DNA of 64,000 nt, from positions 21,327 to 85,326 of the forward strand of contig JAHBTN010000017.1 of assembly GCA_019638575.1 (NCBI GenBank). Reading direction: 5' to 3'. This document shows positions 1 to 64,000 of this stretch, piece after piece (the first letter of the stretch is position 1; each line of letters starts with the position of its first letter). The translations under genes and the position numbers were made by a program. Under the pieces are notes generated by a model. It worked only from the letters and a program-made list of their open reading frames with translations. It was not told the origin of the DNA and searched no databases. This stretch comes from Ferruginibacter sp. (GTDB lineage Bacteria; Bacteroidota; Bacteroidia; Chitinophagales; Chitinophagaceae).

Positions 1-1
1 G

Positions 2-1321
2 ATACCTTTAACGGTTTCTTTTTTTACAAAAAAAGCAAACACAAAAAAACAGGGCATCTTTAATGCAAGCCTGTATGGGTTCTTTATATTTTTAATTTAT
101 GTATTGCTAAGCGTACCGTTTTATTTTATCGACAGTGCAAGCCCCGAAATATTAAATTCAGTATCAACTAACCCATGGCTTAATATTATCTTCTTTATTA
201 TATTTATCGTATTTGCTTTATCGTTTTTTGGGTTATTTGAAATAACATTACCTGCAGCATTTTCGGGAAAGGCAGATGCAAAAGCAGGTACAGGTAATGT
301 AGTTGGGATATTTTTTATGGCACTAACACTTGCCATTGTTTCATTTTCATGTACGGGTCCCATACTGGGTTCATTACTGGTTGGTTCATTAACAGGTGGC
401 GCTGTACAACTTACGGTTGGCATGGGCGGTTTTGGTTTAGCGCTTGCATTGCCGTTTGCGCTGTTCGCCTTGTTCCCTAACTGGTTAAACTCATTGCCCA
501 AATCGGGTGGCTGGTTAAATTCGGTTAAAGTGGTGTTGGGTTTTATAGAAGTGGCGCTTGCCATTAAATTTCTTTCAAACGCCGATTTGGTAAAACACTG
601 GGGCATTTTAAAAAGAGAAGTATTTATTGGTATATGGATATTGGTGGGTATTGGTATAACACTGTATTTGTTAGGTAAAATAAAATTCCCGCACGATAGT
701 CCAATAAAAAAATTAAGCAAAGCAAGAATTGCACTTGCTGTTATATTTGCTGCATTTACTTTATACCTTGTTCCGGGTGTAACCAATACCAAGTATGCAA
801 ACCTTACATTGATAAGCGGATTTCCGCCACCATTGTATTATAGTATTTACAAGCAAAACAACGAGTGTATTTTAAACTTAAACTGCTCCCACGATTATGA
901 AGAAGGGATGAAGATGGCAAGGGAACAGAATAAACCTGTATTGCTTGATTTTACCGGTTATGCCTGTGTAAATTGCCGCCGCATGGAAGAAAATGTTTGG
1001 AGCGATCCCGAAGTGTATAAGATTATGAAGGAAAAATATGTTGTGATTTCTTTGTACGTTGATGATAAGAAGAACCTGCCCGCAGCAAAACAGTTTTCGT
1101 ACAAAACTAAAGACGGAGTTGAAAAGGAAATAGTAACCGTAGGCAATAAATGGGCAACATTTGAAACAGAAAATTTTAAGAACAATGCACAACCGCTTTA
1201 TGTTATATTAAATGGCGATGAAATATTGCTCAATAACCCGGTTGGTTACACACCATCTGTAAGGCAATATAAAGAATGGCTTTTAAGTGGCCTTGATGCT
1301 TACGAAAAAACAAAAAAATAA
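2..1321 (+). CDS. dsbD: DsbD-like thiol:disulfide interchange protein, 5' end outside the window
   Basis: Integral membrane reductant transporter that passes electrons from cytosolic thioredoxin to the periplasm. The frame is open from base 2, so the TTG at 104 is not the start; the first visible residues read IPLTVSFFTKK, typical of the DsbD transmembrane domain. About seven hydrophobic segments follow, with a conserved SCTGP turn near 347-361. The C-terminal part (from about 880) is a thioredoxin-like domain whose active site CVNC is encoded at 965-976, in the context DFTGYACVNCRRMEE. The N-terminal periplasmic domain and first membrane segments must lie upstream. A hairpin at 1422-1439 ends the transcript. 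The family call is firm; partner proteins cannot be seen here. Confidence 0.9.
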   Translation: MPLTVSFFTKKANTKKQGIFNASLYGFFIFLIYVLLSVPFYFIDSASPEILNSVSTNPWLNIIFFIIFIVFALSFFGLFEITLPAAFSGKADAKAGTGNVVGIFFMALTLAIVSFSCTGPILGSLLVGSLTGGAVQLTVGMGGFGLALALPFALFALFPNWLNSLPKSGGWLNSVKVVLGFIEVALAIKFLSNADLVKHWGILKREVFIGIWILVGIGITLYLLGKIKFPHDSPIKKLSKARIALAVIFAAFTLYLVPGVTNTKYANLTLISGFPPPLYYSIYKQNNECILNLNCSHDYEEGMKMAREQNKPVLLDFTGYACVNCRRMEENVWSDPEVYKIMKEKYVVISLYVDDKKNLPAAKQFSYKTKDGVEKEIVTVGNKWATFETENFKNNAQPLYVILNGDEILLNNPVGYTPSVRQYKEWLLSGLDAYEKTKK

Positions 1322-1421
1322 GAATAACTTCTCTAAAAGTACTTGTATAAATGGTATTGTTAAATTGATATTGCTGGATAATATGATTCCAGCATCTAAC
1401 ACATAACACTATATAAAAAAA

Positions 1422-1439
1422 CCTCCGCTTAAACGGAGG
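1422..1439. terminator. Hairpin terminator between convergent dsbD and sigma factor genes
   Basis: CCTCCG (1422-1427) pairs with CGGAGG (1434-1439) across a 6-nt loop. An A-run precedes it (1415-1421) and a short T-run follows (1441-1443). It lies between two convergent genes, so it can serve both strands. Confidence 0.75.
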
Positions 1440-1499
1440 CTTTCAATTTGTGTTTGGGTGTTACAGAATCTTTAATACAATTAAAAACCTGTTTATAAA

Positions 1500-2081
1500 T
1501 TATAATGCAATTTGTTTTTCGGTCATCATCTTGCGCAGGTTAATTAAACCATAACGCATACGGCCTAAAGCAGTGTTGATACTGCAACTTGTCAGGTCGG
1601 CAATTTCTTTAAAACTCAGGTCTGCATAATGCCTTAGTATAATAACTTCACGCTGGTCTTCGGGCAGCAGGTCCACCATTTTCCTTACTTTGTCGTGGCT
1701 TTGGTTGTTCATCATTTTTTCATCGGCGCCTGCTTCTGAAAAATTGAGTACTTCAAAAATATCACGGTCATCGCTTGTTTTAATAGTAGGGGTGCGTTTT
1801 ACCTTACGGAAATGATCTACACACATATTATGTGCAATACGCATGGCCCATGGTAAAAATTTACCTTCATCTTTATAGCGGCCGCCTTTTAACGTGTCGA
1901 TAATACGGATGAAAACATCCTGGAAAATATCTTCGGTAAGATATTTGTCCTTTACCATAAGGTAAATAGATGTGTAAATTTTGTCTTTGTAACGGTTAAC
2001 AATAGTTGCAAGAGCATTGGCATCGCCTTCCATATATAAATGGATAAGCTGCTGGTCGGTAAGATTGTTCAGGATTTTCAT
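1500..2081 (-). CDS. ECF-like RNA polymerase sigma factor
   Basis: Sigma-70 family factor of 193 residues that would direct RNA polymerase to a promoter subset. Region 2 spans about residues 20-95 (LTEDIFQDVFIRI, then FLPWAMRIAHNMCVDHFRK), and region 4 spans about 135-185 (LPEDQREVIILRHYADLSFKEIA followed by a helix-turn-helix SINTALGRMRYGL). Length and domain order match the extracytoplasmic-function class. No anti-sigma gene is adjacent: the neighbours are convergent dsbD and divergent uvrA. It is therefore probably a free-standing housekeeping-type factor rather than an anti-sigma/FecI pair. What it recognises cannot be read from the sequence. Confidence 0.9.
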   Translation of the reverse strand: MKILNNLTDQQLIHLYMEGDANALATIVNRYKDKIYTSIYLMVKDKYLTEDIFQDVFIRIIDTLKGGRYKDEGKFLPWAMRIAHNMCVDHFRKVKRTPTIKTSDDRDIFEVLNFSEAGADEKMMNNQSHDKVRKMVDLLPEDQREVIILRHYADLSFKEIADLTSCSINTALGRMRYGLINLRKMMTEKQIAL

Positions 2082-2376
2082 AAACTTCTACAGTTTTAGC
2101 TTGTTAGGATTTTAGTTTTAATAACAGGATCCAAAAAGTTTGAAAAATTGCGTAGAAGTCTTTTAGATAGGCTTAACGGTTTTTCATTTTTTGGATATTG
2201 GACAGTAAAAGTATACGATGCCTTTTTATTAAGTATGGGTGGAATTGCTCAATTTTTTGAGTTTTTCTACTAAGTAAAAATACGAAACGCTAATTTGCAT
2301 CTTTACAACGGATTGATCTTTAAGAAAATATTCACATATAGACTGTAACCTTAATTAAACTGATTACTTTTAAAAA
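2082..2376. promoter_or_regulatory. Divergent intergenic region, sigma factor / uvrA
   Basis: This 295-bp AT-rich spacer must hold promoters for both divergent genes. On the plus strand TAATTTG (2291-2297) followed by CATCTTTA (2298-2305) resembles a Bacteroidota -7 element, about 70 bp before uvrA, but I find no TTTG at the right spacing. On the minus strand nothing reaches consensus. I see no open frame and no strong hairpin. Confidence 0.35.
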
Positions 2377-5199
2377 ATGACTAAGATAAAAGAAGAAAAT
2401 CTGCCGATAAGCAAAACACTTCAATCACCCATTTGTATAAAAGGTGCTAGAGTACATAATTTAAAAAACATAAGCGTAAACATACCTCGTAATAAATTAA
2501 TAGTGGTAACAGGTGTGTCGGGCTCTGGCAAATCATCATTAACAATAGATACTTTATTTGCTGAAGGGCAACGCCGTTATGCCGAAAGCCTGAGTGCTTA
2601 TGCACGCCAGTTTATGCAGCGTATGAACAAACCCGATGTGGATTATATCAAAGGCCTTTGCCCCGCCATCGCCATCGAACAAAAAGTGATAACCCGTACT
2701 CCACGCAGCACCGTTGGCAGCATGACCGAAATTTATGATTACCTGCGCCTGCTTTTTGCAAGAGCCGGTAAAACAATTTCGCCGGTTAGTGGCAGGGAAG
2801 TTAAAAAAGACGATGTTAAAGATGTAATTGATGCAATAGAGCAATTGCCTGCAGGCAGTAAGATATTATTATTAGTGCCCTTTAAACAACATGATAAAAG
2901 AAATGTAAAAGAAGAACTGAATATATTATTACAAAAAGGATTTCCACGCTTATATATAAATGGTGCAGTAGTTAGAATTGAAGATTTACTTGAAGATGAA
3001 AAAAAGAATATTTTAAAAAAAACAGATACTGTTTATTTATTAGTTGACAGGCTGATAGCAAAAAAGTTTGAAGAAGATGAACTGCACCGTATATCAGATT
3101 CAGTAAATACTTCTTTTTATGAAGGCGAAGGTGAAATGTATCTTGAAATAAACCAACAACAACTTGTACATTTCTCTAATAAATTTGAACTGGATGGAAT
3201 ACAGTTTGAAGAACCGGTACCTAACTTATTTTCATTTAATAATCCTTATGGTGCATGCCCTGTTTGCGAAGGGTTTTCGCAAATACTTGGTATTGACCCA
3301 GATTTAGTGATACCCGATAAAAGCCTGAGTGTGTATGAAGGCGCCGTGGCACCTTGGAAAGGAGAGAAGCTGGGTTTATGGAAAGAGAATTTTATAAAGG
3401 CTGCAAAGAAATTTAATTTCCCTATTCATAAAGCCATTATCGATCTTAACCAGGAACAAACAAATGCACTTTGGAATGGCAATGAACACATAAACGGTAT
3501 CAATGATTTTTTTAAAGAAGTAGAACAAAACCTTTACAAAGTGCAATACAGGGTTTTGCTAAGCCGCTACCGTGGCCGCACTTTATGTACATCCTGCAAA
3601 GGTTACCGTTTAAGAAATGAGGCTTTATATGTAAAAGTAGGAGGTAAACACATTGGCGAACTTTGTGAAATGCCGGTAAACGACCTTAAAACCTGGTTTA
3701 AAAATTTAAATCTTAGTGAGTACGATCAGCAAGTGGCTAAAAGGATATTGATTGAAATCAATCATCGCATTAAAACATTAACTGATGTAGGGCTTGGTTA
3801 TCTTACATTAAACCGTTTGGCTAATTCATTAAGTGGCGGTGAAAGCCAACGTATCCAGTTAACCCGTAGTTTAGGCAGTAACCTCACCAATTCTTTATAC
3901 ATTTTAGATGAGCCATCTATTGGGTTGCACAACCGGGATACCGAAAGACTGATTAAAGTGCTTAAAGAATTAAGAGATCTTGATAATACAGTTGTAGTAG
4001 TTGAACATGATGAAATGATGATGAGAGAAGCTGATTATATAATAGATATGGGGCCACTTGCCAGCCATTTGGGAGGCAATGTAGTGGCCGAAGGTAATTA
4101 TGATGATATAGTAAATGCCCCCCAAAGTCTTACCGGTAAATATTTATCGGGCAACATGAAAATTGAACCACCTAAACAGGTTCGTAAGTGGAAACATTCT
4201 TTAAAGTTGGAAGGCGCCCGGCAAAATAATCTTAAAAACATAACAGTAGAGTTTCCGCTTGAAGTTTTTTGTGTGGTAACAGGTGTAAGTGGCAGTGGTA
4301 AAACTACATTGGTTAAACAAATCTTATATCCTGCGTTACAAAAAATAAAAGGTGAGTTTGTTGATAAAGCAGGATTGCATAAATCTTTAACAGGAGATAT
4401 AAGCATTATATCGCAAATAGAAATGATTGACCAAAACCCTATTGGTAAGTCTTCAAGAAGCAACCCGGTTACTTATATAAAAGCTTATGACGAAATCAGG
4501 GATCTCTTCAGCAAGCAGCCATTAAGTAAGATGAGAGGTTTTCAACCAAAACATTTTTCGTTTAATGTTGATGGCGGAAGATGCGATGCCTGTAAAGGTG
4601 AAGGTGAGCAAATAGTTGAAATGCAGTTTTTGGCTGATGTGCATTTAACATGCGAAGTATGTGGAGGTAAACGCTTTAAAGAAGAAGTGCTTGAAGTGAA
4701 GTATAAAGACAAAAACATTCACGATGTATTGGAGATGAGTGTTGATGAAGCGATTGATTTTTTTCTTGCTACTGATGGAAAAGGCTCTGATGGTAGCGAT
4801 GTTGCAAAGAAATTGCAACCACTTAGCGAAGTAGGTTTAGGATATGTAAAGCTTGGCCAATCTTCCGATACCTTATCGGGCGGCGAGGCACAAAGGGTTA
4901 AGCTGGCTTCATTTTTAGGCAGGGGCCGCAGCAATGGAAGCATACTTTTTATATTTGATGAACCAACAACAGGGCTTCATTTTCATGATATAAAAAAATT
5001 GCTAGCATCGTTTAATGCCTTGATAGAACAAGGGCATAGTATCCTGGTGATAGAACATAACACCGATGTGATACGTTCGGCCGATTGGGTTATAGATCTT
5101 GGTCCCGATGCAGGTGAAGCCGGAGGGAACCTGGTATTTGCAGGAAAGCCATCCGACCTTGTTCAATGCAAAGAAAGTTTTACTGGAAAGTTTCTTTAA
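2377..5199 (+). CDS. uvrA: Excinuclease ABC subunit A (UvrA)
   Basis: DNA-damage recognition ATPase of nucleotide excision repair; it loads UvrB at lesions. It has 940 residues with two ABC modules: Walker A GVSGSGKSS near residue 45 and GVSGSGKTT near 634, signatures LSGGESQRIQL near 485 and LSGGEAQRVKL near 833, and Walker B LDEPSIGLH and FDEPTTGLH. Zinc-type pairs are CPVC (about 293), CTSC (about 404), CDAC (about 736) and CEVC (about 759). The CxxC pair that many UvrA proteins carry some 20 residues before FSFNNP reads ELDG here, and the CPxCG usually after LLFARxG reads SPVSG. The protein looks intact otherwise, so this is probably a lineage trait. uvrB is not in the window. Confidence 0.97.
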   Translation: MTKIKEENLPISKTLQSPICIKGARVHNLKNISVNIPRNKLIVVTGVSGSGKSSLTIDTLFAEGQRRYAESLSAYARQFMQRMNKPDVDYIKGLCPAIAIEQKVITRTPRSTVGSMTEIYDYLRLLFARAGKTISPVSGREVKKDDVKDVIDAIEQLPAGSKILLLVPFKQHDKRNVKEELNILLQKGFPRLYINGAVVRIEDLLEDEKKNILKKTDTVYLLVDRLIAKKFEEDELHRISDSVNTSFYEGEGEMYLEINQQQLVHFSNKFELDGIQFEEPVPNLFSFNNPYGACPVCEGFSQILGIDPDLVIPDKSLSVYEGAVAPWKGEKLGLWKENFIKAAKKFNFPIHKAIIDLNQEQTNALWNGNEHINGINDFFKEVEQNLYKVQYRVLLSRYRGRTLCTSCKGYRLRNEALYVKVGGKHIGELCEMPVNDLKTWFKNLNLSEYDQQVAKRILIEINHRIKTLTDVGLGYLTLNRLANSLSGGESQRIQLTRSLGSNLTNSLYILDEPSIGLHNRDTERLIKVLKELRDLDNTVVVVEHDEMMMREADYIIDMGPLASHLGGNVVAEGNYDDIVNAPQSLTGKYLSGNMKIEPPKQVRKWKHSLKLEGARQNNLKNITVEFPLEVFCVVTGVSGSGKTTLVKQILYPALQKIKGEFVDKAGLHKSLTGDISIISQIEMIDQNPIGKSSRSNPVTYIKAYDEIRDLFSKQPLSKMRGFQPKHFSFNVDGGRCDACKGEGEQIVEMQFLADVHLTCEVCGGKRFKEEVLEVKYKDKNIHDVLEMSVDEAIDFFLATDGKGSDGSDVAKKLQPLSEVGLGYVKLGQSSDTLSGGEAQRVKLASFLGRGRSNGSILFIFDEPTTGLHFHDIKKLLASFNALIEQGHSILVIEHNTDVIRSADWVIDLGPDAGEAGGNLVFAGKPSDLVQCKESFTGKFL

Positions 5200-5277
5200 A
5201 ATTGTAAATCAGTTTTATAAATGTGTACCTGGTAATTTTATTTTTATTATTGTTTACAATCATTCATTTTTGCATAC

Positions 5278-5961
5278 ATGGGTAATATCATAATTACAAT
5301 TGATGGATGGTCTTCTTGTGGAAAAAGCACACTTGCCAGGCAATTGGCAAAAGCTTTAGGATATGTATATATTGATAGTGGTGCTATGTACCGGGCTATT
5401 ACACTTTATTTTTTACGTAACCATATAAACTGGGCAGATGTTAAGCAGGTAAAATCGGCATTAAAAGAAATAAATATTGACTTTAGATTCAATAAAATTA
5501 CTCAGCAATCCGAAATTTATTTGAATGATGAAAATGTAGAATATCTTATAAGGGACTTGGTAATTGCTGAAAAAGTAAGCGAAATAGCTGCAATTAAAGA
5601 AATAAGGGAATTTGCAGTAGCTCAGCAACAGCAATTAGGAGCTAATAAAGGTATTGTTATGGATGGTAGGGATATTGGGACAACAGTTTTCCCTAATGCC
5701 GAATTAAAAATATTTATGACTGCAGATATTGCTGTTAGAGTTGAAAGGAGATATATTGAAATGCAGGCAAAAAACCCCAATGTGTCTATTGAAGATGTAA
5801 AAGCTAATTTACAGATGAGAGATTATATTGATTCAAACAGGGAAATAAGCCCTTTACGTAAAGCTGAAGATGCAATAGAGATAGATAATACAAATATTAA
5901 TATAAACGATCAGTTAAGCTTAGCTTTGGAATTGGCTAATAAAAAATTGCAAAAAATTTGA
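5278..5961 (+). CDS. cmk: Cytidylate kinase
   Basis: Phosphorylates CMP and dCMP to the diphosphates using ATP, in the cytoplasm. The 227-residue protein opens with a P-loop GWSSCGKS (about residues 9-16), followed by the substrate-binding stretch YIDSGAMYRA and, near residue 130, DGRDIGT, both diagnostic of the Cmk family. Length is usual for the bacterial enzyme. The start ATG at 5278 is preceded closely by CATTTTTG (5265-5272), a -7-like box, so the message may be nearly leaderless. It lies 78 bp after uvrA on the same strand and may also be read through from it. Confidence 0.95.
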   Translation: MGNIIITIDGWSSCGKSTLARQLAKALGYVYIDSGAMYRAITLYFLRNHINWADVKQVKSALKEINIDFRFNKITQQSEIYLNDENVEYLIRDLVIAEKVSEIAAIKEIREFAVAQQQQLGANKGIVMDGRDIGTTVFPNAELKIFMTADIAVRVERRYIEMQAKNPNVSIEDVKANLQMRDYIDSNREISPLRKAEDAIEIDNTNININDQLSLALELANKKLQKI

Positions 5962-5987
5962 TTTTTTGGCTGATGTTTGTATCTTTA
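5957..5987 (+). promoter_or_regulatory. Bacteroidota-type promoter for the T9SS protein gene at 6172
   Basis: TTTG (5957-5960), 19 bp, then TATCTTTA (5980-5987). This matches TTTG-N19-TAnnTTTG except for the last base. It overlaps the end of cmk and predicts a start near 5993, leaving an untranslated leader of about 178 nt before the ATG at 6172. I see no known riboswitch in that leader. Confidence 0.6.
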
Positions 5988-6171
5988 CAGTCGCTAATAG
6001 CCATTTTATAATGTATTAGTATCCACAATCCATTGAACACCTCCTCTATAATTGCTTACCAATACCTCTGATTTTCTTTAAATCTCCCTTGGAATTACTT
6101 TGTCCAATCCTGTAAAAAGTTTCAATAATTTTTTATTGATGTATTTATTATTTGAAACCTACTAAATTTTA

Positions 6172-7917
6172 ATGATGAAAAAGAATTCTACCTCCAAATC
6201 AATGTCGTTCGTTAAGCTTAGTTTAACAATGATTTTAACTGTATTATTTTCATTTTTTTCTAATTCAATCTTTGCACATCGTGTAATTTCTTATACACCA
6301 CCTTGTGTGTTAACCGGGCAAACGGTTACTATATCAACTATTGTAACTGCTACAGATGTTACAACCTGGTATCACTGGCAATATCGTGTAAATGTACCGG
6401 GGGCTGCACCGGGGCCATGGATATTTTTGGATGGTAGCCCAACAGGTTTACCCGTTAATAATACAATTAACGGTACTGTGTTTGCAGTTAGTAATGCAAA
6501 CAGGGTTTCGGGCATAAATGATTATTGTTACGATTTAATTATTGCCAATGCAACAACAGCATTAAATAATATTGAGCTTAGGGTATTAATGGGTGCAGGT
6601 GCCGATCCTGAAATTGTAACCAGCCCAGTTTGGAATGGTGATGACCAGGCAACAACTGAAGCAAAAAGCATCCAGATAAGAGTAAAACCTGCTGCAGAAA
6701 ATTGTTTTACTTCTTGTACAGATAATATTTTAGTTTTAAATCCACCTTCTTCACCATCAACCCCTATTGAAGATTTTTATGGAGGTTTTGAATCAGGTGC
6801 GTTAAACTTTGCAGGTGTAAATGGAAATGGTAGTTCTATAACTGCTCAAACTGATTATACATTGTGGACATCAGGTTTCCCATCATCTAATTATTACAGC
6901 GTGGTAAACCATGCCGATACAATGATTTACCTGGCTACACCTTTTGCTCCTCATACCGGCAGGGATATGCTGGTTATTAATGAATCAAGTGATAATACAA
7001 GCAGGTTTTGGTATAAAACTTTAGTGGCACCAACATCACCAACTCAATTATATTATGCAGGCCCATTAACTTTTAAGGTTTGGGTTAGTAAAGTTAATGC
7101 AGGCCCTACACCAGAATTTGCATTATATGTAAATGGTACCAACAATTCAAATGTTGTTTCAAATATATCTACAGTGGCTGTTACAATGACAACAACTGCA
7201 GGGCAGCCCGGCAACGATGCTGGAGATTGGGTTCAGTACACACTTTCAGTTGTTGTGCCGCCAAATACTTATAAAAAAATAGAAGTAGGATTGCGTGGTA
7301 ATAGTTCAACCGGAAGCAGTTTTGCTGTAGATGATATTTGCTTTGTGGCTCCACAAGCAGGTATTGTCCCACTTACCCTAACTGCATTAACTGCAACATA
7401 TAATAATGGTGTTACCAACCTAAGTTGGGGTACAGAGCAGGAAAGCAATACCGGTTATTTTGTTGTAGAACACAGTACAGATGGGGTTCATTTTTCTCCG
7501 TTGGCAAATATAATGGCAGCAGGATACAGCAACCACACACTGGCTTATAAATTTGCCGATAATAAAACAAAAGCTGGTCAGAATTTTTACCGTATTAAAG
7601 CTATGGATAAGGATGGCAGTTATCAATACAGTAATATAGCAAGTGTAAATGTAAAATTAAAAGGCTTGTTTGTTACTGGTGTTTATCCAAGCCCGTTCAG
7701 CGATATGATTAATATCAGCGTTTCAAGTGAAAATAATTCAAATGCAACTGTAACACTTCTGGATTATACCGGTAAAAAAATAGCATCGAAAAATGCTGTT
7801 ATATCAAAAGGAGTTACAGTAATTAGCTTAGATAACCTCGGAAGCTTGTCTGGCGGAATTTACATGGTAAGGGTACAGGCAGGAGATGTTACATTAGTTC
7901 AAAAAGTTGTGAAATAA
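6172..7917 (+). CDS. Secreted protein with T9SS type A sorting domain
   Basis: This 581-residue protein is exported to the surface or medium by type IX secretion. An N-terminal signal peptide (hydrophobic LSLTMILTVLFSFF, ending near IFAHR) is followed by a large beta-rich ectodomain with no family I recognise. After about residue 400 a segment LTALTATYNNGVTNLSWGTE resembles the fibronectin-like module often found just before the sorting domain. The last 80 residues (VTGVYPSPFSDMINIS to GIYMVRVQAGDVTLVQKVVK) are a classic Por sorting tail. Two tandem ATG codons open the gene and I use the first. The ligand or substrate is unknown. A strong terminator follows. Confidence 0.88.
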   Translation: MMKKNSTSKSMSFVKLSLTMILTVLFSFFSNSIFAHRVISYTPPCVLTGQTVTISTIVTATDVTTWYHWQYRVNVPGAAPGPWIFLDGSPTGLPVNNTINGTVFAVSNANRVSGINDYCYDLIIANATTALNNIELRVLMGAGADPEIVTSPVWNGDDQATTEAKSIQIRVKPAAENCFTSCTDNILVLNPPSSPSTPIEDFYGGFESGALNFAGVNGNGSSITAQTDYTLWTSGFPSSNYYSVVNHADTMIYLATPFAPHTGRDMLVINESSDNTSRFWYKTLVAPTSPTQLYYAGPLTFKVWVSKVNAGPTPEFALYVNGTNNSNVVSNISTVAVTMTTTAGQPGNDAGDWVQYTLSVVVPPNTYKKIEVGLRGNSSTGSSFAVDDICFVAPQAGIVPLTLTALTATYNNGVTNLSWGTEQESNTGYFVVEHSTDGVHFSPLANIMAAGYSNHTLAYKFADNKTKAGQNFYRIKAMDKDGSYQYSNIASVNVKLKGLFVTGVYPSPFSDMINISVSSENNSNATVTLLDYTGKKIASKNAVISKGVTVISLDNLGSLSGGIYMVRVQAGDVTLVQKVVK

Positions 7918-7954
7918 TTTAAGATAGAGTTAACCAAGCACAAACAAAAGATGA

Positions 7955-7974
7955 CCCCTTGCATTTGCAAGGGG
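7955..7974 (+). terminator. Rho-independent terminator after the T9SS gene
   Basis: CCCCTTGC (7955-7962) pairs with GCAAGGGG (7967-7974) across ATTT, followed by CTCTTTTTTTT. Confidence 0.9.
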
Positions 7975-8059
7975 CTCTTTTTTTTAATTCTTACACTATT
8001 GAAAATAATTATTTGAGTGTACGGGCTAACCGGGTATTGAAATTAACGCTTGATTTAGT

Positions 8060-9271
8060 TTAATATTCCAGTTTTTTTAATTGCGGAAATTTTATCCATG
8101 TACCTGCAACTACCAATACCGACATGGCGCCGCCAAATATAATTGCAGGAACCGTACCTAACATCCTTGAGGTAACTCCACTTTCAAACTGTCCCAGTTC
8201 GTTACTTGAATTAATAAAAATAAGGTTGATGGAAGCAACCCTGCCTCTTAACTCATCGGGAGTAAATAATTGCAGGATGGTACCTCTTACTACTACACTA
8301 ACGGCGTCGCATAAACCTGCAACAAGCAATGCCATAAAACTAAGCCAATAAACTTTTGATAATCCAAAAATAATTATACATAACCCAAAACAGGCTACAG
8401 CCATCAGCATTTTTAAACCTTGCTTTTGTTTCATTGGGTATCTTACTAAAATTCCAACACTAATAAGGCTTCCTATATCCATGGCTGCATTTAAAAAACC
8501 ATATCCAATAGCACCTGTATGTAATACCGTACTTGCCACTTCGGGGATAAAAGCTACCGCACCTCCAAAAAGCACAGCAAAAAGATCAAGCGAAATTACG
8601 CCCAGTAAATTTTTATTGTGATATACAAACGAAAATCCTTTTTTTATAGATGTAATCATTGGCTCATTAGCTTTTACATTTACAGGCGGTTTGGGTAATA
8701 ATTGTAAAGCAAATATGCCTGCAATAAAAATAAGAGCGGCAGTTACAAAGTAAGCGCCTGGTATCCCAAGTATTGCAATTAAAAGCCCGCCAATGGCATG
8801 CCCCCCAATTGATGAAATAAGCCAGGTAGAAGAGTTATAAGATATTGCATTTTGTAGTTCTTCACGAGGTACAATTGCAGCAATCATGCTGTTTGCAGCG
8901 GGGCCGGCAAAAGAACGGATGATACCTGTGCAAAAAACAACAGATAAAATTACACTTAGCTTTGTAGAATTGGTGAACTGAAAATAGGGGAGGCTGATAA
9001 TGGCAAGCATTAATCCGCAAAGTGTATAAAAAGCATAAGACCAAACAAGGATATTTTTTTTGTTATGCTTGTCAATATAATGCCCTGCAAATAATGCTGC
9101 AATAACAGCAGGAACAAACTCTGCAAGGCCGGCAAACCCCACCATATATGTACTTGCTAAGTGAAATACCTGGTAAATTACAATTGTGGTTATCATTCGT
9201 AACCCAAGCACAAAAAACAAACGTGAAAATATAAAATGCCTGAATTCTTTGGTGAGCGTTTTGCTGATCAT
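8060..9271 (-). CDS. MFS transporter, exporter-type
   Basis: This 403-residue membrane protein has about twelve hydrophobic helices. It fits the MFS_3/EntS-like branch of the major facilitator superfamily, which mostly exports small molecules. The cytoplasmic loop after helix 2 carries GHYIDKHNKKN, a form of the GxxxDRxxRR motif. Conserved pieces such as GIIRSFAGPAANSMIAAIVPREELQNAIS and FTPDELRGRVAS fit that branch. It is the last gene of the minus-strand run that begins with the toxin-antitoxin pair; 9 bp separate it from the kinase gene upstream. The cargo is unknown. Confidence 0.85.
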   Translation of the reverse strand: MISKTLTKEFRHFIFSRLFFVLGLRMITTIVIYQVFHLASTYMVGFAGLAEFVPAVIAALFAGHYIDKHNKKNILVWSYAFYTLCGLMLAIISLPYFQFTNSTKLSVILSVVFCTGIIRSFAGPAANSMIAAIVPREELQNAISYNSSTWLISSIGGHAIGGLLIAILGIPGAYFVTAALIFIAGIFALQLLPKPPVNVKANEPMITSIKKGFSFVYHNKNLLGVISLDLFAVLFGGAVAFIPEVASTVLHTGAIGYGFLNAAMDIGSLISVGILVRYPMKQKQGLKMLMAVACFGLCIIIFGLSKVYWLSFMALLVAGLCDAVSVVVRGTILQLFTPDELRGRVASINLIFINSSNELGQFESGVTSRMLGTVPAIIFGGAMSVLVVAGTWIKFPQLKKLEY

Positions 9272-9280
9272 TTTTAAAAA

Positions 9281-9913
9281 TTATGGCAAAGTTATATAAT
9301 GCTGCCCATCTTCATATTCCTTATCCAAAGCGTTTATGATGGTATTAAGATGCTCGGCATTGCCCAGGAAATCGGCATTATTTGCATCAACATATAGTGT
9401 TTTTATGTTGTGTTGTTTTATGTATTGTGTATAGGTTTCCTGTAAAGTAAATAAATAATCGTTGGGTATAGCTTGCTCGTAGTTCCTGTTACGTTTCCTG
9501 ATGTTTTCCTGTAATTTTTTTACCGGCGTATGCAGGTAAATAACAATATCGGGTTGTATAATTTGAGGATTGATGATATCAAAAAGTTTTTGATAAAGCC
9601 TGAACTCTTCTTCGGGCAGATTTACTTTGGCAAACAAGAGGCATTTTGTAAATAAATAATCGGATATAGTAACTGTTTGAAACATATCTTTTGTTTGTAA
9701 CAGCTCTTTTAGTTGTTTATACCGCTCAGCCATAAAGAAAAGTTCCAACGGAAAAGCATACTGGGCAGGGTCTTCATAAAACCTGGGTAAAAAAGGGTTA
9801 TCAGCAAATTCTTCCAGTATAAGCCTGGCATTGTAATGTTTACTTAATAAATGTGCCAGTGTAGTTTTACCGGCCCCAATATTTCCCTCAATGGTAACAA
9901 AATTATATTTCAT
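9281..9913 (-). CDS. Deoxynucleoside kinase family protein
   Basis: Salvage kinase of the dCK/dGK/dAK type, phosphorylating deoxynucleosides to monophosphates. It has a P-loop EGNIGAGKTTLA at the N terminus, then LEEFADNPFLPRFYEDP, a DYLFTKCLLFAK segment, and the arginine-rich lid REN/RKRNRNYEQ. I place the start at the ATG 9913 (MKYNFVTIEG), giving 210 residues. The longer frame from 9937 adds only MQFVLYYC, which is atypical before the first beta strand. It lies 26 bp after the end of folK and is likely co-transcribed with it. Preferred nucleoside cannot be read from sequence. Confidence 0.88.
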   Translation of the reverse strand: MKYNFVTIEGNIGAGKTTLAHLLSKHYNARLILEEFADNPFLPRFYEDPAQYAFPLELFFMAERYKQLKELLQTKDMFQTVTISDYLFTKCLLFAKVNLPEEEFRLYQKLFDIINPQIIQPDIVIYLHTPVKKLQENIRKRNRNYEQAIPNDYLFTLQETYTQYIKQHNIKTLYVDANNADFLGNAEHLNTIINALDKEYEDGQHYITLP

Positions 9914-9963
9914 GCAGTAGTATAATACGAACTGCAAAATAAGTGTAAACAGGTTTTATGGCA

Positions 9964-10443
9964 TTAAAACTTTTTCACATCCAGTCTGTCGGCACAGTGT
10001 ATAAGTAATTGATGTATTGTTTTGTTAAAGATAGGATGTATAAATTGTGGAGAGAGTTCATTCATTGGCACCAATACAAAACGCCTGTTTGGTATTTGTG
10101 GATGCGGTATGGAGATACCTTCTTCTTCAATAATGTCTTTGTTAAAGAATAAGATATCGATATCTATAATCCTGGGTGCATTTTTAACAGTACGTACCCT
10201 GCCCATTTTCTTTTCAATATTTAAAATAGTATGCATCACTTGCCTGGCAGATAATGCAGTTTCTACTACAACAACCTGGTTTAAAAAATCGGCTTGTTTA
10301 ACATTGCCCCAGGCTGCGGTAACGTACAGGCTTGATGAACGGGTTACCTGGCCTATTTTGTTTTCAATATGCTTAACGGCAATGGACAATTGCTTTTTGT
10401 TGTTGCCTATGTTGCTGCCCAATAAAAGATAAGTTTTGTTCAT
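9964..10443 (-). CDS. folK: 2-amino-4-hydroxy-6-hydroxymethyldihydropteridine diphosphokinase
   Basis: Transfers pyrophosphate from ATP to hydroxymethyldihydropterin in folate biosynthesis. The 159-residue protein begins LLLGSNIGNN (family GSNxGD/N), has the YVTAAWG and FLNQVV segments, and carries the catalytic region RVRTVKNAPRIIDIDILFF with the paired Asp residues. Its ATG overlaps the stop of the upstream RES gene as ATGA (10440-10443), which implies translational coupling to a toxin gene. That is an unusual place for a folate gene. Confidence 0.95.
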   Translation of the reverse strand: MNKTYLLLGSNIGNNKKQLSIAVKHIENKIGQVTRSSSLYVTAAWGNVKQADFLNQVVVVETALSARQVMHTILNIEKKMGRVRTVKNAPRIIDIDILFFNKDIIEEEGISIPHPQIPNRRFVLVPMNELSPQFIHPIFNKTIHQLLIHCADRLDVKKF

Positions 10444-10898
10444 TTGAAAGTATAAAGCCTTTCATCAAAAATAAAGGGTTTTGATGTTTTGATCTTCACC
10501 TTTTTAAAATCCCTGTGGTTAGGATTAATTAAATAATTATGCTCTTCGGGGATTATGGCCGATGGTACTTGTAAAACCAGGTTTAAGTTATTATTGATAA
10601 ATTCTGTCCCCATAAAAGCAGTATAGTCCTCGTCTTCAATCCAGCTAGGTTTTAGTTTATTTGTATTTATTTTTTTTATAGATACATCGTCGGGTACATA
10701 AATAGAAAGGATATGGTATAGTTTCTGAATATCATTAAAACCAATATGTACTAATAATTCCAGCGCACATAATGAAATATGCTCAGCTGTGTACAGCATG
10801 CTGCTGCCTGGTTTATTCCACCGGGCACCTTTTAGTTTAGCGCCTAAACCGGAAATGTCGTTTTTATAATGTGAATTAACTATCCTGTAAACAATCAT
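10440..10898 (-). CDS. RES-domain toxin of a type II toxin-antitoxin pair
   Basis: This 152-residue protein is a member of the RES family; characterised members break down or phosphorolyse NAD+. The three name-giving residues are visible: Arg in GARWN (about residue 26), Glu in CALELLVH (about 48) and Ser in VPSAIIPEEHNYLINPNH (about 122). Its ATG overlaps the antitoxin stop by 4 nt, and its stop overlaps the folK start by 4 nt. It looks full length and intact. NAD+ as target is known for the family and not shown here. Confidence 0.92.
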   Translation of the reverse strand: MIVYRIVNSHYKNDISGLGAKLKGARWNKPGSSMLYTAEHISLCALELLVHIGFNDIQKLYHILSIYVPDDVSIKKINTNKLKPSWIEDEDYTAFMGTEFINNNLNLVLQVPSAIIPEEHNYLINPNHRDFKKVKIKTSKPFIFDERLYTFK

Positions 10899-11347
10899 GC
10901 AAATAGTCCATGTTGAATTCTGTGTAATTGTGTTAATATCCTTTCAATGCCACTTGCCGATGTTAAAGATTCAAAAGAGAGGTTCCCGCCTAGCATATAA
11001 GGGTTCCGCTTTAGCCAATTGTAAAAGTTTTCAACCTTTCCAAAAGTAAATGTGCCTTCTTTTAATACATTTTCTATTTGTAATGCACGTTCGGCATTAA
11101 TGGGAGCAAAACTTCCATTGTTTTTTGCATAGCGTTGCAAAGTACGTTCGCTTACATGCAATATAGATGCCCATTCTGCTTGTGTAAAGGGTGCTTTATC
11201 GGCTATTTTTTTAAATTCTGAGTAATTAAAGTCTTTTACTTTTATGGGTGAGATGACTTTAGTGCTCCTGTAAACAGGCTTTGATTCTTCGCCTTTTGAT
11301 TGTGAAGTGATTAATTTATTTACTGTATTTTTTTCTTTCTTTTTCAT
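10895..11347 (-). CDS. Xre/MbcA/ParS-type antitoxin of the RES toxin
   Basis: Antitoxin and autorepressor partner of the RES protein. An N-terminal helix-turn-helix (FTQAEWASILHVSERTLQRY) is followed by a C-terminal toxin-binding domain (ALQIENVLKEGTFTFGKVENFYNWLKRNPYMLGGN). I set the start at ATG 11347 (MKKKEKNTVN), giving 150 residues. The frame is open back to 11416, but that stretch holds the predicted -7 box and both operator palindromes, so it cannot be translated from this promoter. Stop and toxin start overlap by 4 nt. The same transcript probably continues into folK. Confidence 0.88.
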   Translation of the reverse strand: MKKKEKNTVNKLITSQSKGEESKPVYRSTKVISPIKVKDFNYSEFKKIADKAPFTQAEWASILHVSERTLQRYAKNNGSFAPINAERALQIENVLKEGTFTFGKVENFYNWLKRNPYMLGGNLSFESLTSASGIERILTQLHRIQHGLFA

Positions 11348-11353
11348 ATAGTC

Positions 11354-11398
11354 CGACAGATGTCGTACAAATATACGACAAATGTCGCTGGCTTCAAA
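11354..11398 (-). promoter_or_regulatory. Toxin-antitoxin promoter flanked by twin operator palindromes
   Basis: Reading the minus strand, TTTG (11398-11395) and TATATTTG (11375-11368) are exactly 19 bp apart, a full consensus Bacteroidota promoter. Two 12-bp palindromes, CGACAAATGTCG (11376-11387) and CGACAGATGTCG (11354-11365), flank the -7 box with centres 22 bp apart, about two helical turns. The inner halves GTCGTA and TACGAC form a further inverted pair around the box. This is the expected layout for repression by the antitoxin. The predicted start near 11362 gives a leader of about 15 nt. Confidence 0.85.
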
Positions 11399-11452
11399 AT
11401 TTTTTTGATTCCTCATTAACTAATAGCTTTACGGCCTCAATAAGTTTTCTTT

Positions 11453-12565
11453 ATGCAACAATATAGTCAGGTAAGGGCCATGCTGGCAATTACCAAAGCA
11501 AGCCTCAAAGCTATTTTCAGAAGTCCGTCGGCAGTAGCATTTAGTTTTGTTTTTCCTTTTGTTTTTATCCTGGTATTTGGATTTATTGGTAACAATGGCA
11601 GGGCGCCCGTTTTTAGAATTGTGATAGATAAAAGCAGTGATACTGCCAATGCATTTTATGATTCGCTCAAGGCAAGTTCAAATATTAAAATTGTGTCTTT
11701 TGCTAATAATGATGAACTGCACGACAATATCATCAAAGGAAAAATTGCCGGGATCCTTAAAATATCCAAATCGCAAAGCAGTAATCATGAATACAGTTAT
11801 ACATTAAAAAGTTCAAACGCAAGTAATGATAAATGGCCGCAGTTATTGCCTGTACTTAATGCCATAGCCAATAAGGTTAGCGATGTAAAGTATGAAAACC
11901 GGCCAACTTATGCTGTGGCTGATTTTAATTACCAGCGTGATATAGAAACAGTGAGAGAATACAAGACCATTGATTTTATCCTGCCCGGGCAATTGGGTTT
12001 TTCATTATTAAGTTCGGGTGTTTTTGGTGTTGCGTTCATGTTTTTCAACCTGAGGAATACTTTGGTTCTTAAAAGGTTCTTTGCCACACCCATCAGCCGC
12101 ACTTATATTGTTTTGGGCGAAGCATTAAGCAGGGTGCTTTTTCAATTGCTTACTGCAATTGTAATTATCATAGCTGGCCGATACCTGTTTGGTTTTACAT
12201 TGGTAAAAGGTTTTGTTACAGTTATAAATATGATGGTGCTTAGCTTTATAGGCTTATTGGTGTTTATGGGCCTGGGTTTTATTGTAAGCGGCCTGGCAAA
12301 GAATGAAAGCACCATTCCGCCTTTTGCCAACCTGCTCACTTTGCCACAATTTTTACTGGGCGGCACTTTTTTTTCTGTAGATGTTTTTCCTAAATGGCTG
12401 CAACCAATTTCAAACGCAATGCCGCTTACGCATTTAAATACAGCGCTTCGCAGCGTGGCTTTTGAGGGCCAAAATTTATGGCAGGTACGTACAGAGATTG
12501 GTATATTACTATTATGGGGTATTGCTGTTTATTTTGTTGCCATAAAAGTTTTTAAATGGGAGTAG
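11453..12565 (+). CDS. ABC-2 type transporter permease
   Basis: Membrane component of an ABC exporter, 370 residues. One N-terminal helix (AVAFSFVFPFVFILVFGF), an extracytoplasmic domain of about 140 residues, and five C-terminal helices (from about residue 178) match the ABC-2 permease fold with the long first loop. No ATPase gene is adjacent on either strand, so the partner must be encoded elsewhere. ATG 11480 (MLAITKASLKAIF) is an alternative start that would shorten the N terminus by nine residues. The next gene begins 3 bp after the stop. Confidence 0.85.
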   Translation: MQQYSQVRAMLAITKASLKAIFRSPSAVAFSFVFPFVFILVFGFIGNNGRAPVFRIVIDKSSDTANAFYDSLKASSNIKIVSFANNDELHDNIIKGKIAGILKISKSQSSNHEYSYTLKSSNASNDKWPQLLPVLNAIANKVSDVKYENRPTYAVADFNYQRDIETVREYKTIDFILPGQLGFSLLSSGVFGVAFMFFNLRNTLVLKRFFATPISRTYIVLGEALSRVLFQLLTAIVIIIAGRYLFGFTLVKGFVTVINMMVLSFIGLLVFMGLGFIVSGLAKNESTIPPFANLLTLPQFLLGGTFFSVDVFPKWLQPISNAMPLTHLNTALRSVAFEGQNLWQVRTEIGILLLWGIAVYFVAIKVFKWE

Positions 12566-12568
12566 CGT

Positions 12569-13102
12569 ATGAATAAAAAGTTGATAAAAGGTTTTTTTAT
12601 TGTGTTAGCAGTGTTATTCATAATCATAACATTGTTTTCATTGTTTATACCATCAAAACTGATGGTAACAAGAGCGGTGGTTATTAATGCAACAACTGAA
12701 AAAGTGTATCAGCAAATTAATAACCTGCAAAACTGGAAACACTGGCAGCCTGTATTCATGCACGATTCGGCTTCAATGAAATTTGTTACAGATACAAACG
12801 GCATAAGTAATGAAAGTGAATGGGGCGATGATGATTCAAAAAACAGGCTTATCATAACAGGTAAAAAAGAAAATACAGTTTTTATTACTTTAAAACGTGA
12901 TGGAGAAAATGATGTGCTTAATACCATCAAAGTTTTGCCATTAGCCGATTCAATGCAGGTACAGGCCGAGTGGAATGTGCTTATTAAATTGAAATGGTAT
13001 CCCTGGGAAAAATTTTATGGCATTTTTATGGAGAAACTTACCGGCCATGGTTACGAGGAAGCATTAAACAGCTTGAAAAAATATGTTGAAGAAAATCAGT
13101 AA
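12569..13102 (+). CDS. Membrane-anchored SRPBCC (START-like) family protein
   Basis: This 177-residue protein has an N-terminal hydrophobic anchor (FFIVLAVLFIIITLFSLFI). The rest reads as a SRPBCC/polyketide-cyclase-like domain: VTRAVVINATTEKVYQQINNLQNWKHWQP is the usual first strand and helix, and the long C-terminal helix ends LNSLKKYVEEN. Such domains bind hydrophobic ligands. It starts 3 bp after the ABC permease and is probably translated with it. The last 7 bp overlap the convergent anmK gene. The ligand is unknown. Confidence 0.75.
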   Translation: MNKKLIKGFFIVLAVLFIIITLFSLFIPSKLMVTRAVVINATTEKVYQQINNLQNWKHWQPVFMHDSASMKFVTDTNGISNESEWGDDDSKNRLIITGKKENTVFITLKRDGENDVLNTIKVLPLADSMQVQAEWNVLIKLKWYPWEKFYGIFMEKLTGHGYEEALNSLKKYVEENQ

Positions 13103-14295
13103 GGGAAACTGATTTTTCCCATGCTAACCGGGATGATTTGCTTTGCCTGCTTTTTAAAAACAAGATGATTGCCAGCCACACATTCATTGGCAAGTAATGC
13201 AAAAAGTATGGCTTCTTTTGCATCTGGATTTATACCGGTACTTGCAGTGCTGTTGAATATACATTCCGGCAATTGTGTTTTTAGGTTATCTATCAATAAA
13301 GGATTATGTATACCTCCGCCACTTATAAAAAGCTTTACCCCATTTTTTTTATTTACACATTTTCCAATGGCAGCAGCAATGGTATCGGCTGTAAACTTAT
13401 TAAGTGTGGCCATGGTATCGGCAACAGGTAAATCGTTGGTGCCTGTTTTAATTTTTGCATTTTGCAAATAAGCAAGGTTAAAAAGTTCGGGGCCGGTTGT
13501 TTTAGGAAAACCAATATTAAAAAAAGCCACTGACTTCAATTCATTAAGCAATTCAATATTAACCAAACCTGTTTTAGCTACTGCCGCATCTTCGTCGTAA
13601 AACATACCGGGAAATTGTTCCTGCATATATGCATCCATAATACAGTTGCCTGGGCCGGTATCTGTACAAATCATTTTGCCATCTTCATGGCCGGGCAGGT
13701 AAGTGAAATTTGCTATGCCTCCTATGTTTAGTAATACTCTTTCTTCGCCTTGCTTACTAAAAAGTAGATAATCGCCATAACCCGCCAGCGGTGCGCCTTC
13801 GCCGCCGGCAGCAATATTTTTTTGCCTGAAATCGCTAATGCAGATGATACCCGTAGCAACTGACAGGTGATCGCCATCGCCAATTTGTAATGTAGCATTA
13901 CCAAATTCCTTTAGCTTGTGTAAACTTGCCGGTGCATGATAAATGCTTTGCCCATGGCTTGCAATCAAATCAACTGAATCTTTGTTAATATTCCATTTGC
14001 GTAAACATTGATTAATAATGCCCGCATGTTGCAGTGCAATCCAGGGGTTTAGCAATGTAAGTTTTTCAAGATTAACATCTTTTTTACTGAAAACCGATCT
14101 TACTTCTTTTTTAAAATTATCCGTATATGCAATACTGTCAAATTGCAGAAGTTCCAATTTGGTTTCTAAGCCGCTGCCACTAATTTTACACAAAGCAATA
14201 TCCAATCCATCCAGCGAAGTGCCGCTCATTAAACCGATAATAGTGCGTTGCGGTTTACCGGCAATAGTATATAAGTGTTGGATATTGCTGTTCAT
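13096..14295 (-). CDS. anmK: Anhydro-N-acetylmuramic acid kinase
   Basis: Hydrolyses and phosphorylates 1,6-anhydro-MurNAc to MurNAc-6-phosphate in peptidoglycan recycling. The 399-residue protein has the signature IGLMSGTSLDGLDIALC near its start, the catalytic-region ASHGQSIYHAPA and QIGDGDHLSVATG, GGEGAPLAGYGD, and DTGPGNCIMDA. The start is 1 bp after the stop of queG, so the two are coupled. The MurQ etherase that uses its product is encoded at 35232-36047. Confidence 0.96.
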   Translation of the reverse strand: MNSNIQHLYTIAGKPQRTIIGLMSGTSLDGLDIALCKISGSGLETKLELLQFDSIAYTDNFKKEVRSVFSKKDVNLEKLTLLNPWIALQHAGIINQCLRKWNINKDSVDLIASHGQSIYHAPASLHKLKEFGNATLQIGDGDHLSVATGIICISDFRQKNIAAGGEGAPLAGYGDYLLFSKQGEERVLLNIGGIANFTYLPGHEDGKMICTDTGPGNCIMDAYMQEQFPGMFYDEDAAVAKTGLVNIELLNELKSVAFFNIGFPKTTGPELFNLAYLQNAKIKTGTNDLPVADTMATLNKFTADTIAAAIGKCVNKKNGVKLFISGGGIHNPLLIDNLKTQLPECIFNSTASTGINPDAKEAILFALLANECVAGNHLVFKKQAKQIIPVSMGKISFPY

Positions 14296-14296
14296 C

Positions 14297-15226
14297 TTAT
14301 TCTTTTATAAATTCCAGGTTGCGTTTTATCCCTTCAAACTTACTTCTTTTTAATGGTGAGTTTTTAAATATCGTCTTGAAAGATTCTTCAGTCAGTTCTT
14401 CCCAATCCTGCAAGGAAAAATTCAGTACTTGAGGTATTGCTTTAAAAGCTGCTTCATTATTGGGTTTCGAAAAACGGTTCCAGGGGCATACATCCTGGCA
14501 TACATCACAGCCAAACATCCAGTTTTCAAATTTTCCTTTCATAGCACCGGGTATAAGTGCATCTTTTAATTCGATGGTGAAATACGATATGCATTTACTG
14601 CCATCTATAACTTTATCGGGTAAAATGGCATCGGTGGGGCAATTATCAATACACCTGGTGCAAGTACCACAATAATCTTTCACAATTTCATTTTCATATT
14701 TTAATTCCAGGTCAACAATCAGCGTGGCAATAAAAAAAAATGAGCCGTTTTGTTTGTTGATAAGATTTCCATTTTTACCTATCCATCCTATGCCGCATTT
14801 TTGTGCCCAGGCCCTTTCTAAAACGGGTGCGCTATCAACAAAACCACGGCCTTGTATTTCTCCAACCTGTTCTTTTAGCTGTTGTAAAAATAATTTTAGT
14901 TTAGCCCTTATCACTTCATGATAATCTTTACCAAAAGCATATTTTGAAATTTTAGGGGCATTTATTTGTTGTTGATCAGCAGTAAAATAATTGTAGAGTA
15001 AGGTAATTACAGATTTTGCGCCGGGTACCAGTTTTGACGGATCTATCCTGAGGTCGAAATAATTTTCCATGTATTGCATGCTTCCATGCATATTTTTATT
15101 TAGCCATTGTTCCAGTCTTTTTGCATCTTCATCTAAAACTCCGGCTTTGGCAATGCCGCAGTAATCAAACCCATGCTGCAAGGCTAATGATTTGATGAAA
15201 TCCGTATTTCTCTCAATATTGGTCAT
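14297..15226 (-). CDS. queG: Epoxyqueuosine reductase
   Basis: Cobalamin and iron-sulfur enzyme catalysing the last step of queuosine synthesis in tRNA. The 309-residue protein has the N-terminal cobalamin-binding DUF1730 part (DSAPVLERAWAQKCGIGWIGKN) and two [4Fe-4S] motifs: CGTCTRCIDNCP near residue 186 and CDVCQDVCPWN near 240. It is the short form without HEAT repeats. It overlaps the upstream membrane-protein gene by 4 nt (ATGA, 15223-15226). Confidence 0.96.
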   Translation of the reverse strand: MTNIERNTDFIKSLALQHGFDYCGIAKAGVLDEDAKRLEQWLNKNMHGSMQYMENYFDLRIDPSKLVPGAKSVITLLYNYFTADQQQINAPKISKYAFGKDYHEVIRAKLKLFLQQLKEQVGEIQGRGFVDSAPVLERAWAQKCGIGWIGKNGNLINKQNGSFFFIATLIVDLELKYENEIVKDYCGTCTRCIDNCPTDAILPDKVIDGSKCISYFTIELKDALIPGAMKGKFENWMFGCDVCQDVCPWNRFSKPNNEAAFKAIPQVLNFSLQDWEELTEESFKTIFKNSPLKRSKFEGIKRNLEFIKE

Positions 15227-15588
15227 TCGCCGGTTTCTGTATCTTCAAGATGAAGTTTATGAAAAAAACGATGTGCAATGGGGGCAATTAAAATTCCGAT
15301 GGTACTTATAAACGCAACGCCGCTGAATAAAGCATATAATGATGCAAAAACTTTTGCCGTGTTTGTTAACTTGATGCTGTTGTCAATCATGGGCCCCATG
15401 CCACTTAATATCATGGATGCATTTAAAAGGCTATCGTACCAGTCCAGTTGAGGTATAGTTATTTTATAACCCAGTACACCAATTAGTAAACAAATGGCCA
15501 TGATGACTAATCCAACAACAGCATTTCTCCAAAGTCTTTTGTAAAACACAGCTACCGGTGCTAATTTACCTTTTTTATGAGCAGGCAT
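15223..15588 (-). CDS. Small membrane protein of unknown function
   Basis: This 121-residue protein has three clear hydrophobic segments: AVVGLVIMAICLLIGVLGY, a weaker middle one near ASMILSGMGPM, and ALFSGVAFISTIGILIAPI. The C terminus is charged. The middle segment GMGPM and the overall layout recall potassium-channel-like pore modules found in small Bacteroidota proteins, but I cannot support a channel call. It is the first gene of the operon with queG and anmK. Confidence 0.7.
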   Translation of the reverse strand: MPAHKKGKLAPVAVFYKRLWRNAVVGLVIMAICLLIGVLGYKITIPQLDWYDSLLNASMILSGMGPMIDNSIKLTNTAKVFASLYALFSGVAFISTIGILIAPIAHRFFHKLHLEDTETGE

Positions 15589-15613
15589 AATTTATTTTAT
15601 TTAAAAATACAAA

Positions 15614-15634
15614 GCCCTGCAGTAAATGCAGGGC
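15614..15634 (-). terminator. Hairpin terminator after the gene at 15653
   Basis: GCCCTGCA (15614-15621) pairs with TGCAGGGC (15627-15634). On the minus strand it is followed by TTTGTATTTTT. It separates the outer-membrane-type gene from the queG operon. Confidence 0.8.
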
Positions 15635-15652
15635 AAAATTTATAAATGCTAA

Positions 15653-16459
15653 TTAAAAATTTATATCATAGCCCAAAGTGCCAATAAGTTCAAAATAGCC
15701 AAAGCTGTGTCTTGCCCGTATGCCTTTAATTGCATTGCTGTTGCTTAGTGCATTCAGGTATTTTACATAGCCCGATTTACCGGTAAACTCAACAAATAAT
15801 TTTTTTAAAGGGTAAAGCCTTAAGCCAGCTTCGGCGCTGATGTTATAGCCGGCAATATGAAAGTCGTTGTTCAGCCTGTCGCCTCGCCAGGTAAAATCTG
15901 TTCGGGGTATATTGATGCCGGCGCCTGCTTTCCAAACAAAACTAAGTAAAGGGTTTTTGCTGTGAATTTTCATAAGCAGGTTTTGCTGTTGCACATAATT
16001 AAAATGAAGCCAGTTTGCTCCATCGGTATGTTCAAAATGAAGAAAAGTTTGTGGGTTTAAAGTGCTGTCGCCATTAACTGCTACACCATCAATAGTACCC
16101 GTTACTTTTACTGTTTGCCAATCGGTAACAATATATTTTGCATGATCAAAATTCAATTCAATAGCCCTTGAGTGTTTCCTGTTAAGGTAAAAACCTATGC
16201 GGTAATTGTATTGCGGTATCGAAACATCAAGCGGTTTTTTATAAACAGCATCCATATCGGGCCTGTCTAATGCTTTTGCATGGTGCAGGGTAAAGTTGGT
16301 ACCGTTGGGCATCGAAAAATGAATGTTGCTTTTAGTGTACCACTCGGTATTGTAACCCCATTGAATGTACATACCCGATAACGACCTGCGTTTTTTTTGT
16401 GCATTTACAGTTAGCGTAATAAGGCCTATGGCAGTAAGGGTAATTGCTTTTTTAAACAT
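15653..16459 (-). CDS. Exported beta-barrel-like protein, function unknown
   Basis: This 268-residue protein has a signal peptide (FKKAITLTAIGLITLTVNAQ, cut before KKRR). Alternating hydrophobic strands and a final aromatic residue after GTLGYDINF suggest an outer-membrane beta barrel or a periplasmic beta protein. No enzymatic motif is visible. TAATTTTG (16477-16484 on the minus strand) is a consensus -7 box 18 bp before the ATG. It is a single gene, divergent from clpB. Confidence 0.65.
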   Translation of the reverse strand: MFKKAITLTAIGLITLTVNAQKKRRSLSGMYIQWGYNTEWYTKSNIHFSMPNGTNFTLHHAKALDRPDMDAVYKKPLDVSIPQYNYRIGFYLNRKHSRAIELNFDHAKYIVTDWQTVKVTGTIDGVAVNGDSTLNPQTFLHFEHTDGANWLHFNYVQQQNLLMKIHSKNPLLSFVWKAGAGINIPRTDFTWRGDRLNNDFHIAGYNISAEAGLRLYPLKKLFVEFTGKSGYVKYLNALSNSNAIKGIRARHSFGYFELIGTLGYDINF

Positions 16460-16620
16460 AAATATGGTTAGGGCAACAAAATTACATAAACCTGCTACAA
16501 TTACATATAAAATATATGATTTCTGCTTATGCGGCAGAACAGGCCTTTGTAAAATGCCATAATAACCTATAAAAATCCTTTGGTTTAAGTTTTGTAATTA
16601 AAAATATAAATTTTTAAAAA

Positions 16621-19245
16621 ATGAGTTTACAGAACTTAACAATAAAATCGCAGGAGATATTGCAACAGGCACAGCAAATTGCATTTAATGCCGCTAACAA
16701 TAATATTGAAACCGAACATATCCTTAAAGCATTACTGAATGATAAGGATTCGCCTGTTGAATACCTGCTCAAAAAAAACGGGGTTAATGTTTCTTATGTT
16801 GATGAGAAATTGGATGCAGCCATAGCAAAACTGCCAAAAGTTTCTGGTGGAGAGCCTGCCCAATCATTAAGCCGTGATGCAAACAATGTGTTATTGCGTG
16901 CAACCGCCACCTTAAAAACTTTCAAGGATGAGTTTGTAAGTGTTGAACATTTACTGCTTGCATTACTACAGGGTAATGATAACACTTCAAAAATTTTAAA
17001 AGATGCCGGCCTTACCGAAAAAGGGCTGATTGCAGCTATTAAGGATTTAAAGAAAGGCTCAACAGTTTCATCTCAAACATCCGAAACACAGTTTAATGCT
17101 TTAAACAAGTATGCAAAAAACCTGATAGAGATGGCAAGAGCCGGAAAACTGGATCCCGTTATTGGCAGGGATGAAGAAATAAGAAGGACTTTGCATATCC
17201 TTAGCAGGAGAAGTAAAAACAATCCAATTTTAGTGGGCGAACCCGGTGTGGGTAAAACTGCTATTGCCGAAGGCCTTGCTATGCGGATTGTAAATGGCGA
17301 TGTACCGGAAAATTTAAAATCAAAAATTATCTATGCACTTGATATGGGCCTGCTTATTGCCGGCGCCAAATATAAAGGCGAGTTTGAAGAACGATTAAAA
17401 TCGGTGGTTAAAGAAGTAACAGCAAGCGATGGTCAAATAATTCTTTTTATTGATGAAATACATACCCTTGTGGGTGCAGGCGGAGGCGATGGCGCTATGG
17501 ATGCTGCCAATATTTTAAAACCTGCATTGGCAAGAGGTGAGTTAAGAGCGATAGGCGCCACCACATTAAGCGAATACCAGAAATTTTTTGAAAAAGACAA
17601 AGCGCTTGAACGCCGTTTTCAAAAAGTGATTATTGATGAACCTTCAGTAGAAGATGCCGTTTCTATCTTACGTGGATTAAAAGACCGGTACGAAACTTAC
17701 CATCATGTTTTAATAAAAGACGAAGCCATTATTGCGGCAGTTGAATTATCTAATAGATATATCACCGACCGTTTTTTACCCGATAAGGCCATTGATCTTA
17801 TTGATGAAAGTGCAGCCAAATTAAGGCTTGAGATGAACAGTATGCCCGAAGAATTGGATGAACTGGAAAGAAAAATCCGTCAGTTGGAAATTGAGCGTGA
17901 GGCCATAAAAAGAGAAAATGATGAACAAAAATTAAAACAACTTAATACCGATATTTCAAACCTGTCGGTTGAGCGGGATACGTTTAAAGCTAAATGGCAA
18001 CAAGAGAAAGAGGTTGTTGAAAAAATTCAAAATGCTAAAGTTGAAATAGAAAACTTAAAACTGGCTGCAGATAAGGCCGAGCGTGAAGGCGATTATGGAA
18101 AAGTGGCTGAAATTCGTTATGGTAAAATTAAAGAACAGGAAAAAATTGTGGCCGATTCAACTTCTCAGCTATTAGATAATTCCGAAAAAAGGCTTTTAAA
18201 AGAAGAAGTTGATGCAGAAGATATTGCCGAAAATGTGGCAAAAGCCACCGGTATTCCTTTAACAAAAATGATGCAGAGCGAAAAGGTTAAGTTATTGCTT
18301 TTAGAGGATGAACTGCATAAAAGAGTAATAGGGCAGCAGGAAGCTATTGAAGCGGTATCGGATGCCATAAGGCGCAGCAGGGCCGGCCTGCACGACCCCA
18401 AAAAACCTATCGGCTCTTTTATTTTCCTGGGTACAACAGGGGTTGGTAAAACCGAATTGGCTAAAGCACTTGCCGATTACCTGTTTGATGATGACAGCAT
18501 GATGACCCGTATTGATATGAGCGAATACCAGGAAAAACATACGGTGAGCAGGCTTATTGGCGCACCTCCCGGCTATGTGGGTTACGAAGAAGGCGGGCAG
18601 TTAACAGAGGCCGTCAGACGCAAGCCATACAGCGTAATTTTGCTTGATGAAATTGAAAAAGCACATCCTGACGTTTTTAACGTACTTTTGCAGGTATTGG
18701 ATGATGGCAGGCTTACTGATAATAAAGGCCGTATTGTAAATTTCAAGAATACGATCATCATTATGACAAGTAATATGGGCAGCCAAATCATACAGGAGAA
18801 CTTTGAAAATATAACGGAAGAGAATAAGGATGAAGTGGTATCGAGGACTAAAATGGAAGTGATGGCCCTTTTAAAGCAAACCATCAGGCCCGAATTCCTG
18901 AATCGTATTGATGAAGTAATCATGTTTCAACCTTTACTGAAGGAAGAGATTAAGGGCATCATCAAATTACAGTTAGAAAGTTTAAAAACACTGGTTGCCG
19001 AAAACGGTATCAACTTACAGTTTAGCGATTATGTGTTGGATTTCTTAGCCGAAAACGGGTTCGACCCACAATTTGGAGCCAGGCCGCTTAAGCGCCTGAT
19101 TCAAAAAGAAATCATCAACCAGCTTAGTAAAAAGATACTGGCAAATGATATAGATAAATCAAGGCCTGTATTGGTTGATGTGTTTGATGGAACAGTAGTT
19201 TTTAGAAATGAAGTTGTAAAAGAGAAAGAAAAAAAAGTAAAATAA
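16621..19245 (+). CDS. clpB: ATP-dependent disaggregase ClpB
   Basis: Hexameric AAA+ chaperone that pulls proteins from aggregates together with DnaK. The 874-residue length is typical. The N domain spans about residues 1-150, NBD1 has Walker [11 protein letters not shown] near residue 206, the coiled-coil middle domain runs about 405-525 ([20 protein letters not shown] onward), and NBD2 has Walker [11 protein letters not shown] near 603. The Clp signature [18 protein letters not shown] confirms the family. The long middle domain sets it apart from ClpA and ClpC. No CIRCE or other heat-shock operator is obvious upstream. Confidence 0.98.
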
Positions 19246-19296
19246 ACAATTCAATGATTGAGTTGTTATAATTAAACAGTAAAAAAAGAACAGGTT

Positions 19297-19869
19297 ATGG
19301 CAATGAAAGTAAAAGAAGTAGTAGAAGTTATTCCTCCACAGGATATTTTTGTAGGAAATCCGCAGGCTCCGGTAACGCTTATGGAGTTTGGAGAATACGA
19401 AAGCGAAGACTGTGCTAAAGCAAACGAAGTGGTGAAAAAACTGTTAGATGAGTTTGATGGTAAAATAAGGTTTCAGTTCCGTCATTTTCCTTTAACCAGG
19501 ATACACCAGCGTTCGATGAAAGCAGGTGAAGCCGCCGTAGCGGCATCGCAGGTAGGTAAGTTTTGGGAAATGCACAATATACTTTTCGAAAACCGCCGGC
19601 AGTTAGGCACCACAAGTTTAAAACTGTACAGCAAGGAGGCCGGTGTAGAAAATAAACATTTTCTTGATGACTTGATTAACTCAACCTATGGTTGGCAGGT
19701 ACGTAACGATTTGAATGAAGGAATTGAGAAAGGTGTAAGAGAAGTACCGGCATTTTTTGTAAACGGGCAAATGGTAACAGGCAAGCCCACTTACGAAAAC
19801 ATAAGTAAAGACATTGTATCAGCGCTTAAAAAAACAAAGAAAAAAGCACCTGCCAAACAAAGAGCTTAA
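19297..19869 (+). CDS. DsbA-like thioredoxin-fold protein lacking the first active-site Cys
   Basis: This 190-residue cytosolic protein (no signal peptide) has a DsbA/thioredoxin_4 fold: VTLMEFGEYESEDCAKAN at the active-site position, HFPLTRIHQRSMKAGEAA, then EVPAFFVNGQ with the conserved cis-Pro near residue 151. Where relatives have CxxC the sequence is S36-E-D-C39, so only the second Cys remains and the protein cannot form the usual disulfide. A monothiol or purely structural role is likely. A lysine-rich tail (KKTKKKAPAKQRA) ends it. It follows clpB by 51 bp and may share its transcript. Confidence 0.8.
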   Translation: MAMKVKEVVEVIPPQDIFVGNPQAPVTLMEFGEYESEDCAKANEVVKKLLDEFDGKIRFQFRHFPLTRIHQRSMKAGEAAVAASQVGKFWEMHNILFENRRQLGTTSLKLYSKEAGVENKHFLDDLINSTYGWQVRNDLNEGIEKGVREVPAFFVNGQMVTGKPTYENISKDIVSALKKTKKKAPAKQRA

Positions 19870-19881
19870 TTTAACTTAAAA

Positions 19882-19901
19882 GCCCCTGAAAAAACAGGGG
19901 C
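19882..19901 (+). terminator. Rho-independent terminator after the DsbA-like gene
   Basis: GCCCCTG (19882-19888) pairs with CAGGGGC (19895-19901), followed by TTTTTT. It probably ends the clpB transcript. Confidence 0.9.
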
Positions 19902-19946
19902 TTTTTTGTGTTTAATTTTATTTTGCTTCTACCTAAATATTTGCAT

Positions 19947-20360
19947 TTATTCACCATCAACTATTTCTCCATAATCAATCAACAGTTCTTCACCTTTCTT
20001 AATATCTCTTATTGCTTCAAAAAACTCTCCTTCATTTATCGAAATAATGTTAGGAGTATCAGAATGATTTAGAAAATTAACCAGGTCCAACTTTTTAAAG
20101 CCATAATCCGGCACAAAATAATCATGCTCATCATACAGGCAATAATTTTCTATCAAAGCTTTTGCATGTGCAGGCAGCGCTGCTACTTCATTTTTTGAAA
20201 TATTAATCCATTTTTCTTCGTCGTTTGGTTTGGCAAACATGCTACGGCAGCCTTTTGGTATATCTTGTATAGCAAATACGCCAATGCCTTCAATGGGCGA
20301 GGGCATAATCATCACCCAGGTGTTTGCGGACAGTTCTTTCAGCAGTTGGTCTTTAGTCAT
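19947..20360 (-). CDS. Short SET-domain protein
   Basis: This 137-residue protein is essentially only a SET domain, the fold of lysine methyltransferases. GIGVFAIQDIPKG is the first strand and loop, LVNFLNHSDTPN is the AdoMet-binding pseudoknot motif, and GEELLIDYGE supplies the catalytic Tyr. Pre- and post-SET parts are absent. Its ATG overlaps the YhhN stop by 4 nt. The substrate protein is unknown; short bacterial SET proteins are widespread in Bacteroidota. Confidence 0.85.
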   Translation of the reverse strand: MTKDQLLKELSANTWVMIMPSPIEGIGVFAIQDIPKGCRSMFAKPNDEEKWINISKNEVAALPAHAKALIENYCLYDEHDYFVPDYGFKKLDLVNFLNHSDTPNIISINEGEFFEAIRDIKKGEELLIDYGEIVDGE

Positions 20361-21049
20361 GTTTTTTGTTGGATATAGCCTCGAACAATAAAATATTGTG
20401 CAGCACAGTATGTAAGCATTATCAACAGCCCCGAATAGGGGAAAGCTGTATAAAATTTATTGATGGCTAGTAATGAATCGGATACAACAAATGCCAATGC
20501 CCCGGTTATATAACAAATTGCTGCCTTATAGTTTACCCTGTTATAAATGTGCATACTGCAAAGCAACATACAGCATATTACAGCGGCATACACAGCAACA
20601 GGAATTTTTAAATTACCTAAATGAGGAAACAGTTGCCAGGTGAGCGTTATGCCATACATTACAACCAGTGCAGGCACGAAAGGATACTTTTTAAAGAGTG
20701 AAGTTTGTTTTGGCCTAATCTTTAAAAAATAAATGATATAAAAAATATGCGTAGTTAAAAAACTTATTAAACCTAATATAAAAAAAAGTGCATGCCTGTT
20801 CTCAAAAAGCAGCAATACATCTCCCAGCCATGAAAAAAACAAACCGCTAAGCAGCAATAATTTGTTGGGTACCTTAGAAACCGTTAGCCATAACAAAACC
20901 ATCAATACCGGCATCAGCAGGGGCTTTGCCGCATAATGCAGCAGTTGCAAATTTGTGGCTATACTAACCAGGTTGGTGATGGTTACAATGCAAAAGAAAT
21001 AAACCGCTATTTTTTGTTTGGGTTGAAGCATGTGGTAGAGTGTTGTCAA
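20357..21049 (-). CDS. YhhN/TMEM86-family membrane protein (lysoplasmalogenase family)
   Basis: This 230-residue membrane protein has about eight hydrophobic helices. LFFSWLGDVLLLF and FVVSDSLLAINKF are the two conserved Asp-bearing motifs of the YhhN family, whose eukaryotic relative TMEM86B hydrolyses lysoplasmalogens. It starts 3 bp after the HU-like gene and overlaps the SET gene. The enzymatic role in bacteria is not settled, so I give only the family. Confidence 0.85.
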   Translation of the reverse strand: MTTLYHMLQPKQKIAVYFFCIVTITNLVSIATNLQLLHYAAKPLLMPVLMVLLWLTVSKVPNKLLLLSGLFFSWLGDVLLLFENRHALFFILGLISFLTTHIFYIIYFLKIRPKQTSLFKKYPFVPALVVMYGITLTWQLFPHLGNLKIPVAVYAAVICCMLLCSMHIYNRVNYKAAICYITGALAFVVSDSLLAINKFYTAFPYSGLLIMLTYCAAQYFIVRGYIQQKT

Positions 21050-21052
21050 AAT

Positions 21053-21964
21053 TTATTTTAACTCAATAAATGCCTTTCCCGAAAAATAAAAACTGTTCAA
21101 CGAATCTTTTACATGCGTTGTATCAGAAAGTGGCAGGGTGAATGGCTCGGCCAGTGTATAATTGAGCGAATCTTTTTTATACATGATAACCTTATGCCCC
21201 CGGGTTATGTATTTTTTCATTCTTGCAACAGCTAAAGCCGAATCGGGTGTTACCATAAATACCACTTTAAAAGTATAGGGGCTTGCTGGAGTTGTTGTAT
21301 TTGTTGTGGTTGCGGCAACAGATAATGTTGTATCGGGCTTTTGTTGTGCTGTGTTTTTTGAACTGTCGTTGGCTGGCTCTGCCGGTTGTACATTTACTAT
21401 TTCGGTTTTATTTTTTTTATGGATGAAAAAATACCAAACCGTGCTGGCAATAAGCCCTGTTGAAACCAGGAGTGCTGCAATCAATAACCCTTTTTTTCTG
21501 TTGGGTGTAGTTTTGTTTTTTGATGCAAATGAAATAGAAGGCTCTTCCAAATCTTCTTTATGAATATTTAAAGGTGCAATATTTTCAGTTTTTGGGGCAA
21601 AATTGGTTCCCTGTGTAAAAACAAACTCTCCCTGCTGATTTTTCAATAGTGTCCCTATGCCTTCTAAATTAAAAGGTTTACCTATGTTTAAAAATTGCTT
21701 GCCAAGTTCAAGGTATGATTCCAGGTCGCCGGCGGCAAGTTGTTTCATTTTACCACTATGTGATGCTATAAAATCAATAAGGGCAGTATCTTCTGTTGCC
21801 CTTTGATTGTATTGAAAGGATATGGCATTTTCAGGTATATGAAAATCCTTATCGGTTTCTTTAGGCATAACAAAATCGGGAGATAACGTAAAAGTGCCCA
21901 TACCTTGTAAGGTTACTTCTTTTGCGTTGTAAAAATGTTGAACCAGCAGTTGTTCTATTTTCAT
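21053..21964 (-). CDS. HU-CCDC81-like domain protein with one membrane helix
   Basis: I place the start at ATG 21964 (MKIEQLLVQHFYNAKEV), giving 303 residues; the open frame back to 22015 adds a hydrophobic stretch atypical of the family. The N-terminal 120 residues resemble the prokaryotic HU-CCDC81 domain (VQHFYNAKEVTLQGMGTFTL, LGKQFLNIGKPFNLEGIGTL). A transmembrane helix follows near residues 157-178 (GLLIAALLVSTGLIASTVW), then a Thr/Ser/Pro-rich linker and a C-terminal region that may be SPOR-like. A DNA-binding-type domain tied to the membrane suggests a link between nucleoid and envelope, but that is inference. Confidence 0.7.
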   Translation of the reverse strand: MKIEQLLVQHFYNAKEVTLQGMGTFTLSPDFVMPKETDKDFHIPENAISFQYNQRATEDTALIDFIASHSGKMKQLAAGDLESYLELGKQFLNIGKPFNLEGIGTLLKNQQGEFVFTQGTNFAPKTENIAPLNIHKEDLEEPSISFASKNKTTPNRKKGLLIAALLVSTGLIASTVWYFFIHKKNKTEIVNVQPAEPANDSSKNTAQQKPDTTLSVAATTTNTTTPASPYTFKVVFMVTPDSALAVARMKKYITRGHKVIMYKKDSLNYTLAEPFTLPLSDTTHVKDSLNSFYFSGKAFIELK

Positions 21965-22033
21965 CAGGATAAAAGTTAAGGATAACAAACCTACAAGATA
22001 TTCGCTACATAACAAAGTACTGCTTATTTGCCT

Positions 22034-22041
22034 TAATTTTG
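22034..22041 (+). promoter_or_regulatory. Consensus -7 box abutting the start codon at 22046
   Basis: TAATTTTG fits TAnnTTTG and ends 4 nt before the ATG at 22046, so transcription would start at or inside the start codon. No clear -33 TTTG is seen. Confidence 0.5.
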
Positions 22042-22045
22042 CTAC

Positions 22046-22387
22046 ATGCTTACGGAAAAAGAAAAACAGTTCATAACACGCTGGGAGCAGGTTAGGGAAA
22101 AAGAAGGAACAGTACTGGCAAAACTTTTATACGGGTTGCCGATGGCTATGTTATTTGGCTTGCCAATCTTATTATTTATTGCTGTAGTTTATTTTGTTTC
22201 GCCCGATTGGTACACAAAGGTTTCAAACAGGCTGTCGAGTTCTTTAGGTACAATTATTATTGCGGTTTTTATTTGCATTCTTTTTTATGCGTATTTCAGA
22301 ATGCATTATAAATGGGAGATGAATGAACAACTTTACCATGAATTGAAACGTAAAGCCAATAAGGAAGAAGAATCAACAAAAAAATAG
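22046..22387 (+). CDS. Small membrane protein of unknown function
   Basis: This 113-residue protein has two hydrophobic helices (AMLFGLPILLFIAVVYFV and LGTIIIAVFICILFYAYF) between charged ends (MLTEKEKQFITRWEQVREKEG; KRKANKEEESTKK). No family is recognised. It is followed after 36 bp by the FKBP lipoprotein gene on the same strand. Confidence 0.7.
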   Translation: MLTEKEKQFITRWEQVREKEGTVLAKLLYGLPMAMLFGLPILLFIAVVYFVSPDWYTKVSNRLSSSLGTIIIAVFICILFYAYFRMHYKWEMNEQLYHELKRKANKEEESTKK

Positions 22388-22423
22388 TTTACAATTATTA
22401 AAAACTTAAATCAATTTTACAAA

Positions 22424-22906
22424 ATGCTGAAAAGAATAGTTTTTATCCTACCTGTCATTTTTTTTATAGCTGGCTGTTCAAAACCCGATCCAAATGAATG
22501 TCAATATACCGAATCGTCGGTAACAGCACCTGCTTCAGAAGTTCAAACTTTACAGGCATACTTAACTGCCAATAATATTACTGCTATACAGCATTCAAGT
22601 GGTCTTTTTTACCAAATATCTAACCCCGGGGCCGGGGCTACTGCATCTGTTTGTTCAAATGTTACTGTAAAATATTCCGGATATCTTTTAAGCAATGGAA
22701 CAAAGTTTGATGAAAACCTAACCGGTGTTACGTTTCCATTAGGTTCATTAATTATAGGCTGGCAAAAAGGAATTCCTTTAATAAAACCGGGAGGCTCTAT
22801 TACCCTTTACCTGCCGCCTTCTTTAGCTTATGGTAACAATGCAATAGGAACCATCCCGGCAAATTCATATCTTATGTTTGTTATTCAATTAGACAGTGTT
22901 CAGTAA
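22424..22906 (+). CDS. FKBP-type peptidyl-prolyl isomerase lipoprotein
   Basis: Envelope-located proline isomerase, 160 residues. The signal peptide ends in a lipobox (FFIAGCSKPD, Cys18), so it is lipid-anchored. The FKBP domain fills the C-terminal 100 residues: VTVKYSGYLLSNGTKFDEN, GWQKGIPLIKPGGSITLYLPPSLAYGNNA and LMFVIQLDSVQ. Most FKBP active-site aromatic positions are kept. It lies between a small membrane protein and L-serine dehydratase, all on the plus strand. Confidence 0.9.
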   Translation: MLKRIVFILPVIFFIAGCSKPDPNECQYTESSVTAPASEVQTLQAYLTANNITAIQHSSGLFYQISNPGAGATASVCSNVTVKYSGYLLSNGTKFDENLTGVTFPLGSLIIGWQKGIPLIKPGGSITLYLPPSLAYGNNAIGTIPANSYLMFVIQLDSVQ

Positions 22907-22930
22907 ATACAACCATTAAAATTTTATACT

Positions 22931-24361
22931 GTGGCACAGCATGAAGCCATTTCGGTATTTGATATGTTTAAAATTGGTGTAGGCCCCAGCAGCAGCCATA
23001 CACTTGGCCCCTGGCGGGCAGCGCAGCGTTTTATACAATCATTAAATGATAAAGAATTACTACAGCAGGTAAAAGAACTTCGTGTGCTGTTATATGGCTC
23101 ATTGGCTAAAACAGGAGTGGGGCATGGTACCGATATTGCCGTACAACTTGGTTTATGTGGCGAAGACCCGGTTAGTTTTGATGTAAATAATATTGATGCC
23201 CGTATCAGCGATATCAGGACAATGAAAAAATTAATCCTTTCGGGTAAGCATGAAATTGATTTTGATCCTGCTGAGGATATAGAGTTCCTGATGAGCGAAT
23301 CATTGCCTTTTCATCCTAATGCTTTAAGTTTTTTGGTAACCCTGCAAAATGAAAACAGTTTTGCTGAAACTTTTTATTCAGTAGGTGGTGGTTTTGTAAT
23401 AAAAGAAGGAGAGGCTGAAGTGGCTTCATCTGGTGTTAGTTTGCCTTTTCCCATCAATACTTCGGCCGAACTATTGCATTGGTGTATGAAAACAGGAATG
23501 AATATAAGTGATGTGGTTTTAGAGAATGAAAATACCTGGCGCAGCGAAAAAGAAACCAAAGAAGGCGTACTTAATATATGGCGTGTAATGAAAGAATGTA
23601 TTTATAAAGGTTGCCATACTGAAGGAATTTTACCCGGAGGGTTACAGGTAAAAAGAAGAGGTGCCGGTTTAAATAAACGATTGATGAAGGGTAAGGTTTA
23701 TAATAATTACGATAGTTGGTTACAACAAATTAAAATTGGTGGCGATAATTTCAATTATATACTTGATTGGGTGAGTTGTTTTGCGTTGGCAGTAAACGAA
23801 GAAAATGCAAGTTTTGGCAGGGTAGTAACAGCACCAACAAACGGTGCAGCAGGTGTAATACCAGCTGTATTACAATATTATATTGCTTTTTGCGGAGGTG
23901 ATACGGAGGAAAAAATTATCCAGTTCCTGTTAACGGCATCCGAAGTGGGAAGTATATTTAAAAAAGGCGCCACCATTTCTGCAGCAATGGGAGGTTGCCA
24001 GGCAGAGATTGGTGTTAGCAGTTCGATGGCTGCTGCTGCGCTAACAGAATGTATGGGTGGCACGCAAAAACAAGCATTAATGGCTGCAGAAATAGCTATG
24101 GAACATCACCTGGGTATGACCTGCGACCCTATTGCCGGACTGGTACAGGTACCTTGTATTGAAAGAAATACAATGGGTGCAATAAAAGCCATAACTGCAA
24201 GTCAACTGGCTATGCAAAGTTTACCGGATTATGCAAAAGTTTCTTTGGATAGTGTAATAAAAACTATGTGGGAAACTGCTTTGGATATGAATTATAAATA
24301 TAAAGAAACAGCTGATGGAGGCCTGGCAGTGAATGTGCCACTTAGCCTGAGCGAATGTTAA
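22931..24361 (+). CDS. sdaA: L-serine ammonia-lyase, iron-sulfur, single chain
   Basis: Deaminates L-serine to pyruvate using a [4Fe-4S] cluster. The 476-residue protein combines the beta domain ([21 protein letters not shown] at the N terminus) and the alpha domain ([20 protein letters not shown], then [18 protein letters not shown] and [22 protein letters not shown] with the cluster Cys residues) in one chain. The start is GTG at 22931, placed 25 bp after the FKBP gene; the first ATG in frame lies past the conserved [14 protein letters not shown] motif start, so GTG is needed. The gene is convergent with smpB. Confidence 0.95.
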
Positions 24362-24393
24362 ATTATTATATGCATCAATAAATGCAATAGAAA

Positions 24394-24846
24394 TTAGATA
24401 CCATACTTTCTTTTGATATCTCTTTCCGAATCTCTTTGTTTGATGGTTTCTCTTTTATCGTAATGCTTTTTGCCTTTTCCTAAACCAATCTCCAGTTTAA
24501 AATAACCCGATTCGGCAAGAAACAACCTTAATGGAATAATGGAATAGCCTTTTTCCTTTATCTTGTTTTCCAGCTTTTTTAATTCTTTTTTATTCAGCAA
24601 TAGTTTTCGTTCCTGCATCGGTTCATGATTGTGATAAGTGCCAAAAGCATATTCTGATATATGCAGGCTCTTTATATAAAGTTCTCCCTTGTGAAAAATG
24701 CAATAGCTATCGTTGAAACTTGCTTTGCCCGCACGCAATGATTTTATCTCGGTACCACTAAGTACCATACCGGCAATATAGGTCGATTCAAAAAAATATT
24801 CGTGATGTGCCTTTCGGTTTGTTAGTTCCAAAATTTTTTTTGGCAA
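24394..24846 (-). CDS. smpB: SsrA-binding protein SmpB
   Basis: Binds tmRNA and delivers it to stalled ribosomes. NRKAHHEYFFESTYIAGMVLSGTEIKSLRAGKASFNDSYC and the basic tail KHYDKRETIKQRDSERDIKRKYGI are diagnostic. The frame opens with TTG at 24846 (150 residues). However, a consensus -7 box TACCTTTG (24844-24851, minus) covers that TTG, which would then lie upstream of the transcript. The next possible start is TTG at 24831 (ELTNRKAHHEYFF), which keeps the whole conserved core. No tmRNA gene is found in the window. Confidence 0.95.
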   Translation of the reverse strand: MPKKILELTNRKAHHEYFFESTYIAGMVLSGTEIKSLRAGKASFNDSYCIFHKGELYIKSLHISEYAFGTYHNHEPMQERKLLLNKKELKKLENKIKEKGYSIIPLRLFLAESGYFKLEIGLGKGKKHYDKRETIKQRDSERDIKRKYGI

Positions 24847-24851
24847 AGGTA
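24844..24851 (-). promoter_or_regulatory. Consensus -7 box overlapping the TTG codon of smpB
   Basis: On the minus strand TACCTTTG matches TAnnTTTG, and its TTG is the first possible start codon of smpB. A transcript from here would begin near 24839, which favours the start at 24831. No -33 TTTG is visible at the usual distance. Confidence 0.4.
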
Positions 24852-24883
24852 TTGCCTTTGATTTTAATGTGCAGGATTGGTAG

Positions 24884-27175
24884 TTATTTTATGATGGTAA
24901 CATAGCCGGTAAATGGTTCCCTGCCATCTCCCGGTTCTATTATATAAAAATAGGTATCTATAGGCAATGGCTTGCCTTTATATGTACCATTCCAGGGTTT
25001 ATAAACACCTTTGCATTCAAATACAAGCTGCCCTGCACGGGTAAAAACCTGTGTATGGTTATTCTTATATTCATTCAGGAATTGAATCTCCCAAAAATCG
25101 TTGATGCCATCATTGTTGGGAGAAAAAGTATTGGGTATCCTTGGTATTTTTAAAACATCAACAAACATTTCATCGGTAGCCGAACAACCACCCGCTGTTG
25201 TTACTGTAAAAGTATAGGTGATATCATCTTTTGCATCAATGCAATTTGGTTTTAAAACCGTTGTATTATCAAGGTATAAAGGAGGCCACCAGGTATATTG
25301 CTGGTTAACACCTGTGGCTGTTGCATCAATTGTTATCCTGCCACCTTCAAGCATAACCCTGTCGGGGCCTGCATTTGCAACAGGGTAGGGGTTTACTGTA
25401 AGTTGTTTTGTAAGCAGATTACTTTTACAACCATGGCTGTTAATTGTGAATAAACTTATATTGTAAGTATTGGTATTAGGATAAGTGTAAGTAAATGTTG
25501 CTGAATCCTTTGTTATACCATTGCCCAAATCCCAATTCCATTGCACAGTAATGCCATCCATGCTGTTTGTTGAATCGGAAAAAAATATTGCATCGCCGAG
25601 GCAAACATTAGTTTTACTTAATTCAAATGCAGTAATAGGTTGTGGATGTATTGTATTTATAACAATACTTGTATCATTTGTACAACCCATATTGCTAGTA
25701 ACCTGCAGGTTAACATTAAATGGCCCCGTATCAGTATAAATATGTGTGGGTGTTTTTAATGTAGAAAAATTATTACTGCCACTAAGCGTATCGCCAAAGT
25801 TCCATAAGTAACGAAAACTATTTTCGGTACCATCGGTTATGGTTGACAGGTTTGAAAAACTAACTACTGCATTGGGCAAACAAATCGATGGAGGGAAACT
25901 AAAATCTACAATAGGTTTTGGTGCAATAACAAATGCAATTTGCGAGCCTGCTACAGATGGCGTATCACATTCGCTTAAAATTGTATTTCCATCAGAGCCA
26001 TATTGTAATATAATTTTAAAATTTCCGGGCTGATTTACAGAAGTATTAAAGTAAACGGCAATTTGCTTTGTTAATCCGCTTACACAATTAATTGGCAATG
26101 CACTACTGATGGTAACCGGGTATGGGCCAGTGATGATAAAATCTGAACCATCGGCAGCAACAGAATTGCATTTGATATTATTGGGAAAAATCAATAACAA
26201 TGAATCGGTACTGCATTTATTGTTAATTAGGCTATCCATTGGTACGGGTGTAGGCGATAATACACTAAAAGGTACCGATTCGCCGGGAGGTACTTCATTA
26301 TCACAAAGATCAAGTAAGGTATTTGAATCTGACCCGTTTTTTGCTACCAGGTTATAATTGCCAAAAGGTAAAGAATTGCTAAAGGTTATTAAAACAGAAT
26401 CCATATCAAAACCGGTAGCACACCCAAAACCTACAGCGCTGGTAATGGTAGCGGCAGGAGGGCTTAATATAAAGTCTGATCCATCGCTTGCAAGGCTGCT
26501 GCATTTCATGCGTTTGTTTAGTTTTACTAACACCTGGCTGCCATCACAAGTTGTATTTTGTGCTAAAGCAATATGGGGTGGTAAGGTATCGGTAATAACT
26601 GCAGTACCACCACCAAATGATAATGCATAGCCGTGTTGTGAATCGGAAAAATGGCTTACTAAAAGTAAGTAATTGTGGCCTTGTGTAATTAAAGGGCTAT
26701 TTGCAAAAGCAGATAACATTGCTTCGGGTGCAGAAGCACATTGTATATAATTTAAACCGGTATCAGAAGCGCCTGTTGGGCCATAAGTGCCTGCCCAATT
26801 GCCGGTAACAATTAAACTGCTATCGGTAAAAACATCGTTAGGATTATGGCCTGTAATATCGTACAATTGCCAGTCATAGTCTTCATCAAAAATATTAGGT
26901 GTAATAGTAAAACTTAATGTTCCGCTTTTAAAGCAGGTAAATTTGTACCAAAAAGGGTTTCTATCCATGTACGACGAATCATTGCTTGCAGAACATCCCG
27001 GAACATATATTAACGATGACCTGCAAAGAGGAACACTATCCTGCAAAAAAACAGAAGTACCACATACGGGAAAAGCAGTAGATGGAGTTTGGCCAAGTGT
27101 GCTGCAGGGGAATTGTGCAAATACACTGCCTGCCTGCATATAAAATATAAATATGATAACCCTTTTTAGCAGCAT
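24884..27175 (-). CDS. Large secreted protein with PKD repeats and T9SS type B sorting domain
   Basis: This 763-residue secreted protein has a signal peptide (KRVIIFIFYMQAGSVFAQ). Two similar segments of about 110 residues (NTTCDGSQVLVKLNKRMKCSSLASDGSDF and NKCSTDSLLLIFPNNIKCNSVAADGSDF) are an internal repeat. Two PKD-type domains follow (SFRYLWNFGDTLSG and VQWNWDLGNGI), and the C-terminal 85 residues are the gliding-motility-associated type B sorting domain (TFSPNNDGINDFWEI to KPLPIDTYFYIIEPGDGRE). It is probably surface-anchored or released. The binding target is unknown. smpB lies 37 bp downstream. Confidence 0.88.
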   Translation of the reverse strand: MLLKRVIIFIFYMQAGSVFAQFPCSTLGQTPSTAFPVCGTSVFLQDSVPLCRSSLIYVPGCSASNDSSYMDRNPFWYKFTCFKSGTLSFTITPNIFDEDYDWQLYDITGHNPNDVFTDSSLIVTGNWAGTYGPTGASDTGLNYIQCASAPEAMLSAFANSPLITQGHNYLLLVSHFSDSQHGYALSFGGGTAVITDTLPPHIALAQNTTCDGSQVLVKLNKRMKCSSLASDGSDFILSPPAATITSAVGFGCATGFDMDSVLITFSNSLPFGNYNLVAKNGSDSNTLLDLCDNEVPPGESVPFSVLSPTPVPMDSLINNKCSTDSLLLIFPNNIKCNSVAADGSDFIITGPYPVTISSALPINCVSGLTKQIAVYFNTSVNQPGNFKIILQYGSDGNTILSECDTPSVAGSQIAFVIAPKPIVDFSFPPSICLPNAVVSFSNLSTITDGTENSFRYLWNFGDTLSGSNNFSTLKTPTHIYTDTGPFNVNLQVTSNMGCTNDTSIVINTIHPQPITAFELSKTNVCLGDAIFFSDSTNSMDGITVQWNWDLGNGITKDSATFTYTYPNTNTYNISLFTINSHGCKSNLLTKQLTVNPYPVANAGPDRVMLEGGRITIDATATGVNQQYTWWPPLYLDNTTVLKPNCIDAKDDITYTFTVTTAGGCSATDEMFVDVLKIPRIPNTFSPNNDGINDFWEIQFLNEYKNNHTQVFTRAGQLVFECKGVYKPWNGTYKGKPLPIDTYFYIIEPGDGREPFTGYVTIIK

Positions 27176-27191
27176 GTTTAAATTCTTTATA

Positions 27192-27230
27192 CTGCTGCAG
27201 GTAAAAATTATTTAATTAAGATTGCAGCAG
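27192..27230 (-). terminator. Weak hairpin after accD
   Basis: CTGCTGCA (27192-27199) pairs with TGCAGCAG (27223-27230) just past the accD stop. The loop is 23 nt and no T-run follows, so termination here is uncertain. Confidence 0.35.
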
Positions 27231-27232
27231 AT

Positions 27233-28141
27233 TTAGCCTTTAAAGAGACTTAACAAGTTACCCAATTTTTCACGTAAGTCTTTACGGTGAACAATAAAAT
27301 CTAAGAAACCATGCTCCAATAAAAATTCACTGCGTTGAAAACCTTCGGGTAAATCTTTTTTTATTGTTTCTTTAATTACCCTGGGGCCGGCAAATCCTAT
27401 AAGTGCGCCCGGTTCGGCACAAATTACATCGCCAAGCATGGCAAATGATGCGGTAGTACCACCAAAAGTAGGGTCGGTACAAAGGGAGATATAAGGGATT
27501 TTTTTATCGCTGAGTTGAGATAGTTTGCCAGATGTTTTTGCCAGTTGCATTAATGAAAATGCACTCTCCATCATCCTGGCGCCACCACTTTTATTTATTA
27601 TCATAAACGGGTAGTTATGTTGCATACAATAATCACAGGCACGGCTTATTTTTTCACCCATCACACTGCCAAGGCTACCACCTATAAATTCAAAATCCAT
27701 GCAGGCAATTACTAATGGATGGCCCATTATTTTTCCATCTGCTACGGTCATTGAATCGTGAATGCCTGTTTTTGCATAAGTTTCTTTTAAGCGCTCTTTG
27801 TAAGGCTTTAAATCAACAAAATTCAGGTAATCTTTTGATTTAATGTTGGTAAATAGTTCAGTAAATGTGCTGTCGTCATAAAGAATTTGAAAATACTCCT
27901 GGCTGCCAATCCTGTGATGGTAATCGCATTTTGGGCATACAAATTTATTTTCGGCTAGTTCAGAAACAGTGCAGGTATATTTGCATGCCGGGCATTTTGA
28001 CCACAACCCTTCGGGTGCATCTTTTTTATCTTTTGTAGATGTAAGGATGCCCTTTTTCATCCGCTTAAACCAACTTGACTTTAATTGTTCTTCGGCATTT
28101 TGTTCGCCCGCAAGGTTGGCATCAAAATCTTCCTGTTGCAT
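27233..28141 (-). CDS. accD: Acetyl-CoA carboxylase carboxyltransferase subunit beta
   Basis: Transfers the carboxyl group from biotin to acetyl-CoA in fatty-acid synthesis, with AccA. The 302-residue protein has the N-terminal zinc ribbon (WSKCPACKYTC then KFVCPKCDYHHRI, four Cys) and the crotonase-type core: GKIMGHPLVIACMDFEFIGGSLGSVMGEK, SGGARMMESAFSLMQLAKTS and FGGTTASFAMLGDV. A perfect 12-bp inverted repeat lies upstream (28197-28259). accA is not in the window. Confidence 0.97.
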   Translation of the reverse strand: MQQEDFDANLAGEQNAEEQLKSSWFKRMKKGILTSTKDKKDAPEGLWSKCPACKYTCTVSELAENKFVCPKCDYHHRIGSQEYFQILYDDSTFTELFTNIKSKDYLNFVDLKPYKERLKETYAKTGIHDSMTVADGKIMGHPLVIACMDFEFIGGSLGSVMGEKISRACDYCMQHNYPFMIINKSGGARMMESAFSLMQLAKTSGKLSQLSDKKIPYISLCTDPTFGGTTASFAMLGDVICAEPGALIGFAGPRVIKETIKKDLPEGFQRSEFLLEHGFLDFIVHRKDLREKLGNLLSLFKG

Positions 28142-28196
28142 ACTTAAAATTTCTCTTTAGGTATTTGGGTTGATAATCTTATCGGGGTAGGAATAT

Positions 28197-28259
28197 TTTC
28201 CATAAGGCACAAAGTAAGCAAAGATTTTGAGCATTACATATTTTGATGCCTTATGGAAA
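28197..28259. repeat. Perfect 12-bp inverted repeat upstream of accD
   Basis: TTTCCATAAGGC (28197-28208) and GCCTTATGGAAA (28248-28259) are perfect complements 39 bp apart. The spacer holds -7-like boxes on the minus strand (AATCTTTG and TTACTTTG), so the repeat could frame the accD promoter. Neither arm is followed by a T-run in the minus direction, which argues against a simple terminator of the aldolase gene. Confidence 0.55.
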
Positions 28260-28270
28260 TAAAAAAATGA

Positions 28271-29329
28271 TTAAGCTATTGTAATATCCTTGTCTAAATA
28301 AACGTCCTGGATAGTATTAAGTAACTCAACACCTTCTTTCATTGGCTTTTGAAAAGCCTTGCGCCCGCTGATGAGGCCCATACCACCTGCCCGTTTGTTT
28401 ATAACAGCTGTGGTTACTGCTTCGGCTAAATCGGTAGCACCTTTACTTTCGCCGCCACTGTTAATTAAACCTACACGGCCCATATAACAATTAGCCACCT
28501 GGTAACGGCATAGGTCGATAGGATGATCGGTAGTTAATTTTGAATATACAAGCGGAGAGGTTTTACCATGTTTTGTAGCGTTGTAACCGCCATTATTGGT
28601 AGGTAATTTTTGTTTAATGATATCGGCCTGTATGGTAACACCAAGATGGTTTGCCTGCCCGGTTAAATCTGCAGAAGCATGATAATCTACTCCATCAACT
28701 TTAAAACCGCTATTGCGCAGGTAGCACCATAGTACGGTTGTCATGCCCAGTTCGTGTGCTATTTCAAATGCAGTTGATACTTCCTGTATTTGGCGTGTGC
28801 TTTCATCACTTCCAAAATAAATGGTAGCGCCAACGGCAGTTGCTCCCATATTCCATGCATCTTTTACTTTACCAAACATTACCTGGTCGAACTTGTTTGG
28901 TAAACTTAAAAATTCGTTGTGATTTATTTTTACCATCATTGGTATCTTATGAGCATACTTACGGCTAATAATGCCCAGTACACCATAGGTAGATGCCACT
29001 GCATTACATCCGCCTTCAATAGCCAGCTTTACAATGTTTTCAGGATCAAAATAAATAGGGTTGGGTGCAAAAGATGCTCCGGCGCTATGTTCAATACCCT
29101 GGTCAACCGGTAATATAGATACATATCCTGTACCACCTAAGCGGCCATGGTTTAATATATTCTGTAAACTAATTAATGTTTGATTGTTTCTGTTACTATT
29201 TTTCCAAACCTCGTCAACATGGTTAGGGTTTGGATGGGTTATATCATTTTTTGAAATGGTTTTACACTCATGGTTCAACAGGCTATCGGCCTGGTTGCCC
29301 AATAATTCTGCAATTTTTTTATTAGCCAT
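28271..29329 (-). CDS. fbaB: Fructose-bisphosphate aldolase, class I (DhnA/FbaB type)
   Basis: Cleaves and forms fructose-1,6-bisphosphate by a Schiff-base mechanism. The 352 residues match the FbaB/DhnA family: [54 protein letters not shown]-like [23 protein letters not shown] and [21 protein letters not shown]. This is the Schiff-base type, unrelated in sequence to the metal-dependent FbaA. A consensus -7 box TAAATTTG lies 18-25 bp before the ATG. Confidence 0.93.
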
Positions 29330-29346
29330 ATTAGTTTGGTTTTTGG

Positions 29347-29354
29347 CAAATTTA
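29347..29354 (-). promoter_or_regulatory. Consensus -7 box for the aldolase gene
   Basis: On the minus strand TAAATTTG matches TAnnTTTG and predicts transcription from about 29341, a leader of about 12 nt before the ATG at 29329. No -33 TTTG is seen. Confidence 0.5.
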
Positions 29355-29442
29355 GTATAAAATGTATTGAAAGAGTAGTGAAACGGATAATTTATACCCC
29401 TAAAATCCTTTAAAAAAGATGCATATGAAATATGATATAAAA

Positions 29443-29468
29443 ACTCAATTATTATATCAAAATTGAGT
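29443..29468 (-). terminator. Hairpin terminator after the BtuF-like gene
   Basis: ACTCAATT (29443-29450) pairs with AATTGAGT (29461-29468). On the minus strand TTTTT follows. The stem is AT-rich and modest. Confidence 0.55.
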
Positions 29469-29488
29469 GGTATTTAATAGCCTGGAAT

Positions 29489-30262
29489 TTATTTATTAAC
29501 AGCGTTGATGATAGTTGTAAAATAAGCAGGTGCTTTTAGTAACCTGCTTCCGTACCAGCTAAACATTTCCCCATCTACCAGCATAATTTTAGTTGTTGGC
29601 AATTGTTCCGATAATTCTTCAATATGTTTTTGTTTAAACGGATAAGGTTCGCTGGATAATAACAGTAGTTGGCAATTGGCTTTTTTAATTGCTTCAATAT
29701 TTACCTGAGGATATCTTGAAGTAGTTGCAAATACGTTTTTAAAACCGCAACAGGTAAGCATATCATTAATAAAAGTATTGCATCCTGCAGCCATAAATGG
29801 ATTTTTCCAGATAAGGTATGCTGTACGAATTGTATGATTAAGGCCGGGTATTTGTACAAAGTTTATTTTTACCTGTTTTATTAATTCTTTTGCCTCTTTT
29901 GCTTTTTGTACCAGGTTGCCAATATCTTCAATCATTTGTAAAGCATCTTGCAGGTTGTTTACATCGGTAAGCCAGATGGGGTAATAGTTTGCTAATTGTT
30001 CTACCTGTTCCTTTGTATTTTCTTCCTTATTGGCTATTATTAAATCGGGGTTAAGTTCCTTTACCTTTTCGATATTGATTGTTTTTGTACCGCCAATTTT
30101 AGTTTTTGATTTATACCATTCAGTTGGATGTACACAAAATTTGGTTATAGCAATGGTTTCCTCTTCCAGGTTAAAATAATGTAGCAATTCGGTTTGCGAG
30201 GGAACCAGTGATATTATCCTTTTTGGGAAAAAGCCAGGTTGAGATGAACTATTTAAAATCAT
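29489..30262 (-). CDS. Helical-backbone metal receptor, BtuF-like, without signal peptide
   Basis: This 257-residue protein belongs to the cobalamin/Fe-siderophore binding-protein superfamily: KRIISLVPSQTELLHYF, KIGGTKTINIEKVKELNPDLIIANKEENTKEQVEQL, then the long linking helix and a second lobe (TAYLIWKNPFMAAGCNTFINDML). The N terminus MILNSSSQPGFFPKR has no hydrophobic signal or lipobox, so as read it would stay in the cytoplasm. No permease or ATPase is nearby. It may serve cobalamin salvage, but this is inference. Confidence 0.8.
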   Translation of the reverse strand: MILNSSSQPGFFPKRIISLVPSQTELLHYFNLEEETIAITKFCVHPTEWYKSKTKIGGTKTINIEKVKELNPDLIIANKEENTKEQVEQLANYYPIWLTDVNNLQDALQMIEDIGNLVQKAKEAKELIKQVKINFVQIPGLNHTIRTAYLIWKNPFMAAGCNTFINDMLTCCGFKNVFATTSRYPQVNIEAIKKANCQLLLLSSEPYPFKQKHIEELSEQLPTTKIMLVDGEMFSWYGSRLLKAPAYFTTIINAVNK

Positions 30263-30302
30263 TGGTTAAAAATAATGCTAGTAATTGTTTACTGCATAAA
30301 AA

Positions 30303-30329
30303 AACTTCCATAGCGTTACTATGGAAGTT
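30303..30329 (-). terminator. Strong minus-strand terminator downstream of the peptide-repeat unit
   Basis: AACTTCCATAG (30303-30313) and CTATGGAAGTT (30319-30329) form a perfect 11-bp stem with a 5-nt loop. Read on the minus strand a TTTTTTT run follows. It lies between the repeat frame (stop at 30448) and the BtuF-like gene, so it would end a transcript covering the repeats. Confidence 0.85.
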
Positions 30330-30447
30330 GAAAAATTTAACCAGCCAAGCACATGGGCAGGTTTTTCAGGATTTTTTAGGTTGGATCTTCTTTCGTAAGG
30401 GGGTTACCTTATATGGCAGAGGTTCCAATTAATAATTTATCCTGGTT

Positions 30448-30654
30448 TCAGTGTTTTTCATTTTCGCCATCATCGCTTTTTAGGGCATAGGCAGGATTTT
30501 GGTTTTCTTTGGTTTTTCTGCCATCATCGCTTTTTAAGGCATAGGCAGGATATTGGTTTTCTTTGGTTTTGCCATCGTCGCTTTTTAAAGCATAGGCAGG
30601 ATTTTGGTTTTTTTGGTTTTTCGTCCATTGTTGTTTTACAACTATGGTAGGATA
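30448..30654 (-). CDS. Open frame for a tandem-repeat peptide, no ordinary start codon
   Basis: The minus-strand frame reads 68 residues with three good copies of NQ(N/Y)PAYALKSDDG joined by KTKE or RKTKE, then ENEKH and a stop. Copies differ by three synonymous changes (GCT/GCC, TTA/CTA, GAC/GAT), one replacement (Asn/Tyr) and one in-frame 3-nt gap, which favours translation in this frame. The frame has no ATG, GTG or TTG. An ATG at 30634 lies in another frame and would enter the repeat frame only if one A were missing from the run of seven A just after it (frame MDEKPKNQNPAYAL). It has a plausible promoter and terminator. I do not recognise the peptide; a multi-copy precursor peptide is one idea, a decayed gene another. 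Confidence 0.4.
   Translation of the reverse strand, partial: YPTIVVKQQWTKNQKNQNPAYALKSDDGKTKENQYPAYALKSDDGRKTKENQNPAYALKSDDGENEKH
30466..30654. repeat. Tandem repeat, 51-54 bp units, three good copies and one decayed
   Basis: On the plus strand units start at 30466 (54 bp), 30520 (51 bp) and 30571 (52 bp), each beginning GCCATC(A/G)TCGCTTTTTA and containing GCATAGGCAGGAT. From 30623 a fourth copy is degraded, with single-base gaps that sum to a multiple of three. Unlike a CRISPR there are no unique spacers. Confidence 0.9.
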
Positions 30655-30667
30655 TTATTATTAAAAT

Positions 30668-30718
30668 TTAAAATAGAAGTTGACTGATATCGGATTGTCT
30701 TAGGTGCTTCACAAACAT
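30668..30718 (-). CDS. Possible 16-residue leader peptide ahead of the repeat frame
   Basis: ATG at 30718 opens a frame of 16 codons (MFVKHLRQSDISQLLF) that stops at 30668, 14 nt before the repeat frame. Its end overlaps one arm of the long inverted repeat. Only position and a normal start codon support it; a frame this short can occur by chance. Confidence 0.2.
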   Translation of the reverse strand: MFVKHLRQSDISQLLF

Positions 30719-30792
30719 TGGATACAATTCTATTGGTTTTAATCAGGATTTTGGATAATGATTGATATTTGAATTCCTATCAATCAACTTCT
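30675..30792 (-). ncRNA. Possible structured leader closed by a 15-bp stem
   Basis: AGAAGTTGACTGATA (30675-30689) and TATCAATCAACTTCT (30778-30792) are complementary at 14 of 15 positions. The odd position is a G-U pair in minus-strand RNA but an A-C mismatch in plus-strand RNA, so the stem favours the minus strand. It would close an 88-nt loop directly at the predicted 5' end of the repeat transcript. Confidence 0.45.
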
Positions 30793-30796
30793 GATA

Positions 30797-30804
30797 CAAA
30801 GATG
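30797..30804 (-). promoter_or_regulatory. -7-like box ahead of the peptide-repeat unit
   Basis: On the minus strand CATCTTTG differs from TATCTTTG at one base. The predicted start, about 30791, coincides with the first base of the closing stem. I find no clear -33 TTTG. Confidence 0.4.
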
Positions 30805-30966
30805 CAATAGATTATAATTAAAAAACAGAGCGAATGTGCTCTATTTTTTGAGTATTGATATTACTCTGTAAATAGTAAGTATCCAGTAATGTTAATAGTG
30901 CTGTTACGAAGGAATGTATCGTATTTTTACGTTTAATTAATTTAAAAAAGTTGCACAAAAAAATAA

Positions 30967-30989
30967 TGCTGCATCAGTAGAATGCAGCA
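30967..30989 (-). terminator. Terminator of the PLP synthase gene
   Basis: TGCTGCAT (30967-30974) pairs with ATGCAGCA (30982-30989). On the minus strand TTATTTTTTT follows. It insulates the repeat unit from the gene at 31030. Confidence 0.85.
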
Positions 30990-31029
30990 CTATATTAAGT
31001 TTTAAAGCTTTCGTAATTTAACGATACTA

Positions 31030-32385
31030 TTATTTTGTGAGACTTTGTATTATGTCGTATTTGGTTACAATATGCAGGGTGCCACTATCATCTTTGCTTA
31101 AAACGGCGCCATTTTCTTTTGTTATAAAACTACTCAATCTTTCAACAGGTGTATCAAAAGCTACTTCGGGATAAGGTTTTTCCATTACCGATGCTATTGT
31201 TTCTGCTTTTATATCGGGATTACTCAATATTTTATTAAACAAGCCTCCGGCAGAAATGGCGCCCACACTGGATTCTGCTTCCATCACAGGGATATTTTCA
31301 ATATCATATTTCTTCATTAACTCAATAGCTTCTGCAACAGTATTTTCTTTATTAAGGCTGATAAGGCGTTGTGCCCCACGGCCGCCTACCAGGTCTTTAA
31401 ATGTTTTTACTTCTAAAAATCCCCTTTCAAGCATCCATTGATCATTATATATTTTACCCACATACCGGCTGCCATGATCGTGAAAAATCAAAACCACTAC
31501 ATCATCTTTTGTAAGTTTGTCTTTTAACTGCATAAGTCCCTGTAAACAACTTCCGGCACTATAACCTATAAAAATTCCTTCCTCTTTAGCAATACGCCTG
31601 GCCATTACAGCGCCATCCTTGTCTGTAACTTTGGTAAACTCATCTATAAACTGCATATCGTAGTTTGCAGGTACAAAATCTTCTCCAAACCCTTCACTTA
31701 TATATGGATAAACTTCCTTTTGATCTAACTCTCCGGTATCAAAATATTTTTTTAACAAAGAGCCATAACTATCTATTGCCCAAACTTTTATATTAGGATT
31801 TTTTTCTTTTAAATATTTGCCTGTACCCACAATAGTACCGCCAGTACCTGTTGCCACTACAAGGTGAGTTACTTTACCTTCTGTTTGTTCCCAAATTTCG
31901 GGGCCTGTTTGTTCATAATGAGCAAGGCGGTTGGCTAAATTATCGTATTGGTTTACATACCAGCTATTGGGAACTTCCTGTGCCAGCCTTTTACTTACCG
32001 AGTAATAACTACGGGGGTCTTCGGGTTCTACATTAGTTGGGCATACTATAACTTCGGCACCAACAGCTTTTAAAATATCGGCTTTTTCTTTCGATTGTTT
32101 ATCGGTAGTGGTAAAAATACATTTATAACCTTTTATACATGCGGCCAGTGCTAATCCCATACCTGTGTTGCCACTTGTACCTTCAATGATAGTACCACCC
32201 GGTTTTATTTTACCTTCCTGCTCTGCCACTTCAAGCATCTTTAGTGCCATACGGTCTTTAATACTATTGCCCGGGTTAAAATATTCAACCTTTGCCAAAA
32301 CAGTACATGGCAAACCCTTGGTTACTTTATTAAGCTTAATTAAAGGTGTATTACCTATTGTTTCCAGTATATTATTTAGCCACAT
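31030..32385 (-). CDS. PLP-dependent cystathionine beta-synthase / cysteine synthase with CBS pair
   Basis: This 451-residue protein has a fold-type II PLP domain, residues about 1-325: NPGNSIKDRMALKML carries the Schiff-base Lys, EGTSGNTGMGLAL binds the substrate carboxylate, and ATGTGGTIVGTGKYL binds phosphate. Two CBS motifs follow (about 335-450), typically an adenosyl-ligand sensor. This order fits cystathionine beta-synthase without the heme domain; a cysteine synthase activity is equally possible. It is a single gene on the minus strand. Confidence 0.9.
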   Translation of the reverse strand: MWLNNILETIGNTPLIKLNKVTKGLPCTVLAKVEYFNPGNSIKDRMALKMLEVAEQEGKIKPGGTIIEGTSGNTGMGLALAACIKGYKCIFTTTDKQSKEKADILKAVGAEVIVCPTNVEPEDPRSYYSVSKRLAQEVPNSWYVNQYDNLANRLAHYEQTGPEIWEQTEGKVTHLVVATGTGGTIVGTGKYLKEKNPNIKVWAIDSYGSLLKKYFDTGELDQKEVYPYISEGFGEDFVPANYDMQFIDEFTKVTDKDGAVMARRIAKEEGIFIGYSAGSCLQGLMQLKDKLTKDDVVVLIFHDHGSRYVGKIYNDQWMLERGFLEVKTFKDLVGGRGAQRLISLNKENTVAEAIELMKKYDIENIPVMEAESSVGAISAGGLFNKILSNPDIKAETIASVMEKPYPEVAFDTPVERLSSFITKENGAVLSKDDSGTLHIVTKYDIIQSLTK

Positions 32386-32674
32386 ATTTTTTTGGGGTAA
32401 AGTTAAGAAAAATGAATTTGGGGGAGATTCTTATATATTTATAAAAATAGTTATAGAAAAATTACTACAAGACATTTATGTCTCTTACTACTTTATGTAG
32501 AAGTTGATTAAAGCATTTTTGCCAGCACAATATCCAATTGAATCTACTGCAATATCTCATTGAAGAATTCGTTTTTGAAACCATAGCAATATCCTTATTT
32601 TAAAACTGATAGTCCCCGGTCTCATTATTTTATTATGCGACTTTTAACCTAGTAAACTTTACCAGCTTTATAGA
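32386..32674. other. Intergenic stretch without visible genes
   Basis: AT-rich spacer between the PLP synthase start and the hairpin at 32675. A weak -7-like TAACTTTA lies just before the synthase start on the minus strand (about 32400). I find no open frame longer than about 35 codons and no strong structure. Confidence 0.5.
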
Positions 32675-32694
32675 AACCTCCAGTATTGGAGGTT
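32675..32694. terminator. Hairpin at the 3' end of the S41 protease gene
   Basis: AACCTCC (32675-32681) pairs with GGAGGTT (32688-32694), followed on the plus strand by TTTTATTTTTTT. The T-run favours the plus strand, although the only gene end nearby is on the minus strand. Confidence 0.6.
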
Positions 32695-32696
32695 TT

Positions 32697-34283
32697 TTAT
32701 TTTTTTAATAACTCCATTGCTTTTTTTACAGCCGGGTCAGTTGTATTCATCATCTCAAAAAATCCTTCGGTACGCCATAATTGCCGGGCTATGGATGATT
32801 TTATACTTATTACCAGGTCATCTTTCTCTTTACTACCTGCTTTTGATAAATCAATACTGTCTTTAGCGGCTTGTTGTACAAATTGTTTCCAGTCTTCATC
32901 TGTAAAAACAAAATTTTTAGCAAATATTTCAGGAGTTTTAAACAACTTTAAATTATTTATGTTTTGCAGGTAATAATGGTAAGCAAAATTGCCAATAGTA
33001 CCTTTATTAAAAATAGCTGCAGAATTTTTTGTAAAACCGGCAGTATCTACGGCAATAAAATAGTCGGGTGTTATACCTCCATTTCCATATACAACCTTGC
33101 CACCCATTGTTTTAAATTTTTTACCGGTAATTTTATTTACAGTATCTGCAGTTGCAGTATCGCCATAATGCCTGTTAATTATATCCTGGTAATAAGCTTT
33201 GTTGCCGTTGGCATAACTTCTTTGAATACTACGGCCCACTGGTGTATAATACCTGGCAATGGTAAGCCTAAGTGCACTGTGGTCGCTAAGTTCAAATTGC
33301 TCCTGTACCAGGCCTTTGCCAAATGTGCGCCTGCCTACAATAGTAGCCCTGTCCCAATCCTGTAATGCTCCTATCAGCACTTCGCTGGCACTTGCCGTGC
33401 TTTCATTTGCCAAAACAATTAGAGGGCCTTTTTCAAATTGCCCTACACGGCGGCAGCGGTATTCTTTTTTATTTACATGCTTACCTTCTGTATAAGTAAT
33501 AAGTTTATCTCCATCTAAAAATTCATCAGCTATTTCAATGGCTTCATCTAATATTCCTCCGCCATTGTCTCTTAAATCAAGAACAAGATTTTTCATACCG
33601 GCTTTATTCAATGCTTCAAGCGATAACATAAACTCCCGGTAAGTTTCTGATGAAAATTTATTCAATTTAATATACCCCGTAGCAGTGTCAATCATATAAC
33701 TGGCATCTACACTGCTGATGGGTATTGCATCCCTGGTTAATACGGCTTGTTTAAGGCTATTATTCCGTAAATAGGTAATGGTTACTTTAGCGCCCCTGTC
33801 TCCACGTAACATTTTACGAAATGCGTCGGCATTGGTTTTATTGCCGGCAACGGTACTGTCATCTACCTTAATAAACTTATCGCCTGTTAGCAATCCGGCT
33901 TTATAACTGGGCCCGTCTTTTAAAACATTTACTACATTCAGGGTATCATCAAAAATGTTGAACTCGATACCAATGCCAAAAAATTTTCCTGCCAGTTCTT
34001 CATTTACCAGTTGCAGTTCGCTGGCTGGGATATAAACCGAATGGGGGTCAAGTTTGCTAAGCATGGCTTGTATTGCGGTATCGGCCAGGTCGTTTATCTT
34101 AACATCATCTACATAACGGTTGCTAATCAAATCCATAATTTCCTGTACAGGCCTTGGTTTATCCATAAAGAAGAAACTTTTACCGGGCATATTGTCCCTC
34201 ATCTTATAACCAAGGTACATTCCAATAATCATGGTAAGGCTGAATAACAAAGGCAGCCAAACCTGTATTTTTTTTCTAATCAT
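32697..34283 (-). CDS. S41-family carboxy-terminal processing protease
   Basis: Periplasmic serine protease of 528 residues that trims C termini of envelope proteins. An N-terminal membrane anchor (VWLPLLFSLTMIIGMYLGY) precedes an N-terminal helical part, a PDZ domain at about residues 90-180 (FGIGIEFNIFDDTLNVVNVLKDGPSYKAGLLTGDKF) and the S41 core. The catalytic Ser lies in ANESTASASEVLIGALQ and the Lys in IVGRRTFGKGLVQ, as in CtpA. The C-terminal 100 residues after the core are of unknown role. TACCTTCG just before the ATG is a near-consensus -7 box. Confidence 0.94.
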   Translation of the reverse strand: MIRKKIQVWLPLLFSLTMIIGMYLGYKMRDNMPGKSFFFMDKPRPVQEIMDLISNRYVDDVKINDLADTAIQAMLSKLDPHSVYIPASELQLVNEELAGKFFGIGIEFNIFDDTLNVVNVLKDGPSYKAGLLTGDKFIKVDDSTVAGNKTNADAFRKMLRGDRGAKVTITYLRNNSLKQAVLTRDAIPISSVDASYMIDTATGYIKLNKFSSETYREFMLSLEALNKAGMKNLVLDLRDNGGGILDEAIEIADEFLDGDKLITYTEGKHVNKKEYRCRRVGQFEKGPLIVLANESTASASEVLIGALQDWDRATIVGRRTFGKGLVQEQFELSDHSALRLTIARYYTPVGRSIQRSYANGNKAYYQDIINRHYGDTATADTVNKITGKKFKTMGGKVVYGNGGITPDYFIAVDTAGFTKNSAAIFNKGTIGNFAYHYYLQNINNLKLFKTPEIFAKNFVFTDEDWKQFVQQAAKDSIDLSKAGSKEKDDLVISIKSSIARQLWRTEGFFEMMNTTDPAVKKAMELLKK

Positions 34284-34360
34284 TGAGCGAAGGTAATTTT
34301 TATGAATTGAACCACGATAAATTATGACGAAATTCGGGCTAATGATTTAACTTCAACAAA

Positions 34361-34368
34361 TATTTTTG
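34361..34368 (+). promoter_or_regulatory. Consensus -7 box for the kinase-murQ pair
   Basis: TATTTTTG matches TAnnTTTG and predicts a start near 34374, a leader of about 14 nt before ATG 34388. No -33 TTTG is seen. Confidence 0.5.
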
Positions 34369-34387
34369 TAACAGACAACTACAATAA

Positions 34388-35227
34388 ATGGCCATTAAGT
34401 TAATAGCAGATAGCGGTTCTACCAAAGCAGAATGGTGTTTGATAAACGGTAAAAAAACAAAAACTTTTTATACGCAGGGCCTTAGCCCATATTTTCTATC
34501 TGCAGAACAGATTGAGTATATTATTAATGAAGAGCTGAAACCTAAAATGAAAAACATCGAACCGGACGAGATATTTTTCTATGGTACCGGTTGCAGCAAT
34601 GCCGATAATGTAAAATTGGTAAAAAAAGCTATCAACAAGGTTTTTACTAATGCAAGTGTTGATGTTAACCACGATCTGATGGGGGCAGCTAAAGCATTAT
34701 GCGGCCACGAAAAAGGGATAGCCTGTATATTAGGAACAGGCTCAAATTCGTGTTATTACAATGGAAAAAAAATTGTAAAAAACAGTCCGGGCCTTGGTTA
34801 TGTATTAGGTGATGAGGGAAGCGGTGCCTACATGGGTAAAAAAGTAGTGCAGCATTTTTTATATAAAACATTTGATGAAGACCTGATGGACAGGTTTAAT
34901 GCAAAATATAATACCAACAGCGATGAAATACTTACTGCTGTATATAAACAACCATTGCCTAACCGGTACCTGGCTACTTTTGCCGAGTTTTTAGTTGAAA
35001 ACCGTGGCCACTACATGATTGAAAATATTATTGAAGACAGTTTTAATGATTTTTTCTTTAATCATATTTATAAATACCGAGAAAGCTGGACCATGCCCCT
35101 CAATTTTACTGGAAGTGTAGCTTATGGGTTTAGAGATGTACTTAAAGATTTGTGTAACTCTTATGAACTGAATTTGGGTAAAGTAATAAAAAAGCCAATG
35201 GATGGATTGGTAAAATTTCACAGATAA
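34388..35227 (+). CDS. BadF/BadG-type ATPase, probable N-acetylglucosamine kinase
   Basis: This 279-residue ASKHA-fold sugar kinase starts with phosphate 1 motif IADSGSTKAEWCLI. DLMGAAKALCG, GIACILGTGSNSCYYNGK (phosphate 2) and GYVLGDEGSGAYMGKKVVQH match the GlcNAc/GlcN kinase-like branch. The stop lies 4 bp before murQ, so both are surely one operon. With MurQ it would process amino sugars from wall turnover. Substrate is inferred from context. Confidence 0.85.
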   Translation: MAIKLIADSGSTKAEWCLINGKKTKTFYTQGLSPYFLSAEQIEYIINEELKPKMKNIEPDEIFFYGTGCSNADNVKLVKKAINKVFTNASVDVNHDLMGAAKALCGHEKGIACILGTGSNSCYYNGKKIVKNSPGLGYVLGDEGSGAYMGKKVVQHFLYKTFDEDLMDRFNAKYNTNSDEILTAVYKQPLPNRYLATFAEFLVENRGHYMIENIIEDSFNDFFFNHIYKYRESWTMPLNFTGSVAYGFRDVLKDLCNSYELNLGKVIKKPMDGLVKFHR

Positions 35228-35231
35228 TTAT

Positions 35232-36047
35232 ATGGCATTTAAACAAATCACCGAATCTGATTCTAACTACAGGCATCTGGAAAAAATGACTGTAAAGGAA
35301 CTGCTTACCAATATGAATAAAGAAGACAGCCTGGTACCGGCTGCCATAGAAAAAGCGATTCCTCAAATTGAACAATTGGTATCTGCCATTGTAGATAAGA
35401 TGCTGGGTGGCGGCCGCCTGTTTTATATTGGTGCAGGTACCAGCGGCAGGTTGGGCATTGTAGATGCAAGTGAGTGCCCACCCAGTTTTGGAGTAAGTAA
35501 TGAACTTGTAATTGGTATTATTGCCGGTGGCAAAAAAGCAATTACCGAAGCTGTTGAATTTGCCGAAGATGATACTTTGCAGGGATGGAAAGACCTGAAG
35601 GCTCATTCCGTTTGTGAAAAAGATGTGGTGGTAGGTATTGCAGCAAGCGGCACCACTCCATACGTAATAGCGGCACTCAATAATTGCAGAACAAATAATA
35701 TAATTACCGGAAGTATTTGTTGTAATCCCGATGCCCCATTAAGCAAATCGGCTAATTACCCAATTGAAGTTATTGTAGGCCCCGAGTTTGTAACCGGCAG
35801 TACAAGAATGAAAAGCGGAACAGCACAAAAGTTGATATTGAATATGATATCCACTTCTGTAATGATACAGTTAGGCAGGGTAGAAGATAATAAAATGGTA
35901 AATATGCAGCTTACTAATGATAAACTGGTTGACAGGGGGGTAAAAATGCTGATGCAGCAGGCACAAATAGATGATTATGAAACTGCCCGTAAACTGCTGC
36001 TAAAAACCGGTAGCGTAAAAATGGCTGTAGAAAGCCGCCACTCATAA
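35232..36047 (+). CDS. murQ: N-acetylmuramic acid 6-phosphate etherase
   Basis: Cleaves the D-lactyl ether of MurNAc-6-phosphate to GlcNAc-6-phosphate in the cytoplasm. The 271-residue protein has a SIS domain with GRLFYIGAGTSGRLGIVDASECPPSFG, IAGGKKAITEAVEFAEDD, VGIAASGTTPYVIAAL and the signature VIVGPEFVTGSTRMKSGTAQK. The Glu in VEFAEDD is near the catalytic position. It lies 4 bp after the sugar kinase. AnmK, which makes its substrate, is encoded 21 kb away on the minus strand. Confidence 0.97.
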   Translation: MAFKQITESDSNYRHLEKMTVKELLTNMNKEDSLVPAAIEKAIPQIEQLVSAIVDKMLGGGRLFYIGAGTSGRLGIVDASECPPSFGVSNELVIGIIAGGKKAITEAVEFAEDDTLQGWKDLKAHSVCEKDVVVGIAASGTTPYVIAALNNCRTNNIITGSICCNPDAPLSKSANYPIEVIVGPEFVTGSTRMKSGTAQKLILNMISTSVMIQLGRVEDNKMVNMQLTNDKLVDRGVKMLMQQAQIDDYETARKLLLKTGSVKMAVESRHS

Positions 36048-36116
36048 AAAAATATTGCAGTATTTAGGTAAATTCTTTAATTTACGTATCAATAGTAATT
36101 AATAAAACTTCCTCTT

Positions 36117-37337
36117 ATGAATTTTAAACTTTTACTTACAACTTCATTTATTGCAACATCTTTTATCGCCCGGGCACAGGATGCAAATAAAACATTTGCT
36201 ATCACCGGCGATGGAAACCATGATTTCATGTGGATGAACATTCGCCAGGTAGATATCGGCAGTGGCAAAATTGTTCAGAATATCTTCGACCGGCAAAAGA
36301 CTTCATTTGTAATGATGGATGCTGATACAAAAAGCCAATCTTTTGCAGGGCAATTGCCAACACAAAGCCTGGTGGCGGCTGCAGCTTACGATAAAAACCA
36401 AAATAAACTTTTCTTTACGCCCATGCGTATTGGCGAACTGCGCTGGCTAGACCTGAATTCAAAAAACGGAACTCAGAAATATTACTCTGTAACATCTTCT
36501 TTACTGAATACATACGAAAGTTTAAATGATGAAGCAAATCATTTTACCCGTATGGTGATTGCTGCAGATGGCAACGGGTATGCTTTAACCAACGATGCAA
36601 GCCGACTGGTTAAATTTACAACCGGTAAAAAAGTTACCATAACCAACCTGGGTGCCGTTATAGATGATGATGCAAACAAAACAGTTTCTATAAAAAATAA
36701 ATGTACAAGCTGGGGTGGCGATATGATTGCTGATGCCTATAACAGGCTGTACATTATCTCGGCCAATCATTATGTATTTGTACTTGATTTGGAAACCCAA
36801 AAAGCAAAATATATTGGTTATATCAGCGGCCTGCCTGCTAATTACAGCACAAATGGTGCCGCTGTTGATAACGATGGAAATGTGGTTGTAAGCAGTGCCA
36901 ATACATTTGCAGGGTATTACAAATTCAACATGAAAGAATTTGTGGCAACAAAAATTGAAGGCTCGGATATGGTTTACAATGCATCGGATTTGGCTAACGG
37001 TAATTTACTTTATCAAAAAGAAGCTGATGAAGCCCGTAAATTTGCTGATTTTAAACCGGTGATTCCTGTAATTACAAACCAGGTTCATATTTATCCAAAC
37101 CCTGTTACCAATAACGAATTCAAAATTCATTTCGATGGGCAACAGGCAGGCAGGTATAATGTAGCCATTACCGATTTAAGTGGTAAAGCAATCATGAGCA
37201 GGGCCATCACCATCAATTCAAAAACACAGGTTGAAACTGTTCCTCTAAGTGGTAAAATTGCAAAAGGTGTTTACATGGTAAAAGTTACCGATGCTAACAA
37301 TAAATTTATTTTTACCGAAAGAATAGTGGTTCAATAA
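36117..37337 (+). CDS. Secreted beta-propeller-like protein with T9SS type A sorting tail
   Basis: This 406-residue protein has a signal peptide ending near FIARAQ. The main body has repeated blocks with Asp/Asn-Gly turns (LVAAAAYDKNQNKLFFTPM, RMVIAADGNGYALTND, GGDMIADAYNRLYIIS, GAAVDNDGNVVVSS), spaced as in a beta-propeller. The last 75 residues (NQVHIYPNPVTNNEFKIHF to KGVYMVKVTDANNKFIFTERIVVQ) are a Por sorting domain. No catalytic motif is visible. A clear terminator follows. Confidence 0.85.
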   Translation: MNFKLLLTTSFIATSFIARAQDANKTFAITGDGNHDFMWMNIRQVDIGSGKIVQNIFDRQKTSFVMMDADTKSQSFAGQLPTQSLVAAAAYDKNQNKLFFTPMRIGELRWLDLNSKNGTQKYYSVTSSLLNTYESLNDEANHFTRMVIAADGNGYALTNDASRLVKFTTGKKVTITNLGAVIDDDANKTVSIKNKCTSWGGDMIADAYNRLYIISANHYVFVLDLETQKAKYIGYISGLPANYSTNGAAVDNDGNVVVSSANTFAGYYKFNMKEFVATKIEGSDMVYNASDLANGNLLYQKEADEARKFADFKPVIPVITNQVHIYPNPVTNNEFKIHFDGQQAGRYNVAITDLSGKAIMSRAITINSKTQVETVPLSGKIAKGVYMVKVTDANNKFIFTERIVVQ

Positions 37338-37363
37338 AAGATATTATGGCTATTAAGTACAAG

Positions 37364-37382
37364 GGTTGCCAGTTTGGCAACC
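37364..37382 (+). terminator. Rho-independent terminator after the T9SS protein gene
   Basis: GGTTGCC (37364-37370) pairs with GGCAACC (37376-37382), followed by TTTTTT. Confidence 0.9.
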
Positions 37383-37468
37383 TTTTTTAATTAAATAAGT
37401 TTGATATTTTTATATAGCTGAATTAATGCAAATTTGCAGTACATACTTCACTTATCAAAAAACCGCAA

Positions 37469-38038
37469 TTGCAGGATATAGAACCATATTACAACTGGCG
37501 CCATTTATATGCAGCAGAAGAAGATAAGCAATCGCCCTTTTACAAACGGCAGTACAGCGAATTTGAGTTTTCAAACAGCATTTATAATTATTATATACAT
37601 CCGCAATGGGAGGATTTTGGGTCACGTACCTTATACATGAAAGTTTTGTTTGCCGACTATGAACAGGGGTTTGTAATAATTGAGTTAATTGGCGAATGGA
37701 ACGATGCCATAGAAAATGATATCATGACTTTAAGAAGGGATATTACCGACATCATGTTTACACAGGGAATATCAAAGTTCATCTTTATTGCCGAAAACGT
37801 TTTAAATTTTCACAGTAGCGACGACAGTTATTACGAGGAATGGTATGAGGAGTTGGCAGAAAAAGGCGGATGGGTAACCATCATCAACCTGCCTGCACAA
37901 AGCCAGTACGATTTCAGGCAGGCAAGGCTCATCAATTATATTAACCTGGTAGATTTTCCCGAATGGCGAACCCTAAAACCCGAAATGGTTTTTCAGCAAA
38001 TAGAAGACCAGGCACAAAAGAGATTTTTGGGTTCATAA
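37469..38038 (+). CDS. Conserved-looking protein of unknown function
   Basis: This 189-residue acidic, aromatic-rich cytosolic protein has no signal or membrane helix. It begins QDIEPYYNWRHLYAAEED and contains DFGSRTLYMKVLFADYEQGFVIIELIGEW and ISKFIFIAENVLNFHSSDDSYYEEWYEEL, suggestive of an alternating alpha/beta domain. The start is TTG at 37469; no ATG or GTG fits, and a 12-bp palindrome TGCAAATTTGCA lies at 37427-37438. It sits just upstream of sdhC on the same strand. I recognise no family. Confidence 0.7.
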   Translation: MQDIEPYYNWRHLYAAEEDKQSPFYKRQYSEFEFSNSIYNYYIHPQWEDFGSRTLYMKVLFADYEQGFVIIELIGEWNDAIENDIMTLRRDITDIMFTQGISKFIFIAENVLNFHSSDDSYYEEWYEELAEKGGWVTIINLPAQSQYDFRQARLINYINLVDFPEWRTLKPEMVFQQIEDQAQKRFLGS

Positions 38039-38115
38039 AAAATAATCAATAGTTGCTACAAATTATTTACGCCGATAAAAGATTTTTTTAGATAGTTTTT
38101 TAGCTCATCCTGTTG

Positions 38116-38123
38116 TATTTTTG
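38116..38123 (+). promoter_or_regulatory. Consensus -7 box for the sdh cluster
   Basis: TATTTTTG matches TAnnTTTG 29 bp before the sdhC ATG and predicts a start near 38129. The -33 region is T-rich but has no clean TTTG. Confidence 0.5.
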
Positions 38124-38152
38124 TAAACCAACACAAACCTAACGCTTTCACT

Positions 38153-38866
38153 ATGACCTGGAAACATTATTTCACTTCTTCAATTGGCAGGAAACTAATC
38201 ATGGGCCTTACAGGCTTGTTTCTAATAACTTTTTTAATAGTGCACTGCAGTATCAACTCCATGATATTTTTTAATGATGGTGGCGAAACTTTTAACCATT
38301 GGGCACATTTTATGGGTACCAATGTAATCATCCGCATTATGGAAATAGGTTTGTTTGCAGGGTTGATTTTGCATATTGTACAAGGGTATATGTTAACGGC
38401 CCAAAACAAAAAAGCAAGGCCGGTAAAATATGATACAAATAAACCCAACGAAAACAGCAAATGGTACAGCCGCAGCATGGGTTTGTTGGGCACATTGTTG
38501 TTATTGTTTTTGATTTTGCATATTTATCATTTTTGGACACCCTCCCGGCTTGGCGGTATTGCAAATATTCGCCCGCTCGAAGAAACCAATCTGTCAGCTT
38601 ACAACAACCAACAGGCGCTAAACCTGTATGCCGAGATGAAATTGGTTTTTGAAAATAACCTTTGGGTGGTGATAGTTTATATCCTGGGTGTGATATCACT
38701 TGCATGGCACCTGATGCATGGCTTTCAAAGTGCATTTCAGTCACTAGGTATTAATCATAAACGATATACACCCATCATCAAAAATGTAGGCGTTGCATTT
38801 TCAATTATTGTTCCTTTAATTTTTGCATTAATGCCACTTGCATTTTATCTGGGTTGGATAAATTAA
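38153..38866 (+). CDS. sdhC: Succinate dehydrogenase cytochrome b subunit
   Basis: Membrane anchor of complex II, 237 residues, of the single-subunit cytochrome b558 type. Five hydrophobic helices are visible, starting with GLTGLFLITFLIVHCSINSMIF. His residues in HCSIN, HFMGT, HIVQGY, HIYHFW and HLMHGFQ are candidates for ligands of two hemes. It is the first gene of sdhCAB; sdhA starts 128 bp downstream. Confidence 0.93.
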   Translation: MTWKHYFTSSIGRKLIMGLTGLFLITFLIVHCSINSMIFFNDGGETFNHWAHFMGTNVIIRIMEIGLFAGLILHIVQGYMLTAQNKKARPVKYDTNKPNENSKWYSRSMGLLGTLLLLFLILHIYHFWTPSRLGGIANIRPLEETNLSAYNNQQALNLYAEMKLVFENNLWVVIVYILGVISLAWHLMHGFQSAFQSLGINHKRYTPIIKNVGVAFSIIVPLIFALMPLAFYLGWIN

Positions 38867-38994
38867 ATTGAACTATCATCCAAACAACAACAGTTACGAG
38901 AATTATACGGATGAAGAAAAAAAAATTTTAAACTGCCAAATTCAAATCTCTGTATCTTAATAGAGATATTTTAAAAGAGGCTAAAAATGATACA

Positions 38995-40971
38995 ATGTCT
39001 TTAGATTCTAAAATTCCTGCCGGCGAAATGGATAAAAAGTGGACCGATTATAAAGGCCACGTGAAACTTGTAAATCCTGCCAATAAACGTAAACTGGAAA
39101 TTATTGTAGTGGGTACCGGTTTAGCCGGCGCTTCGGCGGCGGCTTCACTTGGCGAAATGGGATACAAGGTTAAAGCATTTTGTTTCCAGGATAGCCCACG
39201 CAGGGCGCACAGCATTGCAGCACAAGGTGGCATTAATGCTGCTAAAAATTATCAGAACGATGGTGATTCGGTTTTTCGTCTTTTTTACGACACCGTTAAA
39301 GGTGGTGATTATCGCTCAAGAGAAGCCAATGTTCATCGTCTTGCCGAAGTGAGTAATAACATCATTGATCAGTGTGTTGCGCAGGGAGTTCCATTTGCAA
39401 GAGAGTATGGCGGTTTATTGAGCAACAGAAGTTTTGGTGGTACACAAGTGCAACGTACATTTTATGCCGCAGGCCAAACAGGCCAGCAATTATTATTAGG
39501 CGCTTATAGTGCGTTAGAAAGACAAGTAGCTTTGGGAAGCGTTACCATGTACAGTCGCCACGAAATGCTTGACATTGTAAAGATAGATGGAAAAGCAAGG
39601 GGTATCATTGCAAGAAATTTAGTGACCGGTAAATTAGAAAGACATTTTGGCCATTGTGTATTGTTGTGTACCGGTGGATATGGAAATGTTTTTTATTTAA
39701 GTACAAATGCCATGGGTAGTAATGTTACCGCTGCATGGAAGGCACACAAAAAAGGTGCTTTTTTTGGCAACCCCTGTTTTACACAAATTCACCCAACTTG
39801 TATTCCGGTAAGTGGCGATCATCAAAGTAAATTAACATTGATGAGCGAAAGTTTACGTAATGATGGAAGGATATGGGTGCCTAAACAAAAAGGCGATAAT
39901 CGTAAAGGTGTAGATATTCCCGAAGAAGAAAGGGATTATTATTTGGAAAGAAGGTATCCTGCATTTGGAAACCTGGTACCACGTGATGTAGCTTCAAGGG
40001 CTGCCAAAGAAAGGTGCGATGAAGGTTATGGTGTAGGTACCACTAAAATGGCTGTTTACCTCGATTTTAAAGACGCAATTATCAGGTATGGTAAAATTGA
40101 AGCAGGTAAAACTGGTAATGAAGAAGCAGCACATCACACAATACTAGAACTTGGCAAAGCAGTGGTAGCAGAAAAATATGGTAACCTTTTTGAAATGTAT
40201 GAAAAGATAACCGGTGAAAATCCTTATGAAGTACCCATGAGAATATACCCGGCAGTGCATTACACAATGGGAGGGCTTTGGGTTGATTATGAATTGAAAA
40301 CTACTGTTGATGGTTTATATGCATTGGGCGAAGCTAACTTTAGCGATCATGGTGCTAACAGGCTTGGCGCAAGTGCTTTAATGCAAGGCCTTGCCGATGG
40401 GTATTTTGTTATTCCATATACATTGGGTAATTACCTGGCCGATGAAATTCGTACGGCTTCCATACCAACCGATCATCCGGCTTTTGTGGAAGCAGAAAAA
40501 GAAGTAAACGAAAGAATTACAAAATTGATGAGTATTAAAGGAAGCCAATCTGTAGAAAGTTTTCATAAAAGACTTGGAAAAATAATGTGGGATAAATGTG
40601 GTATGGCTCGTAATGCAAAAGGCTTATCGGAAGCAATTGTTGAAATACAGGAATTGAGAAAGCAATTTTGGAGCGATGTACGCATTCCCGGCGATATTGA
40701 AGAGATGAACCCCGAATTGGACAAAGCCGGCAGAGTAGCTGATTTTCTTGAACTGGGCGAACTGATGTGTATGGATGCTTTGAACAGGAATGAAAGTTGT
40801 GGCGGGCATTTTAGAGAAGAATCTCAAACCGAGGAAGGCGAAGCAAAAAGGGATGATGCCAATTTCAGTTACGTATCGGCATGGGAATATAAAGGCGATA
40901 GCAACTGGCAGTTGAACAAAGAGCCATTAACATTCGATATTGTAAAACCAACACAGCGTTCTTATAAATAA
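38995..40971 (+). CDS. sdhA: Succinate dehydrogenase flavoprotein subunit
   Basis: Oxidises succinate to fumarate on covalently bound FAD at the inner membrane. The 658-residue protein has the FAD-binding [20 protein letters not shown] near residue 37, the flavin-linking segment [18 protein letters not shown] with the His, and catalytic residues in the [37 protein letters not shown] stretch. The C-terminal half matches the non-enterobacterial type (length above 600), as in other Bacteroidota. A glycosyltransferase gene, not sdhB, follows 44 bp downstream. Confidence 0.98.
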
Positions 40972-41015
40972 ATGGGTTTAATCAAAAAGAGATTGTTGAT
41001 TATTCATTCAATAAT

Positions 41016-41900
41016 ATGAAAATATCGGGTTTCACTTTTGTAAAAAATGCGGTGAAGTATGGTTACCCGGTAGTGGAATCAATACAATCTGTTTTGCCCA
41101 TTGTAGATGAAATGATTGTTTGCCTGGGTAATTCGGAAGATGAAACGGATAAATTGATTGCATCAATTGATTCTGATAAAATAAAAATTATTCATTCAAT
41201 ATGGGATGATAATTTACGTGAAGGCGGAAAAGTGCTGGCGGTAGAAACCAACAAAGCGATTGATGCCACAGCCCCCGACAGTGACTGGCTCTTTTACATA
41301 CAGGCCGATGAAGTATTGCACGAACAGTACCATGCAACCATACTGGCTGCCATGAAAAAATATAAAGACGATGAAAGGGTAGAAGGCTTATTATTCAACT
41401 ATCATCATTTTTATGGCAGTTATAAATTTATAGGAGATGGCCGTAGCTGGTATTCGAAAGAGATAAGGGTGATAAGAAACGATAAGAAAATACGCAGCTA
41501 TTTAGATGCACAGGGATTTAGAAAAGAAGGAAGAAAGCTGAAAGTGAAGTTAATTGATGCATATATTTATCATAATGGATGGGTGCGTAACCCGGTTGAA
41601 ATGCAGAAGAAATACACCGACTTTGGAAAGTTGTGGCATGCTGATGAAGGATATGTAAAATGGGCCGAAGAAGAAAAGAAAAAATCAGTTGAATTTGATT
41701 ATTCAAAAATTGATTCACTCACAACATTTACAGGAACACATCCTGCTGTAATGAAAGGTTTAATTGAAAAAGAAAACTGGAACTTTAATATTGATATTAA
41801 AAAGAAAAATTTTAAAAACACAAAACACAGGATATTGTATTTCATATGGCAAAATTTTGGATGGCGGCCTTTTGAATACAGGAATTATATAAAGATTTGA
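41016..41900 (+). CDS. Family 2-like glycosyltransferase inserted in the sdh cluster
   Basis: This 294-residue protein has a GT-A fold: ISGFTFVKNAVKYGYPVVESIQSVLPIVDEMIVCLGNSEDETDKL is the nucleotide-binding start, and LFYIQADEVLH is a DxD-like site (ADE). VIRNDKKIRSYLDAQGFRK and AYIYHNGWVRNP are further conserved-looking pieces. No membrane helix is visible. It lies in the same orientation between sdhA and sdhB with gaps of 44 and 55 bp, so it is probably transcribed with them although unrelated in function. The sugar donor is unknown. Confidence 0.88.
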   Translation: MKISGFTFVKNAVKYGYPVVESIQSVLPIVDEMIVCLGNSEDETDKLIASIDSDKIKIIHSIWDDNLREGGKVLAVETNKAIDATAPDSDWLFYIQADEVLHEQYHATILAAMKKYKDDERVEGLLFNYHHFYGSYKFIGDGRSWYSKEIRVIRNDKKIRSYLDAQGFRKEGRKLKVKLIDAYIYHNGWVRNPVEMQKKYTDFGKLWHADEGYVKWAEEEKKKSVEFDYSKIDSLTTFTGTHPAVMKGLIEKENWNFNIDIKKKNFKNTKHRILYFIWQNFGWRPFEYRNYIKI

Positions 41901-41955
41901 AAAGTGTAATAAAAAATTGTACAGCATCTAATAAACAACATAGCAAAAAGACGAT

Positions 41956-42723
41956 ATGGAACATTATAACATGAAACTCACACTTAAAGTGTGGAAACAA
42001 AAGAACAGCAATGCTGCAGGTAGTTTTGAAACTTACCAGGTAAGTGATATTTCTTCTGAAATGTCGTTTTTAGAAATGTTTGATGTGTTGAATGAACAAC
42101 TGGTAAACGAAGGCAAAGAGCCAATAGCTTTTGACCACGATTGCCGTGAAGGTATTTGCGGCATGTGCAGCATGTATATTAATGGAAGGGCACATGGCCC
42201 CTGGACAAAAAACACCGTATGCCAGTTGCACATGAGGGCATTTAATGATGGTGAAACTATTGTTGTAGAACCCTGGCGTGCGGCCGCTTTCCCGGTAATT
42301 AAAGATTTAATGGTAGATCGTTCAGCCTTTGATAGGATTATTCAGGCAGGAGGTTTCATATCTGTAAATACAGGAAATGCTGTAGATGCTAATTCATTAC
42401 CTGTTGATAAAAAAGATGCCGATACTGCTTTTGATGCTGCATCATGCATAGGATGTGGCGCCTGTGTGGCTGCATGTAAAAACAGCAGCGCCATGTTATT
42501 TGTAAGCGCCAAAGTTTCGCAACTTGCTTTATTGCCTCAAGGGCAACCCGAAAGAGAAACAAGGGTTTTAAATATGGTTACACAAATGGATAAGGAAGGT
42601 TTTGGTAACTGTACTAATACGTATGCTTGCGAAGCAGAATGCCCCAAAGGTATTTCGGTGGCAAACATTGCCCGTATGAACAGGGAATATTTGAAAGCCG
42701 GCCTCAACAGCGAAGCCAAATAA
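41956..42723 (+). CDS. sdhB: Succinate dehydrogenase iron-sulfur subunit
   Basis: Carries electrons from the flavin to the quinone site through three clusters. The 255-residue protein has the [2Fe-2S] motif [31 protein letters not shown] near residues 55-85, then [13 protein letters not shown] near 155 and [15 protein letters not shown] near 215 for the [4Fe-4S] and [3Fe-4S] clusters. The second ATG, 41971 (MKLTLKVW), is an equally likely start. It is separated from sdhA by a glycosyltransferase gene. The stop lies 10 bp from the convergent carbonic anhydrase gene. Confidence 0.97.
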
Positions 42724-42733
42724 GATTACGATT

Positions 42734-43369
42734 CTACAGGTTCTTGTATTCGTACAAAGGATCTATATGCGTACCTGCTTTCATTTCATAAACAGGTTTA
42801 ATAATTCCATCGTTTAAACCATAAACCCAACCATGTAAATCGGGCCGTTTATCATTTTGCCAGGCTCTTTGTATGATAGAAGTCTTTGCCAGGTTAAATA
42901 TTTGTTCCTGTACATTCAATTCAACAAGCCGGTCGCATTTTTTTTCTTCATCTTCAATAGCATCCAATTCGCTGCGGTGTATGCGGTGTACATCTTTTAT
43001 ATTGCGAAGCCACATATTTAATACCTGGTTAAAATCATCCGATGTCATAGATGCTTTTACGCCTCCGCAACCATAATGGCCGCAAACAATTACATGTTTT
43101 ACAAAAAGATAGTTAACAGCATAATCCAATACGCTCAATAAATTCACATCAGTATTAATAACAAGGTTGGCAACATTGCGATGTACAAATATTTCGCCGG
43201 GTTGTGTTCCTGTAATTTGGTTGGCCGGTACACGGCTGTCGCTGCATCCTATCCATAAAAATTCAGGTGTTTGCAATTCCGAAAGAGTTTTAAAAAAATC
43301 GGGCTGCTCTTTTACTCTTTCTGCAGCCCATTCTTTATTGTCTTTCAGTAATGTTTCGTATGGAAGCAT
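42734..43369 (-). CDS. can: Beta-class carbonic anhydrase
   Basis: Interconverts CO2 and bicarbonate in the cytoplasm. The 211-residue protein has the zinc ligands Cys42 (WIGCSDSRVPAN), His98 and Cys101 (CGHYGCGGVKAS), with Asp44 and Arg46 as the catalytic dyad, the same numbering as the E. coli enzyme Can. Length is typical of the plant/E. coli type. It is a single minus-strand gene, convergent with sdhB. Confidence 0.96.
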   Translation of the reverse strand: MLPYETLLKDNKEWAAERVKEQPDFFKTLSELQTPEFLWIGCSDSRVPANQITGTQPGEIFVHRNVANLVINTDVNLLSVLDYAVNYLFVKHVIVCGHYGCGGVKASMTSDDFNQVLNMWLRNIKDVHRIHRSELDAIEDEEKKCDRLVELNVQEQIFNLAKTSIIQRAWQNDKRPDLHGWVYGLNDGIIKPVYEMKAGTHIDPLYEYKNL

Positions 43370-43420
43370 AATTGATTGTTTAGTTTTATGGAAAGGCTAA
43401 GTTAGTCTAAACAAAATAAA

Positions 43421-43448
43421 AAATCCATAATACTGCTACTATGGATTT
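43421..43448 (-). terminator. Terminator after the lipoprotein gene at 43473
   Basis: AAATCCATA (43421-43429) pairs with TATGGATTT (43440-43448). A-rich and T-rich flanks on both sides make it potentially bidirectional; on the minus strand it follows the gene stop by about 25 nt. Confidence 0.75.
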
Positions 43449-43472
43449 TTATAATTATACTTTATATTTTTA

Positions 43473-44351
43473 TTATTGAATGATGGGTATCATGCCCCTG
43501 ATGCCCATATCAATTACCTGGTCGCCATTGTTGGGGTCGTAGGTTCCGTTATGGTCCACATCAATCCATTCAAAACTTTTATTGGTGCTAAGCGAAACAA
43601 TGATGTTTATGTCTTTTGTTTCGTTGCCGGTTATAACAAGTGGAGATGCAAACTGCCCTGTAACAACGCATGAACCTTGCGGTATGGGAGAACTGGCGAA
43701 AATAGGATTTGGTACAGTAGTAGCACCCGGCGGCGCCTGCCCGGTAGTTAAAAATCCAATGCCCGATACTTTTCCTTCCAATCCCCAATAACCTTGTAGT
43801 TTATTAGCATTTACTGTTACTGTAGAATCTTTTACTTTATAATTTTTTAAATAAGTGTTGAAACCAATGAACGATGCTAATGTAGCATCAATGGTTTGCC
43901 CTAATGCATTTACATAAATATTATAATTCTGGTAGGCCAGCGAAACACGAAGCCATGAATAGCTGCCAGCCGCAAAACTTTTTACAGGCACACTCAAAAA
44001 AACCTGGTTGTTGCCCGCAAATTTTGAGTTATCAAAATCAATGGCATTGGCTCCGCCGGTTGTTACTTCGGGCGCCCTGTACAAGATGGCTCCTTTGCCC
44101 AATGCAGTAAAAGCATCAGGCGCCAGTTCCACATAATGTGAACTCATGCTGTTAAAACGAGGAGATTGGCCTGCATTGCCCGCAGGCATTGGCGAGGGTT
44201 GCCCAATGGCATTAAGCCTTACTTGCGTACTGTCGAATTTAAAAATGAAATTTACATTAGCTGTTCCTGTACCATTGTTGTTATCAACTTCTTTTTGACA
44301 GGAAGCAAATGTGATGCCGGCAATTGCCATTGCTAAGATGGAAAGTTTCAT
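43473..44351 (-). CDS. Lipoprotein of unknown function
   Basis: This 292-residue protein has a signal peptide ending in a lipobox (AGITFASCQKE, Cys18). The mature part is beta-rich and Asn/Gly-rich, reading as an immunoglobulin-like or DUF4397-like envelope protein with no catalytic motif. Near the C terminus DVDHNGTYDPNNGDQVIDMG has a Ca2+-binding look (Dx(D/N)xDG-like). I recognise no family. Confidence 0.7.
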   Translation of the reverse strand: MKLSILAMAIAGITFASCQKEVDNNNGTGTANVNFIFKFDSTQVRLNAIGQPSPMPAGNAGQSPRFNSMSSHYVELAPDAFTALGKGAILYRAPEVTTGGANAIDFDNSKFAGNNQVFLSVPVKSFAAGSYSWLRVSLAYQNYNIYVNALGQTIDATLASFIGFNTYLKNYKVKDSTVTVNANKLQGYWGLEGKVSGIGFLTTGQAPPGATTVPNPIFASSPIPQGSCVVTGQFASPLVITGNETKDINIIVSLSTNKSFEWIDVDHNGTYDPNNGDQVIDMGIRGMIPIIQ

Positions 44352-44400
44352 AATGATGGTTTTGTGGGCTAACGGCTTGGTGAAAAATATTATTGTACAA

Positions 44401-45417
44401 TTATAAGGCTTCCAGTACTGCCAATAACTTTTTTAGCATTTCTTTAGTAAAATCCAAATGCGTTACCATCCTTACCTGTGTTGCTGAAATAGGCAGGCAA
44501 AGTATATCCTGTTGTGAAAGTGATTTACAGAATTCGCTTGCAGTATATTGTTCGGTTATTTCAAAAATGATGATATTGGTTTCTACAGGCATTATACTGC
44601 CAATAAAACTTTTTTTACTTAAAGCTGTAGCAATTTCTTTTGCATGCTGATGATCCTGTGCCAGCCTTTCTATATTATTCTCAAGTGCATAAATACTGGC
44701 AGCAGCTAAATATCCTGCCTGTCGCATTCCTCCGCCAAAAACTTTACGTACACGCCTTGCTTTTTTTATAAAATCATTTTTACCTAACAGTAAACTACCA
44801 ACCGGCGTACCCATACCCTTACTTAGGCAAACAGAAATACTATCAAAAACTTCACCGTACTGCCGGGCTGTTTCATTTTTTGCAATCAATGCATTCCATA
44901 ATCTTGCACCATCCAAATGAAGTGAAAGCCCATGTTGTAAACAGGTTTCTTTTATTTTTTTTATTTCAGAAAAATCGTAGCAACTGCCGCCGCCACGGTT
45001 GGCTGTATTTTCTATACACACCAAACTTGTTCTTGCTTTATGTACATCATCAGGATTGATGGATGCTTTCACCTGTTCTGCTGTTATTCTTCCCCTGTCG
45101 CCATCAATAGCTTTTACCTGGCTGGCACTGTTAAATGCAATACCGCCGCCTTCGTAAATATATACATGGCTTAGCTTGTCGCAAATAACTTCATCACCCG
45201 GTTGGGTATGGCAGTTTATGGCAATTTGATTGGTCATGGTGCCGCTTGGACAAAACAAAGCAGCGGGCATACCAAACATTTCTGATGCCATTGCTTCCAG
45301 TTTGTTAACTGAGGGGTCTTCGCCAAAAACATCATCGCCAACGGGCGCCTTAAACATGGCTTCCAGCATGGCTGCCGTTGGTTTGGTAAAGGTGTCGGAA
45401 CGTAAATCGATTATCAT
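44401..45417 (-). CDS. ltaE: Low-specificity L-threonine aldolase
   Basis: PLP enzyme splitting threonine or allo-threonine into glycine and acetaldehyde. The 338-residue protein has the family opening DLRSDTFTKPTAAMLEAMFKAPVGDDVFGEDPSVNKLE, SGTMTNQIAI, LHLDGARLWNA and the Schiff-base Lys in SVCLSKGMGTPVGSLL. The C-terminal small domain is complete. TATATTTA lies 4 nt before the ATG as a near-consensus -7 box. Confidence 0.94.
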   Translation of the reverse strand: MIIDLRSDTFTKPTAAMLEAMFKAPVGDDVFGEDPSVNKLEAMASEMFGMPAALFCPSGTMTNQIAINCHTQPGDEVICDKLSHVYIYEGGGIAFNSASQVKAIDGDRGRITAEQVKASINPDDVHKARTSLVCIENTANRGGGSCYDFSEIKKIKETCLQHGLSLHLDGARLWNALIAKNETARQYGEVFDSISVCLSKGMGTPVGSLLLGKNDFIKKARRVRKVFGGGMRQAGYLAAASIYALENNIERLAQDHQHAKEIATALSKKSFIGSIMPVETNIIIFEITEQYTASEFCKSLSQQDILCLPISATQVRMVTHLDFTKEMLKKLLAVLEAL

Positions 45418-45516
45418 CAGTTAAATATAAGAAATCGTTTGTAACCTGTATGGATGGATAATAAACATTTTCAGATAACCATCATAATGAATTACCTGTA
45501 AAAAAAATGAAGCCAA

Positions 45517-46431
45517 TCATTCTTTTCGCTTTTCAAGAAAAACTTCAGCCATCATGCACCTTGCACTGCCGCCACCTGCTGTTTCTATTGTATGTAATGG
45601 CGCATGGATGATACGATTAAATTTTTCAAGTTTTTCCCTTTGAAGTGTATTTAAAGAATAATATGCCTGTGTTGACATTACCAGCAGCAATTCATCTTCT
45701 GTTGTTTTAACCTGCAGCATATTGCCGGCAAATTGCTGCAATTGTGCAAAAGTTATCTCTATAATTTCTTTACCTGTTTTTTGTAAAGAAGATATGAGTT
45801 TGTTTTTTTCTTTTACATCGGTAATGGATGCCAGGCAAACTACGGCATAATTATCCGCCACACACATCATCACATTAGTATGATAGATGAGTACATCAGT
45901 TTCATCTGTTGCTGTAAAACTAACAGCCGTATAACCGGCAATGTTGCAAAAATCGTTCAGTAATTTATCATTGGTACGGGGCGATAAACAGGCATAAGCA
46001 ATCTTATTCACCCTGTCGAGCACCATGCTGCCTGTTCCTTCTAAAAAAATATTTTCATTTTCTGAAATGCTGATATCTTTTATTTCTGTAACAATGAATT
46101 TGTTTTTAATCACATCAAGAACAGATGTTTTTCTTTCTTGCCGGCGGTTTACAGCAAACATGGGGTATAAAAAAACTAAACCGCTTTCATGAAACGATAT
46201 CCAGTTGTTGGGGAAGATGGAATCGGGAGTAAATGGCTCGGCAGTATCTTCCACAACCGTTACATCAACTTTATTATTTTGTAATAATTGTACAAATACA
46301 TCAAATTCTTCTACAGCTTTTTGTTGTGTGCCATCACCGGTATCTGTTTGAAAACTGTTATTAACCGCAGTTTGGGCATTGTAGCCAAAATTTACGGGCC
46401 TAATCATCAGTAAGTGTTTGCTGTTTTGCAT
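45517..46431 (-). CDS. ctlX: Citrulline-hydrolase CtlX-type amidinotransferase-fold protein
   Basis: This 304-residue protein is from the guanidino-group-modifying superfamily. LLMIRPVNFGYNAQTAVNNSFQ opens it, PDSIFPNNWISFHESGLVFLYPMFAVNRRQERK holds the substrate-binding Asn/Asp positions, and the catalytic Cys lies in TAGGGSARCMMAEVF near the C terminus. This pattern fits CtlX, which converts citrulline to ornithine. Arginase lies two genes upstream in the same run, supporting a role in arginine/citrulline breakdown. The gap to the DUF1684 gene is 3 bp. Confidence 0.82.
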   Translation of the reverse strand: MQNSKHLLMIRPVNFGYNAQTAVNNSFQTDTGDGTQQKAVEEFDVFVQLLQNNKVDVTVVEDTAEPFTPDSIFPNNWISFHESGLVFLYPMFAVNRRQERKTSVLDVIKNKFIVTEIKDISISENENIFLEGTGSMVLDRVNKIAYACLSPRTNDKLLNDFCNIAGYTAVSFTATDETDVLIYHTNVMMCVADNYAVVCLASITDVKEKNKLISSLQKTGKEIIEITFAQLQQFAGNMLQVKTTEDELLLVMSTQAYYSLNTLQREKLEKFNRIIHAPLHTIETAGGGSARCMMAEVFLEKRKE

Positions 46432-46434
46432 GTA

Positions 46435-47028
46435 TTAATGGCCTTTAGCAAAGTTCATTTCCCCGGCTTTAATGGCTACAGATAAAAAATTTTCCCTGGG
46501 CGGAATGGGGCATTTATAATTGGGCGAATAAGCACAATAAGGGTTGTATGCTTTGTTGAAATCAAGTTGTAATTGATTGTTGTGTATCTCATCCTTGTAA
46601 AACTCAAGGTATCGGCCGCTGCCATAACTTTCATCACCCGATGTAGCATCGGTAAAAGGTACAAATAAGTAGTCTTTGTATTTTTCTGTCTGCATCAGAT
46701 CCTTGCTTTGGTATACAAACAATTGGTAAGCATTTCCATCAATTTTAAAATCAAGCCTTCCGTATTTATAATAATGTTTTTTGGTTTTGGCAGATGTGGT
46801 CATGGTAAAACCAATGCTGTCGTTAATTTTTTCAAAACTGCATTGTACATCGTATTTTTCATCAATGGGGAAAAACCTGAAATATTTCCTGTCTTTTCCT
46901 TTAACCACTTCATGTGTTTCTACATAATTTTTTTGATATGCCTTAATGCTTTTAATATAATCTGTTTGCTGTGCTGATGCAAAAGAACATAGTAAAATAA
47001 AAATGATTAATAGAAAATCCTTCTTCAT
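46435..47028 (-). CDS. DUF1684 protein, exported
   Basis: This 197-residue protein has an N-terminal signal peptide (FLLIIFILLCSFASAQQ). The rest matches DUF1684: YLFVPFTDATSGDESYGSGRYLEF, then DFNKAYNPYCAYSPNYKCPIPPRENFLSVAIKAGE, which are its hallmark motifs. Function is unknown. It lies between arginase (10 bp) and ctlX (3 bp), so the three are one operon. Confidence 0.88.
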   Translation of the reverse strand: MKKDFLLIIFILLCSFASAQQTDYIKSIKAYQKNYVETHEVVKGKDRKYFRFFPIDEKYDVQCSFEKINDSIGFTMTTSAKTKKHYYKYGRLDFKIDGNAYQLFVYQSKDLMQTEKYKDYLFVPFTDATSGDESYGSGRYLEFYKDEIHNNQLQLDFNKAYNPYCAYSPNYKCPIPPRENFLSVAIKAGEMNFAKGH

Positions 47029-47037
47029 AAAATTGTT

Positions 47038-47985
47038 TTAATTCATCATCAATACATTCACGCTGCGTTGTAAAATATTAAAAGCTATTTCGGCCATCAG
47101 GTTTTCTTTATCGAGGGTAGGGTTTACTTCTGTAATTTCAAAACAGCAAATCTTTCGGTTTTGCATAAATTTACTGATGATATCTTCGGCTTCCCGTTCA
47201 CGTAAGCCGTTGCTTACAGGTGTTCCGGTGCCTTTTGAAATGGAAGAGTCAAGGCTGTCTACATCAAAACTCAGGTAAATATCGGTGCAATCACTTAAAT
47301 GCCGCAGTGCTTTACGGCATACATTTTCGGCGCCGGTACGTCTTACTTCCGATGTAGTAATCACCTTCATACCATATTTATCTATCAAATGTTTTTCTTC
47401 TTTTTCAAAATCCCGTAACGAAATAAATACAACATCTTCAGGCAATACTTTCTGGTTTATCTTACCTATTGATTTCAATTGGTCCCATTGTTTGGCCGTT
47501 TTTTCATCAAGGTCGTGCACTTTCATTTCTATATTGTCTTCGGCAATAGAAGCAGCCATAGGCATACCATGTATATTGCCCGATGGAGTGGTGTATGGTG
47601 TGTGCAGGTCGGCGTGGGCATCAATCCAAATTACACCAAGTTTGCTTTTTGGTTTTGCCATTTTAATACCGGCAATAGTGCCACCTGCATTACTATGATC
47701 GCCACTGAGTATAACAGGAAAAAAATGACTTTTGATAGAATCGGCTACAGCCTTACTTATCCTTTCGTACATAGTTACCATGCCCTGCATACGCTTTGCA
47801 TAGGGCGATTGTATGGGTTCGTACAGCAGTTTATTTTCGTCTTCAATTTTCTCAGTAGGAAAATGTACAAAGAAGTTGCTCATAAAATCGAGCGCTGCAA
47901 TTTTTATAGCATCAATACCCAGGCTGGCGCCACGGGTACCGGCTCCAATTTCGGATGGTACTTCAATTATTTTTATATTCTTCAT
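47038..47985 (-). CDS. Arginase
   Basis: Hydrolyses L-arginine to ornithine and urea with two Mn2+ ions. The metal motifs of the ureohydrolase family are visible: SGDHSNAGGT, WIDAHADLHTP and SFDVDSLDSS, with GNIHGMPMAA after the second. I start at ATG 47985 (MKNIKIIEVPSEIGAGTRGA), giving 315 residues; the frame reaches 48027 but the extra 14 residues are not family-like. Agmatinase or formimidoylglutamase cannot be excluded outright, but the N-terminal EIGAGTRGASLG form favours arginase. It heads the operon with DUF1684 and ctlX. Confidence 0.88.
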   Translation of the reverse strand: MKNIKIIEVPSEIGAGTRGASLGIDAIKIAALDFMSNFFVHFPTEKIEDENKLLYEPIQSPYAKRMQGMVTMYERISKAVADSIKSHFFPVILSGDHSNAGGTIAGIKMAKPKSKLGVIWIDAHADLHTPYTTPSGNIHGMPMAASIAEDNIEMKVHDLDEKTAKQWDQLKSIGKINQKVLPEDVVFISLRDFEKEEKHLIDKYGMKVITTSEVRRTGAENVCRKALRHLSDCTDIYLSFDVDSLDSSISKGTGTPVSNGLREREAEDIISKFMQNRKICCFEITEVNPTLDKENLMAEIAFNILQRSVNVLMMN

Positions 47986-48250
47986 ATAGCTCAAACGGAC
48001 AGTTTTGCTGCCTGTTGTGAAAGTCAAATTTACAACTTTCCTTTTTAAGCTATTAGCGTTGAAAAGTATATTGAGTTTTAATGGATATTTAAAAGTGAGA
48101 TTGAGAAATGCAATGTATTAAAGGTATTATCAAACCGTTTACAACAATAAATTGCTAATCCATCCGTTTAAAAATTGTAATAATCAAGCCAGCCAAATAA
48201 TTATTAACTAAAAAAAATTAAACTAAGTTTGTTTGTGCTTGATTTAAAAA
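47986..48250. other. Intergenic stretch without visible genes
   Basis: AT-rich spacer between the arginase start and the ndk terminator. It should contain the promoter of the arginase operon on the minus strand, but no box reaches consensus. I see no open frame worth reporting. Confidence 0.4.
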
Positions 48251-48274
48251 ATGCCCCTGGAAAGTCAGGGGCAT
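48251..48274 (-). terminator. Terminator of ndk
   Basis: ATGCCCCTG (48251-48259) pairs with CAGGGGCAT (48266-48274). On the minus strand TTTTT follows. Confidence 0.9.
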
Positions 48275-48298
48275 TGCATTATATTCAAAATTGTTGTA

Positions 48299-48715
48299 TT
48301 AAAACTGTTCAAGTTTGCTAAAGAAAAAATCACCTTCTATAACAGCATTTTCATTACTATCGCTGCCATGAATGGCATTTTCGCCGATAGAAGAAGCATA
48401 TAATTTACGGATGGTACCTTCTGCTGCTTCGGCAGGATTAGTAGCTCCAATTAGTTTACGAAAATCTTCTACCGCATTTTCTTTTTCAAGTATAGCTGCG
48501 GTGATGGGACCACTGCTCATAAAATTTACCAGTTCGGCATAAAAAGGGCGTGCAGCATGTACAGCATAAAATTCGCCGGCTTTTTCGGCACTCAGCTTAG
48601 TTGTCTTCATGGCTACTATACGAAAACCAGCTGCATTAATCATTTGTAAGATAGCGCCGGTATTATTTTTTTTGGTTGCATCCGGCTTAATCATTGTGAA
48701 TGTCCTGTTACTCAT
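48299..48715 (-). CDS. ndk: Nucleoside diphosphate kinase
   Basis: Equilibrates nucleoside di- and triphosphates through a phosphohistidine. The 138-residue protein has [69 protein letters not shown] and the active His in [18 protein letters not shown]. Length is typical. It is a single gene between the arginase operon and the divergent DHH gene. Confidence 0.98.
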
Positions 48716-48818
48716 TTTTTCTTTTTTTTAGGCCGCAAAGATAGGTGCTGATTTGGGATTTTAAATTTTTGAAACCAGGAATACTTTAAAAATATGCTAT
48801 ATAAACGGCCCTAAGTGT

Positions 48819-48846
48819 TTTGTATGCTGATTTTGCCCTACTTTTG
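48819..48846 (+). promoter_or_regulatory. Promoter for the DHH phosphoesterase gene
   Basis: TTTG (48819-48822), 16 bp, then TACTTTTG (48839-48846). The -7 box is full consensus; the spacer is shorter than the usual 19. The predicted start is about 48852, giving a leader of roughly 4 nt before ATG 48856. The TTG at 48820 would lie upstream of the transcript. Confidence 0.6.
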
Positions 48847-48855
48847 CGCCGCTTT

Positions 48856-49875
48856 ATGCAGCCAATTAAAAATATATTCCCTTTATTAACACAGCCAAAG
48901 GATGTGGTGATAACCATGCATCAAAAACCCGATGGCGATGCCATGGGATCTACATTGGCATTATATCATTTCTTAAATAAATTAGGGCATACCTGTACCG
49001 TTATATCGCCTACCAACTGGGCTTCGTTTTTAAACTGGATGCCCGGTTGCAAGCAGGTGATAGATTACGAATCGCAACCGGCAAAAGCCGATTTGCTTAT
49101 TGATATGGCCGATTGGATTTTTTGCCTTGATTTTAATGTACTCAGCCGTACCAAGCGTATGGAAGAGAAATTAAAAAATGCAAAAGGGCTTCGTGTTTTA
49201 ATTGATCACCACCGTGAACCTCAAACCGAAGTTTTTACATATGGCATCAGTGATGTAAACAAAAGCTCTACTGCCGAAATGGTTTATGATTTCATGGTTG
49301 CATCGGGCCATGCCAATTTAATTGATGCTACTATTGGCGAATGTTTGTATGCAGGCGTTATGACTGATACAGGTTCATTTCGTTTTCCATCTACAACTGC
49401 AAGCGTACATAAAATGGTTGCCCATTTAAAAGAAATAGGACTTGAACATAGCCATGTGCATGAAGAGTTGTTTGATAATTTCCTGGAAGAAAGGTTTAGG
49501 TTTATAGGGCATGTGCTTTTAAACAGGATGGAAGTTTTTTATGAATATAATACAGCGCTTATCAGCATTCCTCAAAACGATTTAATTAAATACAATGTAA
49601 AAACAGGCGATACAGAGGGCCTGGTGAATTATCCATTAAGTATATCGGGAATAAAGCTTGCAGCTGTGATTATAGACAGGGGAGAAGAACGTAAGAGCTC
49701 GTTTAGAAGCAAGGGTGGTTTTGATGTGAATACATTTGCACGTAAATATTTTAACGGTGGCGGCCATTTTAATGCCGCCGGCGGTTTTAATAAAGAACCA
49801 CTTGAAGAAGTAGTAAACAAGTTTAAGGCTGCTATAAAAGAAAATGCAAGCCAGTTAAGCAGTTATCAATTTTAA
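48856..49875 (+). CDS. DHH/DHHA1 phosphoesterase, NrnA-like
   Basis: Oligoribonuclease or pAp-phosphatase-type enzyme, 339 residues. The DHH motifs are MHQKPDGDAMGST, CLDFN, DHHREPQTE, TDTGSF and the DHHA1 motif NGGGHFNAAGGF near the C terminus, in the order of NrnA. I choose ATG 48856 (MQPIKNIFPLL) over the TTG at 48820 because the consensus promoter lies between them. The FKBP lipoprotein gene follows 17 bp downstream. Confidence 0.92.
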   Translation: MQPIKNIFPLLTQPKDVVITMHQKPDGDAMGSTLALYHFLNKLGHTCTVISPTNWASFLNWMPGCKQVIDYESQPAKADLLIDMADWIFCLDFNVLSRTKRMEEKLKNAKGLRVLIDHHREPQTEVFTYGISDVNKSSTAEMVYDFMVASGHANLIDATIGECLYAGVMTDTGSFRFPSTTASVHKMVAHLKEIGLEHSHVHEELFDNFLEERFRFIGHVLLNRMEVFYEYNTALISIPQNDLIKYNVKTGDTEGLVNYPLSISGIKLAAVIIDRGEERKSSFRSKGGFDVNTFARKYFNGGGHFNAAGGFNKEPLEEVVNKFKAAIKENASQLSSYQF

Positions 49876-49892
49876 AAACAATAAAACACACA

Positions 49893-50930
49893 ATGAAAAA
49901 GTTTTTTTATCTATCAGTATTTTGTGTATCGGCATTAGCAGCCTGTACCGGCGCTTTCACTAAAACAAAAGATGGCGTTGAGTATAAAATTATATCCAAA
50001 GGCGAAGGCAAAACCGTTGGGTATGGTAATTTTATTCAGATGCATATCAAACAGGTTTACAATAATGGTACAAAAGATACCATACTGTTGGATACAAGGG
50101 AGATGATGCCAAGGATACAGGTTTTTGACTCTATAAACACACCACTTACATACTACTTGATATTAAGTAAGATGAAAAAAGGCGACAGCCTGGTATTAAG
50201 ATCACTTACCGATTCAGTTTATAAAAGAAATATACAGGAGATGCCTCCTTTTATGAAGAAGGGTAAATATTTATATACGCTGGTGAAAATGGTGAATATT
50301 TTTGAAAACCAGCAGCAGGCAGATAGTGCTAATAAGGCCGAAAGAGCGATAGCCAAACCACTTATGTATAAAAAACAAATAGAAGAAATTGAAAAAGACC
50401 TGGCAACAAAAAAGCAACAGGCAGAAAAAGATGATAAACTCATACAGGAATACCTTACCAGGAATAATATAAAGGCACAAAAAACCAAATGGGGCACTTA
50501 TATAGCTTTTACATCAGAAGGTACCGGCGAAAAATTAAATTCGGATAATATTGCTGTATTAAATTACACAGGCAGAACTTTAGACAGTGGTAAGGTTTTT
50601 GACAGTAATACTGATCCTAAATTCCAGCACGTAGAACCTTTGGAAGTAAACCTGGGACAGTTTGGTGGAATGATTTTAGGCTTTACAGATGCTTTACTGC
50701 AGATGAAAAAAGGTACTAAGGCAACTATATATATTCCATCGGTATTGGCTTATGGTGCTACAGGAAGGGGAGAAAACATAAAACCAAATGAAAATTTAAT
50801 TTTTGATATTGAAGTTACTGATGCTACCACCGAAGAAGAAGCAATTGCTAAACAACAGGCATTGCAGGATAAGATGATACAGGAACAAAAAAGAGTAGCC
50901 GATAGTTTACAAAAAGCTTCAAAAAAATAA
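49893..50930 (+). CDS. FKBP-type isomerase lipoprotein with two FKBP-like domains
   Basis: This 345-residue envelope protein has a signal peptide with lipobox (CVSALAACTGAF, Cys18). The first domain (residues about 25-135) looks like a degraded FKBP fold: KDGVEYKIISKGEGKTVGYGNFIQMHIKQVYNNGT. A charged helix-rich linker (AKPLMYKKQIEEIEKDLATKKQQAEK) leads to a complete FKBP domain (KTKWGTYIAFTSEGTGEKL to PNENLIFDIEVTDA). A basic, Gln-rich tail follows. It is probably co-transcribed with the DHH gene. Confidence 0.88.
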   Translation: MKKFFYLSVFCVSALAACTGAFTKTKDGVEYKIISKGEGKTVGYGNFIQMHIKQVYNNGTKDTILLDTREMMPRIQVFDSINTPLTYYLILSKMKKGDSLVLRSLTDSVYKRNIQEMPPFMKKGKYLYTLVKMVNIFENQQQADSANKAERAIAKPLMYKKQIEEIEKDLATKKQQAEKDDKLIQEYLTRNNIKAQKTKWGTYIAFTSEGTGEKLNSDNIAVLNYTGRTLDSGKVFDSNTDPKFQHVEPLEVNLGQFGGMILGFTDALLQMKKGTKATIYIPSVLAYGATGRGENIKPNENLIFDIEVTDATTEEEAIAKQQALQDKMIQEQKRVADSLQKASKK

Positions 50931-50960
50931 ACTTAGCAGAAGCAGTAAAAACTTTTTTAA

Positions 50961-50986
50961 AAGGCTCAATCCACAGATTGGGCCTT
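50961..50986 (+). terminator. Rho-independent terminator after the FKBP gene
   Basis: AAGGCTCAATC (50961-50971) pairs with GATTGGGCCTT (50976-50986), one G-U pair, followed by TTTA. Confidence 0.85.
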
Positions 50987-51036
50987 TTTATTTACTGTGG
51001 ATTTACATTCGTTTAAATAAAATTAACTTTGCATTT

Positions 51037-51460
51037 TATCAGCCGGGTTATCGTTCTTCATTTTTTGAGGAAAGGAAAGTCCGGACAGCAAAGGGCCATA
51101 CACCGGTTAATTGCCGGCTCCCTGTAAAAGGGAAGAGATAGTGCCACAGAAAATAACCTCCCAAATTTTGGGAAAGGGTGAAAATGTGAGGTAAGAGCTC
51201 ACAGGTTTTTGCAGTAATGCATTTACCGGGTAAACCTTGTATGCTGTAATGCCACGTAAATTCCGGTTTTGCTTTCGGTTGAATTTTTTCAATTGCACTG
51301 CAAAGTTAGCTGCCCGTTAACAACATCGTATGATGTGCCGGGAAGGGTAGGCAGCAAGATTGTAACAGTAATGTTGCAGCCAGATAAATGATAACCGGGT
51401 TGCTTTTATGCATTTACCTCTGTATAAAACAACTTACAGAATCCGGCTTACAGGCTGATA
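51037..51460 (+). ncRNA. rnpB: RNase P RNA, bacterial type A
   Basis: Catalytic RNA that matures tRNA 5' ends. The P1 helix pairs TATCAGCC (51037-51044) with GGCTGATA (51453-51460) perfectly. The conserved 5' core GGAAAGTCCGGACAGCA (about 51073) and the 3' core ACAGAATCCGGCTTA (51436-51450) form P4. The stretch GGGTAGGCAGCAAG near 51345 and GTAACAGTAATG near 51362 also match the conserved core. The ends are set by P1, giving about 424 nt. No ORF spans it. A hairpin follows at 51473-51513. Confidence 0.95.
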
Positions 51461-51472
51461 AAATTTTATTTT

Positions 51473-51513
51473 TTGCCGGGAAGTATTGGGTTAAAAACCT
51501 TGTTTCCCGGCAA
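51473..51513. terminator. Hairpin after rnpB, shared with the convergent hydrolase gene
   Basis: TTGCCGGGAA (51473-51482) pairs with TTCCCGGCAA (51504-51513), a perfect 10-bp stem with a 21-nt loop and TTTT after it. It lies between the end of rnpB and the end of the minus-strand gene at 51539, so it can serve both. Confidence 0.75.
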
Positions 51514-51538
51514 TTTTAATTATACAATGTTTTAAAAA

Positions 51539-52567
51539 TTATTTAAAACTTCCAGCATCTACATCTTTAATAAATTGTATCAGCCCCGGAAAATAATGCG
51601 GTTGGTCATCATACATATCCATGTGGCTGCCTTGCGGGCATAATAAAAACCGGCCATGCTGTACTTGTGTACTCATCCATTTCATGTATTCAGGGTCCAT
51701 CGTATCAAAAGTACCGCCAATGGTTAGTGTGGGTGTTTTTATTGTTGGCAATTCTTTGCTTACATCCCAGTTGGTTAATTTTCCTGCAATGCCAAATTCG
51801 CTTGGCCCCTGCATGGTTACGTATAAACTGTGGTTAATTTTTGCAAAAGATCGGTTAATCGGTTCGGGCCATTTGTCTAATGGAATGCGACAAATATGTT
51901 TTGCATAAAAATTGGGCATCAGCAGTTCCATGTATTTAGGATTTTCAAAATCGCCTTTAGCTTCTATCTGCCTTATGGTATCTAAAATTTTTGGATCAAA
52001 TTGTGGCGCTAATACATCCTGTGCATATTTTCCATAAGCCGGGCAACTGCTCATCATATTGCTAATGATTAGCCCTTTTATATTATCCTGGTATTTTAAA
52101 GCATATTGCATGGCCAGTATGCCGCCCCAGCTATGCCCCAATAAATAAAAATTATCTTTATTAAGGCCAAGCGCTTTACGCACCTGCTCCACTTCTTCCA
52201 CGTATCTTGGCAAGTCCCACATGCTTGTATCTTTAGGATCGTCAGATAATCCGCAGCCCAACTGATCGTAATAAATTATTTCAAACCCTTCGGGCAGCAA
52301 AAAATTTTCAAAACATTCAAAATATTCATGCGTAGCGCCCGGGCCGCCATTAAGCAACAGCAATTTTATTTTTGGGTTATTGCCAATACTTTTTGTCCAT
52401 ACATTGAATTTGCCCTTTGGGGTTTCAATCGGTATAACTTTTACACCGCCTGTTTGTATTTCTTTATACAGGTTGGATGCTGTGTTTTCTGCTGCAGGTT
52501 TGTTTTGGTTGTTGCAACCGAATACTGCTATTGCACACAACAGGAAGAGTATCTTTTTCATAAGCAA
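51539..52567 (-). CDS. Lipoprotein of the prolyl aminopeptidase (S33) alpha/beta hydrolase family
   Basis: This 342-residue protein has a lipobox (CAIAVFGCNNQ), so it is probably anchored in the periplasm or outer membrane. The hydrolase core has the oxyanion segment LNGGPGATHEYFE, IIYYDQLGCGLSDDP, the nucleophile elbow LLGHSWGGILAM and the late GGTFDTMDPEY and GSHMDMYDDQP for Asp and His, as in proline iminopeptidases. ATG 52561 (MKKILFLL) is an alternative start. It is the last gene of the five-gene minus-strand run. Confidence 0.9.
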   Translation of the reverse strand: MLMKKILFLLCAIAVFGCNNQNKPAAENTASNLYKEIQTGGVKVIPIETPKGKFNVWTKSIGNNPKIKLLLLNGGPGATHEYFECFENFLLPEGFEIIYYDQLGCGLSDDPKDTSMWDLPRYVEEVEQVRKALGLNKDNFYLLGHSWGGILAMQYALKYQDNIKGLIISNMMSSCPAYGKYAQDVLAPQFDPKILDTIRQIEAKGDFENPKYMELLMPNFYAKHICRIPLDKWPEPINRSFAKINHSLYVTMQGPSEFGIAGKLTNWDVSKELPTIKTPTLTIGGTFDTMDPEYMKWMSTQVQHGRFLLCPQGSHMDMYDDQPHYFPGLIQFIKDVDAGSFK

Positions 52568-52582
52568 AATTTTATTTTGGTT

Positions 52583-53653
52583 TTATGGTTGATTATTGTT
52601 GAATTCTTTTAAGATAGTTGCTTTTATCCCGGCCCACTCTTCTTTAATAAAACTAAAATATACTGTGTCTCTTATTACACCATCTTCATTAATCATGTGG
52701 TTCCTGAATATGCCTTCTTTGGTGGCACCAATTTTTAACATGGCGCCCTGCGATTTTATGTTGCGGGAGCTTGTCTTTAATTCAATCCTGTTTAAACCCA
52801 GTGTTTCAAAACCATAAGATAACAATAATATTTTAGTTGCTTTGTTGATGCCACTGCGTTGCAATGCAGGATGGTACCATGTCCAGCCAATCTCTAACCG
52901 TTTATTAGGGAACGAAATATTTGCATAACGGGTGCAGCCGGCATACCTGTTTTCCTTTTTATCAAAAATTGCAAAAGGGTAGGATAGCCCGGATTTTCTT
53001 TCAGCAAGTGCCGTATCAAAATACTTCCTGAAATCTTCCTCGTTTTTTATTTTGGTGCCGGTAAACTCCCATAATTCTTTATGCAAAGCTATGGACAGTA
53101 AAGTATTATAATGTTTTTCAGATAGCGGTTCAAGTTTAGAACGGTGATTTTGCAAAACAATTTCTTCACTAAAAAAATCATCATTATTTAAATGTAAATT
53201 TTGTTTTTTCAGCATGTTTACAACAATCTTATCAATGGGCAGGCTTACAATGTCTTCCGAAACATCTTCCCAGTTTACAAAACGGAAAGTTTCGGTTTCG
53301 CCGGTTTCGGCATACATTTTTAATTGCTGTTCATCAAAGTCAAATGGTTTGCTACGTAAAGCTGCGGTTATGGGTTCAAGCGCTTCTACAAAATAATAAA
53401 TTGAAATAATTTGGTGTGCAGGATTAAAGGCGCTTTGTTGGTAATAGTCGGTAGTGTAAATATGTGCACCCACCTTTACTTTAAGGTTCATCTCCTCTAA
53501 AAATTCCCTCTGCAGGCAATCCCTTGTTCCTTCACCGGGTTCCAATCCTCCGCCGGGAAATTTGTTGTAAAATTTTCCCCGTATGTATTCATCGCTTAGC
53601 AGCAATTGGTTTTTATTATTTATTAAAATACCGTAAACTCTAATATTGAACAT
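52583..53653 (-). CDS. Nudix hydrolase fused to a GNAT acetyltransferase
   Basis: One 356-residue chain with two domains. Residues 1-150 are Nudix: the box GGLEPGEGTRDCLQREFLEEM near 38-58 keeps the metal-binding REx2-3EE core. Residues about 165-356 are a RimJ/RimL-type N-acetyltransferase: LEPLSEKHYNTLLSIALHKELWEFTGT, then LEIGWTWYHPALQRSGINKATKILLL and the acetyl-CoA loop. No frame break or internal start lies between them, so it is a true fusion in this sequence. 15 bp separate it from the S33 gene and 4 bp from the CorA gene. Confidence 0.88.
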   Translation of the reverse strand: MFNIRVYGILINNKNQLLLSDEYIRGKFYNKFPGGGLEPGEGTRDCLQREFLEEMNLKVKVGAHIYTTDYYQQSAFNPAHQIISIYYFVEALEPITAALRSKPFDFDEQQLKMYAETGETETFRFVNWEDVSEDIVSLPIDKIVVNMLKKQNLHLNNDDFFSEEIVLQNHRSKLEPLSEKHYNTLLSIALHKELWEFTGTKIKNEEDFRKYFDTALAERKSGLSYPFAIFDKKENRYAGCTRYANISFPNKRLEIGWTWYHPALQRSGINKATKILLLSYGFETLGLNRIELKTSSRNIKSQGAMLKIGATKEGIFRNHMINEDGVIRDTVYFSFIKEEWAGIKATILKEFNNNQP

Positions 53654-53657
53654 GCTT

Positions 53658-54596
53658 TTATTTTCTTATTCTTTTTGCATAATTACGCACAGCAATGGCA
53701 AGTATAATGATAGATAAAATTACCGGCAGCCAAAAAGCAAGGTGGCTGTCTTTGTAAGGGATAGGTACATTCATACCATAAATACTTGCAATTAAAACCG
53801 GTACGCTTAAAAAAATGGTAAGGGTTGTAAGCCGTTTCAATACATCGTTCTGGTTATTGCTGATGATGCTGGCAAAAGCATCAAGTGTGCTGTTTAGAAT
53901 GTTGGTGTAAGTGGTTGCCATCTCAAGCGCCTGCGATGTTTCTACTATCAAATCTTCCAGCAGGTCTTTTTCCTCTTCATTTAATTGTAATAGATTGGTA
54001 CGGCTTATTTTCATCATCAGCAATTCGTTGCTGCGCAATGCAGTAATAAAGTACACAAAACTTTTTTGGATACGCATCAGTTGCAGCAATTCTTCATTGC
54101 GGTTGCTGGCATACAATTTTTGCTCAAGGCTGTTGCGGCGTGTGTTTATCTCTTTCAGGTAATCCTGGAAATTGCTGGTTATTTTTTCAAATATCTTCAG
54201 CACCATCATGTTCATCCTGTCGGGGTTGCGGTGCTGAAAACTGTTCAGGAATTTTTTGATGGCTTCGTTTTCAAATGAGTTTACCGTTACAATTTGCTGA
54301 TGGGTTAATATGATACAAATGGGAATGGTTATGTAAAATGCATCGCTCAGGTTAAACGAATTGTTTTCGGTTGGGGTTTTAATTACAATAAGTTTTACAT
54401 TGTCTTCAATCTCGTAACGGCTGCGTTCATCAATATCGAGCGAATCGGTTAAAAAATCTGCCGGTATATTCATCGTTTCACTCAGCTCAATAAATTCTTC
54501 CTGCTTAAGTGGTGGTAATACATTTACCCAAACGGCATTTTCGGCGTTATCAATAGCAATGTTTTTTTGTTCGGTATTTTTAAAATATTGTATCAT
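53658..54596 (-). CDS. corA: CorA-family metal ion transporter
   Basis: Pentameric Mg2+/Co2+ channel, 312 residues. A large N-terminal cytosolic domain (about 1-240, with the long helix FQDYLKEINTRRNSLEQKLYASNRNEELLQLM) is followed by two C-terminal membrane helices (TLTIFLSVPVLIASIYGMNV and LAFWLPVILSIIILAIAV). The pore signature GMN is present in YGMNVPIP. It is co-transcribed with dapF (17 bp) and the Nudix-GNAT gene (4 bp). Confidence 0.93.
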   Translation of the reverse strand: MIQYFKNTEQKNIAIDNAENAVWVNVLPPLKQEEFIELSETMNIPADFLTDSLDIDERSRYEIEDNVKLIVIKTPTENNSFNLSDAFYITIPICIILTHQQIVTVNSFENEAIKKFLNSFQHRNPDRMNMMVLKIFEKITSNFQDYLKEINTRRNSLEQKLYASNRNEELLQLMRIQKSFVYFITALRSNELLMMKISRTNLLQLNEEEKDLLEDLIVETSQALEMATTYTNILNSTLDAFASIISNNQNDVLKRLTTLTIFLSVPVLIASIYGMNVPIPYKDSHLAFWLPVILSIIILAIAVRNYAKRIRK

Positions 54597-54612
54597 TAAT
54601 TAACTGTCTTTT

Positions 54613-55395
54613 TCAAACTTCAATTTCGCCTTTATAAACCATAAGAGCCGGGCCGCACAATAAAATGTTTTCAAAATGTTCGTCATCAATTTTATTATAC
54701 TCCACACTTAAATTTCCGCCGGCGGTTTTCACTTCTACCCGGTTAAAGCCTTTATCGTTATGTGCAAACATTAATGCCGATGCGGTAACGCCGGTGCCGC
54801 AACTTAGGGTTTCATCTTCTACACCACGTTCATAAGTGCGTACATAAATGCCATCTTCTTCGGCCGGTTCGGCAAAATTTACATTGATGCCTTCTTTTTT
54901 AAACTGTTTGCTGTAGCGTATTTCACGGCCGGCTTCCACCACATCTATATCGGCTACATTACTGGCAAATTTTACATAATGAGGCGATCCGGTATTTAAA
55001 ATGGCATAGCCCGGATATAGTTTTACTTCGTTAACATTTTGCATTTTTAATCTTACCATCCCATGCATATCAATATCGGCTTCGTGTAAACCATCTACAG
55101 CCATAAACCGGTAAGTAACTTTATACATGCCCTGATCGCTTGCATATTTTACAATACAACGGCCGCCATTGCCACACATGCTGCCTGGCAAACCATTGGC
55201 ATTATAATACTTCATTTCAAAATCAAGCGTGCTGTGCTTATTAATGAGCATTAACCCATCGGCGCCAACACCAAACCTACGGTTGCACATAAATTTTACC
55301 TGTGCATTGGTTAGCCCATTGTATTTTTCATCCCGGTTTTCCAGTATAACAAAATCGTTGCCGGCTCCCTGGTATTTATAAAATTCTATTTTCAT
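54613..55395 (-). CDS. dapF: Diaminopimelate epimerase
   Basis: Interconverts LL- and meso-diaminopimelate for lysine and peptidoglycan. The 260-residue protein has the two catalytic Cys regions GSMCGNGGRCIVKYA and DETLSCGTGVTASAL, with the substrate motif KYQGAGNDFVILEN at the start. The family proton-transfer pair is intact. It lies between nucleoside phosphorylase (3 bp) and corA. Confidence 0.97.
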   Translation of the reverse strand: MKIEFYKYQGAGNDFVILENRDEKYNGLTNAQVKFMCNRRFGVGADGLMLINKHSTLDFEMKYYNANGLPGSMCGNGGRCIVKYASDQGMYKVTYRFMAVDGLHEADIDMHGMVRLKMQNVNEVKLYPGYAILNTGSPHYVKFASNVADIDVVEAGREIRYSKQFKKEGINVNFAEPAEEDGIYVRTYERGVEDETLSCGTGVTASALMFAHNDKGFNRVEVKTAGGNLSVEYNKIDDEHFENILLCGPALMVYKGEIEV

Positions 55396-55398
55396 TTT

Positions 55399-56280
55399 TT
55401 AAATGCTTGATCCTGCAATCACTTGCAGCGATTGTTTAATTAAATTTTCTACCGTTTTACTTCCGTCTTTTGTAAATTCTTTGCTTATTCGGTTGGCAAC
55501 AATGGTACTCAGGCTTAGGCAGTGATGCCCCAATGCTTTTCCCAAACCATAAATAGCCGATGTTTCCATTTCAAAATTAGTAATACGGTAGTTACCAAAA
55601 CTAAAGTTTGTAAGATTATCAATTAAATGCGGATGGCCAAGGCCCAGGCGAAGTATGCGTCCCTGCGGGCCATAAAAACCCGGGCAGGTAACAGTAATGC
55701 CCTGGTGATAGTTATTGGTAAAATGTTTTATGATCGAAGCGCTTGCCATGTTTATATATGGCGATATTTTGCCCGAACTTAATTGTGTGTGCGTATTAAA
55801 GGCTTGTATCAACTGTTTTTCCTCTTCATTATTTTCCATACGGTAAAAATGCATGAGGTTATCGAGGCCAAGGCCATGTGTACTGGCAACAAAACTATCT
55901 ACAGGAATATCTTTTTGCAACGAGCCTGTTGTGCCCAGGCGAATGATATTAAGGCTTGTAAGTTTTTCTTTTATTAATCTTGTTTCAAAATCAATATTTA
56001 CCAAAGCATCCAGTTCGTTAAATACAATGTCAATATTATCGGGGCCAATACCGGTACTTACACAGCTTAATCTTTTGTTGCCAATATAACCGGTATGTGT
56101 TATAAATTCACGATGATTGTTTTTACATTCAATCTTATCGAAATATTTACTTACTTCTGCAACCCTGTCGGGGTCGCCAACTGTAATAATGGTTGTAGCC
56201 AGTTCTTCTGGCCGGCAATTAAGGTGATAAACAGCGCCACGGCTATTGATGATTAATTCTGATTCGGCAATCCTGCTCAT
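55399..56280 (-). CDS. Nucleoside phosphorylase, uridine-phosphorylase type
   Basis: This 293-residue enzyme cleaves nucleosides with phosphate in salvage. ITVGDPDRVAEVSKYFD near residue 32 is the phosphate-binding Gly-Asp-Arg motif, RLGTTGSLQKDIPVDSFV and FEMETSAIYGLGKALGHHCLS (Glu-Met-Glu binding ribose) fit the Udp/MtnN superfamily. It is somewhat longer than E. coli Udp (253). Substrate between uridine and purines cannot be fixed from sequence. It is the first gene of the five-gene run. Confidence 0.88.
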   Translation of the reverse strand: MSRIAESELIINSRGAVYHLNCRPEELATTIITVGDPDRVAEVSKYFDKIECKNNHREFITHTGYIGNKRLSCVSTGIGPDNIDIVFNELDALVNIDFETRLIKEKLTSLNIIRLGTTGSLQKDIPVDSFVASTHGLGLDNLMHFYRMENNEEEKQLIQAFNTHTQLSSGKISPYINMASASIIKHFTNNYHQGITVTCPGFYGPQGRILRLGLGHPHLIDNLTNFSFGNYRITNFEMETSAIYGLGKALGHHCLSLSTIVANRISKEFTKDGSKTVENLIKQSLQVIAGSSI

Positions 56281-56329
56281 GATTTTTTTATTTTGAAAAT
56301 GTGAAACGCAATATTCTTTAAAATTACCC

Positions 56330-56337
56330 TATTTTTG
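56330..56337 (+). promoter_or_regulatory. Consensus -7 box for tRNA-Cys
   Basis: TATTTTTG matches TAnnTTTG about 50 bp before the tRNA. No -33 TTTG at the usual distance. Confidence 0.45.
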
Positions 56338-56385
56338 CACTGTTTAAAAATGAAATGAAGGTGAATCTTCATTTTTATTTTATAG

Positions 56386-56456
56386 GGTCCTGTAGCCGAG
56401 TGGTTAGGCAAAGCTCTGCAAAAGCTTCTACACCGGTTCGAATCCGGTCGGGACCT
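56386..56456 (+). tRNA. tRNA-Cys (anticodon GCA)
   Basis: The acceptor stem pairs GGTCCTG (56386-56392) with CGGGACC (56449-56455). The D arm GCC/GGC, an anticodon arm AAGCT-CTGCAAA-AGCTT with anticodon GCA, and a T arm ACCGG-TTCGAAT-CCGGT are all present. Position 56456 is the discriminator T; CCA is not encoded. Confidence 0.97.
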
Positions 56457-56469
56457 CAAATTTAAGTTA

Positions 56470-56512
56470 CGCCATTGCAAAGGCAGGTTAGCTTTACCAG
56501 GTTGCAATGGCG
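56470..56512 (+). terminator. Hairpin terminator of tRNA-Cys
   Basis: CGCCATTGCAA (56470-56480) pairs with TTGCAATGGCG (56502-56512), a perfect 11-bp stem with a 21-nt loop, followed by TTTT. The T-run reaches into the promoter of the next gene. Confidence 0.8.
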
Positions 56513-56515
56513 TTT

Positions 56516-56523
56516 TACATTTG
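56516..56523 (+). promoter_or_regulatory. Consensus -7 box abutting the start at 56529
   Basis: TACATTTG matches TAnnTTTG and ends 5 nt before ATG 56529; the transcript would be leaderless. It begins 4 nt after the terminator hairpin of tRNA-Cys. Confidence 0.5.
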
Positions 56524-56528
56524 TAGAT

Positions 56529-56933
56529 ATGATTGTTAAATACCTTCATTGGCTTGGCATTACAGCCTGCATTGCATTAATTATAAGTTGCTTTTTACCC
56601 TGGATGTATTATGCCGATATCAACCAGCAGTTCACGGGGTTTTACAGCTACAAAAATGCTTACGGAAAACCGGGGCGTTTCCTTTGTTTACTATCGCTGG
56701 TAACATTGCTGTTTATTATTTTACCAAAAGTGTGGGCCAAAAGGGCTAATTTGTTTATTGGCGCTGTAATAGTGGCCTATGGTATTAAATCATATATTTT
56801 ATTCAGTTCATGCTATAATAATTATTGCCCTCAAAAATTACCGGCTATATACGTAATGCTGGCTTGCACTATTATCATTTTAATAGCGGCGGCTTTTCCA
56901 CATCTTAAGCTTAACGAAAAAAATAAGAGCTAA
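56529..56933 (+). CDS. Small membrane protein of unknown function
   Basis: From ATG 56529 the protein has 134 residues (MIVKYLHWLGITACIAL). The frame opens earlier at 56475, but that stretch lies in the tRNA terminator hairpin and ahead of a consensus -7 box, so I reject it. Four hydrophobic helices are visible; CYNNYCPQK between helices 3 and 4 holds two Cys. No family is recognised. An ABC exporter gene follows 67 bp downstream. Confidence 0.75.
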   Translation: MIVKYLHWLGITACIALIISCFLPWMYYADINQQFTGFYSYKNAYGKPGRFLCLLSLVTLLFIILPKVWAKRANLFIGAVIVAYGIKSYILFSSCYNNYCPQKLPAIYVMLACTIIILIAAAFPHLKLNEKNKS

Positions 56934-56984
56934 AGCGTATCCTGATACTTGTATAAGGGCAAGATGTACCGTTGCTTTTTATTT

Positions 56985-56992
56985 TATATTTG
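56985..56992 (+). promoter_or_regulatory. Consensus -7 box for the ABC exporter gene
   Basis: TATATTTG matches TAnnTTTG and ends 8 nt before ATG 57001, so the leader would be only a few nucleotides. Its last base overlaps the GTG at 56992, which argues against that codon as start. Confidence 0.5.
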
Positions 56993-57000
56993 TGTACTTA

Positions 57001-58842
57001 ATGAAACATCTTTCTTCTCTCAATAAATATTTCTGGAAATACCGTTGGCATTTTATGCTGGGAATATTTTTTGTAGTGCTAACAAATTATTTCCGCATAT
57101 TGGCACCGCAACTTACAGGTTACGTAGTTAACACAGTTGTACAATCAATCAAATCGCCGCATATAAATGATTTTGATATTAAAAAAAGCGAAAAAGATTA
57201 TGACTATGTAGTAAGGCAGGTGATATCGTCTTTTGATGAAAAAACAGGAAATAAAATTTTGTATGCCGGTATTACTTTGTTTGTAATAGCCATCATCAGT
57301 GGTTTCTTTATGTTCCTGATGCGGCAAACCATTATTGTAATGAGCAGGCATATTGAGTACGACCAGAAGAATGAAATTTTTTCGCACTATCAAAAACTTG
57401 ATACCGAATTTTATAAAACACATAGCACCGGCGATTTAATGAACCGTATTGCTGATGATGTAAGTAAAGTAAGGATGTATACCGGCCCTGCATTGATGTA
57501 TTTTATAAACCTTGCAGCCGTATTGGGATTTAGCATTTTTTTTATGTTTAAAGCAAGTCCACGGCTAACATTGGTAGCACTTGCCCCTTTGCCTGTTTTA
57601 GCAGTTGCTATTTATATGGTTAATACCATCATCAACAAAAAAAGCGAACGCATACAAGCATTATTGAGCAACCTTACCACTAATGCACAGGAATCTTACT
57701 CGGGCATTAGGGTTATAAAATCATTTGTGCAGGAAAAGGCAATGATGAATTTTTTTAAAAACAACAGTGTTGAGTATAGGGATAATGCACTTAGCCTTGC
57801 TAAAACCGAAGCCATATATTTTCCCAGCATGGCCTTGCTGATTGGATTAAGTACATTAATTACAATTATGGTAGGTAGCCTTGATGTTATCAATAATACC
57901 GGCGACGCAAGTGTGGGACGTATTGCCGAGTTTGTAATGTATATACAAATGCTAACATTCCCTGTTAGCGCTATAGGCTGGACGGCAAGCATGACACAAA
58001 GGGCAGCAACATCTCAGCGGCGTATTAATGAGTTCCTGCTTACAGAGCCCTCTATAAAAAATACCAAACAGCCGGTAACAAGTTTAATAAAAGGCAACAT
58101 CGGTTTAACCAATGTTGATTTTGTGTATCCGCATACGGGTATACATGCCCTTAAAGATTTTTCGTTGCAGGTAAAAGCAGGTGAAAAAATTGCCATAGTT
58201 GGCCGTACAGGATCAGGAAAAACTACCATTGCACAATTGTTGTTACATGCTTATGAACCTCAAAAAGGATTAATAACTTTTGACGGTATACCTATCAATA
58301 AATTTAACCTGCAGGCTTTACGCTTACAAATAAGTTATGTGCCGCAGGATGTTTTTTTATTTAGCGATACAGTTAAAAACAATATTGAATTTGGCGTAAC
58401 AGATGCTACAGATGAAGAAGTGGAGCAGGCTGCAAAACTGGCTGCTGTACATACCGAAATAGAAAAGTTTAGTAATGGTTACCATACTATGATTGGAGAA
58501 AGAGGCGTTACATTAAGCGGTGGCCAAAAACAACGTATATCAATAGCAAGGGCATTAATAAAAAGCCCGCAGTTGTTAATACTAGATGATTGCCTGAGCG
58601 CTGTAGATGCCCGAACCGAAAAAGAAGTAATTGGCAACCTGGGCCGTTTTTTAGATGGTAAAACTGCTATTATTATCACACATCGTATCTTTTCGCTGTT
58701 TGAATTTGATAAAATTATTGTGCTGGATGAGGGTAAGATTATGGAACAGGGAACACATGAACAACTGATACAGCAAAACGGGTACTATGCCGAAATGTAC
58801 TACAGGCAACAGGAACAGGATAATAAAGCCAACGGGTTATAA
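57001..58842 (+). CDS. ABC exporter, fused membrane and ATPase domains (MsbA-like)
   Basis: From ATG 57001 the protein has 613 residues. Six membrane helices form the N-terminal half; a soluble stretch between helices 1 and 2 (SIKSPHINDFDIKKSEKDYDY) is longer than in MsbA. The ATPase has Walker A IVGRTGSGKTTIAQ, Q-loop SYVPQDVFLFSD, signature TLSGGQKQRISIARALI, Walker B LLILDDCLSAVD and H-loop IITHR. The residue after Walker B is Asp-Cys rather than Asp-Glu-Pro (LDDCLS), an occasional variant that may slow hydrolysis. The cargo is unknown. Confidence 0.92.
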   Translation: MKHLSSLNKYFWKYRWHFMLGIFFVVLTNYFRILAPQLTGYVVNTVVQSIKSPHINDFDIKKSEKDYDYVVRQVISSFDEKTGNKILYAGITLFVIAIISGFFMFLMRQTIIVMSRHIEYDQKNEIFSHYQKLDTEFYKTHSTGDLMNRIADDVSKVRMYTGPALMYFINLAAVLGFSIFFMFKASPRLTLVALAPLPVLAVAIYMVNTIINKKSERIQALLSNLTTNAQESYSGIRVIKSFVQEKAMMNFFKNNSVEYRDNALSLAKTEAIYFPSMALLIGLSTLITIMVGSLDVINNTGDASVGRIAEFVMYIQMLTFPVSAIGWTASMTQRAATSQRRINEFLLTEPSIKNTKQPVTSLIKGNIGLTNVDFVYPHTGIHALKDFSLQVKAGEKIAIVGRTGSGKTTIAQLLLHAYEPQKGLITFDGIPINKFNLQALRLQISYVPQDVFLFSDTVKNNIEFGVTDATDEEVEQAAKLAAVHTEIEKFSNGYHTMIGERGVTLSGGQKQRISIARALIKSPQLLILDDCLSAVDARTEKEVIGNLGRFLDGKTAIIITHRIFSLFEFDKIIVLDEGKIMEQGTHEQLIQQNGYYAEMYYRQQEQDNKANGL

Positions 58843-58898
58843 AAAATATAAATTATACAGTAGTTAATTACCTGCAATAGTAAATAAGCTGTCATATT

Positions 58899-58929
58899 TT
58901 TGGTAAAATGGATAACAATTTTATCTTTG
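58899..58929 (+). promoter_or_regulatory. Full-consensus promoter of the PUR-family gene
   Basis: TTTG (58899-58902), exactly 19 bp, then TATCTTTG (58922-58929). This is the textbook Bacteroidota promoter. The predicted start near 58935 gives a leader of about 40 nt to the GTG at 58976. Confidence 0.85.
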
Positions 58930-58975
58930 CTTCTCCCTAACAGGGAAACATATAATAATTAAAACTAAAAAAACA

Positions 58976-59458
58976 GTGGCGTACGAAAACAACGAAAAGA
59001 AAATGGAAAGCGTTTACAGTAAACGCATCAGGGCCGGCAAACGAAGAACTTACTTTTTTGATGTAAGAGAAACACGTGGCAATGATTATTATCTTACCAT
59101 CACCGAAAGCCGTAAAAGGTTTGATTCTGATGGTTACGACAGGCATAAAATCTTTTTGTATAAAGAAGATTTTAATAAATTTATTAAAGGGTTAGGCGAA
59201 GCGATTGATTTTGTAAAAACCGACCTTATGCCTGATTTTGATTTTGATGCTTTTAATCACGAGAATGCTTATGAAGGTGAAGAAGGGCTGCAAAATAATA
59301 CAGATGCTCCTGCAGATACTGCACCTAAAGCCGTTGCTGAAACAAATGTACCGGAAGAACAAAATACAGCAACTGAAAAAGTTGAATCTAATGCAAATGA
59401 AACAGCTACAGATAATGCTACCGGTAATGGTAGTGATGAAGTAGCAGAAAAGTGGTAA
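58976..59458 (+). CDS. PUR-family nucleic-acid-binding protein (DUF3276)
   Basis: This 160-residue protein binds single-stranded DNA or RNA by family knowledge. The single PUR repeat (residues about 10-85) reads ESVYSKRIRAGKRRTYFFDVRETRGNDYYLTITESRKRF and HKIFLYKEDFNKFIKGLGEAIDFVK. The last 65 residues are an acidic, Asn/Thr/Ala-rich, probably unfolded tail (NATEKVESNANETATDN). The start is GTG at 58976, directly upstream of the conserved part. A full-consensus promoter and a clear terminator make it a single-gene unit. Confidence 0.9.
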   Translation: MAYENNEKKMESVYSKRIRAGKRRTYFFDVRETRGNDYYLTITESRKRFDSDGYDRHKIFLYKEDFNKFIKGLGEAIDFVKTDLMPDFDFDAFNHENAYEGEEGLQNNTDAPADTAPKAVAETNVPEEQNTATEKVESNANETATDNATGNGSDEVAEKW

Positions 59459-59527
59459 AGGCCCACTGGTATTTTTAACCTTTAATTACCCGTTTAGGGT
59501 TTACCAAACACCAAAACTAATTGCCAC

Positions 59528-59553
59528 AAATCCGCTCACTTTTGAGCGGATTT
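59528..59553 (+). terminator. Rho-independent terminator after the PUR-family gene
   Basis: AAATCCGCTCA (59528-59538) pairs with TGAGCGGATTT (59543-59553), loop CTTT, followed by TATTTTTATT. Confidence 0.9.
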
Positions 59554-59642
59554 TATTTTTATTATTATACTTTAAAAAATACTATCTTTTATGGTGGATA
59601 TTTAAAAAATGTGGTTACTTAAAAATTATATATAAACCAAAG

Positions 59643-60134
59643 ATGAAAAAGATAATTTTTGCAGTGCTTAATTTAAGTTTGGTGATTGTATCCTGTGCAC
59701 AAACAAAATGTACAGTTAAAAAAGCGTATGCATTTTATACAGTTACAATTGCAGGCGCAGCTATTGCTGATGAAAACGGAAATATTATTCCTCCTAAGCC
59801 CCAAATAAACAGGTTTATTTATTTAGAAATGACAGGGACAAAAGAACCTGTTATTGAAAAAATTATGTATGATAGCGTACTTTATATAAGTACAATTGAA
59901 AGGGTAGAAGGTAACACTGTTGTGCCTGTAGAAACAAATAGTGAAAATGCAAAACACAGTATCAGGGTAAAAAAGAAAAACAGCCTTTGGAAAATTGAAT
60001 TACAACCTGCAGATGAAAATACATTGGCAAAAGAAGGTAAAACAGATATCAATATAAGTTTTAAAAACAGTGACAAATCCTGTACTTACAAAATAAAGGA
60101 AGAAATTTTATTGCAAACTGCACCAAGGTATTAA
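59643..60134 (+). CDS. Small exported lipoprotein-like protein, function unknown
   Basis: This 163-residue protein has a signal peptide with a possible lipobox (LSLVIVSCAQT, Cys18). The mature part is about 145 residues, predicted beta-rich, with one further Cys pair (KCTVKK and SCTYKIKEE). I recognise no family. It is convergent with the next minus-strand gene. Confidence 0.65.
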   Translation: MKKIIFAVLNLSLVIVSCAQTKCTVKKAYAFYTVTIAGAAIADENGNIIPPKPQINRFIYLEMTGTKEPVIEKIMYDSVLYISTIERVEGNTVVPVETNSENAKHSIRVKKKNSLWKIELQPADENTLAKEGKTDINISFKNSDKSCTYKIKEEILLQTAPRY

Positions 60135-60152
60135 TCTTTAAAACCTGCTAAG

Positions 60153-60542
60153 TTACTTAGATAAGAAAGGGTTATTACTTTTTTCTTTTTTATGAAACCG
60201 GTATAGCTGCAGGTTATTATCCAGGAATGATGAAGGCTCATCAACTGGTGGCAATACATCATGTTTTTTAAAAGGATTTCCTAACCGGGATAGGATTGGA
60301 TATTTTGACCCATTGGGAATTTTTGCTACTTCCTTTATATTGGGTACCAGGCAGGGCATGCCATCTAACGGTAATGCATAAACCTTATTGTTATTATTGG
60401 TATGGATGAGTTTGGCCTTGCCTAAATCGATAAAAGTAACGGCCGGTTTTACATTAAATGGTTTTATAAATGAATTATCACCAGTTTGCGCTTTGGCGTA
60501 AAATGAAAATAATAATGAAATGATGATGGTTACTAATTTCAT
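60153..60542 (-). CDS. Small exported protein, function unknown
   Basis: This 129-residue protein has a signal peptide (KLVTIIISLLFSFYAKAQ, cut after AKAQ). The mature part of about 110 residues contains KVYALPLDGMPCLVPN and a basic C terminus (HKKEKSNNPFLSK). No family is recognised. It starts 24 bp after the stop of pgi on the same strand and may be co-transcribed with it. Confidence 0.65.
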   Translation of the reverse strand: MKLVTIIISLLFSFYAKAQTGDNSFIKPFNVKPAVTFIDLGKAKLIHTNNNNKVYALPLDGMPCLVPNIKEVAKIPNGSKYPILSRLGNPFKKHDVLPPVDEPSSFLDNNLQLYRFHKKEKSNNPFLSK

Positions 60543-60566
60543 AATTAAATTTAAGTTGAAATTTGA

Positions 60567-62168
60567 TTACCTGTTCTTTTTATACCAGTTAATTAAATGA
60601 TTGGTTGAACTGTCGTGGCTGTTAACTATATCATCATTTTTAAGCTCAGGTAAAATTTTATTAGCTAATACTTTTCCAAGTTCTACTCCCCATTGGTCAA
60701 AACTAAAAATGTTCCATATAACACCCTGCACAAATATTTTATGCTCGTATAATGCAACTAATTTTCCCAAAGCAAATGGAGTGATTTTTTTTAGTAAGAA
60801 AGAATTGGTGGGCCTGTTGCCTTCAAAAATCCTGTATACATTTGGTGGATCCGATACTTCTTTACCATTCATCAGGGCTTCAGTTTGTGCAAAAAAATTA
60901 CTTAGTAATTTTTGATGATGATCTCCACTTGGGTTGTGGCTTATTACCGGAGCTATAAAATCGCAGGGGATTAATTGAGTTCCCTGGTGAATAAGCTGAT
61001 AAAATGCATGCTGCCCGTTTGTTCCCGGTTCTCCCCAAATTACCGGGCCCGATTGGTAGGTAAGTTTTTGGCCATTACGGTCTACATACTTTCCATTACT
61101 TTCCATATTGCCTTGTTGAAAATATGCTGCAAAGCGATGCATATATTGGTCATAAGGAAGAATGGCTTCGGTAGCAGCATCAAAAAAATTTCGGTACCAA
61201 ATACCTAGCAATGCCATTATTACCGGTATATTTTTCTTAAATGCAGTTTGCCTGAAATGTAAATCGGTTGCATAACCGCCTTTTAGCATTTCTTCAAAAT
61301 TATCGTAGCCAATTGTAAGTGCTATGGATAATCCGATGGCGCTCCACAAACTATACCTGCCGCCTACCCAATCCCAAAACTCAAACATATTCTTAGGGTC
61401 GATACCAAATTTTATCACTTCTGTTTCATTAGTACTTAAAGCCACAAAATGTTTGGCTATATAACTCTCTTCTTTTGCAGTATGTAAAAACCATTCCCTT
61501 GCAGTATTAGCATTGGTCATGGTTTCCTGTGTGGTGAAAGTTTTGCTGGCAATCAAAAAAATGGTTTCTTCGGCATTAACCTTTTTTAATGTTTCTATTA
61601 TATGTGTACCATCTATATTACTTACAAAAAAAGCTTCTATTCCTTCAAGTTTATAATGTTTTAATGCTTCGGTTATCATTACCGGGCCAAGGTCGCTGCC
61701 TCCAATACCAATGTTTACAATATATTTTATCTTTTTACCCGTGTAACCCTTCCAGTTACCAGTATGTACATCGCTGCAAAACTTTTTCATTTGCTCCTGT
61801 ACCTTCTTTATACCAGGCATTACATCTACATCGTTGGATATAACTGCATTACCCGAAAAGTTCCTTAATGCAGTATGTAATACAGCCCGGTTTTCGGTTT
61901 TATTAATTTTTTCGCCGTTAAACATGGCTTCTATTGCATCTTTCAGCTTACATTCTTCGGCCAGCTCAAGTAAAATTTCAAGCGTATTTTCTGTAACCAG
62001 GTTTTTAGAATAATCAAAAAGCAAATCTTCAAACTGTATCGAAAATTTGTCAGCTCTTTCAGTATCTGTATTAAAAAGGTCTTTCATCCTAACATTTTCA
62101 AATAACAACTTATGTTGTTTTAAAGCCTGCCAGGATGCTGTATTGGTAGGGTTAACAGAAGGGAACAT
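60567..62168 (-). CDS. pgi: Glucose-6-phosphate isomerase
   Basis: Interconverts glucose- and fructose-6-phosphate. The 533-residue protein has the PGI signatures [20 protein letters not shown] near residue 268 and [24 protein letters not shown] near residue 378, [16 protein letters not shown] for phosphate binding, and the catalytic Lys region near the C terminus ([15 protein letters not shown]). Length fits the long bacterial type. TAACTTCG about 25 bp before the ATG is a weak -7-like box. Confidence 0.97.
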
Positions 62169-62708
62169 ATTTGATATATTTTTTAGATTAACTACGAAGT
62201 TAAATCTTGTGAATTAAAAAAATGAAGCAGTAAACTTAGTTTTAAAGTATTGCCTTGAATTATTAGAACAGTAATTTAATGATTATAACATATTATTATC
62301 TGCATGAATGAAAATCCAAAAATATCCTATAAGAAAAATATAGCTTGTTCATATATAAAAACAATTAGAAAAATAAATTAATTTTAAAAGATTTGTGTAA
62401 CTAAACTTTTAAACAAGATGTTTGTAATTTTTTTTTAAAAAAAACCTTAAAATTTTGATAAATCTCATTTTAAAAACTATCTTACAGGCATTATTTTTAT
62501 GTTAAAGTTTAATGTTTTAAGTTTTAATGATAAGGGTAATAGTATAAAACATAGATGCATACAAGGTTTTAATGAGTTACATTATTACCTTAAACTATTG
62601 TTTCTTACTTTATTAAAACCCCAATTTCCTTCCGAAAAAACCAAAATATCTTAACTAAACCGGTAATTATTAATTTCTTTTTTGTTATTTAACCATCAAA
62701 CTGTTTTT
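62169..62708. other. AT-rich intergenic region between divergent pgi and the M36 protease gene
   Basis: This 540-bp spacer is rich in A/T runs and carries promoters for both divergent genes. I find no box at full consensus for the plus strand and no open frame. Several TTTTAA(T/G) repeats look like low complexity only. Confidence 0.4.
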
Positions 62709-64000
62709 ATGAAAAGAATTATCCCCTTACTAATTTTACTGTTCTTTGTTTCGTTGGGAGTTAAGTCGCAAGATTTAAATTCACCCGAATACAAAAAATT
62801 GGGATTAAGCCTGGCCGGATCAAATATTGATGCTATTGGCATTTCTGCAGAAGAGATGTCGGCAGCTATCGTATCCAGCTATTTCGAAGATCCCACTTCA
62901 GGAATCCAATACTTGTACCTGCAACAAGGGTACAAAGGAATTCCCGTTTATAACCAAATGCTGGTATTGGCATTTAAAAACGGCAAACTTGTTTCAAAAG
63001 CCGGTTTTTTCGATCCTAGTATTGAAAAATTGATAAATGTTAGTTCGGCTGTACCGGCAGTAAGTGCCGAGAGTGCAGTTCAATCGGCATTAAGCGACCG
63101 TGGTTTACATGCTTCACAGATGGCTGTGGCTATAAACCGTAAGGATAACGGCCGCTTTGTAGAATTTGGTAATATGGGAGTATCCCAGGAAAATATAACA
63201 GCACAACTTGCCTGGGTACCAAACGAAAAGACTAAAATATATGAACTTGCCTGGCAGGTATATATTATACCAAAAACAACTTCGGATTACTGGTTGGTAA
63301 GAGTAAATGCTATGAACAATAGCATATTGGGTATGGATAACTTTACCAATTATGATCATTGGGGAACTCCTGATTTAACTTCTACATACCCGGCATTCTT
63401 AACAGGCCAGTTAAAAGGTGGAGAAAATATAAATAACAACGAGTTTGATTTTAAGACTACTGTAAAAAATAATAACGAATACAACGGCCCTACTTTGGCA
63501 GATAATGGCACTTACAGGGTTATACCAATTCCCTACGAAGCGCCAACATTTATGCCTGGGGCTTCTACTACATGGCATGCCATAAGAAACAACCCATGGG
63601 TTGATGCAACTGTTGCTAATGCCACTACTTTAAAATGGCATACAGGTGCAAGTAGTACAGATTATAACTATACAAGAGGTAATAACGTTTGGGCTTATCA
63701 CGACAGGAACAATAATAATAGCGGAGACCCAAGCCGCTCAGCTACTTCTACAACCGCTTTACCAAACCTTACTTTTGATTTTACACCCGATTATACTTTA
63801 GAGCCAACTGTAACATCTCCGGCACCAAACCAACAGTTTAATATTACCAACCTGTTTTATTGGAACAACCTTATTCATGATATATTTTATGGATATGGAT
63901 TTACGGAAGCAGGAGGTAATTTCCAGGATGATAATATGGGCCGTGGTGGCGTAGGTAACGACCATGTGAATGCAGAAGCACAGGATGGTAGTGGAACTAA
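62709..64000 (+). CDS. M36 (fungalysin-type) metalloprotease, 3' end outside the window
   Basis: An uninterrupted frame of 430 codons runs from ATG 62709 to the window edge. A signal peptide (KRIIPLLILLFFVSLGVKSQ) is followed by an FTP-type propeptide region (IQYLYLQQGYKGIPVYNQMLVLAFKNGKLVSK), then the start of the M36 catalytic domain: NITNLFYWNNLIHDIFYGYGFTEAGGNFQDDN and NDHVNAEAQDGSGT are strong family hallmarks. The zinc motif HExxH should follow just beyond 64000 and is not visible. In this lineage such proteases often end in a T9SS sorting tail, which is inference here. Confidence 0.88.
   Translation, partial: MKRIIPLLILLFFVSLGVKSQDLNSPEYKKLGLSLAGSNIDAIGISAEEMSAAIVSSYFEDPTSGIQYLYLQQGYKGIPVYNQMLVLAFKNGKLVSKAGFFDPSIEKLINVSSAVPAVSAESAVQSALSDRGLHASQMAVAINRKDNGRFVEFGNMGVSQENITAQLAWVPNEKTKIYELAWQVYIIPKTTSDYWLVRVNAMNNSILGMDNFTNYDHWGTPDLTSTYPAFLTGQLKGGENINNNEFDFKTTVKNNNEYNGPTLADNGTYRVIPIPYEAPTFMPGASTTWHAIRNNPWVDATVANATTLKWHTGASSTDYNYTRGNNVWAYHDRNNNNSGDPSRSATSTTALPNLTFDFTPDYTLEPTVTSPAPNQQFNITNLFYWNNLIHDIFYGYGFTEAGGNFQDDNMGRGGVGNDHVNAEAQDGSGT

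Follow-up and report, generated by a model that had tools for sequence, protein, structure and literature searches.

The window (the whole 64,000-nt stretch of DNA that was analysed) carries three near-identical tandem units on its minus strand, between a gene for a cystathionine beta-synthase-like protein and a gene for a Peripla_BP_2 protein. Tandem Repeats Finder placed the repeat at 30461-30622 (period 54, 3.1 copies, 88% matches), with a score of 261 that is the highest of all tandem repeats in the window, and a repeat search gave three units with spacings of 54 and 51 nt. Translation of the minus strand yields NQNPAYALKSDDG / NQYPAYALKSDDG / NQNPAYALKSDDG in a single frame, which confirms the NQ(N/Y)PAYALKSDDG segments described in the original prediction, a 207-nt transcription unit with a translated repeat. 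The -7-like box and the terminator that it had named on the two sides are real as well. The predicted unit is longer, about 495 nt, and includes a fourth hairpin of other sequence that had been overlooked ahead of the three repeat units. The features of the locus are as follows.

31030-32385, minus strand: upstream neighbour, a protein with PALP and CBS domains (cystathionine beta-synthase-like; Pfam)
30862-30877, minus strand: TAC-N10-GTA dyad with NarL 7-2-7-like spacing (fixed position in the copies of relatives)
30826-30849, minus strand: A-tract and GAGC..GCTC dyad, overlapping the -33 region (promoter profile)
30797-30804, minus strand: -7 box CATCTTTG, which we take to be of the Bacteroidota type (promoter profile of the copies)
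30298-30792, minus strand: whole predicted noncoding RNA gene, about 495 nt, with its start near 30792 and its end in a T-run near 30298 (promoter box, clamp helix, terminator; folding energy)
30778-30792, minus strand: clamp helix P1, 5' strand AGAAGTTGATTGATA (inverted repeat and folding)
30759-30767, minus strand: TATCAATCA, a possible local alternative partner of the P1 5' strand (pairing by eye)
30675-30689, minus strand: clamp helix P1, 3' strand TATCAGTCAACTTCT (inverted repeat and folding)
30625-30647, minus strand: first unit hairpin CCATAGTTGTAAAACAACAATGG, of different sequence, between ATATCC and GAAAAACC (fold)
30571-30597, minus strand: unit hairpin 1, the 'PAYALKSDDG' repeat (unit alignment, covariation)
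30520-30546, minus strand: unit hairpin 2 (unit alignment, covariation)
30466-30492, minus strand: unit hairpin 3 (unit alignment, covariation)
30360-30451, minus strand: 3' domain CTGAAACCAGGAT ... AATCCTGAAAAACC (20 copies gathered by end patterns)
30298-30328, minus strand: intrinsic terminator ACTTCCATAG...CTATGGAAGTTTTTTT (fold and terminator call)
29489-30262, minus strand: downstream neighbour, a Peripla_BP_2 protein (metal-receptor or btuF-like; Pfam)

The proposed translation of the repeat did not survive comparison with relatives. In the window, the repeat frame opens after a TAA as YPTIVVKQQW..., and ATG, GTG and TTG were sought in this frame and are all absent. The translated search for the repeat that had been suggested was run in six frames with a 53-residue peptide as the query (E <= 1, 59 genomes); it matched 25 of the 59 genomes, 24 of these in the genus itself (Ferruginibacter), and many matches are interrupted by internal stops. 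The reading frame was then compared in 21 arrays with at least two units, from same-genus relatives and the window. A stop-free frame exists in six of them (the window's and five of the other 20) and is absent from 15, and 31 of the 45 unit spacings are not divisible by three, so that homologues with frame-breaking gaps, which the original prediction had named as evidence against itself, do occur. At locus L014, seven units are spaced exactly 56 nt apart, and the reading frame therefore rotates at each unit.

Each repeat unit is an RNA hairpin with a covarying outer stem. A regular expression for the unit gave 119 matches. The alignment uses the 66 distinct ones among them whose core is 21 nt long; chance matches in genes, other loop lengths, units cut at an end and duplicates were left out. 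The 66 units were chosen by their core, and the flanks played no part in the selection. In the hairpin structure 93.9% of cells are paired, compared with 82.5% in shuffles, and the stem shows 46 double-change cells (13.4 in shuffles) and 13 further pair types (10.2 in shuffles); since the units are related, these cells are not independent events. Pairing falls to 9.6-39.9% when the partner is slid by 1-3 columns. Double changes occur in four of the pairs, which is not in excess of the shuffles (3.9; 440 of 500 shuffles reach 4), and the two inner GC pairs are invariant and uninformative in either direction. The unit core UAUGC...AGC.AYRAU (also written UAUGC...AGCGAYGAU) is nearly fixed, while the outer stem varies but stays paired, its variants being GCC/GGC, GCT/AGC, GTC/GAC, ATC/GAT and GTT/AAC. 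At L029:4066 and in two copies near L029:8400-9700, an inserted small hairpin (CCGATAG..TATCGG) replaces the conserved GATGAT side in some units.

Some of these coupled changes would also alter the encoded residues, for instance where GGC to AGC is paired with GCC to GCT. Of the four changes among the window's units, three are synonymous and the fourth alters a residue (by eye), as had been noted in support of translation; the three 'synonymous' ones map to the apical and internal loops of the hairpin (by eye). The differences follow an RNA hairpin, coupled across its outer stem. A multi-copy precursor peptide or signal peptide would be in keeping with the synonymous bias among these three units and with the stop-free frame in the minority of arrays, but neither an open reading frame with a start codon nor frame-conserved repeats were found. 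Based on the missing start codon, the frame-breaking spacings and stem covariation that changes residues, we rejected a peptide gene as the general explanation and regard it as extremely improbable. The undescribed, insulated minus-strand transcription unit with a promoter and a terminator is supported, and in relatives it lies between the same genes; the translation is not supported.

Two covariance models were used to follow the RNA in other genomes, R1 for its 5' domain and R2 for the unit hairpin. With thresholds of E <= 0.001 in the genus and family and E <= 0.01 in the phylum, R1 matched 50 of 58 Ferruginibacter genomes (at least 80% complete) and 105 of 294 Chitinophagaceae genomes, covering 38 of 101 genera. 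The maximum in the family is 10 copies of the 5' domain, in genome G103; G303 has nine. R1 also matched 16 of 198 genomes drawn from the order and five of 296 drawn from the phylum, and in these two draws it had no match outside Chitinophagaceae; its E-values are rough and its filters strict, so the misses are not proof of absence. R2 matched seven of the 198 order genomes, with strong matches in four genomes of its own genus and weak ones in three others. The weak matches outside the genus (L064, L065 and L066; E 0.003-0.009) include two in other families of the order. Because R2 is strong solely in the genus and R1 is found family-wide, we regard the repeat as a module at the level of the genus within an RNA at the level of the family. 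When named genomes were scanned with a pattern, the matches listed came from Ferruginibacter, Paraflavitalea, Terrimonas, Flavisolibacter, Pinibacter, Cnuella and other Chitinophagaceae, with copies in, for example, Flavisolibacter ginsengisoli DSM 18119 and Ferruginibacter paludis CECT 8366, which are cultured. Eighty of its at least 119 stretches, together with the window and four earlier loci, make up a set of 85 loci with 99 copies; some scan stretches overlap contigs of the relatives' stretches used earlier, for example L132 and L014.

The RNA has no convincing match in Rfam. The window stretch 29400-31100 gave a single chance-like match (E 0.54), and release 15 gave no match at gathering score, whether to riboswitches, 6S RNA or others, in two sets of 17 and 18 loci. 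No description of it was found in a literature search over open-licence PMC papers. A viral origin was considered and rejected, the exact pattern having no match in viral contigs. We conclude with high confidence that 30298-30792 on the minus strand is one copy of a family of stand-alone structured noncoding RNAs of Chitinophagaceae. It is probably a new RNA family, likely acting like a known kind.

The window RNA (30297-30791) folds with a minimum free energy of -94.7 kcal/mol, compared with -71.7 over 100 shuffles (z -4.86), and L012, the second of the two copies folded, has a z of -4.09. In alignment A1, which retains 24 of 27 matches after three reverse-strand ones were dropped, the copies share a 5' domain that starts at the -7 box and contains the 15-bp helix P1 (AGAAGTTGATTGATA/TATCAGTCAACTTCT). 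P1 is almost invariant, with a double change in one of its 15 pairs in A1. In another copy set, most loci of which were picked by a pattern demanding conserved P1 strands, three pairs and four cells are doubly changed, 98.0% of cells are paired (97.6% in shuffles) and the covariation score of 0.065 is barely above the shuffled value of 0.063 (39 of 500). The covariation support is thin because P1 is nearly invariant, and the helix seems to be constrained in its sequence beyond pairing alone. By eye, TTGATTGATA (30787-30759, minus strand) can pair with the nearby TATCAATCA rather than with the distant P1 strand. This local pairing occurs in many copies, although not in L018, and a co-transcriptional switch is possible.

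Downstream of P1, the hairpins are flanked by AUCC and GAAAAACC (GAAARACC-type) linkers, and the window's first hairpin, CCATAGTTGTAAAACAACAATGG, has the same linker setting as the repeat units despite its different sequence. A terminator is detectable in 79 of the 99 copies, with a median RNA length of 385 nt for these (among the matches listed); lengths reach 1343 nt, some terminators probably being placed too far downstream, and 70 copies entered the motif counts. In these 70 predicted transcripts (among the matches listed), CCAATATCC occurs 37 times (0.3 in shuffles), GAAARACC 59 times (5.2) and TCC-N3-5-TCC 112 times (27.8). Segments from AUCC to GAAARCC have a modest excess of folding energy, -4.5 compared with -2.5 kcal/mol in shuffles (35 segments, 23 transcripts), and segments beyond GAAARCC on the other side a weaker one, -2.9 compared with -2.0 kcal/mol (52 segments). 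Rho prefers YC, and linkers that contain C, are poor in G and carry YC dimers at intervals might bind and inhibit this protein. Such a decoy role is unlikely: the spaced TCC pairs and the inner composition of the predicted transcripts among the matches listed (A 34.5, C 22.5, G 15.9 and T 27.1%) agree with it, but the excess of C is mild and CCAATATCC and GAAARACC are more specific than YC.

The 3' domain was gathered in 20 copies with a pattern on both of its ends, a stricter earlier pattern having caught five stretches; its ends are therefore shared by construction. The sole pairing in its consensus fold is a weak 5-bp CAGGA/TCCTG helix with an energy of -3.3. A different 3' part follows the 5' domain in L071, L103, L118 and L125 (Paraflavitalea, Pseudobacter and a relative), with a CCTCCTGC...GCAGGAGG-like hairpin that resembles a Shine-Dalgarno/anti-Shine-Dalgarno pair.

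The conservation extends into the promoter. The region upstream of TTTG is absent from both R1 and the search pattern, and it was compared in the 96 of the 99 copies that have sufficient upstream DNA (among the matches listed, as are all counts for these copies). TTG stands 24 nt ahead of TTTG in 74 of the 96, and a TAC-N10-GTA dyad starts at -77 from TTTG in 60 and is present anywhere in 65; in 200 mononucleotide shuffles its mean was 3.3 and its maximum 8, and TAC/GTA with other spacers occurred in 2-13 copies. Since the copies are homologous, the 60 occurrences represent conservation, not 60 independent events. In records named to other genera, TTG is present in 17 of 18 copies and the dyad at -77 in nine. 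In the window copy the dyad is present near -79 from the predicted start and TTG 24 nt before TTTG is absent (by eye), the -33 element being off consensus. The full GRGCA-N4-TGCYC dyad is found in 22 of the 96 copies, and the A-tract with GAGC..GCTC may act as another operator or as an extension of the promoter. A further dyad, GTA-N4-TAC, lies at -108/-107 from TTTG in 23 of the 96; it is perhaps the site of another regulator. In 20 relatives, the promoter pattern marks apparent copies of the RNA gene as well as scattered, chance-like sites, and we therefore claim no wider regulon.

Judged by its sequence, the TAC-N10-GTA dyad is a candidate site for a NarL-type regulator, as it fits the NarL 7-2-7 spacing; the NarL consensus, which we take to be TACYYMT, yields TAC-N10-GTA in this arrangement. 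NarL sites consist of two inverted 7-bp elements 2 bp apart, and in derivatives of the E. coli ogt promoter one site alone is functional at -67.5, with weak activity at -77.5 (PMC7419079).

The surroundings of the array recur in relatives. Seventeen of 20 relatives' stretches have the PALP + CBS gene, the Peripla_BP_2 gene or both, and in nine, relatives of both flank the array. In L019 and L026 just accD is shared, which is a more distant neighbour in the window, and L023 has no shared neighbour. Among the matches listed, a cbs-like gene is upstream of 45 of the 99 copies, a Peripla_BP_2 gene is downstream of 28, and both are present for 21. We considered whether the RNA is a cis-acting leader, a riboswitch or attenuator of the btuF-like gene whose regulated terminator would lie some 35 nt ahead of the ATG. 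The window RNA lies closely upstream of this gene on the same strand with a terminator between them, Peripla_BP_2 relatives follow those 28 copies, and the local hairpin competing with P1 (by eye) might be a switch. But a leader needs a target on its own strand, and of the 82 copies whose stretch includes a downstream ORF, 23 have it on the opposite strand, while 12 of the 85 loci have at least two copies, with three in a row in L142 (both among the matches listed). Other copies adjoin other genes, and there is no riboswitch match in Rfam. A leader is accordingly rather unlikely, and the opposite-strand ORFs and multi-copy loci indicate that the RNA behaves as a stand-alone gene. The tandem copies in L142 are short and about 410 nt apart. 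At L014:1758-4488, an opposite-strand ORF separates two tandem copies, of which one has seven unit hairpins and the other none of that type.

An inverted repeat pair and several copies per genome would also be expected of a mobile or MITE-like element bounded by 15-nt inverted repeats. The conserved promoter lies outside these repeats, the array and the 3' domain extend beyond them, the site beside the cbs-like and btuF-like genes is recurrent, and the exact pattern is absent from viral contigs; such an element is most improbable.

A second class of copies (class II) points to a regulator. Among the matches listed, eight copies in six loci have a response-regulator gene (cluster-2) upstream, divergent in all eight, and these copies have TTG in eight of eight and TAC-N10-GTA at -77 in six of eight. 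Additional response-regulator and kinase-like genes lie nearby in L092, L102 and L131 and a second response regulator in L128 (mostly by eye), and Pfam confirms a kinase with HisKA_3 and HATPase_c in L092. No kinase gene was found beside the class II copies in the stretches of L128, L134 and L140, and no further response regulator (mostly by eye) in those of L134 and L140. The window's own genome has a second, diverged copy (G000:C11:23826-23957, equal to L189:2827-2958; R1 E 3.3e-5), which is flanked on one side by two NarL-type response regulators and on the other by a histidine kinase paired with a response regulator; Pfam found Response_reg and GerE in three of the proteins and HisKA_3 and HATPase_c in one. 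By eye, its P1 pairs through changed bases, and its TAC and GTA are separated by N11, not N10.

Combining these observations, we propose that the gene is transcribed and that a NarL/FixJ-type two-component system would activate it through the TAC-N10-GTA dyad. The RNA, its predicted 5' end enclosed by the P1 clamp helix, would display a short single-stranded motif many times over, and the displayed copies would titrate an RNA-binding protein, as CsrB and RsmZ do with CsrA. Response-regulator control is somewhat favoured by the promoter and the class II neighbours. Titration is plausible, at a little less than an even chance; the many motif copies, the enclosed 5' end, the variable array, the multiple genes, and the NarL-like site with its neighbours fit a protein sponge. 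Against this model, the commonest locus, with cbs-like and btuF-like genes, has no adjacent response regulator, and repeated motifs can serve otherwise. Taken as a whole, a structured noncoding RNA with NarL/FixJ control that acts as a protein sponge is our best explanation, with even odds of being correct.

The protein titrated by such a sponge cannot be CsrA, as CsrA is absent from the sampled genomes of the family: PF02599 had no match in 60 Chitinophagaceae genomes, and the same search was positive in three of 14 controls, including E. coli and B. subtilis. The window's own genome has three matches to RRM proteins, which are mere candidates for the partner. These proteins would also suit a stand-alone base-pairing RNA, a multicopy antisense sRNA like FopS or GibS with the repeated AUCC as its seed, and multicopy paralogues in one genome and repeated motifs are also features of FopS in Bacteroides (PMC11697453). 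We consider this possible but not favoured: a median of 385 nt (79 copies with a terminator, among the matches listed) is long for an sRNA, and many motif copies per RNA suit titration better than one seed.

The sponge proposal can be set against known systems. CsrB/CsrC and RsmX/Y/Z, under BarA-UvrY and GacS-GacA, are, like the RNA here, stand-alone and present in more than one copy per genome, and they repeat a short motif many times. The motif of Csr RNAs is GGA and the one here is AUCC/GAAAAACC, and the proposed likeness is an analogy; CsrB and RsmZ also need CsrA or RsmA in the host, which the survey of 60 genomes of the family did not find. CsrB and CsrC are transcribed under BarA-UvrY and sequester CsrA, and csrB has an inverted repeat for a FixJ-family regulator upstream of its promoter, the UvrY site being centred near -183 (PMC4682653). 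The TAC-N10-GTA dyad here lies near -79 from the predicted start, and its fit to the NarL 7-2-7 spacing makes it a candidate counterpart of that inverted repeat.

Large structured RNAs of unknown role, such as OLE, GOLLD and ROOL, are similarly long and structured without a conserved reading frame. The RNA here differs from them in that none of 35 loci reached the gathering score of an Rfam family, that its modular array varies in copy number, and that its range among the sampled genomes is one family. FopS RNAs of Bacteroides form a multicopy family bound by the RNA-binding protein RbpB, and the gibS promoter carries a motif for an unknown factor (PMC11697453). Compared by that description, FopS/GibS is likewise a multicopy noncoding family in Bacteroidota, but it belongs to Bacteroidaceae, whereas R1 had no match outside Chitinophagaceae in the 296 phylum genomes, and a tandem hairpin array is not part of the description. 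That NarL/FixJ systems of Chitinophagaceae induce multicopy hairpin-array RNAs of variable length which titrate a non-CsrA RNA-binding protein, as a new, family-wide regulatory system and a counterpart of Gac/Rsm that evolved independently in Bacteroidota, is a tentative and rather doubtful suggestion.

Our analysis also carries a caution: a repeat that stays in frame, with changes that look synonymous, can be an RNA array. A large structured RNA missing from Rfam release 15 appears to be shared by many members of a family that is common in the environment. The array length differs between species and offers a natural series for testing the effects of motif number. Two-component control is suggested by the promoter of the RNA and, for one class of copies, by the neighbouring genes. 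The RNA could provide direct access to post-transcriptional regulation among bacteria that lack CsrA.
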